NCBI GenBank assembly: GCA_028554795.2
Contig: CM068828.1
Location: forward strand, 5,859,720 to 5,923,719
Origin: Sinohyriopsis cumingii
Lineage: Eukaryota > Mollusca > Bivalvia > Unionida > Unionidae
Direction: 5' to 3'
DNA length: 64,000 nt
This document shows, piece after piece, positions 1-64,000 of the stretch (its first letter is position 1; each line of letters begins with the position of its first letter). The translations under genes were made by a program, and so were the position numbers. The notes under the pieces were generated by a model that made no database searches, was not told the origin of the DNA, and saw only the letters and a list, made by a program, of their open reading frames with translations.

Positions 1-485
1 TTTGTAATGCCTGGCTTGAAGTACTAATATTCCACTTCGAAAATCGTATTGGTCAACCATGCAAATGTGAAGCAAGAGAAATCACACAAGTGTGAAAAGA
101 ATTATTAGTTTTATGATGGGTGGTAATTAGATGATTAGATATAATTATCTGAAGTGTTTAAGAACCTTTCAAATGACAGCGACAGTTGTCTTAAAAAAAT
201 ATCGGAAACAAGGTTTGTCAAAGACATACACACGTAAAAGTTTGATTCTCTCGTTAGTGACACCCACTGACTGTGTTAATAATATCTGTCCAGTTTATGT
301 CAGCGATTTTTATCTGTCTATATTGAATTAGAAACACATCAATTTCATCTGGGCAAACACCAGCAAAATTCATTAAATAGGCCAAGTTGAACTTGGAGAA
401 AATATTTAACGTTCCGACCACGATTGATCCCGTGTGTGATCATCCAATATAATACATGGGATATGAATTACTCTCTGAAGTCTTT

Positions 486-1650
486 TCTTCAATAGTTTAA
501 TGTCTTGTCGGACAAGATCATCGCGATACATCTGAAGCGGGTATTAGGATGAAGAAATTTATCTAACGTGTTCAGAAATGGATGTTGTCTAAGGACAGTC
601 AGAACGAATCCAGACGTTTCAGCTAAAAGTAATAGAAGGGATACAGCGTTGAAAATCTTTATGAGAAATTTGCAATCCATTCTCAATATTTTGATCTGGC
701 CCCATGAACGTCAGCAATTTGTGATCTGATCGTGTGAGTTAGTTTTTTTTCTAAACTGAAAAGAACGTATTAGGGTGGCTCTTGATGATCGTTTTGTCCC
801 AGCGACAACTCAGAAACTCTAAGTCGGACAAAAATGACAGGGTTCCGAACTTGTCTATTTAACAATCGTTTATCTTGAAATTCCACGAACACTTTCTCTG
901 GTCTGCAACTCTTTGTTGTGCCCAGATCTGACAGGTCAACTGACGAACTACTTGGCTTTGAACAGATGTCATAGTGAGCCACGACAACGTAGAGGTACCA
1001 CATTGTGACATAAACAACATTATTCTTTGTTCCTTCGTGAGAGATATGGTCATTGGGGGCATACATATCGGGAGTTTTATTAATGTTACTTCTCTGTCAT
1101 TTACAATAGCAGCACACTAAATCGTTTAGATGTCATCATAACATCTCTACAGCACAACTATGTGTCTGATGTCAGAGATAACTTTTCTAAATTCTCTGCA
1201 AAATCCGAAGATGTATGACAGTGGAATCGCACATGAAATCATACCATCCGGTAAAATCTGTTATCGTCGTGCTGCAAGTCCCAAGATGAAGTGTTCATTA
1301 GTGGCATACAGAAGGGTAAAATGAACAAATGGTCTTGGTGCCATTTCCGTTGCAAAGGATCAGAAGCAGTATTTAGTGCAGTTGTAACATTAAAATACGG
1401 AATATGATCAGGTTGATTCACTATATCCTCCGAAAACATCATTGATGGTTCAGCACTTCTATCATAGTCACCGCTGTATCGTGCCAATCCCAGTATAGTA
1501 ATCGCAATATCGACTTTGTCCACGCAATTTATTTTCTGTCAATGACGACTTGTATTGTGAACATGCTGTTGTATTCGTTCGCGCTAATTTGGAATTTGAT
1601 AATCTCGCACAGACTCGTCCTGAATCGTCCATGTCAAATGCAGGAACATA
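486..1650 (-). pseudogene. relic Polinton major capsid protein
   Basis: A broken minus-strand copy of a double-jelly-roll major capsid protein, recognised by comparison with the better-preserved gene at 46743-48125. Matching blocks in order from high to low coordinates are an N-terminal PAFD block near 1630, the GLARYS..DY block and PSMMF near 1430-1510, CAIPLS.IFGFCR near 1180-1230, EEQR..FM with SWLT near 960-1040, INGHQEP-like residues near 770-800, and a C-terminal block with ILSDK near 500-540. Frames change many times and stops are frequent, so it cannot make capsid. The order is collinear with the intact gene, so this is one decayed gene rather than scattered fragments. It is followed by a pX-like relic, the same neighbour as in the 33-50 kb element. 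Confidence 0.85.
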
Positions 1651-1739
1651 TACAAGCTTGAAGAATGACAGCGGAAGAAGAATGCCGTACGCGATTCATT
1701 TGCACCACCAATTGTTCTCGTATCGATGATAATGCTCTG

Positions 1740-1870
1740 CCGGCTAAGTCACACTGCCCCAAACGTCTTATCCTTTACCTCGTCGATGGCTTTCACCCCG
1801 ACTTGTTTCGTAATCGGCAACACTTTTGGCACCGTTGCTCATAACAACCTGGCGACGAAATCGCCGGATT
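1740..1870 (-). pseudogene. relic Polinton pX-like basic protein
   Basis: A short minus-strand stretch that aligns with the middle of the small basic protein at 48139-48568. The shared pattern is a proline/isoleucine block followed by KAID.VKDK and GAV. It lies just upstream (minus strand) of the capsid relic, which repeats the gene order of the intact element and supports a common origin. No start and no full frame remain. Confidence 0.65.
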
Positions 1871-4080
1871 TATTTCCGTAATATCAATGGTATACTTGTA
1901 TTCTTTAATTTATTGCACGAGAGTATCACTCTGGCGTGTAAAACAGTCATGTTTACTTTTATGTTTGATTGCGATGACCAATCACATGCATTTAACGTGT
2001 GGTTAACTCACTTGGTGACAAGTGACTAGCTTGAGAGGTTAACGAGTCCCAGGCATGTCATGGACATATAAGTTAACTGCTAACGTGTCTCCTCGCAAGA
2101 CAAGTATATGTCCATTTTGATCTGCAAGAGAAAATCTCAACCAGAACAACATAGTGTTGTTACTTAGTAGATAAACAAGATTTGTTGGTGCGGACTCGAT
2201 AAAGTCACACAGAGAAACATCAAGAGAAAAACAATATAAAATGTGTCATTCGCAAACGAGTACTGATAACTACCTATAATTGCGATGAAGGTTATATCCA
2301 CCATAATCGTCGACATGAAAGTGACGCGATTAAAGCTGTCACCATAGTTGGAATTATTATCAGCCAGCACGTATGTATTGGCGATGCTTTCATGCCAACA
2401 AAACACGGTTGCGATCGATGAGGTATTTGGGTAAATCTGGCATCCTTATGTGACTATTTTGTTGTCGGAGGTGAGTGTTGGCTCGTTGGGTTTGATGGCG
2501 ACCTGGAATTCTTTTCGCGTGATTGACATAATCAGCCTTTGAAATTAATCGTTTATGGCTTCTACTTCTTACGCTTTTAGAAATACAATAAACACTTACC
2601 AGTTAGGGCTTGCATCGAAATTGGTTTGTCACGCTAACATGAGTGAATTATTTGCGGGGAGACGGCCAAATGGTTCCGAACGAATATTTGGTCAACTGGT
2701 GCGATCTTAAGTGCGCGTTAAGATGCGGCGGTTATCGCGTTTGAAAACAAGTTCAAAATCCGGTTTTTGTCGTGCTTGCAGCCATCATCGCGGTGTTGCT
2801 CGGTGTAGTAGTAACGATCATGCACTGCGTTGCCGCGCTGATTTCATCGAGAAACTGAGTTGTTTGCGTATGTAATCGCTGTTGTATTTCCACTGTGTGC
2901 GTGTTTATACAATATGTACAATGTATTTATAATTGCAGATCATTTGTGAGCTGCAGGCAGGCAACATGTTATCGTGTCAAGAACGTCGAGGTAAACACAA
3001 ACGTGTTTGCAATTATCCGTCACTGTAGCGACGTTAATCACGCTCCAATGGCTTGGCTCACTCACATACACTTCCAGGATGAGTTTGTGCATCAAAGCGT
3101 GATCTGTATTGTGTTCTTGACTTTATCGATAAATACGTTTTAATTTTGTGTCTTCACGCATCACATCGGGAGATGTGTGCACGGCCTGAAATGAAACCAC
3201 CAGTGTTTCACGACGGTTTGCTTGTGCTAGTACACGGTCGTGCCAGTCTGAGATACTGGTGGCTAACATGAATGTAGTTGTGCGGAGTGATTTCTTCACT
3301 CCGTTGCCAGTTCCCTTCATGGCGAGAGGGTGGGGTATGATAGCGACGGGATCAGGATAAAGTTGGCATTAATACTACGCTAATCTGCCCAAAACATGCG
3401 TGGTTATCCGTGTAACCCAGTGAAGGTCTTCACAAACCCATTTTAACCAATCATCGTATGACTTGGGGTGATTTCCGGGTTAAAAATATGAAGATGTCTA
3501 TTATTTAATTCTTCCTTGGCAAATGGAGCGGAACCTTTCAAAACAAACTGGCGAGCTTCTTCTTTGAATTGTGTGATTCCATTGTTAACTCTGATAATAC
3601 AAGGACGGGGATTGTGCTCTAAGTAAACCAACGATGTCGCCGATTTCCTCCGCGTGATCCTCGCGCGGTACCTTCTGTACGTATTGCGACCGTTTACACG
3701 CGTTCTGAAGCCTAGCACTTCGGGTTAATTCGTTTAACACCTTCACTGTGGCCGCGATCGTTTCTATGTCGTTAGGAAATTTTATTTAAAGGGTTCTTTT
3801 GTCGCGGTAGTTGAGACCGAGATTTCTTTCGTGTGTTTAATAAACGGGCAAATATGTGTTTGAATCCCGCTGCGAGACTTAATTTGTTAACTTGTTTTTG
3901 ACATGTTAGTGTGCTGATAGATAGCCTTATATTGCTGTGTTAGGCGTTTGGTTGGACTGATATTTGGTATTTTCTATTAGGATTGAGGGTTCTTTGTGTG
4001 GTACCATTGACTTTACTACACAGGTGGGCACATGTTTGAGAAGCTTGAAAATATTCTACCCGAGGTGACTTTGTAACGAC
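1871..4080. other. no recognised gene
   Basis: About 2.2 kb between two groups of Polinton relic genes. Only short open frames occur (up to about 90 codons) and none matches a family I know. A DDWLK-like minus-strand stretch near 3420-3465 faintly resembles the helicase of the 33-50 kb element but is too short to call. It may hold the eroded ends of one or two old elements; I see no terminal repeat. Confidence 0.4.
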
Positions 4081-4084
4081 AGGG

Positions 4085-4610
4085 TTGATTGGTTTTGTCT
4101 ATATTAACAAATCTGTGTGGATTCTCCTGGGCTTTTGATTGTTTTCCTATCGATGTCGCATGCGCACCACGTATGGTGAATATTTATCAACAACTTAACT
4201 CGTTCAACACTATCAACATGTTTGCGTTGTCGATGACCACTTTAATGGAATTGTTTATACCGCTTGGTGACGTAGATGACGCTGATGCGCTTTTGTCTTC
4301 CATGGGAAAATATTAGTGCGGCATTTGTTTGTTTATTTAACATTGCATCGTCACACACGACAAGATTAGTCTATGAGATCGATGGAAGTGGTGTCTTTTC
4401 GATTATGTCCCTATTTACCAGTGAATTCCACGTGCGGACGAAATCTTTGAACACATCTTAACACTCTTAATTGTCCGCGGATGGAGCTGCCAAGTATAAC
4501 GTTGTCATAACAACAGCTGTGTTGATCTTGATCCTGACGGATCAGTGATAGAGTTCTTCGATCCAGTGAACGCTACCGACATGTTCATATAAATATCTGC
4601 TGCTGTCTTT
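4085..4610 (-). pseudogene. relic Polinton packaging ATPase
   Basis: Minus-strand relic of the FtsK/HerA (A32-like) packaging ATPase. A degenerate P-loop block reading PSGS..TQLLL lies near 4505-4550. The Walker B region reads LVVCDDAMLNKQTN near 4320-4365 and is followed by GR.K...VIYVT. The C-terminal part retains NIHHTWC. The lysine of the P-loop is lost and frames change, so the protein is dead. The nearest relative in view is the gene at 33783-34412, and similarity is visible at DNA level as well. In the intact element this gene marks the left end, so this may be the left part of an old insertion. Confidence 0.8.
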
Positions 4611-5149
4611 GACAAGATATAAATGAAGATGCACAGACTTGAAAATACTGGTGATCTGGAGCAAACGCAACAATGTTTGACCAGACGAAAATCATAAAAT
4701 TGCGACATGAACTGTCTCTTAACTTCTCCCATATTTAAGTCATACAAATGTGTGATAGCTCCTTAGAAAGGAAACTTATGCTCCTAGATTACTGAAATAT
4801 TTCACTGCAAATGCAAATACTACTAAAACATCAAAGGCTATGTTTGCAACTGTGATTTCATCCGTTACAAACATTGTCTGTTGCATGTTTAGCAAATGAA
4901 TCCCGAATAGGAGCATAGCATTTTTAGAACTATGACTCATTTTAGTTTAAAGCTTGCTCTCGGTGTTTTTTGTAAAGGCGTAAGGAATATAGTACAGAAG
5001 AGTAAAATGTGTTGAATATATTAATAACTCTTGCAACTCAATCGTCCCAGGGATGCAAGCTTGTGCACTTTATTCCTGAACCATGAACATGAATCAGTGC
5101 CAGTCTGATGACTTCCGTGGGGGAATCTGTTAATCGTCGATAACTTACT

Positions 5150-5880
5150 GATTCTCACATACACTAAAATGAAAGACCTTAAATTAGCATATTATGACGA
5201 TTTTCTTCGTTGAAATGTACCTGTACCTGGAAAATTCAAAAGCTTGCTAGACAAGAATAAATTTGTGCTGATACATTCCTGGACGAGAAAATCTAAATCA
5301 ACCGGATTAGTAACTAATATGATAATAAACGGGGACATTCTTGTGATGCCCATATGGGAAGTCTTCCGATAATCTTTCATCCGATATCTCAGGCATGTGA
5401 GATCGTTCCGGAAACCAAACCTGCTTTTTGAGCTTTATATGTAACAATGGCTTCAGCGACTGCAAGATCTGTCAGCATATTTGGATCAAGCATACAACGC
5501 AGTAAATCTATTGAAACCCATCCAAATTTATTGCTGAATACTTGAATGGTTTCATCTTGATGCACACTTTTTAAATTAAAATGTAGCTAAACTAATGAAC
5601 GTTGTGGGAAAACTTGAACAATAGTATCTCTGCAAATCCAGTAAGATCAAAACCGGGAAAAGAACCATTGACACACGTTTTAAGTCATGTGTAGGATGAC
5701 CCAGTAGGATGAAGTAAGGTTTACAGACACCAAGAAATAAAGTAACAGAATACAATGATGCCCTATCTACGCTTATAACTTCATCGACGGAATAATTAGT
5801 GTTCCAAAGAACCCCGTGCCCGTATTCATCACATGTCATTGAACATCTCCAAACACCCAATGTATTAGGTATTGAATCAT
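5150..5880 (-). pseudogene. relic Polinton family B DNA polymerase
   Basis: Minus-strand relic of the same polymerase type as 36852-39413. The best block (about 5690-5850) reads EYGHG.LWNT followed by a motif A region with ISVD and then the GHPT block. Further down come a LLR.MLD block with VAEAI..Y near 5410-5510 and a VDLDFLV stretch near 5265-5310 that matches the region after motif B. Order is collinear with the intact gene, and frameshifts and stops interrupt it. Motif C and the helicase part are not visible. It lies beyond the ATPase relic, as in the intact element but with the phospholipase, integrase and helicase missing. Confidence 0.8.
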
Positions 5881-6400
5881 TATTTATGGCTCTGCAAAAT
5901 TAGGCGTCACTAACTAGGGCTTAAATAATTTGCAACGATATCATACATGTCGGACGAAGATTTTAGTGCTTCTTTTCGTAGCTCATCATGGAAATATGTT
6001 TGATACCAATCTTCACAAGGTAATAACAAAATGATCAGCGTGGTTAAAAAAAACCCATCAATATCAATTAACTTTACCGGTACATGATAACGCACGCTAA
6101 TATTAGCAATGGCATGTTAAACATCACTATCATATAAAATCTGATTGTGTGCTTTTCGGGAAATTTTTTTTCACGCATGTGGATTATGTTCAATAAGTTC
6201 AGTCATTGTACCAGCATTTTTGTATTTACCGTAACAATACATCGTGATTAGATATATGACAGCACTTTCCGACGCGGCAACGTCTCGAGTTTTGTGCCAT
6301 TTCGGTGAACCTCTTTCGCCAATTAGTGCTTTTAGACAATATTTTCCCTTCGTTACTAGTTGTTTGCAATCTCCCCGTTTCGTTAGGGATCGAACAATTG
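5881..6400. other. no recognised gene
   Basis: Short minus-strand open frames of 60-80 codons only. None is recognised. The stretch could contain the eroded N-terminal half of the polymerase relic next to it. Confidence 0.3.
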
Positions 6401-6960
6401 CCACATTCTAACCTTTTCTGAGAGTTTTCTTTCATCCTTTCCCCCCAGTTTGGCTGTAACGTCAATATGGGGGAGTTCTGTGTTGCATGTGCTAAGTGGT
6501 CCGTCACTTTCTCCTCTACGTTAGTTGTCACTACATTTGTTTCTGTTTCTTTAGGGTTTTCTAGCTCTTTTTTACTGGGTACAGTTTGTTTTATGGTGTA
6601 CTTTCTTTCCTAATTTGCTCAATCAGTATTCGTATCTCTGTTTGCATCTTATCGTTTTCCTCCACGTTTAGGTTCACTTCATTGTTTGAGGTCTTACTCG
6701 CATATGTTTGCGCTGCCGGCTGATTTGTTAGTCTTTTGGACTGTAGCCAGTTTGTCTGCAGCGTGGACAAGTCCTGCCTAATTCGCACCCCCATACCATG
6801 TCTTTAACAGGAACCGTTTGACGTAAAAGTATGGCGGTATCGTTTTTGCCTCTTCTTTGATGAACTGTCATTATCCTTACGCCTGATTTCATCTCTCTGA
6901 ATACCATACTGTTGCCATTTTATTCTTCCTCATATTTGTTTTCAGTTTTTTCCCTATTTT
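6400..6960 (-). pseudogene. LINE ORF1 (Tx1-like) fragment
   Basis: A minus-strand fragment of the nucleic-acid-binding ORF1 of a non-LTR retrotransposon. Read across a frame change it shows the motif GCELGRTCPRCRQTGY near 6735-6785, a zinc-knuckle-like Cys cluster. The same type of motif (GCELERACPRC) occurs in the ORF1 part of the LINE at 19.8-22.7 kb. A Lys/Glu-rich tail follows at lower coordinates. Assignment to the Tx1/L1 group rests on that internal comparison. Confidence 0.55.
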
Positions 6961-7082
6961 GTTTTCAATCTTGAGAGAGAGAGAGTCCAGAGACGAAATC
7001 GTCCATGACGCTAATGCGCATGTGGGACATGGACTAATTGAACGTAGCTTTCACAATTTTTCAGTCTTATCGCTACGATGTC

Positions 7083-7340
7083 TGCAGTGTGGCAGTTTAT
7101 AGTGATGCCTAGCACTTGGATATCATGTCGCAGACATGTAGCAATATGTCCCACCCAGTCACATTATCTTGACACCAGGCTGACCAGTCCTAACACTAAC
7201 CTCTTAATGCTGAACGCCAGGCTAGGCAGGCATCTATTAGTACCATTTTTGCAAGTCTTTGGTATGGCTCGGCCGGGGATCGAAACTACGACCACCGCAT
7301 CCGAAGCGGACGCTCTAACCACTAGGCCACCGGAGCGGTC
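7083..7340 (-). repeat. tRNA-derived SINE, family B
   Basis: On the minus strand it begins with a tRNA-like head containing an A box (TGGCCTAGTGG) and a B box (GTTTCGATCC), followed by a body shared with the plus-strand copy at 26498-26755. The shared body includes the TGTCCCACCCAGTCACATTATC block (read on the plus strand here). Two copies of one sequence with a Pol III promoter head identify a SINE. Confidence 0.8.
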
Positions 7341-7379
7341 AATTTAGTTATTGGATGATGCAAATGTTTTGGATAATAA

Positions 7380-10300
7380 GGAAACCGGGCGCATTTACTC
7401 AAACAATAAACACGACATAAACTGGATGCAAATCACTGGGTATTACAAGATGGATCCTGATTCATATACCTTTCGATAATAACGAAATTGTATGTTCATA
7501 TCATAATTAAAATGTTCATGGAACCAGTTACGATAATATGCCTCTTGAAAATAACCAAATACTCGTTAATATCAGAAGAAAATGGTAACAGAACCAGTCA
7601 CGAACAGACCAAATCTATGTTTGTTATATAAGGGAAATATTCAAAGAACCAGTCACCAGCAGAGTAAAAACGCGAATTTCTAACCTCGTGATAAGTTCCG
7701 GGAAGTCTTAGACCTTTTCCTGGGGATCAGAAACTAGTGGAATCTAATAATGATTTCGAACGATCATTAGTACCTCTCTTCGTTCTTTGCCTTTTTCTTG
7801 GAATGCAAACAATTATGATGATCTCATACCATACATGTTTAAAGTATTGAATAACATTAAAGGCATCACCCGACTAAAGGGAATGCGTCTGACTTTGTTA
7901 AACAAGCGAAATGATTTGATATAACAATTAAAGAATTTAATTGTGCCTTTTCGTATGGACAAATGAATATTACACTGGACACTCTCGATGAGATCAATGA
8001 ATGAACATGATGTCTATTTGTAATTACAGTAGCGAAAATAGGATTGTAGGATATCTGATTAATGACTTGTTATTTTAAAAAGTCGTTTATTGTAGATTAA
8101 ATAATTCACACATTTCTGCAATTAGAATTCGCTATACGCTCAGTGGCGCACCAAAATCAAATTACATTCAATTTGAAACTAGAAGTGCACAGAAGAAACG
8201 TTCCACTAATTATTGCATCAAAGATGTTTTTAAAATTCTCATTGCAAATTAGTTCCTGAAACAAAAGGATCGATTCACACGTTATCATTTCAAAACATGT
8301 AAATAGAAAGAAAATACATTCAAACGTAAGAAAGTATAGACAAGATAGAGTTGTTTATAATTAATGGAGGCTCACATTTTGAAATATATCCTGAAGCAAA
8401 AGAGACACTGAAACTGTAACGTCTTGTTCTTAATGGACTTATGCTCACAATGCACCTGTGAAACTGGTTGTCACAAGAAAGCCTGAGGGTTATAAGTCTT
8501 GTCCTTTATGGAAATGAGACGGTCATATATAGGTGAAATCTGTAGATGCTACTTAAGAAAAGTGGTTTGTAAATCGTGTCCATTATGGACATGTGTACGT
8601 CACAAGGAGGTAGATAACAAGACGGGCTTCAATGTTGCGACCATGAAAGGCAATATTATACTTGTTTGAACACATCCCCTCTTTCTTTTTCAAGAGGATT
8701 AAATGTTGAGAACGTAATTAGTTTAGTTCTTTTGACGCTTCCATCATCATTTAACTTCGATCATTATCTTTTTCTGTACAAAACTTATAACCTCATGGTG
8801 ATCCTTTGCTTGATTAATGTATTTATACGCGTACCATTGCTTGATTAATGTATTTATACGCGTACCATTGCTTGATTAATGTATTTATACGCGTACCATT
8901 GCTTGATTAATGTATTTAGAGCAATCTATACGCGTACCATTGCTTGATTAATGTATTTATACGCGTACCATTGCTTGATTAATGTATTTAGAGCAATCTA
9001 TACGCGTACCATTGCTTGATTAATGTATTTATACGCGTACCATTGCTTGATTAATGTATTTAGAGCAATCTATACGCGTACCATTAGGCCAACAACAGTA
9101 GGCAATGTTTCAATCACTCAGTCATAAGTCGCGGATGTAAAAGCTGTACAATTGTCTGATACTTTTTTTTCCGATGAATTCGACGTCTCAGATAGTTCAT
9201 TTGTCTAGCACAGGAAATAATACCTTTACATATGAAAAGAAGATTGAATGCAAAGTGCAATACGGTATCATCTGATGTTATTTCATTGTCCAGTAATTAT
9301 CTACAATGTTTATATCTTGGCATATCAGAAATGTCATTCACCCAAATCATTGTTATCTTTAATACCATACATGGCTCAATACAAACTCAGAACTAATACT
9401 TTGTTTGTTCCTAGTTGGCGGAGAAAAAAAACGAAACAAAACGCGAGGTTTTTTATTTGTTATATATCCCAAAACCCTTGCCAAACATTTTATCTGAACA
9501 GAGTAAATGTTATTCAAAACAAAAAGGGATTTAAAAACGTTCGATCCCGTTATTTTAAGAATATTTGAAAACACCTAGATGGTTCTATTATACCTGTCTC
9601 TAATGCAAACAAAAAATACTTATGTAAAATATAATGCGTTAATAAATCAGGCCAAATACGACAGTTTTCAGAGTCCGATGAATCTTTCATATTCGAGTGT
9701 CCTGATAGTTCCATTTATTCTAAGAATTTTCAAATTTTCCATTATTTGAATTTTATTCTAAAATTTAAATTTATATTAAAAGCAACAGCCACATTCGGAT
9801 TAATAACATTTACTTTAGTGTAATATAGGCTCATAACCTCATATTGTTATTTAGTTACATGACCCCGTATATTTATTAAGTTCATAACCCCGTATTCTTA
9901 TTAATGTCAATAACCCCATAATTGTGTTTAGATACATAACCCCGGATTGTTATTTAGTTACATGACCCCGTATATTTATTAAGTTCATAACCCCGTATTC
10001 TTATTAATGTCAATAACCCCATAATTGTGTTTAGATACATAACCCCGGATTGTTATTTAAGCATATGACACCCATATTGTTATTAAGTTCATAACCCCAT
10101 ATTCTTAGTAATGTCAATAACCCCATAGTTGTGTTTAGATACGTAACCCCGTATTATTATTTAGGTATATGACCCCTTATTTTTATTAAGTTCATAATCC
10201 CATATTCTTATTAATGCCAGTAACCCCATAACTGTGTTTAGATACATAGCCCCGTATTATTATTTAGGTATATAACCCATATTGTTATTAAGTTCATAAC

Positions 10301-10390
10301 CCCATATTCTTATTAATGTCAATAACCCCATAATGGTGTTTAGACACATAACCCCGTATTGTTATTTAGGTCCATAACTTATATTGTTAA
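7380..10390. repeat. dispersed composite repeat, copy 1
   Basis: First of three copies of a long non-coding repeat. Landmarks shared with copy 3 are the ACCAGTCACGA-type motifs near 7530-7650, the AACGATCATTAGTACCT stretch near 7757, the TTTATGG-rich block near 8400-8580 and the CTCTTTCTTTTTCAA stretch near 8680. Landmarks shared with copies 2 and 3 are the CATTGTCCAGTAATTA stretch near 9285 and the ATAACCCCATATT minisatellite. No gene is recognisable. This copy has no Polinton at the site occupied in copy 3. Mobile-element class is unknown. Confidence 0.75.
8806..9085. repeat. 31/41-bp minisatellite
   Basis: Eight tandem units built on TTGATTAATGTATTTATACG plus CGTACCATTGC. Short units of 31 bp alternate with long units of 41 bp carrying an extra GAGCAATCTA; the order is short, short, short, long, short, long, short, long. 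The last three pairs therefore form a higher-order 72-bp repeat. It lies inside the dispersed repeat copy 1. Confidence 0.95.
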
Positions 10391-10395
10391 TATTA
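9832..10395. repeat. 26-bp minisatellite, locus 1
   Basis: About twenty diverged units of roughly 26-28 bp built on ATAACCCCATATTCTTATTA plus a short spacer. A longer period of three to four units is visible because the GTGTTTAGATACATA variant recurs. The same consensus builds the arrays at 14.65 and 50.4 kb. Confidence 0.9.
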
Positions 10396-11530
10396 TATTG
10401 CTAAATATTATCAGTAATCGAGGACTGTATGTAATGATAATATTTCTAAATATGTTGACTTGAGTTTAGCGTCTTGGATTACTCCTCGGAAATGTAATGG
10501 TTGACCTGATTTTATTCGACTTACACTTTAAGTAAACAGACCTGACTTTGTTTACGAATTTGATGAAAATTTCCACTGGAAGTTACCTTGGTTCAAGGTA
10601 TTTTGTTGTGCCATACGTCAGCTGACAGTCTGCATATAAAGAAGAGGAAGTAAACAGGTATTCATTGCTATCTTACTAACAGTCTTTAAGTTGTGTCTAG
10701 TTATACTTTGAGAGGAATCACTTATTATAATTATTCAATATAATTACAAAGTGCTCATTGACATTTTGGATTGTAATTCATTCAATGACGTTCTGGATTG
10801 TATCACTGTGTTGCCTCAGCACTGTTAACACATCGACATATTGAAGACGATTGTACATCAGAACATCCAAGACTCAAACACTGTGTACTTTTTTACTCTT
10901 GATAGAACTATAATGCTTACTTAGGATTTTATTCACAATACCGTAAGCTTCTCTTAAAATTTCATTTTATAACTTAGAGAATGAAATATTTGTTGAATTT
11001 TACGAAATTGTTTGGTTTTTCTTTTTTCTCTTACTTAGATAAAGACCAATAAAATCGTAACAGGTAATTGCCAATTCGTCTCGGATACGAATTTCTAAAA
11101 TAATATTTCAGAGAAATTAAACTTGGGTTTGAAAGTCAAATTGACTATGTTTCTAAATTTTCTTAGTCCCTAGTAAGATTTTAATTTCATATATGTAAAA
11201 AATCTTTCGTGAAACCATGACTTGTTCTCAATGTCATCTAATGTAATGAATTTTGTTTCAAATATTACCTAGACATTGTTGAAGTCTTTAAAAAAGGACA
11301 CGTTGCTTGAGCATGCCGGACACTGAGAAGCATCTTTGGCAAAACAATAAATAAAAATATATTTGTCCAATGTTTTGTGGAAAAGATTTTGTTCGGATAA
11401 AAGTGTTTTGGGGTTGATTAATAAGCCTGTGTCTGGATTCGATAGATTTTGAAAATAAATGCAGTTAAAAACCCAGAAGGAAATAGTGCGACGAAAGATT
11501 CAGCTTCAGTAGAAAGTGATGGAAATCCAA
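10396..11530. other. no recognised gene
   Basis: AT-rich sequence after the minisatellite with no long open frame and no repeat that I can match elsewhere in the window. Confidence 0.4.
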
Positions 11531-11533
11531 AAT

Positions 11534-11659
<126 letters not shown>

Positions 11660-12055
11660 ACTCACTCCACTTGCACGCAAGTTCAGCTTATGGTGTTATG
11701 AGAAATATTAGTTTCATATCACCTTTAAAGTAAAATGAAGTAGATCAATACTTTCCTGGTTTGGAGAAAATTGGTGAAAATTTGAACTGGCCAGGAAAGC
11801 ATCGGACATTATTATTATTACAACGTGAATTTATTGACAAAGATTGTGAAGTCTACACTGATTATGACGTGGTTACGGAAATATCATGAAGGGTATGAAT
11901 TGTAACTGAGGCATATCGATAATGGTTTGGGTTCTAGACAAATTCGAGTCGAAATCGCTAAATAAAATGAACAACTTTTTGATAGGTGGTGCTCAGTCAG
12001 GAAGGTTGATCAAGATTACAGTAATCTCAGAAACTCGTATTAATGACTAAAGTGT

Positions 12056-12450
12056 TCACTCAGCACTTCTGTTATTCATTTTGACGACATACTTTTCCAG
12101 CCTTTTGTATGATAAAACACATTTTTTTTTAATATGTGAGAGTTGTATTTTTTGTGCACAACGCGATCTGTATGAAAGCAAAATGAAGTTGGTAAGATCA
12201 TCAAAGTTGTTATTTCCATTTACAAAACCATTTCGTGTAATTTTAAAAATTGCATAGTAAGTCTGGATCCATTCGACGTGTAACTTCCGAAATAGTTCAG
12301 TAACCAAGCAGTGATAGAAAGTGCTCGATTTGTTCTGTTTCCTCCTTACAGATGGTGCATTTATCATTGTCCTTAATATTTTTCAACAACTGGTTTGCGG
12401 CAATATTTCTACGTAGAAATCTAAAATTAAAGCTAACCAGTCTGTGTCTT
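12056..12450 (-). pseudogene. LINE ORF2 3' end, Tx1/L1-like
   Basis: A minus-strand fragment of the C-terminus of a non-LTR retrotransposon ORF2. Across a frame change it reads FRFLRRNIAAN and then CTICKEETEQIEHFL, the CxxC...H motif typical of the region after the reverse transcriptase in L1/Tx1-type elements. A W/F-rich tail follows with FDDLTNFILL. Stops and a frameshift show it is dead. It may be the 3' end of the same family as the element at 19.8-22.7 kb. Confidence 0.7.
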
Positions 12451-12515
12451 TTGTGCGACGTTTAGACAAAACAAAATAGCTGGATCATTATTTTACATCA
12501 ATAACACACCAAAGG

Positions 12516-12760
12516 TTGTTGTTGTTGTTGTATGGTTTAACGCCATTTTTCAGCACGATAGGCTATACATGGCGGCCAGTATTAATGGTGGAGGAAGAAC
12601 CCGGAAAACCCCGGAAAGAACCAGAACGAGAAGCTACTGGCAAGCTTTCTCACATGCCCACATTGGCTGAATCTTAGACTCGAACCGCCGCAGACAGAGG
12701 TGAGATGGCAGTGATCCGTAACGAAGAGCGCTTTAGACCACTCGGCCACTCGGGGCCCCC
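12516..12760 (-). repeat. tRNA-derived SINE, family A, full length
   Basis: On the minus strand it starts GGGGCCCCGAGTGGCCGAGT, carries A-box and B-box (GGTTCGAGTCT) sequences, continues through a TGGGCATGTGAGAAAGC body and ends in (CAA)n. A 10-bp target-site duplication ACACCAAAGG flanks it (12506-12515 and 12761-12770). Five other copies lie in this window. Confidence 0.95.
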
Positions 12761-12874
12761 ACACCAAAGGTAGTTCTCCACCTTATGTATGATATAAAGT
12801 TGCCTCTAGTTACGGTCGATGGTTCATCTTTTTCTATTATGGTAATCCATATATAACGTCACGCCAAAATATAT

Positions 12875-13247
12875 TTTAATTACGTTCAATTACAAAGTCA
12901 TATGGACAGAGTTCTTTTGCATACCAGGGCCCAGCAACGTGGAATGAATTGCCCACTGAACTTAGACACAAAGACACAGTGATCACATTCAAGAGGGCTC
13001 TCAAAATTCACTTATTTCGACTGCAAGAACAAACATAAAGACCCAATAATGCTTCCTACCTGAAATATTCTCAGCATGTTTTTTATTTTTTAATGTTTTT
13101 CTAATTTCATTATGTTTGTTTTTGTAATATTATTGTTATATGTTTTTTATCTTATAGGTGTTGTCTAATGTTGTAAAGCACTTAGAGCTTCTAAAGATTA
13201 GGCGCTATACAAAGTCCTCATTATTATTATTATCATTATTATTATTA
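12875..13247 (+). pseudogene. LINE 3' end with (ATT)n tail
   Basis: The last codons of a non-LTR retrotransposon ORF2 on the plus strand: the frame around 12895-13035 reads YGQSSFAYQGPATWNELP, then a Leu/Lys-rich end and a stop. A short 3' UTR follows with the GGCGCTATACAAAGTC motif, then ATT repeats at about 13220-13247. This arrangement is common for CR1/RTE-like LINE tails in marine animals. It is a typical 5'-truncated insertion. Confidence 0.75.
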
Positions 13248-14649
13248 ATTTGTATTTGTTTTCTTCGAATATTAATAACTGTATACCTATATATTTTCAG
13301 ATATATGTTCGGAAACAAGTTTTTGCCACACACCATCTTTGTTTAGTAATAAGCGTCTAATCCAGGAAAAAAGTCATATAACATATGAATGTGTGCAAGT
13401 GAATCATATTTAATTCCATTTATTTAATGGAGGCCATAAGAATATCTCGTTTTATCCTCTCTATTTTGCCGAGATGAGCTTGAAAAATAATGTATTCGGC
13501 TCATTTTCTATATGAAATGAAAGACATGGTAAAGCAGCAAAATGATGAACACATTTCGACAAAAGTAAGAATTATATCAAAGTAATTCTTCCAATATGGG
13601 TAATTTTTGTCTGCTCCACAGCCGAACGATTTCTTTACTTCCTTCAACTTCGTCAAATAATTAAGTTCAACCATTTTCTCCAAATTAAGAGGGAAATCTA
13701 TACCCAGTAATCTAAAATTGGACATTGACGAGTTAGTATAAATTTTATGGCAAAAATATGACTGTTATAATTTTGATTAATGAGTTGTCTTTGCTAAGAG
13801 TTTTATTATGAAGGTCCAAGGAAATCTTCTTTTGATTTTATAATAATACATAGATCATTTAACATACCAAAATAATTAAATATAATGAAAATACATTCAA
13901 ATGTAAAAACGTGCAGACAGGATAGTATTAGTCATACGTTTGTAATGCAGCTTTTACAATATTTGTAAAATTTTGAAATAATTTAAGGAGCCAAAACTGA
14001 CTGCCTTCTATAAAACTTTTGTTTCAACTGTGGTAATCGTTGATTATACAAATCGTTAAGTACTGTCTAGCCGAATGCGCATATAGCATGTTTTTCAATA
14101 CTTCGATCAATTTCTGTACAAAACTTACAGCTATTTTGTGGTTTATTGATATTTAATGTAATGAGAGTAATATAGACTACAACCACCAGGCCAGCTATCG
14201 GCAATGTTTCAGTAATTTAATCATGTGTCGCGGATGATAAATTGTAGGGCAATTAAGAGACAAGTGATTTTCCTTCTCAAGCAAGATTATATTACCAGTA
14301 AATAATGGCTCCATCCTGACATATAAGATATATTTGACTTTTGTCGCGCCATAAACTGTTTCTTCCTCCAGATAAATTAGGTTTCTCAAATGGTTCAGTT
14401 TTCTGACAAAACAAAAAATACCTTTCTGTACGAAAATAAGATGCAATGCAACGTGCAGCAGGGTATCTTCTGGTGGTAATTCATTGTCCAGTAATTAATT
14501 ATCTACACTGTATATCTTAGCTTATCCGAAATATATTTCGATTGACCTGATAGTATAATTTATCTAAGAATATTGACATTTTCCATTTTTAAATTTAATT
14601 CTGAAATTTAAATTCATATTATAAACACAATCCACATTCAGATTAATAA

Positions 14650-15110
14650 CATTTACTTTAGTGTTGTTAAGTCCATAACCCCATATTGTTATTTAGATAT
14701 ATAACCCCATATTGTTATTTAGGTATATAGCCCTGTATTGTTACTTAGGTATATAAGCCAATATTGTTATTTAGGTATATAACCCCATATTGTTATTTAG
14801 GTATATAACCCCATATTTATTTTAGGTATATAACCCTGTATTGTTATTAATACCAATAACCCCATATTGTCATTTAGGTCTATAAGATCATATTGCGATC
14901 AAGGATCATAATTCCATATTGTTAGTACTGTCCATAATTCCATATTGTTAGTACTGTCCATAATTCCATATTGTTATGAAGCTCCACAACCGCATCTTGG
15001 AAATTTATGTCCATAACTCAGTACTGTTTGCTAAGACCATGACCCTGTTTTTTATTTAGGTCTTCAAACTTATATTGTTATTAAAATCCATAAGTACATA
15101 TTATTTACAC
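14650..15110. repeat. 26-bp minisatellite, locus 2
   Basis: About seventeen units of the ATAACCCCATATTGTTATTT plus AGGTAT type, more regular at the start and diverged at the end. Same family as 9.83 and 50.4 kb. Confidence 0.9.
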
Positions 15111-15298
15111 ATTATACAGGTATAACACCTCATGGCGTCAAAAGTAATGTACTTAAAGGTCTTTTTAAGACATTTTTGCGAAGTAACTGAATGCATTTTT
15201 GTGTTTTTATTCATCTGATGAATAGAAACGTACAAATATAAAGTTCTCTCTTATGCCTCATCTCATAGCATTATACGTTTAGATTACTAAGGATGTTA

Positions 15299-16545
15299 AG
15301 TGTGCTGGAGATATGTGTGGATGTCAGGTGTGCTGGAGGTGTGTGTGGATGTTAGGTGTGCTGGAGGTGTGTGTGGATGTCAGGTGTGCTGTAGGTGTGT
15401 GTGGATGTCAGGTGTGCTGGAGGTGTGTGTGGATGTCAGGTGTGCTGGAGGTGTGTGTGGATGTCAGGTGTACTGCAGGTGTGTGTGGATGTTAGGTGTG
15501 CTGGAGGTGTGTGTGGATGTCAGGTGTGCTGGAGGTGTGTGTGTGGATGTCAGGTGTGCTGGAGGTGTGTGTGTGGATGTCAGGTGTGCTGGAGGTGTGT
15601 GTGTATGTCAGGTGTGCTGGAGGTGTGTGTGGATGTTAGGTGTGTTAGAGGTCTGTGTGGATGTTAGGTGTGCTGGAGGTGTGTGTGTATGTCAGGTGTA
15701 CTGTATGTGTATGTGGATGACAGGTGTGCTGGAGGTGTGTGTCGATGTCAGGTGTGCTGGAGGTGTGTGTGGATGTTAGGTGTGCTTTAGGTGTGTGTGG
15801 ATGTCATGTGTGCTGGAGGTGTGTGTGGATGTCAGGTGTGCTGTATGTGTGTGTGGATGTCAGGTGTGCTGTATGTGTGTGTATGTCAGGTGTGCTGGAG
15901 GTGTGTGTGAATGTTAGGTGTGTTAGATGTGTGTGTGAATGTATGTGTGCTGTATGTGTGTGTGTATGTCAGGTGTACTGTATGTGTATGTGTATGTCAG
16001 GTGTGCTGGAGGTGTGTGTGAATGTTACGTGTGCTGCAGGTGTGTGTGAATGTTATGTGTGCTGTATGTGTGTGTGAATGTTATGTGTCATGTATGTGTG
16101 TGTGGATGTTAGGTGTGATGTATGTGTGTGTGTATGTCAAGTGTGCTGTAGGTGTGTGTGGATGTTAGGTGTGCTGGAGGTGTGTGTGGATGTTAGGTGT
16201 GCTGGAAGTGTGTGTGTATGTCAGGTGTGCTGTACGTGTGTGTGTATGTTATGTGTGCTGTATGTGCGTGTGTATGTTATGTGTTCTGCAGGTGTGTGTG
16301 AATGTTATGTGTGCTGTATGTGCGTGTGTATGTTATGTGTCCTGTAAGTGTGTGTGTATGTTATGTGTGCTGTATGTGTGTGAATGTCATGTGTGCTGTA
16401 TGTGTGTGTGTATGTTAGGCGTGCTGTATGTGTGTGTATGTTAGGTGTGCTGGATGTGTGTGTATGTTAGGCGTGCTGTATGTGTGTTTGGATGTCAGCT
16501 GTGCTGGAGGTGTGTGTGGATGTCAGGTGTGCTGGAGGTGTGTGT
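15299..16545. repeat. 28-bp GT-rich minisatellite
   Basis: Roughly 45 units of about 26-30 bp built on GTGTGCTGGAGGTGTGTGTG plus GATGTCAG, with a strong G/T strand asymmetry. Units vary gradually from left to right (GGAGG to GTATG types). Several plus-strand frames stay open because no unit carries a stop in those frames; the resulting Cys/Val-rich repeats are not evidence of a gene. Confidence 0.95.
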
Positions 16546-16620
16546 TCTTGATTTAATAGTTCCTGAGCACGGATTAACGTAGGTTGAACTCCTTCAATAG
16601 CAAGGTAATTATGTACTCTA

Positions 16621-19600
16621 AACCTCACTTAAACTACAGCTAATAGTTTGCAGTCGGGCGACAGTTTTCTTCAGAACATTGATAACGCAAATAATTAGGT
16701 TTCAACGATTTATTAGGTTAGTACATTTTCCAATAAATCGTAATAAAAATTTCTTAGAGTGTGCCAGACTAGACTCTGTTAACTTGTTTTGGTAGAATGC
16801 AGTTCACTCAGAGCGTTCTTTATTACGATCAGATAAGAGCTGTGAAACATCATCACGGGAGTATTAAATATCATCATCGTCATTTTATTATACAGGTATT
16901 CAATGTACTTTCATTAGGCTATGCATAAACAAGTTGAAATGGATCTAAATGAACTTTTATACATGTTGTGATATGTAAGTGACCCGCAAATCCATTATTA
17001 AAGCTTGTTTATTGATCTGATTGCGAGCTTTAATAGTACAACAATGAATGCTACTGTGAACCATTAATTAAGCTTTAATGAATGCGTGCGTTTAAAGTAC
17101 AACAACGAAGAACCCATTATTTGCTATCTTGCCCCACGGGGACGGTCCACCGACCCACTGCTTATTCAATTTAAGATATGCTTACTATGGAAGTATTGGT
17201 AACAATGTTTATTGTACATCACTGATGAGTAAAATAATAAGGGCCTAATACTGCAATTATTAAGTCCTATCCCATCCGTGTCACGCGTCGTTACTCTTCT
17301 CAGATTAGGACAAATATATTCGGTCTGTTTGGTGAGTGAAATAAATATTCTTGCCTAGCGATTAAGCCCCATCCTGTGGTGAGGTTCAGTTTCACGCATC
17401 CGTGCTCCTTTCACATGTATGACAAATCGACAGAAATATTTTCCTGAAACGTCCTCTCATAGCAAGTTTTAAACAGGACACCATAATAAAACGCAGACAT
17501 GTGTTGTCATTTGCACTGCTTACACTCACTGAATGCGCTCGATTACGAAAAATTACATCTGACAAGTCTTGGAATGCGTGTCCATTATACATTGGTAGAC
17601 TTCATCTTGTGTTTTACTTTACTGTGAAAAATGAATTAAATTCCGTTGATTGTGGCTTATATATGACTGTTGCAATCACTTTAACTACAAGCAACTAATG
17701 AGTGAGAAGTTTGCTTAACTAAAGGATTGAGCTGATGGTGATTAATGCTTGTTATTGGATCTCTTATTAAACTAAATGCATGGCATTTACAGGATATCAC
17801 CACTATTTAAACACCTTTATGTTTAATACTGTGATGCTTTGAAGTATGAACTTCACAATCATTCAGTAAAACTAATTGTGTACGGACTGCTTTGTTAATG
17901 GCGCGTCTGTGACGTTAACTGTATTAACAATTGCAAGTTTTATTATTGGACGAGTTAGATTCCTGGTTGTGACAAATACAGATGCTGCACTAACACTGGT
18001 GGTGCATGACTTGATGCAGCATAAAAAGCTATTCCAAGGATGGAGATACAAGTTGCGGTTGCCATGGTTCTTTTTAAAATACTTGCACAACTGTTGAAAA
18101 AAAATAACATGCTGATGACGCTGAGGATTCATCGCAGAGTAATGATAGACTCCAAGAAACTATATAGACATTTTCATAAGTAGGCAGTTTGCGGATACGC
18201 TATAGTGGCTATCAAGCGCATTCGTGCCCGTAGAGGGGAGGCAAATTTTTATGCAGATAATATAAGTCTCACCGTTCAGTTTTATTGGTCGCGCCATACT
18301 AACATTTTTTTTGTGGGGCGGGGGAGGGGGGGGGGGAACCAGACAGATCCCCCCCACTTAACCAAAACAAGTAAAGTATTTTCATGTATTTTTGTATCCC
18401 CCAAGATGCGCGTGTTTGTTTTTGTTTAGAAAAGAATTTCGATAAATTTTTTAGTTTAAACTAAATTATAACGGGGTATTTATTGTATCCTAGTGTTTTC
18501 TGAAGGATAGTAGTCCGAAAATGGGTCTCATCCCCATTTTCAGATTTCCTATCTTTGATTTTTGGTGATCTTTGCCAAAGATTTCCTATGTCCCGTGAAT
18601 GCTATGTGTATCGATGCTATAGTGTGTGTATGCTATATAGTCTGTATGTAAGGACGGCAAAATGTTTGTCAAATTTTTCCCCACTTGTCTTAATATATAT
18701 TTATTTATTTACTTCTCAAATCCATTTGTTTGTCCTGGTATGCTTTAAATACTTTTTGAATTTAAATTGCAATTCAGTATTTTGACGAGTGAAACGTGTA
18801 CTACAAGTTAAAATAAAATAAAACTTAGTGTTTTATGTGAGTGGCTATGATGTGGCGTTCCTCGCATTAAAATCTATTTCCAAAATGAGGCAGGCTGTAT
18901 TCCAGTCGGGGTCCGCACTTTCTTTATGTAATTGTTTCTCCCGACTCGAGTTAGGCCTCCTCTCTAATATTTTAGAGATTTGTTAGTTTGTTAGTAGAGG
19001 GTAACTTATTAGTCCCTGTGTTTTTGTTGTATTGTATTATTTATTTCATGTGGGATTTTCCGATACTCTTTCACAGGCCTTTCCACTTCGCGTAGCGCCT
19101 TGTGACATAGCCCTGCGACGTCTACGCATCGTACTTTATCCACATGAAGGTCCTCTGTTTCCCTCCTAAGACTTGAAACTTTCTATTTTCTGTTATGTTA
19201 GTTCCCTATTCTATTGAGTTACTCTTTATATGTTTTGTGTGTTGGTTAGAGGGAAAAAGGGGGAGTACAATGATTCTTATTTTGAAAACTTTTGTTATGT
19301 TCAAAAGGAGTTTAAAACGTATGTCCGAATCGAGGGATGAGGTGAGTGCTCCAGACCGCGCACTGGCGGTTGCACACCCCTAATGGGTAACAAACCGAAG
19401 CCTCTTCTCCCACCCAACCCCTCATTCCCGTTCAACACCTCCCTTGAGCACTTTACATTTAATGTTGTAATATAATTGAATTATTAAGCTAATTATAAAG
19501 AATTGAAAATTTTGTAGTTTGTGTATTGGTTGGCAGAATCCGGAGGTAATTGTGATTTTATAGTTTGAGATCATATTGTTAGAAAACCCAACATTGTTTA

Positions 19601-19830
19601 AAGTAGAAGCATCCGGTCAGTCTTGAAAAATTAATGTCATTTGCTAAAAGAATTATAGAATGTTTTAAAATAAAGTTCGGAAACTTTGAAAAACGCAAAT
19701 CCGCCGAGGCCATTTATTTATATAGTTACCTATTTTTAATATTTCGGTTTTGTCATGATTTATTTTGGAACCAGATGCTTTATCAAAATTTTCAAATTCT
19801 TGGCACCTTTCGATCCTGTTTCGTTTATAT
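16621..19830. other. no recognised gene
   Basis: About 3.2 kb with only short open frames (up to 86 codons). The stretch around 18050-18215 shows weak DNA similarity to 56570-56700 (a CAACTGTTGAAAA-like and a GCGGATA-like block in the same order), suggesting an old dispersed repeat. A G-rich run lies at about 18317-18336. Confidence 0.35.
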
Positions 19831-19839
19831 AATCAATTA

Positions 19840-20473
19840 TTATTTTATATTTAAAATGTTACTTTGTATATCTTTCCCTTTTCCCCCACAAGTTTGATTT
19901 ACATTTATTATTTTTTCTAATCCAGTCTTTACTCTGTTGGTTAATATTATGCTTAAAATTTTGTAATCTGTGCTTAAAAGCGAAATGTGCCTCCAGTTTT
20001 TAATATCCTCTCTATCCCCCTTCCCCTTATAAATAATTGTACTGATTCCCTCCCGCATTGATTTTGACATATGTTTCCTTTTGCTTAAGAAAATATTATT
20101 GTACAAAGCATTTAGGATCGGCGTTAACTCACCTTGGAATCTTTGATAGGATTCCGCGTTGAGACCGTCCTTCCCAGCTTATTTCTTTGTAAGTGCAGCA
20201 ATATATTTTGATATTGCTTCATCGGAGATGACATCATCACACATGTTCTTATGTTCTGTTGATATCATCTCACATTCGACTTCATGTAGGTAGTTGTCGA
20301 TTGAATGTGTCAGGATCAATTTTTTTGTGTTGTATATAGATTTTTTAAAATATAAAATAAGTAGATAGTATTTAGGATATCAGATTTTCCCGTATACGTT
20401 ACATTTCCAACCCTAATTTTTTCTAATTTTGCGTCCCCTCCATTCCTTAATTCTTCCCGTTTGTTTAAGCTAT

Positions 20474-20570
<97 letters not shown>

Positions 20571-22690
20571 CGGTAATATTTCCTGCCCTGATTATTTTCC
20601 CTTGAGTTTCTTCTTCGATTTCTTTTATTTTTTGTGAAGTTATTTTTCTATCTTCCTCATTTGTTGTTATTTTTAGTTGGTTCTTATCTTTCTTTATTGC
20701 CCTTGTATTAGAATACTGGATTGCTTTCTTTTTTATTGTGTCTTTTAAAATATCCCATTGTTTTATTATGTCGACAGTTCCATCGTTTTTAAAAACTTCA
20801 ATAGCATATTTTATTATATCCACAAATTCTGCATCGTTTAAAATTCTGTTGTTTCTATTTTTACTGTCCCGGACCCCACTTACACCTATTCCTAATTTCT
20901 AATTCAATATAAACCATTTTGTGATCAGATAATTTAAAATCAGTCATTATAGCGCTTTTATTTATCAGTGGATTGAAATTCGTTCCGTAAAATTTATCTA
21001 TCCTGCTTGTCTGTCTCTGTTTGTATCCATATGTATTCGCGTCGAACTAAATTTACTTTCCTATATATATATCATATAAATTGTGTTTGTTAATTAGGTT
21101 TAACATTTCAGATTTAGAAAGTTTATCATTTACTGTTAAGTCAGTTGTCCTATGTATTTCATCAACGACCCAGTTAAAATCTCATTTACTGTTAAGTCAG
21201 TTGTCCTATCTATTTCATCAACGACCCAGTTAAAATCTCACCCTAAAATCAAATTTTCCATTGAAAAAATTAACAAATAGTTAAATAAGTATTCAATAAA
21301 AGCTTGTTTTTTAGCTGGAAAATATACATTGATTAAATGCCAATGATTTATCTTAATATGTAATAAGCGTCCCTTAAAAATTCTCCTACAGCCATTAATT
21401 CCCAACTTATGCCCTGTTTATTTTTTAATTATTATGGCCACCCCTACTTTGGTGTCTTCATTAATGTAATCATTACAGAAAACTACTGAATTTAGTTTGT
21501 CTTCTAAAAGGTATTTTAATTCCGGTGTAATCTCATTATGAGTTTCTTGTAGCATAATCACGTCAAAAGTTCGTTTCTTTGGTTAGTTTGTCTACCTTTT
21601 CTTTATCTATCCCATTGCTATTGATTATCTCAATTTGTAAGTTTATTCCCTCCATTTTTGCTACACTTTACCGCATCACTTAATAGGTTGTCTAGAGTCA
21701 AATTATTCTTGTCCTTTTTTAAAAGCTCTGGTCTATTTCTAGAGCTTCTTTAGATCTCTGAATTTCCTTCTCTGTTATTTCTTCAATTATTGAATTAGAA
21801 TCATTTTCATTTTCTGCGTTTGTTTCGTCTGTGCTTTCATTAACCAGGTCCGTGTCGTTCTCCGTTTCCATTTCCAAAATCGTCTTCTACCAGCTCATTA
21901 TTCTTGTCATTGTCTTTTTCCGTGTCATTTGTTTTGGTCTTTTTGTGTTTGCTTTTTGTCTAGTCATGATCGTTGTCCTAACCGGCGGAATGATAGTTTG
22001 TTGGGTATTGTATATGACAAATTTATCCCCACTTATTTCCTCTTCTAGGGAGGGGCTCTAGGATGAATTTGGGCCGGTGTCGATGTGAGGGGTTTCAGCC
22101 CTATCAGATCGAACGGCCAATCTTCTGTTTGGTGTCCTTGAGTTTCCTCCTCCTCTTCTAATGGAGGAAGTAGTAGGAGTTTGTTTTTAAAATGTCCCCT
22201 TCTTTTTCAAAGGACACAGACTTGAAAGTTTTTCTGGGGGTTGGGGGGTTGGGTGGCAAAATCCTCGCATTCGAGGTCTTTCATCCCCAGAGCTCCCGTT
22301 GTGTCACTTTGGGCTTGAGTCCTACTGCTAGTGCTGCTGCTGCAGCATATGTGCCTGGGACATAAGGTTCCTTACAGTTCCTTGATGCATGGCCTTTTTT
22401 TAACATCTAGGGCATGCCCTTTCTAGCTCACATCCTCTGTACCAGTAATTCACTAAGAAACCTAGCACATAGAAGAATGTGAGTATCTTCACCGAATCTT
22501 CTTTGACTGTTGTGAGTATTCTCACGTCTGTTTTGAAGGTTTGATAGCCCCATACCATGGCCGTTTATTCGGCTTTAACTGGTACTTTAAATTTGTGTTG
22601 AATTTTCTTTCCTAAAATTTCATTGTCAACTTCTAGAAGGAGCCCTGTGATGAATCGGCAAGAATAATAAACAATGTGTCTTCCGTTCGG
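19840..22690 (-). pseudogene. Tx1/L1-like LINE, decayed
   Basis: A minus-strand non-LTR retrotransposon. Reading from high to low coordinates, ORF1 (about 22700-21750) contains the Cys cluster GCELERACPRC and a second half KKGHASRNCKEP, which together form a zinc-knuckle-like region, followed by an acidic tail. ORF2 starts near 21655 and shows apurinic-endonuclease-like sequence with VIMLQETHNEITPELKYLL near 21500-21560. The reverse transcriptase begins at about 20085 with IYKGKGDREDIKNWR and ISLLSTDYKIL. The rest of the RT is missing at the low-coordinate end. Stops, frameshifts, a ~60-bp tandem duplication (21125-21240) and an (AT)n tract show it is dead. Confidence 0.85.
20476..20568. repeat. 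(TA)n microsatellite in LINE
   Basis: About 46 TA units inside the region between endonuclease and reverse transcriptase of the LINE; creates an artificial Ile-Tyr frame. Confidence 0.98.
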
Positions 22691-22699
22691 AGGCTCAGT

Positions 22700-24480
22700 T
22701 ATGATATGTTTTGTTTTCCTGGCCGATCACCATAATGCGACAAACACATCTTTTTCGAAGACCAAACGATTTTATTATTTAGTGAACCGGATAAGAGTAG
22801 CCCCAGTAAGCAACGCCTATCTATATTACATCTTCGTTCCATCATAATATCAACTGTGTATTGTTAGCCACCCATGCAGACATAGATATTCATCCACTAG
22901 TCGGTCGTATTCGTTTTACTGACATACATTATTGGTACGATCTTGACAGCCGAATCTTCGTCTTAGACGAGAGAATCATCAGGTTCCAGTGACTCGAGTT
23001 CTCGTTCTACTTTCTGCCTGGCTTGCTGTTAAGCATGTTCTAAATTATGTGGATTCTAATTACTTGTCAAAGTCGCGTGGAAGAACAAGCCAAAGATGGT
23101 CAGAGTGGCTGAGAATCGTGTTGGCTTTGCATTGATATGAGGCACTGCCTCCGGCGATGAGCAATAAGGCAAACCTGAAAATGGTAGAGAGGGCGGCGCT
23201 GCTTTTATTATGGCCACGTATGTCATCGTTTACACGGATTGAAACCGTAGCCAACGTATTACCACCACGATTGCCGAGGAGGTTGATAAAGTAGAATTCA
23301 TCATTTGGCATGATGATAGTGTCGTCGTTGTTGATGACATCAAAATTGCCGAAGGTTTGAAATGTTTGCGTTTTCTCCCAGTGATGCAAGCTAGACAGGA
23401 TTTTTTCCCCTTTGACACGTATAATTCTGTAAGCCGTTAAATTCACAACATCATCTTTTTGAAGAGGAGGGGCATCAGTAAATCTTTCATGACTCGAGAA
23501 GACCGCCAGATCGTCTGCTTTTGTTGTGTACTGAATACAGTTCGCTTTTTCGAAGCTGTGTCACCGCTAAAGTGAAGTGATGGACCCGACACACTGGAAA
23601 CATGACTAACTGAAGAGCCCGGACCTTGTGGAATCGTAGTATTCAGGCGGATCTCCAACGGGTACTTAATTACAGGAGTGATTGTACACTGCAGCATATT
23701 AACTGTTGTTCTATTTCAGTTAAAATACATATCGTGGACTCGTGTATGCTGCCTTTATCTAATATATGCCAATGTGGTTTTACACGGACAACATTACATG
23801 TGTTCTTGAAGGGCTTAACAAACACGAGAATAACTTGCATCAGTGTATTTTGTTTTCCATCGATAATATTTTCGGTTGTGTTTATCTGATTTCGATTCAC
23901 ACAAAGTTGTGAAATGTTGATAAACTCTTAGAAATCAGATGGGTATATTGTCCGTATAGGTAGGCTAGCGGTGAATTGAAATACATAACACTATCGGAAG
24001 ATATAGGGATTGTGGTGATGCTGACTAGCCGGTTTGCCTGGCTGTAGTACATATGTAATTCTGAAATGACGTCCCACAGTACCATGTTGATACTCCAAAT
24101 TTCTCCCCCTAGTTAATTATTTCATTAACCACAGTTTCAATATAACCTTTGACAAAACCAATTTGCTTAAATTATCGAAAGGTATTGTATTCACGTGTGG
24201 TTCAATGTCGTTAATTATTTTATACGAATCTTGATTGTCACCTCTCTACAATCTTGACTAATTTACATTTTTTGAATGAGATATTGACGGTATAATTATG
24301 TTTATAATCTTTCTGTTAAAACTATTAAAGGTTGTATTTTGTCTCAGATTTGTTATATTAGCGTATCAAGTATCAAAGTCTTCAGTTTGAATTAATATTT
24401 ATTTAACCAGTTTAATATTTATTTAATTAATTTGTATTTGTATTATTTATGAAATTGAATATTTTAGCCGAAAATCTTAA
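22700..24480. other. no recognised gene
   Basis: The longest open frame is 128 codons on the minus strand (23060-23446). It has no motif I recognise, overlaps another frame and has no coding context, so I do not call it. Nothing else is identifiable. Confidence 0.35.
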
Positions 24481-24561
24481 AATAAATTGTGACAACATTC
24501 CCACCTCTATAGATTCTGCCACTGGGGATGGGGATAGTTATATTTAAAGAGCACTTTTTGC

Positions 24562-24716
24562 TGGGATGGAAACCTACCTTTTTAGCGTATTTTGTGACGG
24601 AAGGATGGAAACCTACCTTTTTAGCGTATTTTGTGACGGAAGGATGGAAACCTACCTTTTTTGCATATTTTGTGACGGAAGGATGGAAACCTACCTTTTT
24701 AGCGTATTTTGTGACG
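24562..24716. repeat. 39-bp tandem repeat, four units
   Basis: Four near-identical units of GGATGGAAACCTACCTTTTT plus AGCGTATTTTGTGACGGAA. Because 39 is divisible by three, every frame gives a 13-residue peptide repeat on both strands; this is not evidence of a protein. The sequence just before it (24490-24560) recurs near 63395-63460, so the array sits in an old dispersed repeat. Confidence 0.95.
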
Positions 24717-24799
24717 TAAATGCTACGCTCCAAAACGGAAAACAGTGCATGTCATCCTCATACGTAAGAATCTATAAAACAGAACCCAGTGCAAAATAA

Positions 24800-26490
24800 A
24801 AATAGAGTTAATCTGGCACAGATGTTCATTTTGCCTTTGATAGATTGATTCTCATCTTCCTATGTTCTGAATATTGTAATGTCTGTCTGTTAATTGCTGA
24901 ATTCAGCAGTTTGCAAGCGGCAATAAATTAGAAAGATAACTAATAACATCAAGCTGCCGTCTTATACAATGCATTTAAATCTGATCATGTTTTTATTTTT
25001 GAAAGAGGCGTATTGTCCTCTAACTGGTGCTCCAACTCTAATATGAAATGAAAAAGTAGACCGAAGCGTCTGGATTCGGAAGTTGCATGAATACAGTACA
25101 AGCAAAGTAGTTATTAGGCTTTCGTTTTGAAGCAATAATACTCTCTACATCCATACTAGGCAATTTTGCACTAAAATTACTAAATCTAATAGCCTATAGA
25201 TTGTTCTTTGAATTTCTATTTTGGTCTATTTTGGTCTCTTTTACTAGTAATACTCCCACAGTTGCAGGTATGAATCATTTTCCTGCATTACTTTTTATAA
25301 AATCTAAATAACAAGCTTATAAAATAAACAAGCATGTGACATGCAAGATGATAGTCACATTATCATATCATTATTCCAGGATCATCTCATTACAGTTTGC
25401 AAATCAATGCAAGAATCTCACAGTGAGGTAGGGGGATTTTTACAGACCGGATAACTTTGAATGTTGTAGTATATGCTTTGGCGACGAAGCTATTTAAAAA
25501 TCATGTTCTTATCACATGTGCTAAGTATTTTTGGATATTAGAGTTATATTGCTTGTCAAATTTACTAGCGCCCGGATGAGTAATTTTATATTGTGGTCAT
25601 CCATGTTTTGTAAATAACATTTTCTATTTTTCTCCTGACCACAGTTTCAGTAAACATCTAAACAATTTCTTATTCTTTTCGAGGCAGTTTAACATATTTC
25701 TTGTTGTTTGGTTTGTAAGAGGATTGCTTGACAGCACATTCCGCTGGTATCTGGAATTATAAAATAGTTATAATACACCTGAAGTGTGCTTCATCTGATA
25801 ACAAAATTATCATTTCATGAAATTCAGGAATTCCCCAACTCATATTTTCACAAACAAAATGGTTTTCCATTTTCGATTTTCATATGTCCACTGTCCCTTC
25901 CTCTGAAAAATATCTTGATACTGCCTCCATCATTTTATACAAAATAATCCAGAGTCACTGTCTCAAGAAAATTTGAGAAATCTAGAGCGAAACCATGGAC
26001 AAATATATATCGTATAACTCATTTTTCCAGTAGGCCATTGGGAAAAAAAGATCAAAGCTGTAAGGATTCAAATCACGACCGTCGGGAGTAAGGGATGTTT
26101 GTCTACTCTTGCGACTTTTATTATCTTTATTATAATCATGAACATTACACGATCCAAATCTGAAGTCATTTTACAGAGCTATCCAAGAACTCGTCGATCG
26201 CCATCCACATCTCATAGTGAGAACATTATTGCCAATAGATGTTGATTCATTAACAGGATTGAAGTGCTGAAATAATTTGAACATGGTCTGAAAATAGTAA
26301 CAGTATATGTTGCAGTTATTGAATCTTAAATCTGGCGGGAAATGAAAGTCAGCTTCAGCACGACAATATAAACATACTCCCACTTCTATTTGACGAATTC
26401 AACTACCAGTGTCATGCCTTAGCAGATCTGTAAATCGTTGACAAGGAGAATCTAAATGTCTCATACTTTCTCTTTACAGACAATTACGTT
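24800..26490. other. no recognised gene
   Basis: AT-rich, no open frame above 70 codons, no matched repeat seen. Confidence 0.4.
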
Positions 26491-26497
26491 TTGTATC

Positions 26498-26755
26498 GAC
26501 CGTTCTGATCGCCTAGTGGTTAGAGCGTCCGCCTCGGATGCGGAAGGTCGCGGATTCGAAGCCCAGCAGAGTCATACCAAAGACTTGCACAAATGGTACT
26601 AGCAGTTGCCTCGCTTGACGTTCAGCATTAAGAGGTTAGTATTAGGACTGGTCGGCCTGGTGTCAGGATAATGTGACTGGGTGGGACATCATGATACATG
26701 TGTGTGGCATGATGCCCCAGTGCTAGATACACGTTTTATATCTAAAATTTTCAGA
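26498..26755 (+). repeat. tRNA-derived SINE, family B
   Basis: Plus-strand copy of the SINE at 7083-7340. The tRNA-like head has an A box (TCGCCTAGTGG) and a B box (GGATTCGAAGC), followed by the body with GACTGGTCGGCCTGGTGTCA and GGGTGGGACAT. The 3' end fades near 26750. Confidence 0.85.
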
Positions 26756-26759
26756 CATG

Positions 26760-27670
26760 TTTCTGTATATCACCGAATCTACGCCTGTAAAATAACAGAG
26801 AAATATAGTCTCATTTAAATCCTCCAGAATAAGTTATATTTTCGTGAAACTCAGTGCATTCAATATGATTCTTTTAATGCTTATAAATTTGTTCTGCGAT
26901 GAAGAATCTAGATGTCAAAAAACATTATCTCAGCTTAAACAACTTTATTATATAGTATTTCATCTGAGTACGCTTACACAATATTTAAATTCCCTTAAAA
27001 TACATCATAGACTTCTTAGTTGTTTTAACTCCGATTCACAATATCCCCAATTATTTAGACAATTCTCTTTAGCTCTTAAAATGTATTTACCAATCTCTAA
27101 GGCTATTATAAAATCTCACACTTCACATCAGTAGTTCAATGCCGGTATAAACATGTGTCAAATAAACGTTTTCTGTGCATCTCCTGCCCACGGTACCTTT
27201 CAGGGCAGACAGGAATCATCTCAGCGCAAAACTTAAATATGTTAGCTGTTTTATTTTGACTTCACCATGGCAACAGTATATATTAAGAGGCAGCATACCT
27301 CTTTATCAAAATAGCATCGTCATTGATCGATGTATATGCTGATTATATATTAGCACATTGATGGAGTTCAGAGACAGAATCATTGAAGATAGTATCATCT
27401 ATCTGCAGATATCAGCAGACACGTGACATATCGAGGCATAGTTTTTTTAACATATTTTGTTCTAAATCAATAATAAGATGGCAAACAAAAAATAGAATCC
27501 CTCTCTTTGTCTAACACCGCAAAATAGAGAGACAAAGTCATTAAACGAAACTCATTAACTTCTATGGTTTATATAAGCAAGTCACATTTTGAGGGTTTCT
27601 TAAATTCAGATTGATGCAGTTGCAACTTGTGCAAAGACTAAATGAATCCGATGGACCTGTCAAGTCCTAG
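26760..27670. other. no recognised gene
   Basis: One 96-codon plus-strand frame (26844-27134) without a recognisable domain; the rest is non-coding AT-rich DNA. Confidence 0.35.
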
Positions 27671-27686
27671 TGGGCCATCCAGACTA

Positions 27687-27946
27687 GGGGCCCCGAGTGG
27701 CCGAGTGGTCTAAAGCGCTCACCATTACGAATCACTGCCATCTCACCTCTGTCTGCGTGGGTTCTAGTCCAAGGCTCGGCTAACGTTGGTACGTGGGAAA
27801 GCCTGCCGGTAGCTTCTCGTGGGTCGGTGGTTCTTCCCTGGATTTTCCAGGGTTCTTCCTCCACCAGTTATACTGGCCACCATGTATAGCCTATCTTGTG
27901 CTGAAAGATGGCGTTAAACCCTAGAACAACAACAACAACAACAACC
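27687..27946 (+). repeat. tRNA-derived SINE, family A, full length
   Basis: Starts GGGGCCCCGAGTGGCCGAGT, ends in (CAA)n at 27926-27945. An 8-bp target-site duplication CCAGACTA flanks it (27679-27686 and 27949-27956). Confidence 0.95.
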
Positions 27947-27959
27947 AGCCAGACTAATG

Positions 27960-28765
27960 GACTTCCTAGTTAGTCTCCCGTTTGTGACCAATTGTTTTTA
28001 CACCATTTACAGAATTGCACCATGTCACCATTCACTCAGGGTGAGTGAGACTCGGGTGTTGGGTTTTACTATTTTCCAAGCGAACTTTTATGCTGAATAT
28101 ATGCGCTGCTATATTTATTGATTCGATTACCAAACCCCACCTCTTTTTGAAGCGGTGAATTCCCTATATGGTTGTTAAAACTAAGCACTTTCTCACTTTA
28201 ACATTGCTTCTCACTTCCCAGTGTCTCTGATCGTATTCATAAATAGGTCTATTCGTTGTTCCCGTTCAGATTCGTTGCACTATGCGTGGATTACGGCTTC
28301 CCGAACTTTTATTTTACGGTAAATTTGTTCGACCACTTGAACAAAATACAGGTTAGAGTCTGACAAATTTAGAAGACTATAATAAGCCTTTCATGGTGAT
28401 TTATCCGGAAACAGAGCAATCAAAAGAATACACTTTAACTGTTCATGTTAAAAAAACGAGTCTCTAAGTCTTAGTCTATTATGGCAACAGAGACACGTTT
28501 TCTACCGCCTTTTCAAAACTATCCAACAGCGACGTCGTGGTTTTCAGTTCCTTAGCAAGGGGATTTCCTATAGTGCTTTTGATTATCTCATGACTGCGAT
28601 TATCTCTGTAAGTATCGTTAACAAGGCTCTGTCTGACTACCACACTAGTACATCCGGTATAGCAAACAGTCCGTGTTCTCATTATCTTGCGTCAATTCCT
28701 CTCTTTTATCTGCCTTGACCCAATCCATTCTATCGATCACTAATGCTACCATTTAAACTGACCCA
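27960..28765. other. no recognised gene
   Basis: Short frames only, including a 67-codon minus-strand frame at 28479-28682 with no recognised domain. Confidence 0.35.
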
Positions 28766-28772
28766 TCACCTA

Positions 28773-29006
28773 TTGGTCTAAAGCGCTCTTCGTTACGGAT
28801 CACTGCCATCTCACCTCTGTCTGCGGCGGTTCGAGTCTAAGATTCAGCCAATGTGGGCATGTGAGAAAGCCTGCCAGTAGCTTCTCGTGGGTCGGTGGTT
28901 CTTTCCGGGGTTTTCCGGGTTCTTCCTCCACCATTAATACTGGCCGCCATGTATAGCCTATCGTGCTGAAAAATGGCGTTAAACCCCACAACAACAACAA
29001 CAACAA
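28773..29006 (+). repeat. tRNA-derived SINE, family A, 5'-truncated
   Basis: Lacks the first ~20 bp of the head but keeps B box, body and (CAA)n end. The duplication CCTATTG is present at 28769-28775 and 29007-29013, so truncation occurred at insertion. Confidence 0.9.
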
Positions 29007-29014
29007 CCTATTGA

Positions 29015-29845
29015 ATCGTCAGATAATATCACTGCCGCGTTTTTATCAAGCTTTAATTTGGAATTGTAACCTTTCCTATTGACAATGCCTTCCTGTTTTA
29101 CATGTTCCTGGTCTTTAGATTGCTTGGCATGTCTATTGTTCTTTGAAATAAATATTTTGAGTGCCCCCCCCCCCCACATAGTTTTAATAAATAACCTAAC
29201 AGTGTCGCCAATTTACATACCGTTGAGAATGTTCTCTCTGTTTCAAAGACAGGTGTAATGCGTTCCCGGATATAGTTAAAAACTGATCTCCAATTTACAA
29301 ACCAGACAGCCACTCAAACATTTTCTCGACAATGGCTCGGATTAGTCATCGTTTCGTGTCATACCAGTTGGTAAATGCTTCTTGTTCTCTGGTTTGCTGT
29401 ATTTAAACTCCCTTCTTAACCCATCCACAGTGGACTAAAACGTTTTAATTTGTCAGGGGCCATTATCGTTCGGAGGAAGACGAGAATATGCATATATCGT
29501 TTTAGATAAGTCACTAAATTAATTCTGTAATAACATTCAACTAACTTTTAACGATGAAAACAATTATTTTTCCTCAGTTGGCATCTACTCGAAACGACAG
29601 CTTTTAATAAAATGGGATGTAAAGCCACACCTAACGAAGCACGTATATTGTCATTTAGTATACTCGTCATAGTTACGATAAGTATATGTTGCCACATAAT
29701 GTATCAAAGGTGCATAAGTCTTGAGTTTATTTCCTCTACCGTCAACATTCTTACGTTCTACAACTTTTATTCTAGTTTATGGATGATACGAAAACTTGGA
29801 GAATACAAATCCGGGGAACGATAACGATAACAATGACAAACTGGA
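29015..29845. other. no recognised gene
   Basis: Short open frames only. A run of about eleven C lies at 29166-29176. Confidence 0.35.
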
Positions 29846-31034
29846 TACAACGCACTTTTATAGTATCACAAGTCAAGATAGAGTAGGATTTATACACATT
29901 TTGATAATAAATAAACATTACGTTTATAACATAACTAAAATGTTCAAGGAGCCAGTCACTAGCATATATCTGTTGATACTAACGAACCACAATGTTCACA
30001 TCATAATAAAGGTGTTCCAAGAACCGTCACGATCATATGCTGTTTAATAATAACGGACCACTATGTCAATTTCATAAGAACCAGTCACGATCAGAACAAA
30101 TTCATCTCATACGGAATGTGTTCAGTGAACCAGTCACGAGCAGAGCAAAATTGTTCCTTCCTAACGTGATGAGAATTACTGTAGATCAAACTAGTTGAAT
30201 CAAATAATGATTTTGAACGATCATTAGTACCTGACCATGTTCTTTGTCTTTTTCCTGCGATGAAAAGATTGTATCATAATCGTATAACATATCATTTTGA
30301 ACTTAAAGGAAGGCGTGAACCCGAGAAAGGGAAGTACTTCTCCTGTTGTTGAGCTTACAAAATGGTTTCATATAACTATTTACGATTTTATATTTTGTCG
30401 TTTCCTGTAGACAAATTAATACTAAACTCAAACCATATAAACGCTTTCGATGGGAGTATTGAATGAACAGGAGAATATATATTTATAACTAATGTCAAGA
30501 CAAATGAGATTCTAACAAACCTGATTAACGACTCATTCTTTGAACATTTTTAATATAAGGGTCAAAGGATCCCAACCTGTCCACAATTAGAATTCGATAT
30601 ATGCTAAATGGTCGCACCTAATACAAAATTAATCTTGAAAATAATACTAGAAGTGCGTAGACATAATTCATGTTCCACTTATTATTACAGGAAGACTGTT
30701 TAATTCGTATCTTTTTAAATGAGTTTCTTTTGATTTTAAAATGATATAGTGATCAATTCCCACATTCGTAAACCAAAAGTATTTTCAAGAAAATTACATT
30801 TAAACAACGTAACAACGTTCAGACTAGATAGAGGTGGTCATTTATTTTTAATGGAGTCTAAAACTTTGAAATATTTCCTCAAGTAAAAGATAACACTGAA
30901 AACTGCTTTCGTTTTCTTGTATCTAGATATTTTATTTGAAAGTTTTAATCAGTCATAAATTAAGTAATGCCAAGGACTAAGCATCACACAAGGATTATCT
31001 TCTAAGATACTATTTGGAATCATATGAAGCGAAT

Positions 31035-32645
31035 AGTGTTATATCGTTTTGTATAATAGTACTATATCGTTTTGTATAATAGTGTTATATCGTTTCGTAT
31101 AATAGTGTTATATCGTTTTGTATAATGGTGCTATATCGTTTTGTATAATAGTGCCATATCATTTTGTATAATAGTGCTATATCATTTTGTATAATAGTGC
31201 TACATCATTTTGTATAATAGTGCTGTATCGTTTTGTATAATAGTGCTATGTTATTTTGTACAATAGTGCTATATCATTTTGTATAATAGTGCTATATCGT
31301 TTTGCATAATGGTGCTATATCGTTTTGGATAATGGTGCTATATCGTTTTGTATAATAGTGCTATATCATTTTGTATAATAGTGCTATATCGTTTTGTATA
31401 ATAGTGTTATATCGTTTTGTATAATAGTGTTATATCGTTTTGTATAATAGTGTTATATCGTTTTGTATAATAGTACTATATCGTTTTGTATAATAGTGCT
31501 ATATCGTTTTGTATAATAGTGTTATATCGTTTTGTATAATAGTGCTATATCGTTTTGTATAATAGTACTATATCGTTTTGTATAATAGTGTTATATCGTT
31601 TTGTATAATAGTGTTATATGGTTTTGTATAATAGTGTTATATCGTTTTGTATAATAGTGCTATATCGTTTTGTATAATAGTGCTATATCATTTTGTATAA
31701 TAGTGTTATATCGTTTTGTATAATAGTGCTATATCGTTTTGTATAATAGTGCTATATCGTTTTGTATAATAGTGTTATATCGTTTTGTATAATAGTGTTA
31801 TATGGTTTTGTATAATAGTACTATATCGTTTTGTATAATAGTGTTATATGGTTTTGTATAATAGTGTTATATCGTTTTGTATAATAGTGTTATATCGTTT
31901 TGTATAATAGTACTATATCATTTTGTATAATAGTGCTATATCGTTTTGTATAATAGTGCTATATCATTTTGTATAATAGTGTTATATCGTTTTGTATAAT
32001 AGTGCTATATCGTTTTGTATAATAGTGCTATATCGTTTTGTATAATAGTGTTATATCGTTTTGTATAATAGTGTTATATGGTTTTGTATAATAGTACTAT
32101 ATCGTTTTGTATAATAGTGCTATTTCGTTTTGTATAATAGTGTTATATCGTTTTGTATGATAGTGCTATATCATTTTGTATAATGGTGCTATATCCTTTT
32201 GTATAATAGTGTTATATCGTTTTGTATAATAGTGTTATATCGTTTTGTATAATAGTGTTATATCGTTTTGTATAATAGTGCTATATCGTTTTGTATAATA
32301 GTGCTATATCGTTTTGTATAATAGTGCTATATCATTTTGTATAATAGTGTTATATCGTTTTGTATAATAGTGCTATATCGTTTTGTATAATAGTGCTATA
32401 TCGTTTTGTATAATAGTGTTATATCGTTTTGTATAATAGTACTATATCGTTTTGTATAATAGTGCTATATCGTTTTGTATAATAGTGTTATATCGTTTTG
32501 CATAATAGCGTTATATCGTTTTGTATAATAGTGTTATATCGTTTTGTATAATAGTGTTATATCGTTTTGTATAATAGTGTTATATCGTTTTGTATAATAG
32601 TGCTATATCGTTTTGTACAATAGTGCTATATCGTTTTGTATTATT
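31035..32645. repeat. 23-bp minisatellite
   Basis: About 70 units of TATATCGTTTTGTATAATAG plus TGC, with a few recurring variants (CATTTTG, GGTTTTG, TACTA). Blocks of the same variant order recur (for example near 31600-31900 and 31900-32130), pointing to segmental duplication of multi-unit blocks. This array is absent from copies 1 and 2 of the host repeat. Confidence 0.98.
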
Positions 32646-33462
32646 AATGAAGATAAACAAAGTGAACTCCCAGTTAGAGACACCTAAAGGACTGCATAGT
32701 CCTGTCCATATTAGACTTGTGCCCATCATATACATGTGAAACTTGTCACAAGTAAGACAGCGGTTTGTAAGTTTCGTCCTTTATGGAGACGTGCCAGTCA
32801 TATGGGGATGAAATGTTTAGGACACACTGAAGAAAACCGGTTTGTAAGTCGTGTTCTTTGTGGGCAGCTATCCTTTGTAAAGAGATGGATAATAAGACGA
32901 GTCTAATGTATTGACCCTGACTGCCTTCTATCTACATTATAATTGTTCGGACAAAACTCCTCTTTCTTTTTCAATTGCAATTAACGTTGAGAACGCAGTT
33001 AGATAAAATCTCACGCGACGATTCCGTCGATCGTGATTTTCATGAATACCTCGCTCATTATATTTTCCTATACAGAGTTATAACTGCATAGTGCATTATT
33101 GATCGATCTATTTACACGCTAACCATTAAGTCAAACGTCGGCAGTGTTTCAATCACGTCTCTCAGATGTACAAGTTAGGTAACTGTCCAACCAGTGTTGA
33201 AACACGTGATTTTCTATCACACGCACGTTTGTATTTCTAGTAAATAACTATTCCATCGCGAATTGAATATATTATTGATTATGTTCTTAAACTAAGACCG
33301 TTTTTATCCAGATAAATTGGGCGTCTCAAAAAGTTCATTAAGCTATCACAACGGAAATACCTTTACATACGAAGCTGAAACAGGACATAATACCTTTACA
33401 TACGAAGCTGACACGGGAAATAATACCTTTACATACCAATATACGATTTAGTGATATGTATA

Positions 33463-33467
33463 ACACG
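33463..33467. repeat. target-site duplication, left (ACACG)
   Basis: ACACG immediately before the left terminal repeat and again at 50011-50015 after the right one. Six bases do not match (AACACG versus ACACGG), so the duplication is 5 bp. Confidence 0.85.
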
Positions 33468-33738
33468 AGCAGCAGAGAGACTGAGCCCACCAACTATTCC
33501 GTCCAACAGAACCTTCTATCGAGAACACTCTTGATAGTGGGTCTTATTTCACAAAATAAACCCTCTATTCAGAAAACTATGATAAATAAGCCTTCTCTGC
33601 TGACTAGAAGAGTTATTTCATGAAAAGTAACTAACTATAAAAATACTTCTTGACTCCGGGGTCTACTAGACGAAATACTTGGTGGCTCAGTCTCTCTGCT
33701 GCTAGAAATGTAAATATTTTTAATCCTTCAGGATTTCT
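33468..33738. repeat. left terminal inverted repeat
   Basis: Matches the reverse complement of 49750-50010. The TIR is itself an imperfect palindrome: its first ~25 bp (AGCAGCAGAGAGACTGAGCC plus ACCAA) reappear inverted at 33681-33706, and a diverged inverted match continues toward the centre. So each TIR is two inverted ~118-bp arms. Confidence 0.93.
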
Positions 33739-33782
33739 AACTAAAAATTGTATCTAACCCAACTCGATACCGTGTCCGAGGA

Positions 33783-34412
33783 TCATGTAAATTTATCGTC
33801 ACAAATCCGTGTGGTTTTTGCCTGAGCACGACTAAAGAAATTTCTGAATTTATTTATGTCCATGTCACCGCTGCACCAAGTTCGATGAATATTTTGTAAC
33901 GTGTGTGCGTCAACGCCGTTAAATACCGCGAGAACGTTACAGTTATCTCTGATCACTTTCGGGATTTGTGTATACCGTTGAGTTACATAAATCACATCGG
34001 TGTTTTTATGCCTGCCGCTTGAAAATATCCTGGCAGGGTTTGATTGTTTGTCCAGCATGATATCATCGTACACGACTAAATTATTAATACTCCCATCAAT
34101 ATCATCGATACTCGGTGCTTCATCAATATCAGTTATAAAATCAATAACATCTTCTTCACTTATCGATTTTGCACTTTCGTTAAAATCTTTTAATACCTGA
34201 TAACATCGCTGATCGTCCACTGATGGTGCTATCAAATATAATTTATCCCACTTCATCCACTTCATTATTAAATTAAGTAACAACTGTGTCTTACCCGACC
34301 CAGATGGACCTATACTAATCATTCGAATTGAATTTGGTAGCACTGAGTTATGTTTAATTGGCTCTCGTCGCTTTGACGCAGAAAAGTCAGTGATCTCCAT
34401 TAGATATATCAT
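33783..34412 (-). CDS. packaging ATPase (FtsK/HerA, A32-like)
   Basis: DNA-packaging ATPase expected to pump the genome into capsids in the cell's assembly site. The 209-residue frame is intact. The Walker A motif GPSGSGKT is at residues 35-42 and a Walker B strand VVYDD near residues 113-117. A VIYVTQ strand with the sensor-like glutamine follows. Length is usual for Polinton ATPases. It is the first gene inside the left terminal repeat and is divergent from the zinc-ribbon/PLA2 gene with only nine bases between the two start codons. The first ATG is used, with an in-frame second ATG four codons later (M5) as an alternative. A dead relative lies at 4085-4610. Confidence 0.93.
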   Translation of the reverse strand: MIYLMEITDFSASKRREPIKHNSVLPNSIRMISIGPSGSGKTQLLLNLIMKWMKWDKLYLIAPSVDDQRCYQVLKDFNESAKSISEEDVIDFITDIDEAPSIDDIDGSINNLVVYDDIMLDKQSNPARIFSSGRHKNTDVIYVTQRYTQIPKVIRDNCNVLAVFNGVDAHTLQNIHRTWCSGDMDINKFRNFFSRAQAKTTRICDDKFT

Positions 34413-34421
34413 AAAATAAAT
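34413..34421. promoter_or_regulatory. 9-bp divergent start region
   Basis: Only AAAATAAAT separates the ATG of the ATPase (minus) from the ATG of the zinc-ribbon/PLA2 gene (plus). Any promoter elements must therefore overlap coding sequence or act right at the start codons. The sequence fits the A/T-rich TAAA(T)-before-ATG pattern seen at most genes of this element. Confidence 0.5.
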
Positions 34422-34924
34422 ATGAATTTATATTGTGTGAAATGCCGAGCACATACCCCAACTGCGGATATGACAACAATTACAACAAAAAATAATCGAC
34501 AAGCGCTTATAGGCAAGTGTGAACGATGCGGTATAAAAAAGTTTAAATTTATCTTAAAAAAAAGCGAGGGGGTGATATCGCAGCCAAGTTAGGAAAATTA
34601 CCAGGGGCTCCGTGGGCTAAATACCCAGGAGAAAAACATCTTCCAGGATATAATTACTGCGGTCCAGGAACCCGACTTGATATCAGACTTGATGCTCAGG
34701 ATCAGCCAAATCCAGGTGAGTATCCGATAAACGCTATTGATAAGGCGTGTCATGCTCATGATGTAGCTTACCGAAGCAAGGATTTGCAACAGCGCCATCT
34801 CGCGGACGTGAAATTAATTCACGCGTTAAATGCCATCCCTGATAAATCTTTCAAGGAGAGGTTAGCATCTTGGTTAATAAAAACTGCAATGAAATCTAAG
34901 CTTGTATTAGGCGCTGGTAATTAA
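34422..34924 (+). CDS. zinc-ribbon + phospholipase A2 protein (in two frames)
   Basis: Two adjacent frames that together resemble the Polinton/adintovirus phospholipase A2, related to the parvovirus VP1 PLA2 used to breach endosomal membranes. Part one (34422-34592, 56 codons) carries a zinc ribbon with YCVKC and CERC. Part two has no ATG and runs in the -1 frame to 34924. It has the calcium loop motif YNYCGPGT and the catalytic His-Asp pair in CHAHDVAY. The frames meet at a run of eight A (34556-34563) that is a classic slippery heptamer in the zero frame. Either -1 ribosomal frameshifting joins them, or one base was lost in the genome or in sequencing. The zinc-ribbon part ends shortly after the run if no shift occurs. 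I am sure of the domains and unsure of the mechanism. Confidence 0.85.
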
Positions 34925-34929
34925 TTATA

Positions 34930-35877
34930 ATGGAGTCGATTTATTATTCCCCAAGCGGATATTGGAGAGGTAGCGCAGCAATTAGTAAACTCGCTGAAGC
35001 AGCAAAAGTTACAAAAGTTACTGCTAAAAATTGGTTATCCCGACAGGCAATATGGCAAATTTATCTACCGCGCCCTAAACAAATTCACTTTGCACATTTT
35101 GATGTTAGTGTGCCAAATGAGGTTCATCAGGCTGATCTATTATTTCTGCCACATGATACTATATGAAGACGTACATACAAGTACGCGTTAACTGTAGTTG
35201 ATGTTGCAAGTAGATACAAAGATGCTGAACCGTTAACGACTAAAACAGCATCTGAGGTTGCTTCTGCGTTTAAACGAATTTATCAACGTGGTCTACGTTG
35301 GCCAAATCTATTACAAGTTGATCCTGGCAAAGAATTTCAGGGTGCAGTATCATCGTTGATGAAACAACATAACGTCACCATCAGACGAGGACATACTGAA
35401 ATTCACCGTGATCAGGCAATTGTTGAGCGATTCAATCGAACACTTGCTGAGCGGTTATTTGGATATCAATACACGAAGGAATTCATTCAGGATACGAGAT
35501 CGCGCGAATGGGTTGCAAGATTACCAAACGTGATAGCTGCACTAAATAGCGAGATCACACGAACAACCAACATGAAACCTGTCATCGCAATCACAAAAAG
35601 ATATATACCCGTACGACGTGATTCTTCAGCGCAGCCAATACTGGGCAATGTTACAGTTAGATATTTATATGAACCGGGTGAACTTGAAGGTGGTAAACGA
35701 AGAGCGACTGATCCTATCTGGAGTGTTACCACACACAAAATAACCACCGTGACAAGATCTACTGGTAGACCAGCAATCTACAGGTTGGATTCAACTGCTC
35801 CTCAACGTGGATTCACACGTGAGCAATTACAGGTGATTCCTGAGGATACGCAATTACCGTCAAAATCACTTCAGTGA
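34930..35877 (+). pseudogene. retroviral-type integrase, internal TGA
   Basis: DDE integrase (rve fold) that would insert the element by cutting and joining its ends. One plus-strand frame from the ATG at 34930 to 35877 is broken by a single TGA at 35164-35166. The first catalytic Asp lies in HQADLLFL just before the stop; the second is in QVDPGKEF and the Glu in AIVERFNR, with the usual D-to-E spacing of about 34-35 residues. A basic, aromatic C-terminal domain with VRYLYEPGE follows. The N-terminal helical region is present (AISKLAEAAKV). The stop splits the active site, so without readthrough the enzyme is dead. A C-to-T change in a CGA arginine codon would explain the TGA. It starts five bases after the PLA2 stop. 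Confidence 0.93.
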
Positions 35878-35887
35878 TTTCGATCAC

Positions 35888-36160
35888 TCAACTAGCACCA
35901 AGGGTGCCAGCACCCCGACGTCGATTACACTCAAGACAGGTCAACATGATATTATCACGTGTATGACCGCGACTGTTATCTTTTCTGTCTACGGTAAATT
36001 GTCTTGAATTTTTATTCGAATACTGCCACAGCATTATACAATTACAGCTCGCGCAATGATTATTCTGCTGTTGTTTTAACTCAATAATAAAGTCAACATC
36101 AAGGTCGAAATCGCGATTATTTTTTTTGTCACTCTGTTTGTAACCGGCGAGTTTTTTTTC
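35888..36160 (-). CDS. HNH-like treble-clef segment, no own start
   Basis: An open minus-strand frame without ATG that encodes two CxxC pairs (CASC and CLEC) around VDRKDNSRGHTRDNIML. This layout matches an HNH/endonuclease VII-like treble clef in which VDR replaces the usual DH. It lies immediately downstream of the polymerase-helicase. A coding-like stretch in a third frame (about 36090-36210) bridges the two, and the frames change at a run of eight A (36152-36159 on the opposite strand). I infer that it was the C-terminus of the polymerase-helicase polyprotein or a small downstream gene. It has not been called as functional. Confidence 0.6.
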   Translation of the reverse strand, partial: EKKLAGYKQSDKKNNRDFDLDVDFIIELKQQQNNHCASCNCIMLWQYSNKNSRQFTVDRKDNSRGHTRDNIMLTCLECNRRRGAGTLGAS

Positions 36161-36201
36161 TTATCACATCACCATCGCTGTTGTTTTCATTATTAATTTT
36201 A

Positions 36202-36855
36202 TCAGCTATTGAATCTTCCAAGACAAATCCTTCGCAGTTGAGATATTCTTCTGACTCTGGACACCGCTAGGTAGACTAAGTTTGACCATTCGATTCGATC
36301 ATCAACAATCCAGACATTTGTATCTGAAATAGTCAGTCCTTGAGAAGAATGAATGATCATTGCGTATCCTAGCGTCCACGGGGATTTATTCATTTTTAGT
36401 GCATCTTTGACAGCATTAATATCAACTAACACAATATCATTCAATACTAAATTCTGTTTCTCTGTTTTCCCTGGTATATCAACATCTATATTCTGTAACC
36501 GCGTATCAGCTGGTCTATAACATAACGGCGTTGGCAGCATTGGAAACTTTTCTTGTTGTAATTGAAATAACTGTTGTTGAAGTGTGTCTCTGATTATCTT
36601 TCTACTTGCTACTATCAAATCGTCTGGTTTCCACACATCCCAAAAGTCGCTCATCGAAGTTTCAGGAATCATCTCGCGCACAATTTCACATTGAATTTTA
36701 TTCGGTTGTAATCTGATTAATGTTTTAAATTCTTTCAACGTTGCATCAAGTGCTCTATGATCATCAGACACTTCTTCGCAATAATCAACAAAATCTTTTA
36801 ACCAATCATGTGGAGATGCGCCGACAAAGGAGGTGGTTGACCGTGATCGCCTCAC
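36202..36855 (-). pseudogene. SF1 helicase C-terminal half (separated by frame break)
   Basis: The second half of the helicase fused to the polymerase. The frame contains PHDWLKD, a long middle region, then GYAMIIHSSQGLTI (SF1 motif V-like) and VYLAVSR (motif VI with its arginine). The motif III-like block GDHGQPPP lies just upstream but in the polymerase frame, after the TGA at 36852-36854; the frames then change at a short T run near 36825-36830. Thus one stop and one 1-nt break separate it from the N-terminal part. The ATG at 36855 is probably an accident of the frame. The coding style and collinearity leave little doubt that both halves were one protein. Confidence 0.85.
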
Positions 36856-39413
36856 ATAACGACTGCAGTATTTTTCGTTAGCAGCCTATCAAGAAATGTT
36901 TTTAATGTATCTAACGGTACCGTACATATCTCATCCCAAATTATTTTCTCGGGAATATATTTTGTTCCCATTCGATCTGACGTCCACACACCGCCGCTGT
37001 ATTTGAAAAAGCTGTGATAAGTACAAGAATTGACTCCTCGCTGTTTCATCTCTCTGGCTAGTATGTGTGTAGGTGTTAGCACAATCATATCCGATTTTCC
37101 AAATAATTCAATCGCTCGAGTTGTTTTACCAGACCCGCCCGGCCCGTTTAAATGAACGGTTTTGTGTCTAGTGATTGGATCATACACAGATGGTGCGTTC
37201 GACATTTCTGACATTTCTGATAATTTACAATAATCATCCTTAATTGCAACATCAGCGGATTCACAATATTCGTGTAACATCTCCGCTTTTATTCTCCACG
37301 AACTCCATGATTCGTCGTTGCTTGTAAAACGAGCCAATAATTCTGAATATTTTTTATTGATATAAAATGAATCCGTTGCAACTCTAACTGCGGTGTCAGG
37401 AAATCGATTTATCATTGATAGCAAATTTAAAGAAACATAACCCAGCATTGAAGATCTTAAATGTGTGTACTGAGACGATTCTCCGTCGATATAACTTACA
37501 ATTGTGCCCAACTTTCTTCCGTCGGACAAGAACACATCTTCCCCATTACAAAATATATTTCTCGCAACAGCGTGAGCAATTATAAAATCCAATTCAGCAT
37601 CATCGATAATCAGTCGCGAGTGATGCATTTTATGATCAAATGCTGCACCCTGAGTAAATTTACCGATTATTCTTCGTCCAAGATCTTTTGCTGCTTTTTC
37701 ACTATTACCGAGTTTGATCTTGAGAATTTTAGGAGCCTCACTGACAATGACATCCATCGGGGTATTTGGACTCTCTCGTGCATACTCGCCGATAACTTCA
37801 TCTACACTGACACGCTCCGGTGTTGGCAACCAAACTAAGGTCTGTGGTTGATATGATATGATTGCTTCACTGACAGTCAACGATACCAGTATTCGGCTGT
37901 CAAGCATATATCGCAATAACACTATTGGTACCCAGCGCTTTTCACTGAAGTGTCTGCCAAACCAAACATAACAGCACGGATGAAGCCCTTTAGCAAATTC
38001 AAACGAAGTCACACGAGCAAATCCCGTCAGGTCAAAGTCGGGTAAAGGACCGTTTATAGCAACTCGTGTCATCGAGTTCGTGGGATGTCCAAATCGCTTA
38101 AAGTATTCGCTGCACTCGCCGTTCCCGAGAAAGCTTCCTGGGTAGCAAGCAATCATATCCACGGAAATCATGTCGCGGTAGTCATACCGGGTATTCCACA
38201 ACCCGCCATGCCCATACTCGACACAACTCAATTGTATATCCGAAAGAAACTGACTTCGAGTTGGTCTCCACGAATTTCTTTCTCTGCCGGCGTGAGCAGC
38301 AACACTTGGAATTGTAAAACAATTAACTAATAACTGCTCAATGTTGTCTTCGGTTTTCGCATATTTCTCTGCGAGTTTTTTCATTTGTTGTTGCAACGAC
38401 TCCGTCCGGTATAATTCCCCGTTGGGTTTTACAAATTGATCACATTCGGAATCTTCGGAACTCTTAAATAGCCACACTGACACAGGGTCTGTTTTATTCA
38501 GCGTGTAAATAGCATCAAATATATTTCCGGAATAAAGTTTGACAACACGATCTCGTGGAAATATTGTAACTGCATCAGTCCAGGCATGAGAGTTATGATC
38601 AATAATTTCAATCGGTGATCCTGACTTTTTATAATGCTTCGAACTATATAATATTTCCCCGGTTAGTGTTTTTACTGTTATTGAAAATTTTAATTTACTT
38701 GATAGCACAGCAACATCATTTATTGTTGCCCCAGTATCCTTGACTTGCTCAGCCCATGCTGTTATTTTTTCACGTCGCAGATCAGTTAAACCGTTTCCTC
38801 GTTTTGCGTTTTTAAAATGTTCCATTACTCGCTCGGCTACACAATTCAGCGTAGAAACGCTTGCGTTTCCAGAAAATCCTTCGGATTTTGATGACGTCTT
38901 CATCGGGGTGAGTTTATCAATTTTTGTTTTTTTTACCAGATAGATTTCATAAACGACTGCGGTTACAGGATACGCTCGAGCGTAATATGGTTTCTCAATC
39001 CCGGTCAACATTCCTGGTTTACAACCACTACTTAACAGAATGGTCTTTCCGTTAGCAAGAACAGGGTCGAGTTTGTCACGGATAATCCATTCATCGGAAT
39101 CTGTTTGCACAATAAATTTTATTCTGAAAACATATTTCTTACTGTGTTCATCACTTTGATGAATATCAAATAGATAATCAATAATTGTTTTTGCTCGGGC
39201 ATCAGTCATTGTAGCATCGATGACTTCGTCGGTGTCAACAAAGTCAGTGTTACGGATAATTTTAAATGACGACCATACATGAGAAGCGCCGTCGTCGCGG
39301 AATTCTTTTTTACCCTCCCTGATAATATTAAATAGATCAGTTAGATTCCGCCGTCGTGAGTCTCTGTTTAGCCTATCAAGATCGAATCTCCCAGCGCCAA
39401 ATAAACCCTTCAT
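36852..39413 (-). CDS. family B DNA polymerase fused to SF1 helicase (N-terminal part)
   Basis: An 853-codon frame, the largest in the window. It would copy the element's DNA. Polymerase motif A is SVDMIACYPGS (about residues 416-426), motif B is the RRIIGKF region (about 578) and motif C is VATDSFYI (about 676), with T-D instead of D-T-D. From about residue 750 the protein turns into an SF1 helicase: Walker A GPGGSGKTT (about 756) and Walker B IIWDEIC (about 823). The frame ends at a TGA (36852-36854) just before motif III, and the helicase continues in 36202-36855. Usual Polinton polymerases lack a helicase tail, so this is a distinct architecture. The N-terminal ~400 residues are poorly conserved; I cannot place exonuclease motifs with confidence. 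A dead relative lies at 5150-5880. Confidence 0.92.
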   Translation of the reverse strand: MKGLFGAGRFDLDRLNRDSRRRNLTDLFNIIREGKKEFRDDGASHVWSSFKIIRNTDFVDTDEVIDATMTDARAKTIIDYLFDIHQSDEHSKKYVFRIKFIVQTDSDEWIIRDKLDPVLANGKTILLSSGCKPGMLTGIEKPYYARAYPVTAVVYEIYLVKKTKIDKLTPMKTSSKSEGFSGNASVSTLNCVAERVMEHFKNAKRGNGLTDLRREKITAWAEQVKDTGATINDVAVLSSKLKFSITVKTLTGEILYSSKHYKKSGSPIEIIDHNSHAWTDAVTIFPRDRVVKLYSGNIFDAIYTLNKTDPVSVWLFKSSEDSECDQFVKPNGELYRTESLQQQMKKLAEKYAKTEDNIEQLLVNCFTIPSVAAHAGRERNSWRPTRSQFLSDIQLSCVEYGHGGLWNTRYDYRDMISVDMIACYPGSFLGNGECSEYFKRFGHPTNSMTRVAINGPLPDFDLTGFARVTSFEFAKGLHPCCYVWFGRHFSEKRWVPIVLLRYMLDSRILVSLTVSEAIISYQPQTLVWLPTPERVSVDEVIGEYARESPNTPMDVIVSEAPKILKIKLGNSEKAAKDLGRRIIGKFTQGAAFDHKMHHSRLIIDDAELDFIIAHAVARNIFCNGEDVFLSDGRKLGTIVSYIDGESSQYTHLRSSMLGYVSLNLLSMINRFPDTAVRVATDSFYINKKYSELLARFTSNDESWSSWRIKAEMLHEYCESADVAIKDDYCKLSEMSEMSNAPSVYDPITRHKTVHLNGPGGSGKTTRAIELFGKSDMIVLTPTHILAREMKQRGVNSCTYHSFFKYSGGVWTSDRMGTKYIPEKIIWDEICTVPLDTLKTFLDRLLTKNTAVVM

Positions 39414-39446
39414 ATTATATTTAAGACAAATATTTAAATAAGAAAT

Positions 39447-39832
<386 letters not shown>

Positions 39833-39857
39833 ATTAGACAAATATATTATTACATAA

Positions 39858-40373
39858 ATGAATCAAGAATTTGTCTCACATCCAACTATCGAGAATTACG
39901 AAGCATCACGTGAGGGAATAGTGAGACATTGCAGAGCGAAAAAACCAGTTGGTGTTATTGATAATTCTGGTTATCTAAGATTTACTGTTGGGAAAAAGAA
40001 GTATCTTAATCACAGGGTCGTGTACGAGTGTTTCTTTGGAGAGATCAAAGACGGTCTTGTAATTGATCACATTGATGGACAGAAACTTGATAATAATTTA
40101 TCCAATCTGAGAGCTGTGACGCAGAGCGAAAATTGTAGGGCTGGTAATACTGGCTGTAACAATAAAAGAGCCAAGAAGGTTGTTTCCATAAATTTAAATA
40201 CAAATGAAGAAATAATATTTCATTCGATGAATGCAGCCAGTAGGCATTTTGGTATTTGTGTGGCTTCAGGACGAAGAGTCGCAGAAAAAATAGATAAATC
40301 CGCGTTGTCAAAAACATATAATAATCAGAAGATGATATTTTCTTATGGAGATAACTCTGCAGCGACTGTGTGA
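39858..40373 (+). CDS. HNH homing endonuclease with NUMOD domains
   Basis: A 171-residue intact frame. The N-terminus has a NUMOD4-like block (IENYEASREGIVRH). The HNH nuclease core is LVIDHIDGQKLDNNLSNLR with an upstream HRVVYECF helix and a following RAVTQSENCR block. The C-terminal part (KKVVSINL...SMNAASRHFGI) is a NUMOD1-type DNA-binding module. This is the standard layout of free-standing HNH homing endonucleases of phages and large DNA viruses. It would cut DNA site-specifically; whether it spreads itself or serves the element is open. It is the best-preserved gene near a set of broken ones. Start: ATAAATG at 39858. Confidence 0.92.
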   Translation: MNQEFVSHPTIENYEASREGIVRHCRAKKPVGVIDNSGYLRFTVGKKKYLNHRVVYECFFGEIKDGLVIDHIDGQKLDNNLSNLRAVTQSENCRAGNTGCNNKRAKKVVSINLNTNEEIIFHSMNAASRHFGICVASGRRVAEKIDKSALSKTYNNQKMIFSYGDNSAATV

Positions 40374-40600
40374 AAATCTGAAGGATTTTTGAAGTCAATG
40401 ATACAATTATTTCCCCCTTGTCACCTTGACAGCGTCGAGGATGACAGCGCGCTATAACACTTCCGCATTCACAGGTACGAGCAGACGATTTTCTGCACAA
40501 TATCTTAAGGTTATTTTCTTACCTGTAAGCGAGGCCTACCTGTATAAATTTCACAACAGGTAGGTCAGTATATAATAATTTTTAAATCCTATATTATCAG
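40374..40600. other. spacer after homing endonuclease
   Basis: No gene. Short complementary segments (TTGTCACCTTGACA-type) could form small hairpins in the 3' region of the endonuclease transcript. Confidence 0.4.
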
Positions 40601-40601
40601 A

Positions 40602-40715
40602 TTGGACAGTGGCACAGTGGTAACGCGTTTGACTTTCGTCCCGACGCTATCAAATGCCATGTTCGAATCCTCGTTACGGACATATTGTTCTACGGGCCCA
40701 TTTGGGTTTTTTTTG
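40602..40715 (+). ncRNA. candidate Pol III transcript, tRNA-like
   Basis: An A box (TGGCACAGTGGT at 40610-40621) and a B box (GTTCGAATCC at 40661-40670) are about 40 bp apart, the spacing of a Pol III type 2 promoter. A run of eight T (40707-40714) follows as a perfect Pol III terminator. The acceptor and T stems do not pair well, so this is not a normal tRNA. It could be a SINE head or a small viral RNA. Transcription is inferred, not shown. Confidence 0.45.
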
Positions 40716-40721
40716 ATAATA

Positions 40722-40855
40722 GTGGGGGCTCCAGCAGGGGCCTTGTGTGCATATCTCCTCCACGTCGAATCGTGGGGGTACGTTTTACCCCTGGGATTCG
40801 ATTTGGGGGGGTATACACACGGACAGTTTCACTTTCGCTTGGAGCCCCCAAAAAT
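40722..40855. repeat. imperfect inverted repeat (~130 bp)
   Basis: Outer arms GGGGGCTCCA (40725-40734) and TGGAGCCCCC (40841-40850), further pairing of GTGTGCATAT with a TATACACAC segment, and inner arms TCGAATC and GATTCGA with a G-rich/C-rich pair between. As RNA it would form a long irregular hairpin. It follows the Pol III terminator directly. Confidence 0.75.
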
Positions 40856-40859
40856 AAGC

Positions 40860-41172
40860 AGCAGTCATTGGATGCATAAGCTCTACGGTCAAAAACAAAA
40901 TGGCTAAAAGAACCGATCACGAGGATGCCGAGAAGCTATAAGAAAAACTCTGTAAGACTGAGATAAAAAAAATCTGAAAAATAAAAAATCACCTAAAACA
41001 CAAAGTGTTTCAAAAGACAAAGTGACAAAATCACCTTGACAAAATCAAGGAAGTAAAAAATCACAAGTCTGAAAGGACCTCGTGGAGACCCATAAGCCAG
41101 TATAAGACTAACCGCTCATGAATGACTGCTGTTTATTTTTTTTATTTTAAATATATAAAAATATATATAAAT
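40860..41172. other. A-rich spacer with small hairpins
   Basis: No gene. It holds the palindrome CCTTGACAAAATCAAGG (41036-41052), which recurs almost exactly at 41593-41609, and repeated GACAAAGTG-type motifs. Confidence 0.5.
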
Positions 41173-41568
41173 ATGAATCACGAAAATATCAATAATGTGA
41201 TTGATGCTATTAAAAAGTTAGAAAAACAAGGATTTATTTTATCACTAAATCCTGAAACAATTCTGTCTGATTTTGAATCATTATATGAATCTAAATGCGC
41301 AGGGCGTTATATTCTTTCTGCTCAATATCGATTCATAAAGATGATTCAAAATAATTTGTATAAATCGCTGGTCAGCGTAGAAGAAGCACAAATAAATGAA
41401 TTTGTTCCACTGTCTCGTGCAATCGAAAAGATCAGACTGGCACTGGCAGCCGAGTATGAAACTAAAAAGATACTAAATAATCGTTCCCGACAATTGAAAC
41501 ATTGTATGTCCGCTGACGAAGTCATCGCTGACTTTGTCACTGACGAGGAAGTAAATACCTCAGTTTGA
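41173..41568 (+). CDS. orphan Polinton protein
   Basis: A 131-codon intact frame from the ATG at 41173, preceded by ATATATAAAT. The frame is open further upstream to an ATG at 41122, but the A/T-rich start context and the low-complexity Tyr/Ile/Phe N-terminus argue for 41173. The product is mostly helical (NVIDAIKKLEKQGF...AIEKIRLALAAEYETKKIL) with no recognised domain. A palindrome (TTCGTCATTGACGAA) lies right after the stop and may end the transcript. Confidence 0.6.
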   Translation: MNHENINNVIDAIKKLEKQGFILSLNPETILSDFESLYESKCAGRYILSAQYRFIKMIQNNLYKSLVSVEEAQINEFVPLSRAIEKIRLALAAEYETKKILNNRSRQLKHCMSADEVIADFVTDEEVNTSV

Positions 41569-41612
41569 TTTCGTCATTGACGAAGTCAAATACCTTGATA
41601 AAATCAAGGAAG
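41565..41612 (+). terminator. hairpin cluster at transcript end
   Basis: TTCGTCATTGACGAA overlapping the stop region and CCTTGATAAAATCAAGG 8 bp later can each fold. They lie just downstream of a plus-strand gene that converges with the minus-strand genes at 42 kb. A role in 3' end formation is an inference. Confidence 0.35.
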
Positions 41613-41678
41613 TGAAATCGAGTACTTGAAAGTGAAATCGAAAGTAAAAAAAAATTTTACTTTTTTTTGCTGTCCAAA

Positions 41679-41912
41679 TTATGCAATTGTCCGATTTCGT
41701 TGGTTGCTACTAGCAAATACCCTATCAAAATCAGCGAAATTGTCAGTGTTAAAAAAATATATATAATAAAATTATGCAATTGTCCGATTTCGTTGGTTGC
41801 TACTTGCAAATACCCTATCAAAATCAGCAACTTGGACATTTTCTCCGGTTGCTACTAGCAAATACCCTATAAAAATCAGTGAAATTGTCAGTGTTGTAAA
41901 AAATATATATAA
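41679..41912. repeat. ~75-95-bp direct repeats, three copies
   Basis: Three copies of a unit containing GGTTGCTACTAGCAAATACC plus CTATCAAAATCAGCGAAATT and, in two copies, GTCAGTGTT followed by an ATATATA run. They lie between convergent genes. No coding potential of their own. Confidence 0.9.
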
Positions 41913-42010
41913 AGTAAAAATTCTTTAGAATTTTCAAATATTTTTACTGCACAAAAAAAACAAAATTATTGTGAAATCGTTCGATTTCTGTGATTTTTTC
42001 CCCTTGACTT

Positions 42011-42298
42011 TCATTGCAATATCTTATCAAGATGATCCCGTGAAATGCACGAGTGAGCATAATTCATGATTTGGTCTGGAAAACATGTGATCGCTATGAT
42101 ATGATTCTCTTGTAGTTGTTTCAACTGCGATTCTGTCAGTAAAAAATTATCATTGCCGTATTTATCAATGACTATTTTAACTTCACCCATCAAATGATTT
42201 TTACCGCTGAATAAGTTTTTGATATATTCTTCAAGTGTTTGTTTGTCGCATATGGAACATTTCACGTGCTGATAAATGCTATATTTTGTTTTTATCAT
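42011..42298 (-). CDS. orphan 95-residue protein
   Basis: An intact frame starting at an ATG preceded by ATATTAA. It has one CSIC pair near the N-terminus (residues 14-17) and a CF...HSC region near the end. No domain is recognised. The start overlaps the stop of the upstream acidic protein by one ATGA-type junction, as expected for coupled viral genes. Confidence 0.55.
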   Translation of the reverse strand: MIKTKYSIYQHVKCSICDKQTLEEYIKNLFSGKNHLMGEVKIVIDKYGNDNFLLTESQLKQLQENHIIAITCFPDQIMNYAHSCISRDHLDKILQ

Positions 42299-42570
42299 TT
42301 AATATAATTTATTGTGACAGTGCTGTCATTGATGGTGATGTTACCAACAGTGCCATCATCGTCGTCGCTGTCACTAACAATAAAATCACTGTCAGAGAGA
42401 TCACTGTCACTAACAATAAAATCACTGTCAGAGACATCTTCACTGTAGGTGGAAACACTTTGTGTTTCACTGTCAGAGACATCTTCATCATCATCATCAT
42501 ACTTCTGGTAATTCTTTGAATTTCTCGGAAACGCTTTGCATTTCTTGTAAGGCGAAGATTTTTGGGACAT
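42295..42570 (-). CDS. acidic Ser-Asp repeat protein
   Basis: A 91-codon intact frame. A basic N-terminus (KKCKAFPRNSKN) is followed by a very acidic middle (DDDDEDVSDSE) and three DFIVSDSD-type repeats generated by a ~36-bp DNA repeat. It overlaps the next gene by 4 bases. Low complexity prevents assignment; disordered acidic proteins of this kind are often chromatin- or capsid-binding, but that is speculation. Confidence 0.55.
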   Translation of the reverse strand: MSQKSSPYKKCKAFPRNSKNYQKYDDDDEDVSDSETQSVSTYSEDVSDSDFIVSDSDLSDSDFIVSDSDDDDGTVGNITINDSTVTINYIK

Positions 42571-42623
42571 TATTATGATATGATATTATTAATCGAAAAT
42601 CGTTTCAGGACTTGAAAATCGTT

Positions 42624-44038
42624 TCACGATTTCACCAGCAAATTAATACTAATAGTTTTATTTCTTAAGTCCAAAAGTCTACCCTGCTGGTCAGTGACTT
42701 TAAAATTCATCCTTGTCAGCATTGGATTTAAACACTGCAGAAATACTGGATTGATTGGGTCTTGTACAATCAAAAACCCAGGTGATTCTTTAGGAGTAAA
42801 TGAGTATAGTATAAACCCTTGCTGGGCTTGATTTGATATTGTTGTGTCTATGTTGCAACTGCCATCGATTACGTCACACACAAGATTGACCGCGACGACA
42901 TCAGTGATATTTACGATGCCCGGAGAAATATGTCTGCCATCACTAGCTGTGGAATTATCGTGTCTGAGGATAGTTGGCGATGGCAATATTCGCTTGTGGT
43001 GTTCAAGTATGTCATCGAAGTATTCATCGATGACATCAGTAACAAATTTTTTCAAGATGACCGGGGAAACATATCCTGGTAATTTAAAATTCGGCAACGT
43101 GTCTTCGGTCAACGAGTACCTTTTCAAAAATAGTTGTTTAATGACGGGTTACTGTAAATTACTACCCGAATTGCTCGCTGGTTAATATATTCCGTATCTG
43201 CGGCAAGTTGATTTAATATCTCAATTTGTTTAATAATTTCGCTGCGTGAACTCATATCGGAAATGTGTACATTTCCAAGATGTTCTTGGAAGAGCTGCCG
43301 TAGCTGCGTTAGTTGTGTTTTGTGTAATTGATTAGTAATTTTAAAATATTCAGTAATTTCGCTTAGACGAAGAGGAGATGATTCATATTCTGAGATAGCA
43401 AAATTCCACTCAATATCGTCGCCATCTTTAAAGGGGGTAATCCGGCCAGACAATGAACGTTTTATATCATCCAGAAGTTGTTTGTATGACGGTGTAATTC
43501 CGTGATATGACTGCGCGTCAGTGATATAATCAGACTTTTTTGGTTCTGGTGGTATCGGTGTATCAGGGGGTTTTGATTCAGGCCATCCTAATACTGTTCT
43601 GATTGAACTGTTATAAATGTCTACGGCGTAACCCGGTGAAGCGACTTCGATGATCGTTGACAACGTTGGCTCGTGTGCGGTTATTGATATTTTTGCTTCT
43701 TTTCCCGTGATACGCTTTATTTGACGCTGTATTTCTTTGTTGATTTCTTCTATCTGATAAGACCCTGTTGGTAACGTGACAACCTTCCAGTCGGGGGTAC
43801 CGTCAGGTTTATTCTGATACAAAAATACAAATGAATTATCTGGCAACTGTCCGTGAAATGATGTCGACCTGATGTTGGGCCAACTGTGATATACTCGTAA
43901 TTGTGCCAACGCGATTTCTTTTACTGGAATTGCAGTTGGAAAATTAATATTAAACTCTGGTTGCGTCGAAGATATTGTTATCATTGATGTTTTTGCCGGA
44001 GCTGTGTTTGCAGCTATCTGCTGAAGTAATTCCTTCAT
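42624..44038 (-). pseudogene. penton-like minor capsid protein (one frame break)
   Basis: Minor capsid protein expected at the fivefold vertices. The N-terminal frame (43124-44038, 304 codons) has the typical jelly-roll start: INFP, VYHSWPNI and PTGSYQIEEINKEI. It ends at a TGA right after a T5 run (43126-43130 on the opposite strand). The rest continues in the -1 frame without an ATG (start read as TTG) to 42624. That part has the C-terminal hallmark ending in VTDQQGRLLDLRNKTISINL. Together about 470 codons, longer than most Polinton pentons because of a middle insertion. The break is a single missing T, real or a sequencing error. It sits upstream of the acidic protein and downstream of the membrane protein. 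Confidence 0.85.
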
Positions 44039-44543
44039 TATTTATCTTCATCGTTTTCAAATCAAAGTACTTTGTGTTTTTGTAATCGTTGTATGCGCTG
44101 GACATCAACGTGAATTCGGAATCTGATATTGTTGTATCGTCAAGGCTGGATGATATCAACAAGGACAATTTCGAGTAGGTGCTTGTGGCCGCGTTGTTTA
44201 ACTTTTCATATTCGTGTAATTTTGTTAGCGCACACGAGGATATTTTTTTGGCAATTATATTAGCAACTCCTGCAATTGTCGTTGATGCTGAAACTGTAAT
44301 TGTAATCGCGATTGCAGTTGTCACTGGTGTCAGTGCTGATAATAGCACCCCAGTAGATGCAACTACCGCGGATACCGAATACACTATTGTGTCTAATACA
44401 GTTACACGCCGTTTGTATTTTTTTTTGATCTTTGTTGCACAATTGTCAATAGTGGTTTTTAACTCTGACTGCCATTCGCGTACTTGATCATACCTATATT
44501 GCTGAGCATTTAGTGTTGTCGTTGATGCCGAAACACTTTGCAT
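43950..44543 (-). CDS. two-pass membrane protein conserved in Polintons
   Basis: A 197-codon frame. A charged N-terminal helix is followed by two adjacent hydrophobic segments (about residues 48-90, rich in Val, Ala, Thr, Ile) and a C-terminal helical part with the ISDSEF signature seen in a widespread Polinton membrane protein. The last ~30 codons overlap the start of the penton gene in another frame by 89 bases, so either the overlap is real or the end has been extended by loss of an earlier stop. The ATG follows AATAAATG. The likely place is a virion or assembly membrane; the role is unknown. Confidence 0.75.
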   Translation of the reverse strand: MQSVSASTTTLNAQQYRYDQVREWQSELKTTIDNCATKIKKKYKRRVTVLDTIVYSVSAVVASTGVLLSALTPVTTAIAITITVSASTTIAGVANIIAKKISSCALTKLHEYEKLNNAATSTYSKLSLLISSSLDDTTISDSEFTLMSSAYNDYKNTKYFDLKTMKINNEGITSADSCKHSSGKNINDNNIFDATRV

Positions 44544-44551
44544 TTATTATT

Positions 44552-45555
44552 TTACGCGGTAACCAATTGAGGCGTTTCAGCTACAAATTCCAAACAGCAC
44601 CAGTAAGATGTTGCGGTTAATTTCTTGTCTGCGGCTTCCAGTATAAATGTTTCTTCGGTTTCCTTGTTTAGTATGATAGTCACAACCCCGGAATATTTGT
44701 CAGTGGAATGTCTCCAGGGATATGTTGTGAAGATCTCAAATTTAGCGGCACTGAATACAGTCTATACACGCCAGTGGCTGCTGCTGTATATTTGATAGTA
44801 TTATTTTGTCGGGACCATGTTGCAAATCCAGATGATTCCGTGTACACTATGTTGTTGATATGCCCGGGGGTAACTCCAGTGGGGACTTTAATCAGACTGG
44901 TTTTACTAACGATCTCAGGAATTCCCGATACGATATCGGGCTGTGTTTGTTTGATCGTGTCAATGTTGGTCTTGATTTCAGAAAGTTTCATGTCGATGAC
45001 TGGAGGAGCCCCAAAGAACTTATCCACGGCCACATCAGTTTTTGCGAAGTTTCTTCGAAGTCTTGTAAACGCGCCCACGTGAACATCATACTCTGCCCGC
45101 AACGTGGTTAGTTTACTGTCAACGGTGTCTACATATTGTTTGTTTGCGCCATCTTCCGGGGATGTTGGAATCGCTAACGCGGTTATTTTGTTACCGTTCA
45201 TGCTGAGTTCACCTGTCATTGTATCACCGGTCTTCGCTACACGTTCCCCTGCGACTTTTCGTGCATCATCTCGAAGCGCCGCGATTGATATCAGCGAATC
45301 TCTGATTCTGCCGCTGTCAGTGAATACAACGATGTTGTCCGTGGTAGCTCCAATAACCCTGCGAATTATGTCATTCCACTTAATGTTACTGGTTTTTAGC
45401 TTGCAATGTCGATCTTGAAAAATTACAACCTCATCTGGGTCTATCCCGGTTAACGTTAAAAGATTATCAATTTCATCTTTGGTCACATATTTTGATAAAT
45501 CGATATTTTTTTTTTCTTCCTTTGTTCTACTTGCTCTTCCGTAAATATCAACCAT
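44552..45555 (-). pseudogene. fibre/spike-like protein with phage tail-fibre motif
   Basis: A frame of 291 codons from 45555 to 44680, continuing in the -1 frame to a TAA at 44552-44554 after a break near 44690-44700. The middle holds GDTMTGELSMNGNKITALA followed by PEDGANKQYVD, the repeat typical of trimeric phage tail fibres. Helical regions flank it (LTTLRAEYDVHVG). The extended end makes a neat junction with the next gene, whose ATG is 9 bases away. It fits a receptor-binding spike, but specificity cannot be read from sequence. Confidence 0.8.
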
Positions 45556-45586
45556 TATTAGTTATGGGGTTGTTTAAATTTGGAAA

Positions 45587-46045
45587 TCACATCTGTGATT
45601 TCAACGTGTATTCATGCACGACTTTGTGAGGAGAACTCGCTGATTTCGAGATCGCATCAAGAACATTTAATACTTCACGGCCACATATCGGAGGATCGGT
45701 CAGTGTTTGTGTTGGCAACGTTGAGTACCAAACCGCTGCTGACGTTGTTAACGGGGATACATATCGAAGGAATTCAACTGGCGGTGCTAGCCAGTACGAA
45801 TCAAAATAGATAATTCCACGTGGATCGATCGCGTAAGCAACCCAGTGAGTTCCTGGACCATCGCTGTTATCGAGATTAATAATTCCTGTTTCTGGATTAT
45901 TCGGTCGTGCTGGTAATTGATCTCGCATAAAGACTCCTCTGAAGTGTTTTACGCGTAATCGTTTAGCGGCATCAAGTAAATCAAAGTTGGACGCTGGAAG
46001 TGAAACAGAAACACCTTGTGTTTTCAAAACCTTTTTGGGTACCAT
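45587..46045 (-). CDS. adenain-like cysteine protease (Ulp1 fold)
   Basis: Maturation protease expected to cleave capsid proteins inside the particle. The 152-residue frame is intact. The catalytic His is H67 in GTHWVAY, the Asp D82 in IYFDSYW, the oxyanion Gln Q113 and the Cys C121 in PPICG. FRGVFMRDQLP and INLDNSDGPG precede the His as in adenovirus and Polinton proteases. The length is slightly short. Unlike most genes here, its ATG is not preceded by a TAAA-type motif. GG-containing sites in the pVI-like neighbour are plausible targets. Confidence 0.93.
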   Translation of the reverse strand: MVPKKVLKTQGVSVSLPASNFDLLDAAKRLRVKHFRGVFMRDQLPARPNNPETGIINLDNSDGPGTHWVAYAIDPRGIIYFDSYWLAPPVEFLRYVSPLTTSAAVWYSTLPTQTLTDPPICGREVLNVLDAISKSASSPHKVVHEYTLKSQM

Positions 46046-46067
46046 GATGGCGGAGTTCCTGGAAGTC

Positions 46068-46694
46068 TTAGGCCGGCCCCCCTCTTTTTTTGTATCCAGA
46101 TCCTGTTTGTTGTTTCAATGCTGACAATACGTCAGGCCGGGAAAGTAGTTGGGGAAGCAGTAGTGGTGCAGGTAAAGGTGCTCCAGCTCTACCGAGTGCT
46201 CCAGCTCTATCGAGTGCTCCAGCTCTACCGAGTGCTCCAACTCTACGGAGTGCTGAACTACCGAGTGCTGCAGCTGTAAGTGGTGCAAGTGCTGATAGTA
46301 TATTTCCTCCTCGTTTCTTATATTTTCCTCCAGTGGCTTTCTTTAGTGCCATTCCAGCTGCGGTTCCAACTGCTCCTAACGCCGCAGCTTTCGCTACTGC
46401 TGGTGCTGCTGCGGCAATCAACGCTGGTATTGCTGCAAGAAACGGAAATATTCCACCGGATTTAATCATATCATGGACAGCTGCGGCACTAAAATCAAGT
46501 CTGATTCCTTTTCCTGCTGCGTTAGCCTTGGAAATTTGATTAAGTTGTGTTTGAGTAACCGATAACTTATTTTGACCACCACTAAGTTGTTCATGTTTAA
46601 GTGTTATTGACGTTCCTGACGCTGATGCTTGCTTTGATATTAATTTCCTGATCTGACCAGGAGTCAGAGTGACATTAACATGACTGTATGACAT
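46068..46694 (-). CDS. pVI-like minor capsid protein
   Basis: A 208-residue intact frame. The N-terminal region (VTLTPGQIRKLISKQ...ITLKHEQLSGG) is the conserved start of a Polinton structural protein. A hydrophobic Ala-rich stretch (about residues 85-120) follows, with KSGGIF and KKRGGN sites that resemble adenain cleavage sites. Then comes a GALGRAGAL-type repeat made by a short DNA repeat (46180-46260), and a C-terminal KKRGG tail. The context next to protease and major capsid supports a membrane-active, protease-processed internal capsid protein. The start is TTAAATAAAATG. Confidence 0.85.
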   Translation of the reverse strand: MSYSHVNVTLTPGQIRKLISKQASASGTSITLKHEQLSGGQNKLSVTQTQLNQISKANAAGKGIRLDFSAAAVHDMIKSGGIFPFLAAIPALIAAAAPAVAKAAALGAVGTAAGMALKKATGGKYKKRGGNILSALAPLTAAALGSSALRRVGALGRAGALDRAGALGRAGAPLPAPLLLPQLLSRPDVLSALKQQTGSGYKKRGGPA

Positions 46695-46742
46695 TTTATT
46701 TAATACGAGATTGATCTAATTGTTACATATCTTCGGAAAATA

Positions 46743-48125
46743 TTACATATTTTCCACTGGTGCATCAACGAGTATCATTCGGCCGCCAGCACCTTCAAGC
46801 AACATTGCTTTATCGGAAAGTATGACCGCGATTGCTCTGTAATTAGCTATAACTCCTGCGTCTCTATTCACGGTAGCCCGAAAGTGAATATCAACGACAG
46901 ACTGTCTGGTTAAATCAAGATGCTCCAGCGAGAAGTAATAGATTGGATAATGAGATATAAAATCCAATTGCGATATTTGCAAACCAGTATCGATATTTAG
47001 ATCACGCGCTAGATATTTTGTCAATCGTTGATATGCACGTGCAACATGGTTGTTAGCAAAATTTAGCATTATGTTCTCGGATGGTTCTTGATGTCCGTTT
47101 ATTCTCAGAGAAACGTCAGTGATACCAAGTTGATCAAATATCATATGCGAACGTGTTTCATTACCCACCCGTGCAGCATCCTGAAGAGCAATGAAAATAT
47201 GTCGCGGCACGGCAACCCCCTGCTGTGATGCTATATGCCATGTAAATAAACCATTGATGTTACTTTGAATACTATCTGTGGTTGTTGTAAGCCACGATAG
47301 CAGCACTTTACCACCTTGATCCATAAAAGAAAGCAGTCGCTGTTCTTCAGTAATTGCGGGAGTCATTACCGGCATCCACAGTGATAGTTTTGTTATCTTT
47401 ACCTTGCCAGCGTCACCTAGAGGTCGCCATAGCGCATCATTGTCGTCGGCTTTTCTAACAAGCACGACTGTATGTTTTGCTCCAAAAATCACCTTTCTGA
47501 CATCTCTGCAAAATCCAAAGATATGTGACAGCGGAATGGCACATGAAAAATTTCTACGATTACCTTTCAACATTTGTCTACGTGCAGCGAAACCTAAATT
47601 AAATTCTGTATTAGCACCATGAACCACCGGCCACACATCAGCGTCAGCGTTATTGGCAAAGTTTCTTGGTCGTCTAATATTGTACTGATCACTGTTAGGA
47701 TGATTAGAAGTGTCCTTGGCAAACATCATTGATGGACCAGATGATCTTGTATAATCATCAGAATATCTTGCTAGACCAATTATTGTTGTAGCAACATCGA
47801 CATCCTTCTGAATCGATTCGATATTTTTTCCATCAATCATGTAGATAGCACTATCAAACAAGGCCATAATTCCGTTATTGACAAAGCCGATTTTAACATC
47901 AGGGAGGTATTCTGCATCATCTTTTTTTATAATTTCTCCTTCTACTTCAATAAATGCTTCAGCGGGCAGGAAATATCTACTTGTATCCTGAACCTGAAGT
48001 TCAATTCGTTATCGTTTATTTGGCTCTCGTGCGTCATAAGAATAATACTGATAATCACGCACTGATTCATTTTTAAGGACCGGTTCGTCTATGTCAAATG
48101 CTGGGTCGGATTCCCGTTTAAACAT
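46743..48125 (-). pseudogene. major capsid protein (double jelly roll), internal TAA
   Basis: The hexon-like major capsid protein. A single frame of 460 codons from the ATG at 48125 (context TAATAAAATG) to 46743, broken only by a TAA at codon 39 (48009-48011). Typical blocks: an N-terminal PAFDID, FIEVEGE, NGIMALFDS, the GLARYSDDY/PSMMF loop, IPLSHIFGF, LWMPVMTP, HIFIALQ, INGHQEPSEN, YPIYYFSLEH and the C-terminal ILSDKAM. The next in-frame ATG (47867) would lose the first beta strands, so a restart would hardly give capsid. TAA from CAA is one C-to-T change. It lies between pVI-like and pX-like genes. A dead relative lies at 486-1650. Confidence 0.94.
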
Positions 48126-48138
48126 TTTATTATAGAAG

Positions 48139-48568
48139 TTATCGTCTAAAACGAAGACCACTTCCCGCAATCAAACTTGTGTTTATTTGTTCAGGATTTA
48201 TCAGCGCTGCTAGTTTTTGATTTGTGGCTTCATTTATTACTTTACTAACATTTTGCTGGCATGTCTGCGGTGGCTGGTAATTTTACCGGCGGAGGTTTTC
48301 TACGTATCAGTCGTGCTAGTCTGTCCTTGATTGCCATGAATGCTTTACCGGCAGCGCTACCAACAGCGCCAGTAGCTTTATCTTTAATAACATCAATGGC
48401 TTTCATCGATAATTGTTTTGCGATCGGTATTGCTTTAGGTGCCATCCTCGCAAATAAACCCTGAACAACATCGCCTAATCCGTTTCCATAAGTCATCCTG
48501 TATACGGGTACTCGTGAATTTACAACCCTGACCATGACTGGTCTACGATGAGAATTGTGTACAATCAT
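48139..48568 (-). pseudogene. basic pX-like core protein (one frame break)
   Basis: A small basic protein, likely a DNA-binding or minor core component. The first frame (48245-48568, 107 codons) has RRPVMVRVVNSRVPV, YGNGLGD and a helical KAIDVIKDKATGAVGSAAG block. It ends at a TAG, but a coding-like continuation with INPEQINTSLIAGSG and a final FRR lies in the +1 frame to 48139, consistent with one extra base near 48250-48262. The continued end is 13 bases from the capsid start. ATG context TTAAATAAAATG. A relic of the same gene lies at 1740-1870. Confidence 0.78.
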
Positions 48569-48588
48569 TTTATTTAATTGTTATTTCT

Positions 48589-49719
48589 CTAATCGCTGTC
48601 CACGAGTTCATCAATAAGTTCTCGATAGATGTGAGTATCCATGATGCCACCTTGAAATAATCGCTGACAGATATCAGCCGCTTCATTAATTATTTCTGGT
48701 GAGTTATTTCCGGCACGCCTTCCTCCTAAGAGAACTTCTAGCCGTGACACATCATTGAAGATATTATCAGGACAGGTAATGTGACCACCAAGACCACTAC
48801 CAGTAGCACCGGGAGGTTCCCCTTCTTCAAATTCCTTAGCTAACTCCCGCCGTCGTTTTTCTAATGGTGGCCGAGGTGTAGTTAGTTGATATGAAGACGG
48901 TAGAGGTGTATCAAGCTGATGTAAAGGCTGCAGGGATGGAATACGTTGAAGTGAAGGCGGTAGCTGTCTTTCTACTGATGGCGGAGGTGACTGAGTGGAT
49001 AGTTGTTGTTCTACTTGTTTCACTTTCTCATTATAAAGTCTCTCTACTTTCTCAAAAAAACTCTGAATTCTAAATCATCATCTCTGGCTTGCTTTTTTTT
49101 TTATATATACGATATATCCATTTGATAAGACTATCATCGTTTATTTTTTCAAAGCCAGGCTTTAAGATACTGGATTTATTAAATATACTAATTTAATGTT
49201 TATTTCAGGTAGTTCCTCACTTTTAGTATTTCTAATATCTTCGACAAACCCTTCTCTAAATTTTTTAATCATTGCAACATTTTCTTTTATTGGTTTAGGT
49301 GTAAATTTTTCTTTTACTCCAGCTACTTCAGTACGAATTTCACTGACCCCTTCAAGTATTTCTTCGCCGACGGGTGGAGGTTGAGCTGCAGCTATATCAG
49401 TTGGAAGCTCTCGTAAAATCTTTTTTGTTTGTTTAGTTCTTCTAGCAATCTTTTCAGTCTGCTCAGCGGTTTGTTTTAGCACTGGAAGAATACCCTTTTC
49501 ATCTCCCAATAAAGCTCTTTCAGTGATCGCCGCAGCTTTCTCAGTAGCTGTTGTAACGGGTTTAAATAATTCTTCCGCACCTGTTGCAAATTCAACTTGT
49601 GCTTGCTGCCGTGCTTGTAATTTTTGTCTTACACTATCTCGTACAGGAAGAAATTTTTTTATTGCTTCTAGTCGCTCTCGAGCCAGTCTAGCAGAATGTG
49701 CTTCTCCAATGTTGGCCAT
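48589..49719 (-). pseudogene. conserved Polinton structural gene, frameshifted
   Basis: The gene nearest the right terminal repeat. The N-terminal frame (49162-49719, 185 codons) starts at AATAATG with a helical, Gln/Glu/Lys-rich region. The C-terminal frame (48589-49023, 144 codons, GTG-start only) is Pro-rich and ends with a block containing DIFNDVS-like residues, LLGGRRAGNN and ICQRLFQGG..D...YRELIDEL. That end is typical of a long structural protein present in many Polintons. Coding-like stretches in other frames fill 49024-49190, so two or three 1-nt breaks lie near 49165-49190, 49100 and 49050 (two of them in T or A runs). The function of the family is not known; position and conservation suggest a virion component. 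Confidence 0.75.
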
Positions 49720-49749
49720 TATTGTTAACTTAAATTTTTAATTCACAGC

Positions 49750-50010
49750 AGAAATCCTAGAATATTTACATTTGAGCATCAGAGAGACTAGGCCACCAAG
49801 TGTTTCGTCTAGTAGACCCCGGAGCCAAGAAGTATTTTTATAGTTAGTTATTTTTCATGAAATAACTCTTCTAGTCAGCAGAGAAGGCTTATTTATCATA
49901 GTTTTTTGAATAGAGGGTTTAGTTTGTGAAATAAGACCCTCTATCAAGAGTGTTCTCGATAGAAGGTTCTGTTGGACGGAATAGTTGGTGGGCTCAGTCT
50001 CTCTGCTGCT
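49750..50010. repeat. right terminal inverted repeat
   Basis: Reverse complement of 33468-33738 with about nine substitutions in the outer ~236 bp and a small gap near the inner end. Ends in CTCAGTCTCTCTGCTGCT at 50010 and is followed by the duplication ACACG (50011-50015). Confidence 0.93.
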
Positions 50011-50015
50011 ACACG
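50011..50015. repeat. target-site duplication, right (ACACG)
   Basis: Second copy of the 5-bp duplication that flanks the Polinton. Confidence 0.85.
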
Positions 50016-50119
50016 GTATCATTTCATAGTTATTTCAAAGTCCAGTAATTATCTACACTGTATATCTTGACTTATCCGAAATTTCATTGATCACAATCAT
50101 TGATTTATTTAAATAACAT

Positions 50120-50165
50120 ATCATAACATAACATAACATAAAATAACATATCATAACATAACATC
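50120..50165. repeat. (AACAT)n-type short tandem repeat
   Basis: Repeated ATAAC/AACAT pentamers with minor variation in the host repeat just right of the Polinton. Confidence 0.85.
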
Positions 50166-50399
50166 CTTCATAACACCCACCTCTGTTACATAATCAAAAC
50201 TACATGCGTGGTTTGTTCCGAGTCGGCGCAAATAAAGAGTGGGATACGTCGAAACCTTCATACGCCATTTCAGATATGTTCTTTCCCCCGACTCAAAACA
50301 AAATACCAGGTTTTTTATTTATTATATAATCCAAAACCCTTCACAAATCTTTTCTTTCTGTAAAGTGTAAATGTAATTCAAAAGAGAAAAAAGGTTGTC

Positions 50400-53300
50400 A
50401 AGGTTCATATCCCCATATTGTTCTAAAAGTCCATAACCTGATATTGTTGCTAAGGTCCATAACCCCATATTGTTCTAAAAGTCCACAACCTGATATTGTT
50501 GCTAAGGTCCATAACCCCATATTGTTGTTAAGGTCCATAAACTCATATTGTTGTTAAGATCCATAATCTGATATTGTTGTTAAGGTCCATTATCCCATAT
50601 TATTGTTAATGTCCATATTCCCATAATGTTGTTAAAGTCCATAACCCCATATTGGTTTTAAGGTCCATAAACTCATATTGTTGTTAAGGTCCATAACCCC
50701 ATATTGTTGTTAAGGTCCATAACCCCATATTGGTATTAAGGCCAAGAACCCCATATTGTTGTTAAGGTCCCTAACCCAATAGTGTTGTTAAGGTCCATAA
50801 CCCCATATTATAATTAGGGTCCATGAACCCATACTGCTGCTTAGGTATATAACCCCATATTGCTTTTAAGGTCCATAACCCCATATTTGTATTAAGGTCC
50901 ATAACCCCATATTGTTGTTAAAGTCCATAACCCTATATTGGTGTTAAGGTCCCTAAGCCCTTATTGTTGTTAAGGTGAATAATCTGATATCATTGTAAAG
51001 GACTATAACCAAATATTATTATTAAGGTCCATAACTCCATAGTGTTATTAAGGTCCATAACCAGATATTCTTGCTAAGGTCCATAGCCCAATATCGTTGC
51101 TAAGATCCATTACCCCAAACTGCCTTTAAGGTCCATAACCATCTGTTTTGATTAAGGTCCATAACCCCATATTGTGTTTTTTATGTCCATAATAACATAT
51201 TGTTGTTAACATCCAAATCCTCATATTGTTATTAAGTTCAATAACCCCATATTGTTGTTAAGGTCCCAAACCAGATATTGTTATTAAGGTAAATAACCCA
51301 ATATTGTTATTAAGCTCCATAACCCCATATTGTTGCTAAGGACCATAACCCCATATTGTTGTTAAAGTCCATAACCTGATATTGTTGTTAATGTCCAACA
51401 CCCCATATTGTTCTTAAGGTCCATAACCCCATATTGTTGTTAAGGTCCATAACCCCATATTGTTTTTAAGGTTCTTAACACATCATATTTGTTATGGTCC
51501 ATAACCCGATAGTCTTGTTATCATCCATAAACCCATATTATTGTTAAGGTCCATAACCCCATTTTATTATTAAGGTCCATAACCCCAGAGTGTTGTTAAG
51601 TTCCTTAACCCCAGTTTGCTATTAGGGTCTATAACCCCACATTGTTGTTAAAGCTTATAACCCCATATTCCTCTTCAGGTCCATAACACCATTTTGTTTT
51701 TAAATTCCATAACCCCATACTGTTGTTAAGTTCTATAACCCCACTTTGTTGTTAAGGTCCATAAGTCCATATTTTTATTAAGGTTAATAACGTCATATTG
51801 TTGTTTAGGTCCGTAACTCCATAGCCTTTTTAAGGTCCATAGACCCATATTGTTATTAAGGTCCATTGCACCATATTGCTGTTAAGGTCTATACCACATA
51901 TGGCAGTTAAGGTCAATAACCCATATTGTTGTTAAGGTCCTTAATCCCATGTTGCTGTTAAGATCCATAATCCCATGTTGCTGTTGCAGTGCATATTTTT
52001 GTTAAGGTTCAGAACTCCGTAATGGTTTTTAGGGCCTTAGCATAATATTGTTGTTATGGTCCATAACCCAATATTCTTGCTATGGTCCATTATCTCATAT
52101 TGTTGTTAAGGTCCATAACCCTGTTTTGTTATTAAGGTTCATAACCCATATCGTTAGTAAGGTCCATGTTGTTAAGGCTCATAACCATATATCCCTGTTA
52201 ATATCCATAATGTCATGTTGTTGTTATGGTCAATAACCCAATATTGTTATTAAGGTCCTTGACCATATATTGTAGTCAAGGTCCATAAACCCATATTGCT
52301 GTTATTGTCCTTAATCCCATATTGTTGTTAAGGTCCATATCACATGTTGTTAAGGTACATTACCCAACATTATTGTTAAGGTTCATAGCCCTGTATTGTT
52401 GTAATGGTTCATAACCCATATTGCTGGTAAGGTCAATAATGCCATATTGTTCTTAAGGACCTTAACCCCATATTGTTCCTAAGGTCCATAACCCCAAAGT
52501 GTTGTTAACATCCACCTCCCTATATTTTTTAAAGGTCAATAACCCCATATTGTAAGTAACGTTCATAACCCCATAAAGTTTATTAAGGCTCATAACTCCA
52601 TTTTCATGTTACTGTCCATAATGCCATTTTATTGTCAAGGTCAATAATGCCATATTGTTGTTAATTTCCATAATCCTATATTGTTGTCAAGGTCCATAAC
52701 CCCTTATTGCTGTTATTGTCTTTAACCCCATATTGTTGCTAACGTCCATAACCCCATATTATTGTTAAGGTACATAACCCAATATTGTTGTTATGTCCAT
52801 AACCCCTTATTGTTGTTAAGGTCCATAATCCCATATTTTTTATTAAGATCAATTACCCCATATTGTTGTTAGGGCTTATTACCCCATATTGCTGTGAAGG
52901 TCCAAAATGCCATATTGTTGTTAAGGTCCCTAACCCCATACTGCTTTTAAAGTCCATAGCCCATATTGTTAACAAGGTCTATAAACCCATATTGTTGCAA
53001 AGGTCCATTACCCAATAATGTTGTTAAGGTTATTTACTCAGTATTTTTATTAAGGTCCATAACCCCATATTGTTATTAAGCTCCATAACCTTATGTTGTT
53101 ATTAAGGTCCATAACCTTATGTTGTTATTAAGGTCCATAACCCCATATTGCTGTTAATTTCCATAATGCAATAATGTTGTTAAGGTCCATAACAACATAT
53201 TGTTTTTAAGATCAATAACTCACTACTTTTGTTTATGTCCATAACACCATATTATTTTTTAGGTCCTTAACCCCTTACTGTTTTAAGGTCCATAACCCCA

Positions 53301-54215
53301 TATTGTTGGTAATGTTCATAATCCAATATTGTTGTTAAGGTCCATATGACAATATTGTTGTTAAGGTCGATATCATGACATTGTTGTTAAGGTCTGCAAC
53401 CCCATGTTGTTGTTAAGGTCCATAAGCCCATATTGTTGTTAAAGTCTTTAGCCCATATTGTTATTAAGATCCATAACCCCATAGTGCTGCTAAGGCCCCT
53501 AACCCCATTTTGTTGTAAAGGTCCATAACCTCATATTGCTGTTAAGGTCCATAACCCCATATTGTTGTTATGGTCCATATCGCCATATTGTTATTAAGTT
53601 CTCTAACCCCATATTGTTGTTAAGGTCCATAACCCCATATTGTTGTTATGGTCCATATCCCTGTATTGTTATTAAGTTCTCTAACCCCATATTGTTGTTA
53701 AGGTCCATAACCCCATATTATTGTTATGGCCCATAGCCCAATATTGTTCTTAAGGTCCATGAACCCATATTGTTTTTAATGTCCATAACCCCATATTTTT
53801 TATTAAGGTCCTTAATCCCATATTTTTCAAGGTTCATAAGTAAGTATTGTTATTAAGGTCTGTAACCCAGTATTGTTGTTATTGTCCTTAACCCTGTATT
53901 GTGAGTATGGTCCCTAATACCATTTTGTTGTTAAGGTCCATAACCCCATTTTGTTGTTAAGGTCCATAACCCCATTTTCTTGTTAAGGTGAATAACCCCA
54001 CATTGTTGTTAAAATACATATCCCCATATTGTTTTAAATGTCTATAACTCCATATTATTATTAAGTTCCAGAACCCCATATTGTTGTTAAGGTCCATAAC
54101 ACATTTTGTTTTTAAGGCAATAACCCCATATTGTTATTCAGGTCCATAACCCCATATTGTTGTTAAGGTCCTTAACCCCATATTGTTTTTAAGGTCCATA
54201 CCCCCTTATTAATAT
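50400..54215. repeat. 26-bp minisatellite, locus 3 (3.8 kb)
   Basis: About 145 diverged units of AACCCCATATTGTTGTTAAG plus GTCCAT. Divergence is high and scattered, so it is an old array, not a fresh expansion. Same family as the arrays at 9.83 and 14.65 kb. Short open frames inside are by-products. Confidence 0.97.
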
Positions 54216-54460
54216 TAAGACACATAACAACACCTAATGTCGTCACATGTGTTCATAAAGGTCATTTGAGGACACTATCTTACACATTAACCGAATTCAT
54301 TAGTGTGTTTTTACTTCACGCAATAAATTGAATATTACATACATAAAATTCCCTCTTATGCCTCGTCTCATAACATTAATGATGAACTCCTTCAATAGTT
54401 CTGTAATTATATACTTCTAAACCTGAGTCGAACTCATAAAATGTATTACGGCTGAGTTTA

Positions 54461-55305
54461 TACAGTCGATCGTCAAAATTGTTGAACAACAATAATAACG
54501 CAAAAATCTCAGTTACACGAATTCGTTTTTAATTTTCCAAATTAACAGTTACACGAATTCGTTTTTCTTTTCACTTCCCACTGAAAGACAATAATCACAG
54601 TCGCAATCAAAATTGCTACAGTGTGTTATAGTCGAAGTAGAATATGTTTTGGTGGAACTCTGTACTCGTAGAGCGTGCTTGATGAAAACTGGATAGAAGC
54701 TGTGAAATGTTCAATGGCCCGAAGATCATGGCTTTAATACTAATACTATTAGTACTACTACTACTACTATCGATAATAGCAAGGGCAATCGCCATCATCA
54801 TTATTGTAGTAGAAAGTATCATCTTCATCGTCATCATCATCATCATCAATATGGAGCCCATGTAGACATGGACAAAGAGGTAAATAGTTCTCGGCCTTGA
54901 TTTTCAAAGACTGCAATCTCAAAGAGAACAAAAAGAGAACATACATTGTGCGAGAGAAGACATAAAGACGCATGATATATAAGAGGAAAATTAAATGAAT
55001 GAAAAATGAAGATAGCACGTTTGACTTTAACAATACAGAAATGTTGTCTATTCCTACGGTTCGTGGAAGATATAAGTAGAAATTTATCCAAGGTGATATT
55101 ATGAATTTCGTCTGTACTACAAACAATGAGAAGTGTAAAAAAGACGATATAAATTTTAAACTTTATCCAAATGCGTTTCCAAACATAGAAATTGTTGGCT
55201 CTTGTTAGGTGTAAAAGGGATGACGAAGGAACTATGACGGTTAACAACGCAAGAGATATGTGTATGACACTTGCGTTCTGAATACGGAGAGGGAAAAATA
55301 AGTAC
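54461..55305. other. no recognised gene
   Basis: A (CAT)n-like run lies near 54790-54850 and repeated ACACGAATTCGTTTTT near 54515 and 54555. Minus-strand frames of up to 162 codons overlap each other, are rich in Phe/Leu/Ile and match no family I know. Confidence 0.35.
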
Positions 55306-55310
55306 AATGT

Positions 55311-55444
55311 TGTTGTTGTAGGGTTGAACGCCATTTTTCAGAACAGGATAGGCCGAATCCGAAACTCAAACCCAAGCAGACAGGTGCGATGGCAGTGAGC
55401 CGTAACGGTGAGCTCTTGAGACCACTCGGCCACTTGGGGACCCC
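55311..55444 (-). repeat. tRNA-derived SINE, family A, internally deleted
   Basis: Keeps the (CAA)n end, GGCGTT block and tRNA head but lacks most of the body. It is flanked by the duplication AAGTACAATGT (about 55300-55310 and 55445-55455), so it inserted as a short form or lost the middle later. Confidence 0.88.
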
Positions 55445-55680
55445 AAGTACAATGTAATTGAATCTGTAATCTTTGTAGATTAAACAGATCACTGTAATAA
55501 CGTTACCGTATCAGTATAGATGTATCAAGAAAATGTCATGTAGTTTCCTGTAAAAACCATTCAGACCGATTCATACCACAAAGCAGATAACCTTTAACTC
55601 CTGTAGTCCAAAGAAGACATGCTTATTCAGCGTGCAGATACTGATGACATACGAATATACATATAACATTTACATATAAC

Positions 55681-55931
55681 GGGGCCCCGAGTGGCCGAGT
55701 GGTCTAAAGCGCTCACCGTTACAGATCACTACCATCTCATCTCTGTCTGCGTGGGTTCGAGTCTCGGGTTGGGCCTATGTGGGTATGTGAGAAAGCTTGC
55801 CAATAGCTTCTCGTGGGTCGGTGGTTCTTTCCGGAGTTTTCCCGGGTTCTTCCTCCACCATGAATACTGGCCGCCATGTATAGCCTATCTTGTGCTGAAA
55901 AATGGCGTTAAACCCCACAACAACAGCAACA
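55681..55931 (+). repeat. tRNA-derived SINE, family A, full length
   Basis: Starts GGGGCCCCGAGTGGCCGAGT, B box GGTTCGAGTCT, ends CAACAGCAACA. The 13-bp duplication ATTTACATATAAC flanks it (55668-55680 and 55932-55944). Confidence 0.95.
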
Positions 55932-55949
55932 ATTTACATATAACATTTA

Positions 55950-57235
55950 CATATAACATTTACTTATAACATTGTGTTTAGCGTGGATCTGATGGATCCC
56001 TATACTAAAAAGTATTTGGAAAATTTGAGAGATAAGTACGATGTGAACTTTAAATTTGTATTTAAAAACAAATTACCAACGTATGCATTCAAGAACAATA
56101 ACGGAATTATTTTATGCATAATTTACATAAAACAAACTACTTGTGGGATTGAGAGTTTTTACCTCCATATATGACGTCAGTTGAGCTAAGAAGACATGTT
56201 TATACCTTTACTTACCTTCTTCATTGTTAGATGGATCATTGCAAATATTGGACCCAGTCTTGAGAAATGATAAGTTGCCTATTGAAGTCGATAGTGAAGA
56301 AAAGTAGAGGTAAATAAGAATGTAGATTGGGTAACCGGGTGACATATATAGATCCAGATGTATAATAGGCGTTTTACATTTTTTTCCCCACTCACTAATA
56401 GGGATTTGAGTCCAGCCTTCCACCACAAAGTTCCAAAATTTATTAGGGGACTTTAAAGTACCGTCTTCCTCAACTTCCTTGTAGTAACAAATCAAGATGT
56501 TGATACTATCACTGATTGTGCAAGACTGCTACTGCAGATAAAACCATATCGAAGGATGATGATTACACGTGAGGCTGCCATTGTTCTCTAAGATGCAATC
56601 GCGCAGTTGTTAAAACACGTTGGTGATGCTGCATATTTATCATAGAGTGTTATATAAACGTTACAATAAGAAGGCTGTTAGCGGATATCCTATATTTTAT
56701 GTCAAGGGTATTGGAGCCAGCAGTGCTGGTAAGCCACTCCATTCCATTTTGTGGTGGTGTTATACTACAAGCAGGTAAAGAGCTTTCTTGTGAGACAACT
56801 GCAGCTGGAGTCTTTTCGAATGTGCACCAACGTGTTTACCGAGTGCATGTCTGCCCATAGGTCCTATGATAACCCCGTGGTCTATCCTATGCTGCATCAA
56901 AGGCGGGCGAAAACCATTTATTTGCGCCATACAGCGGTATGTCAAGATTTACACATCGCATCTTATGGTGGTAGTGGGTTTAAGATGGTCAGAGCATGAT
57001 GGCAAGAATGCGATATTTCCAGCTGTTTCTTCGGGCCTATTGCTCCAGTCGTTTCTGCTGTTCTAGCTGTCTACGCAGTCCAGATATAGAGATGTTTCAG
57101 CGAGATATTTCATAAACTTTACGCGGGCCTTTATTTTCCAGCGGTCAAACATATAGTTTTCTGCCACCTCATGGATGACAACTGGAGTATGAATGATGCC
57201 GAAAGAGTGACAACAGGAACAACAACAAAACAGTT
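55950..57235. other. no recognised gene
   Basis: Short frames only. The 56570-56700 stretch resembles 18060-18215 (see above). It lies in the 3' direction of the relic polymerase at 57.9 kb and may include more of that old element. Confidence 0.35.
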
Positions 57236-57240
57236 TGAAT

Positions 57241-57430
57241 TTGTTGTTGTTGTTGTTGGGTTTAACGCCATTTTTCAGCACACGATAGGCTATGCATGGC
57301 GGCCAGTATTAATGGTAGAGGAGGAACCCTGGAAAACCCAGGGAAGAACCACCGACCCACGAGAAGCTACTGGCAAGCTTTCTCACATACCCACATTGGC
57401 CGAATCCTGGACTCGAACCCACGCAGACAG
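57241..57430 (-). repeat. tRNA-derived SINE, family A, head-truncated
   Basis: Contains the (CAA)n end, TGGCGTT, the body and the B box region, but stops before the GGGGCCCC head. A clear target-site duplication is not seen; the flanks share only a TTTGAA/CTTGAA-like stretch. Confidence 0.88.
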
Positions 57431-57904
57431 CTTGAACTTAAAGCTTCTGGAGCGGCGAAAGAAGCCGTAGGCTTGTATCTTTCTTTCTTTGATGACCACA
57501 TAGCAATGAGCAATGAAGCGTTTTTATAAACCTATGCCATATACGAATTAAACTGGGAGCCCGAGTGACTGCTTCGTTTAGATATTCTCTGCTTGGCCTG
57601 TACACAGCAGAGCAGTTTTGTTGTAAGCCACGTTTGGCCAAAAGACAGCCGCGAGTATCTAGTGGTGCGGTGCCTAAACGCACATGTAGAGCTGGAAGGA
57701 GGGCAACGCCGTGCATCCGACACTGTGATCGCTAAACGTGTTCAGCCTGGCTGACTGGTTCGACATCCCACGCCAGCCATCAATATATCATATTTCTTTA
57801 GTGTCACTCTTTCATTAAATCTGACTGCAATGTTGCCATAAAATCAGCAGTTTCAATCTGCAGCTCTCGTTGTTCGTGCATAGCAGAGTCTATTTGTTTC
57901 CATA

Positions 57905-58810
57905 CCTAGCCTTTATTCATTTGTAGTAGAAGTTGTAAATTTACAGATTAGTGAGGTTAATGAAATGCTATGAACTGTAACGAGGTTGCCTGTAAATATT
58001 GTCACTTGTGGGTCGGTAATCAGGTGGCCTCGCTTGTTTTTCACTCTCAGCCCCACATGATCCATCCGGATCCGCTTCTGCATGTTCTCCATGGTCTTCC
58101 CAAAAGCTGAGTTGCCCATTAACTTGAAGGAATCATTGATACCGCATTGGTCCAGGTAGTGTGTTGAGCTGTGTTTAAGCTTTGTCGGATACTCAATGTC
58201 TACTTAAAGAAGCAGTCGAAATGAAAATAAGCTGGGCAAGATCTGGCGGATCGTCTCACTTTAAGACAGTTGTCAGATTTTGCATCATTTCCAAGTCACA
58301 TAGAGCTGTTTGGCTTTTGACTGTCATCCATAGCATCCACATATTAAATTGTTCGCTTCCATATGACGGCGGCTGACCTTAAAGGTGTCAGCATAGATTC
58401 CTCGCAGAACCATGCCATTCTTTAGGTAGAAATCGTAGCAGCTCATGGTTTTGAATCTTAAAGTGTTCTTTTAGCATGCCCATAGTTTATTAGATTATAC
58501 ACGAGCGGCTCAGTTGGTTGTAGAATGTCTTTATCAGTGGAGACTGCGTGTCATCTAAACGCTCCTAGTACTTCATGTATTCATATGGACTTCGCTTTTG
58601 AGAAGCAAACGGTCAATGCTGTGGTCTGCTGTTCCCGCTGTGTACCATGCCCCGACGCAAAATGTTTCATATGCCTGTCGACAGCCAACTTGACGAGGCA
58701 GCTGTTTATTAACTTGAAGCTGTTAACAAACTGTAATTGTTCTACTGAGAACATTGCGTTTACCTTTATCCTCTGTACTAATCTGATGGCCATACTAAAG
58801 CAGAACCAAT
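57905..58810 (-). pseudogene. relic canonical Polinton DNA polymerase
   Basis: Minus-strand relic of the usual protein-primed type B polymerase of Polintons (DNA_pol_B_2 type), different from the helicase-fused polymerase at 36.8-39.4 kb. The motif B region reads NSAFGKTMENMQKRI near 58060-58115. Upstream on the minus strand, 58690-58790 retains FSVEQLQFVNSFKLINSCL, matching the region after the exonuclease domain. Stops and shifts lie between. I infer that the gene once continued to 61.4 kb and was split by the LINE at 59.0-60.8 kb. Confidence 0.78.
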
Positions 58811-59029
58811 TTTAAATCATAATATGCACCTTTACTTTTTCTGAGTAGATGCGTAATCTGAGATTTCATGTTCGATTTGCGGTGTTTTTTGGTAACATGG
58901 CGGTAGTTTCGTATTTGGTCTTGATCACGTTTCTCGTTGCAGACATAGCATTAGCGTTCTTAAATGTCTGTTCATTGTCATCATTCAACACTATGAGGAA
59001 ACTATAGGCTCACTCAACTTCACGCGCTC

Positions 59030-60770
59030 CAGCCGGAAATGCTGAAGCTTGATTCGGTGATTTGGCACCACCTCTGCAACCACCAGTTCAAGTTCTACCT
59101 ATTGGCATTAACTAAAGTGACAAAAGCAACAATGGAGAAACAGCACCGACGTCAAGTACCAGTTGGGGTGACCACAATACTTCCGTCGAAAGTCAGACGA
59201 ACTAGATCAAAATGCTCCAGAAGCATATACAACAGCAGATACATCAAATCAGGCAAAGCATTAGGTTGAGACAATAGCCTGCCTGAGTTCCTGAAGCATT
59301 TTGGCCGAAAGGTAAAGGTATGGCTCGCCACTTTATACAACTGGGTTGCTAAGGAAAAGTGCATGCCGACTTTGTGGTGCCAGGCAAAGATTATTTCGAA
59401 CCCTACGCTTGGCAAAGATCACCGTAATGTGGCGAGCTATCGCGGCCTATCTCCTTGCTTTCAGTCTGTTTTAAGGTACTCCAAAGAATCGGTCCGGACA
59501 TGGAGAACGTCATTACTGTTGAGCAGTCTGGCTTCCGACCTGGCCGCAGAAATGGCAGTCAAGTCACTGCGCTGACAACGTTTGCTGAAGACGGTTTTCA
59601 GAGTAACCGTAAGGGTGGAGTTTTCCTTGACCTAACATCGGCATATGACACGGTCTGGCATGCAGGGCTCGTGTTGAAACTTTCCAGAGTATTGCCGTGA
59701 TGGATAGTAGAGACTATGGAACTGTGTTTTTGAGACAGGCGAGTAAGATTGTACATCCTATAGAAATTCAGCTCGTGGTTGCGTCAGAATAATGGACTCG
59801 CACACAAGTCTGTTCTTTCGCCAAGCCTAGCTCTATGTTTATATCAGTGACTTGCGTCAGGTACTGAACACCGATCTGGAGGAAATGATGGACTTCTTCA
59901 TGAAATGGAGCCTACAACCAAGAAAACAAAGACAATCTTCAGCGTCTTCCACCGTAACAGTGCAAAAGCGAACTGAGCGCTTTGAATCCTCCTCAATGGG
60001 CAGCACATAAAACATAAACCGATACCAACATATCTTGGTGTGACTGAAGAAAGCTGTTGAATAACTGTGCTCTCGAACTGCCTACTCCGCAAACTGGCTA
60101 GTTCAACCTAGGGCGCTAGTGCTCAGACACTCAGTACATCAGCACTGGTCCTCTGTTATTCGACAGCCGATGATTACGTTTCTGTCTGGCCTCGATCGTC
60201 CCATGCCAAAGTAATTGGCATGCAGCTCATATAACAATGCGCATAATATCCGGAACTCTATTTGCTACCCTTTACCATGGCTGCCGGTGCTCAGTAACAT
60301 TCTTCGTCCACATCTCCGTCTCTAGGAAGCAACCAGTAAACTGCTTGCTAAGGTATATGCCAGTGAGAACATTTCACAGTACTTAGGCTTCACTTCACAC
60401 CCTTTAGTCCGTTTGCCTTCGAGACATCCAATTTGGTTAGGTCGTTGTCTGAGGATATAACAGCTATTTTGGCACTGAGTGATGAGTGGTCTTCAACAGA
60501 TGTTGTAAACCACTCCCTCATAACAGTGCTCCCTGTCTGCCTTCATGGCTACAACCTTCCACGACATGTCTTTACCATTCTGAACCGTTTCTTGGCAAGA
60601 TATATCTGATGGGGCCAGGTCACTGACTCTTCCTGTGGCTGTGGACCTCTACAGACCACGTCACACGTTGTGAACAACTGTTCCCTGACAACGCTGCCCG
60701 TTAGACTGCAGGCTCTGCACCTTGCTGATGATGACTCCTTAAATGGCTGGGCATACATATATAAATAATC
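59030..60770 (+). pseudogene. decayed LINE ORF2 (Jockey/I-like)
   Basis: A plus-strand non-LTR reverse transcriptase in several frames. Around 59365-59470 the pre-RT block with AKIISNP and ASYRGLSP is visible. The frame 59455-59700 has EQSGFRPGRRNGSQVTALTT and the RT motif FLDLTSAYDTVWH with its catalytic Asp. Near 59930-60060 a thumb-like block with TYLGV-like residues follows, and near 60540-60740 the C-terminal CGCG...H...C zinc-binding end with LADDD. The YADD region is not clearly readable. It lies in the opposite orientation to the polymerase relic and probably inserted into it. Confidence 0.82.
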
Positions 60771-61266
60771 AACACTATTCATCCTCGTTGATCTCTTCTA
60801 TCTTACGCTCGAACTTTGATGAAATTTGCGATAGCCTCATTACCTCGGTATAATACCAGCTCCTTGTATTTGTGATCTCAGCAGACGACTAAATGGCAAA
60901 AGCAACTTGATGCAGGTTCAGTAATTTTCTGTTTATACCTTTTTTACTAGAGTGTCGGCAGTATCTTCCATAGATAATGCATGATGTATAGATGATGCAT
61001 GGAACACACGTCTTGAGATGATGGTGTCTTCCTCGGTAATGACACTCGCTATAACCTTTCGCTTATACATAGGCAGTCTTTAATGTGGCATTCCAATAGG
61101 TTCACTTTCCTAAAGACGAGAAGAAGAACGGCTGCATACGTAATTCTTATCACTGCGTTTGTTTTGCTTGTATACTATACCGCTTAGGCCTTCTATCCAG
61201 ACACAGTGGCACTTTTGCGCTTCATCGACCATGCTATACCTGTACTTACGAATAAATCAATAGCAT

Positions 61267-61420
61267 TTAGCAGGTAGAGGCAACCGTTCCCATCAAATTA
61301 ACTGTGATAGTTTCATAGCAACGCTCAAGCTTGGCAATATCGCTCATTTGGCAGTCACGAAAGTCAATGCTCGTAAAGTTAATCTCACCCAGGTGCTGAC
61401 GGTCCTTACTTGGCTGGTGA
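61267..61420 (-). pseudogene. possible N-terminal fragment of relic polymerase
   Basis: A minus-strand stretch reading INFTSIDFRDCQMSDIAKLE and then ITVNLMG resembles the N-terminal conserved block of canonical Polinton polymerases. Its position and strand fit the start of the gene whose motif B lies at 58.1 kb. Short, so only moderate confidence. Confidence 0.5.
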
Positions 61421-61429
61421 ACCTGATTT

Positions 61430-64000
61430 TCATTTGGGTACAGACCTGATAGATTAGTCCATTCACGGCGTTTATTGGTGTTTAATACATTAATTTCAAA
61501 CCACAATTGTATACATGTTGACGTTGAAATATAGCTACGTCTTCAAACTGGGTGAAACTGCGACGCACGAATGTTAATTATTTCGCAAGGTTCAAATACC
61601 CATCCAAATCAATCGCGAATATAGCTTTCAATGCACCTCAGTATGATGGCTTTAACTTGAAAAATATGCTGTTCCATCTCATGAGTGCGAAGTATGATGA
61701 CTTCTTCACTACGCAAATATGCCGCCACTTTCTTGGTGACTATAACTGTGCTGGCCTGGCACTAATATATACAGCTACTCCGTTATGACGACGCTAAACT
61801 TGAAATCCTCTAGGTTTCTGAGATCTCTACAAAGGATACAATCTACTATAAGAGTGAGAGCATTGAGAAATACCAAGGTCTTTGTTTCAGACTCGTGCAT
61901 TCAGGCATGATGAAGCAATAGCCATTCAAAACCGTGTTTACCCTACTCCGCCGCAATGCAAAGTCAAAGAAATGACATCGCATTCTGATTCGGTGTATCG
62001 TTGGAATAGGCTTCTGCATCTGCGACAATGAATACTCCTATAGCATTCTATTTTGTGCTTCATCAGTTAGGATGATCATATATTTATCCATCTATTTATC
62101 TTCTATATTCATTTAAATTATTTAATAAATGTGGTGACGAATTGGATTTATAAGGATGACATCTTGGAAAAAGCAACATTTATAGAGCGACAAGCTCTGG
62201 GAGTTGAAAACTGGAACAGAATAACCGTTTAAAGGTTCCATAATACTTTTGGTGGCTCCGAAACCCAGACTGGTAGTGGTTTTGAAGAGTTTCCTATTAG
62301 AGATTGGGGAAAGTATTTTAGATATAAATCTGTCACTAGTCTACTCGGTCTAACATTTTATTTTAGATCTCCTAGAGATAGCTTATTAACAAATTTCCAA
62401 ACATTATCAGTTATCTTCCGCTTATCACATTCTATAATCTCAAAACATTTTATTATTTTTAATAAACTTTATACACATCGTAACGCATCAACCTTCTGTT
62501 ACCAACATACTAGATGGATAAATAATGACGATCTTAGTCTCGTATGGTCGACACGTGGTTCCTTACAGTTTACTTGGCAGAGGCTGGCCAAAAATAGCGT
62601 ACAGTGTGTTGTGGGTAATTTCACATCAGTCACAAATGTCCAAATCTTCTCTAGTTTTAATCAACAATTTTCTTAATCCGTGACTGTACCTAACAAATCA
62701 GCGCCTCTGATAATCGATCTCGGAGTATTTAGAAATGATTTTACAGCATTAAAAATATTATCCCTAAGTTTAAGCTGAAAAAAGTATTATAGTGAATAAG
62801 AACTGAATTAAATATATGCATGAGAAACCTCTTTGTTTTCACAGTATCCATATTGTACTTTTCCTTATCCTTTATTAAAATTTTATATATAACATATTCA
62901 ATGACATTAACAGTTTGCGTCTTTTCAATATATTTAGAGATTTTGCTGTGCCATAGACTTTTCTATACTAAACGTTTCTGCGTGAGTTGATGTCTAATCA
63001 TTATATTTAATGAAACGTTGACAGAACCAAACATTTGAATTTATTAAACGAGTATCCTGATCAAACATGGTTTAGCGAAATTGAACAATGCCTACGAATT
63101 TTGAGTGTTCATACCGTAAAATGTTTAATCGTTCTCATTTTTTATGAATCTTCAAGTCTTTACATCATGATCACATTTCAGTTCTGTTGATTCATGCGTC
63201 TTCATTCCTGCAAATTAGGAAGGGTAATAAAGAACGTTGTGGTTTTCTCTCACATTCTCTCTTAGAGCATAAAGATCAAAGTCTTTGTTTTTAATTACAA
63301 TGTATGTAACCATTTCAATATTTATTCAATTATTTTGCGCGTGTGTAAGATTTTCAAGTTAGAACGATAATCTTTGACCTTTTCCAACACAGTGACAAAA
63401 TTCCCACCTCCATATGGATAGATTCTAACATTGATGGGTAGTTATATTTGAAGTGCACCACTTACACAGGTTGAGGATTAAAAACTACTATTTGCACAGC
63501 CATTAAAATGATGTTGAATCCGTCAGTCCCACAGAGAGAACACTTCTATAAAACGATAAGTTTGAACACTAAAAACAGTTCTTCTTTGAGACCTCATCGA
63601 TACAGATATTCATAGAAATTTTGTTTACAGCCCGCTAGCAAACAACATTTTTATGCATAATGAAGGCTTGTCAATTAGACAATTCGAGCCAATTTATGAC
63701 CTTATTCATACACAGAACACAGTCATAATTAATAGTGATATTGTGCCGGATGGAATGAAGGTGAGGCATACAATCAGTGACCATGATTTTACACAATTGC
63801 ACTGTATGATGTTAGCATTACAATTATTTCGAGACTGAAGACTTAATGCTAAATTTTATTTAAATAGATTATTAATTATTAGAGTGTCGAATATAACAGT
63901 TGGTGTGTCAGATAACTAGAAACCATACACATACGACCTGATGCTGAAAACTGGTCCCATTTGCAATCTTATTAATACAAACAAGTACAATAAAGTTTGC
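61430..64000. other. no recognised gene
   Basis: Short frames only (up to 78 codons). The stretch at 63395-63460 matches 24490-24560, marking an old dispersed repeat. Nothing else is identifiable. Confidence 0.35.

What the first reader, a model, noticed from the sequence alone, without database searches (positions are those of the whole stretch)
36202..39413. Family B polymerase fused to an SF1 helicase
One frame carries polymerase motifs A-C followed by Walker A GPGGSGKTT and Walker B IIWDEIC; motif III and the V/VI motifs follow after a stop and a frame break. Canonical Polinton polymerases have no helicase tail. Motif A (DMIACYPGS) and motif C (ATDS) are also atypical. A self-contained polymerase-helicase would alter how the element replicates. 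The same polymerase type occurs as a relic at 5.15-5.88 kb, so the lineage has been in this genome for a long time.
Basis: partly seen in the sequence, partly recalled or inferred. Interest (0 to 1): 0.8.

Follow-up and report, generated by a model that had tools for sequence, protein, structure and literature searches.

The report
Fused polymerase-helicase of a provirus
The window holds a decayed copy of a virus-like mobile element whose large replication protein joins a DNA polymerase to a helicase; this kind of fusion is already described, mostly from single-celled hosts, but the same large genome carries dozens of almost identical, unbroken copies of a sister gene, so that branch multiplied there very recently.

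Summary

New here: the window's own 2.9-Gb genome holds at least 39 copies of a sister gene, 38 without a stop, differing by 0-8 of 3516 nt, every variant a singleton; 20 of 20 copies examined have perfect 5-bp target duplications. That is a very recent burst and makes it testable whether the supposedly inactivated polymerase works. In the open-licence papers I searched I saw no report of this replicase in animals; many papers were not held.

The parts
33463..33467 (.). left target-site duplication, 5 bp
   Evidence: identical to 50011-50015 by reading the flanks; 5 bp is also the length in 20 of 20 sister copies examined
33468..33703 (+). left terminal inverted repeat
   Evidence: 236 nt, 96% complementary to 49775-50010
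33783..34427 (-). A32-like packaging ATPase
   Evidence: PF04665 E 6.6e-14
34547..34924 (+). phospholipase A2-like domain
   Evidence: PF08398 E 5.4e-13; that this is the parvovirus type is recalled
34921..35877 (+). retroviral-type integrase, two ORFs in one frame parted by a stop
   Evidence: rve PF00665 E 2.2e-5, below its cut-off, on 35167-35877; no family on 34921-35166; an unbroken 329-aa frame in sister copies matches both
35888..36160 (-). HNH domain, C-terminal end of the polymerase-helicase gene, in another frame in this copy
   Evidence: PF01844 E 0.0018, below its cut-off; tblastn with P0003 residues 1089-1172 at 81%
36202..36885 (-). second half of the SF1B helicase (motifs V 36331-36351 and VI 36253-36273)
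   Evidence: 80% identical over 208 columns to an unbroken sister copy
36852..39413 (-). N-terminal region, vOTU-like region, protein-primed PolB palm and first half of the helicase
   Evidence: 68% identical over 865 columns to an unbroken sister copy
38586..38849 (-). vOTU-like Cys (LNCVA) to His (HNSHAW) stretch
   Evidence: Cys in 44 of 44 and His in 45 of 47 sequences that have the column
38133..38159 (-). polymerase motif A, DMIACYPGS
   Evidence: catalytic Asp in 53 of 53
37647..37670 (-). polymerase motif B, IIGKFTQG
   Evidence: Lys in 54 of 55
37362..37379 (-). polymerase motif C, ATDSFY, first Asp replaced by Ala
   Evidence: Ala in 53 of 55, second Asp in 55 of 55
37122..37145 (-). 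helicase Walker A, GPGGSGKT
36930..36944 (-). helicase Walker B, IIWDE
39434..39555 (.). (AT)n microsatellite just upstream of the gene
39858..40373 (+). free-standing HNH_3 endonuclease, weak NUMOD1 match
   Evidence: PF13392 E 4e-16; NUMOD1 E 7e-4, below its cut-off; HNH_3 also beside the gene in a sister copy
44680..45561 (-). fibre-like protein
   Evidence: phrog_2710 tail fibre E 2.5e-7
45587..46114 (-). possible adenovirus-type maturation protease
   Evidence: PF00770 E 0.049, below its cut-off
46743..48008 (-). double jelly-roll major capsid protein, its N-terminal part in another frame
   Evidence: PF21738 E 3.8e-19; ORF list against the frame of a sister copy
49775..50010 (-). right terminal inverted repeat
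50011..50015 (.). right target-site duplication, 5 bp
5027..6287 (-). relic of a second member of the same polymerase family
   Evidence: tblastn with 64 of 69 homologues; 0 matches in the reversed window; 6054-6287 rests on one weak match

Best explanation
The gene is a pPolB-S1H replicase (Tlr1-like helicase) of a Polinton-like provirus: N-terminal region, vOTU-like protease region, protein-primed family B palm without an evident proofreading site, SF1B helicase of the Pif1/RecD/Dda kind, and a C-terminal HNH nuclease. Shown: the palm and helicase folds, their order in one protein, TIRs, integrase, ATPase and capsid genes, 5-bp target duplications, decay of the window copy, and a very recent multiplication of a sister branch in the same genome. 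Inferred: replication starts by protein priming at the linear TIR ends; the palm copies the strand while the fused helicase opens the duplex ahead, so that one protein is both polymerase and unwinding engine; the vOTU region cuts off the priming part; the integrase inserts the linear product with a 5-bp staggered cut.
Against: No Tlr1, algal-virus or transpoviron reference sequence was reached, so membership rests on architecture, motifs and fold, not on a tree. The vOTU fold was only weakly matched (OTU chains at E 0.3-0.6). No terminal-protein domain was identified. The viral fold search also lists two poxvirus proteins that are not polymerases by name. At least 5.5 kb of the interior of the young copies was not read, so another replication gene there is not excluded; no second polymerase was found among the window-copy ORFs scanned. 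The copies were picked by protein score, so 38 of 39 without a stop and the excess of silent changes (18 of 39 against 10.6 expected) are biased upward. Other frames are shortened in at least 3 of 10 young copies.
Confidence: 0.8

Rival explanations
1. The palm is catalytically dead and only the helicase (and perhaps priming) part works; the elements are copied by a host polymerase or by a canonical Polinton polymerase acting in trans.
For: The first Asp of motif C is Ala in 53 of 55; an earlier proposal called this palm inactive (as told). Whether canonical pPolB genes exist in this genome was not tested (searches did not complete).
Against: Motif A Asp 53 of 53 and the second motif C Asp 55 of 55 are kept; the 2024 preprint notes that polymerases of mavirus, mitochondrial plasmids, pipolins and some archaea lack the same Asp and are active; the branch multiplied very recently.
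Confidence: 0.25
2. The fusion arose independently of Tlr1-like helicases, from an animal or fungal Polinton polymerase that captured a Pif1/RecD-like helicase.
Against: Same order, same motif C loss, vOTU residues and C-terminal HNH as published for Tlr1-like proteins; divergent proteins P0070 and P0071 with palm-like and SF1 parts link outward.
Confidence: 0.15
3. Two neighbouring genes, not one fused gene; the apparent fusion is a frame accident in the window.
For: The window copy is broken inside the helicase.
Against: 57 of 69 homologues carry palm motif C and Walker A in one protein; 38 of 39 copies in the same genome run 1172 codons without a stop.
Confidence: 0.01
4. The near-identical copies are assembly artefacts or contamination by a free virus.
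For: Differences of 0-8 nt among 39 copies are very small.
Against: They lie on 22 contigs, 33 of 39 on contigs over 70 Mb, with a different perfect 5-bp duplication at each of 20 sites examined.
Confidence: 0.03

Closest known systems
pPolB-S1H, 'Tlr1-like helicase' of the Tetrahymena Tlr1 element, PLVs and transpovirons (PMC11071308: passages and section 10 read)
   Same: protein-primed palm then SF1 helicase in one chain; vOTU Cys/His; no exonuclease; first Asp of motif C lost; C-terminal GIY-YIG or HNH
   Different: carried here by elements in a 2.9-Gb genome whose nearest named relative is a freshwater mussel; N-terminal domain not matched; no tree with the published members made
Polintons/Mavericks (PMC4028283, PMC8097293: passages)
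   Same: TIRs, rve integrase, packaging ATPase, double jelly-roll capsid
   Different: no canonical polymerase with exonuclease; 5-bp duplications instead of the 6 bp reported for intact vertebrate Mavericks
Tlr elements (PMC4028283, PMC3671162: passages)
   Same: rve integrase, packaging ATPase, capsid proteins and an SF1 helicase protein instead of canonical pPolB
   Different: HNH instead of GIY-YIG after the helicase; a possible adenain-like protease, which is reported absent in Tlr; PLA2 and fibre-like genes not compared
Helicase SF1-pPolB of Oxyrrhis OmPLV (PMC12721341: passages)
   Same: SF1 helicase and protein-primed polymerase in one chain
   Different: there the helicase is N-terminal and the exonuclease is kept; judged an independent fusion by its authors
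Adintoviruses (PMC11071296: passages)
   Same: animal-associated, rve integrase, adenovirus-like capsid genes
   Different: their replicase is a PolB with an OTU-like domain; the passages I saw mention no helicase fusion to it

Membership tests
pPolB-S1H (Tlr1-like helicase) | palm of the protein-primed PolB kind | tested here: met
pPolB-S1H (Tlr1-like helicase) | SF1 helicase C-terminal to the palm in one reading frame | tested here: met
   57 of 69 homologues by motif; RecD2/Pif1 fold in the model of P0003; 38 stop-free sister copies; broken in the window copy itself
pPolB-S1H (Tlr1-like helicase) | first Asp of motif C lost, second kept | tested here: met
   Ala 53 of 55, Asp 55 of 55
pPolB-S1H (Tlr1-like helicase) | vOTU-like domain with catalytic Cys and His before the palm | tested here: inconclusive
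   Cys 44 of 44, His 45 of 47, but OTU chains only at E 0.3-0.6
pPolB-S1H (Tlr1-like helicase) | no catalytic exonuclease | tested here: met
   only two conserved acidic positions, not in a DxE pattern, among residues 262-400 of P0003; part of this stretch still aligns with phi29 from its residue 52 on, so a remnant fold is possible
pPolB-S1H (Tlr1-like helicase) | common tree with Tlr1, PLV and transpoviron proteins | not tested
   no reference sequence reached
pPolB-S1H (Tlr1-like helicase) | terminal-protein domain | not tested
   N-terminal alpha/beta region of middling confidence, not modelled or searched on its own
Polinton/Maverick | TIRs and target-site duplications | tested here: met
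   duplication of 5 bp, not 6
Polinton/Maverick | rve integrase, packaging ATPase, double jelly-roll capsid | tested here: met
Polinton/Maverick | adenovirus-type protease | tested here: inconclusive
   PF00770 E 0.049, under its cut-off
Polinton/Maverick | canonical pPolB with exonuclease | tested here: not met
   the polymerase present lacks conserved exonuclease residues and carries a helicase

The most novel reading that the evidence does not exclude
An animal provirus lineage that multiplied very recently, and may still be multiplying, with a one-chain protein-primed polymerase-helicase as its only replicase: the palm thought to be inactivated is a working, non-proofreading polymerase whose fidelity or processivity comes from the fused helicase, and these elements are a third replicase class of animal and fungal Polintons beside alpha and beta adintoviruses.
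Probability: 0.45. Interest if true: 0.75.

Novelty: new member of a known kind. Interest (0 to 1): 0.5.

Why it matters
It has been argued both ways whether the palm of Tlr1-like helicases makes DNA. A branch with 38 stop-free, near-identical copies in one genome, with perfect ends and target duplications wherever both ends were examined, is circumstantial evidence that the whole replication system worked until very recently, and it gives a defined protein to assay. It also extends this replicase to genomes that include a mussel, a sea slug and mycorrhizal fungi, where automatic annotation misses it: in 7 of 7 homologues scanned Pfam finds the helicase but no polymerase.

Tried and rejected
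Pfam does not recognise the palm, and a sequence search of solved structures with the polymerase piece found nothing, with the second piece only weak Pif1 matches; only a good model of the palm alone settled the fold. The model of the whole homologue P0003 was poor outside the helicase (mean pLDDT 60.7) and its fold search was filled by helicases; absence of other folds there means nothing. IMG/VR scans with P0001, A2, P0070 and the capsid ORF gave no confirmed relative. One contig binned as a Diapherotrites archaeon encodes a broken relative (L001); probably misbinned eukaryotic DNA, not followed. The phage collection gave two weak matches to the helicase end. A search from the divergent P0070 returned one further relative. 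A silent-change excess among the 39 copies (binomial p 0.0085) was not used as proof of selection, because the copies had been chosen by protein score. In the tree of the palm 6 of 56 rows were dropped for low coverage. A programmed frameshift was rejected, since uninterrupted homologues read straight through and the integrase and capsid genes of this copy are broken too. In one search the labels for HNH residues and one motif B label fell on wrong columns and are not used. In one search the TIR of the tenth copy could not be measured.

Full report
What is there. On the minus strand, 36852-39434 is one open frame (first Met at 39413) with, in order, a vOTU-like Cys/His pair, PolB motifs A, B and C, Walker A and Walker B; 36202-36885 carries helicase motifs V and VI in another frame, and 35888-36160 an HNH domain in a third. 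A stop and a frame break fall on helicase motif III (reading). Homologue P0003 (1176 aa, one frame, 68% identical) runs over all three pieces in order. By tblastn 69 of 69 homologues match the place, 49 in all three frames; the reversed window gives none. So this is one gene, broken in this copy.

The element. Inverted repeats of 236 nt, 96% complementary, lie at 33468-33703 and 49775-50010, flanked by the same five bases. Between them are an A32-like ATPase, a phospholipase A2-like domain, an rve integrase with one in-frame stop, a free HNH_3 endonuclease, a fibre-like gene, a weak adenain-like match and a double jelly-roll capsid gene whose start lies in another frame. At least three genes of this copy (replicase, integrase, capsid) are broken. 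Other ORFs of the element have no assignment.

Atypical motifs. In a 56-row alignment (55 of the 69 homologues and the window piece) the motif A Asp is kept in 53 of 53, the second motif C Asp in 55 of 55, and the first motif C position is Ala in 53 of 55. Spacing within motif A is canonical (recalled). The oddities are therefore family traits. Between the vOTU His and motif A only two acidic positions are conserved, so no exonuclease active site is evident; part of the stretch still aligns with phi29.

How widespread. Two searches returned 35 and 57 proteins, a third one more, 69 in all; each scored only the best candidates. Of these 57 carry palm motif C followed by Walker A in one protein, 44 also motif V, 33 of them at 1000 aa or more; 4 have Walker A without motif C, 4 the reverse, and 4 neither, several being fragments. 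Named sources are a freshwater mussel (Sinanodonta woodiana, contig of 143 Mb), a sea slug (Elysia crispata) and mycorrhizal fungi (Gigaspora, Racocetra, Diversispora); most are unnamed. The window copy groups with P0003-P0006 and the mussel sequence (FastTree support 1.0).

The same genome. The window is a piece of a 2.905-Gb assembly. A search with P0003 scored 39 places (a lower bound, 39 of 38186 first-look candidates): 38 without a stop, one with a TAG. The 39 genes are all 3516 nt and differ by 0-8 nt per pair (mean 2.0, 0.057%); 26 haplotypes, the commonest in 14 copies; 39 variants, each seen once: 18 silent, 20 changing, 1 stop. Motifs B, C, Walker A, Walker B, III and VI are present in 39 of 39, the motif A and motif V patterns in 38 of 39. 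This branch is 68% (first piece) and 80% (second piece) identical to the window copy, so the window holds another, decayed branch.

Ends. In 10 of 10 copies sequence is shared up to sharp ends about 10.0-10.1 kb upstream of the gene and 2.5 kb downstream, about 16.2 kb in all. In 20 of 20 copies with both ends fetched, a perfect 5-bp duplication, different at each site, flanks the repeats, and no 6-bp one. The repeats are about 299 nt with 0 mismatches in 8 of 9 copies measured and 1 in the ninth. A 329-aa integrase frame is open in 10 of 10; in the 3.1-kb upstream pieces a 344-aa frame is open in 9 of 10, and shortened frames in the capsid-side pieces mean that at least 3 of the 10 copies are not intact throughout. 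The star-like singletons point to one recent burst from one source; no absolute date is given because no mutation rate was measured. The choice of copies by protein score favours unbroken ones.

How it works. Shown: one protein with polymerase and helicase folds, in elements with integrase, capsid genes and TIRs that inserted at many sites with 5-bp duplications. Inferred: protein-primed start at the TIR ends, strand displacement driven by the fused helicase, release of the primer protein by the vOTU region, integration of the linear product. The 2024 preprint predicts polymerase activity for this type and suggests that helicase gain goes with exonuclease loss (PMC11071308; passages, section 10).

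What is known. The fusion is the published Tlr1-like helicase or pPolB-S1H (also told in PMC12721341). GIY-YIG and HNH domains fused to such helicases are published for PLVs. Duplications of 5-6 bp are published for PLVs (PMC12220804, passages) and of 6 bp for intact vertebrate Mavericks (PMC8097293, passages). Bellas et al. [quoted passage not shown] PLV-like elements associated with insect poxviruses are mentioned in print; I did not check their replicase. In the listings of my paper searches and the passages opened I saw no report of this replicase in molluscs or other animals; these cover open-licence papers only, several listed papers (such as two bivalve transposon surveys) were not opened, and the key 2016 paper was not held.

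Verdict. Observation confirmed; a known replicase kind in a host range I did not find described, with an unusually young and abundant branch in the same genome.

Noticed in passing
own genome of the window, 39 places: Near-identical stop-free copies of a sister gene at many sites; perfect 5-bp duplications at 20 of 20 examined: a very recent burst.
   Followed up: yes
window 34547-34924 +: Phospholipase A2-like domain (PF08398) inside the element.
   Followed up: no
window 39858-40373 +: Free-standing HNH_3 endonuclease beside a replicase that has its own HNH domain; also present in a sister copy.
   Followed up: partly
window 44680-45561 -: Fibre-like protein with matches to phage tail-fibre families.
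   Followed up: no
window 5027-6287 -: Relic of another member of the polymerase family, by score not specifically close to the window copy.
   Followed up: partly
L001 1-3152: Broken relative on a contig binned as a Diapherotrites archaeon; probably misbinned eukaryotic DNA.
   Followed up: partly
P0070, residues from about 1400 on: Divergent 1727-aa palm-SF1 protein with a long extra C-terminal region of unknown kind.
   Followed up: no
window 39434-39555: (AT)n microsatellite directly upstream of the polymerase gene, opening a spurious frame extension.
   Followed up: no
window 15300-15779 +: Long G/T-rich repeat-like stretch read as an ORF.
   Followed up: no
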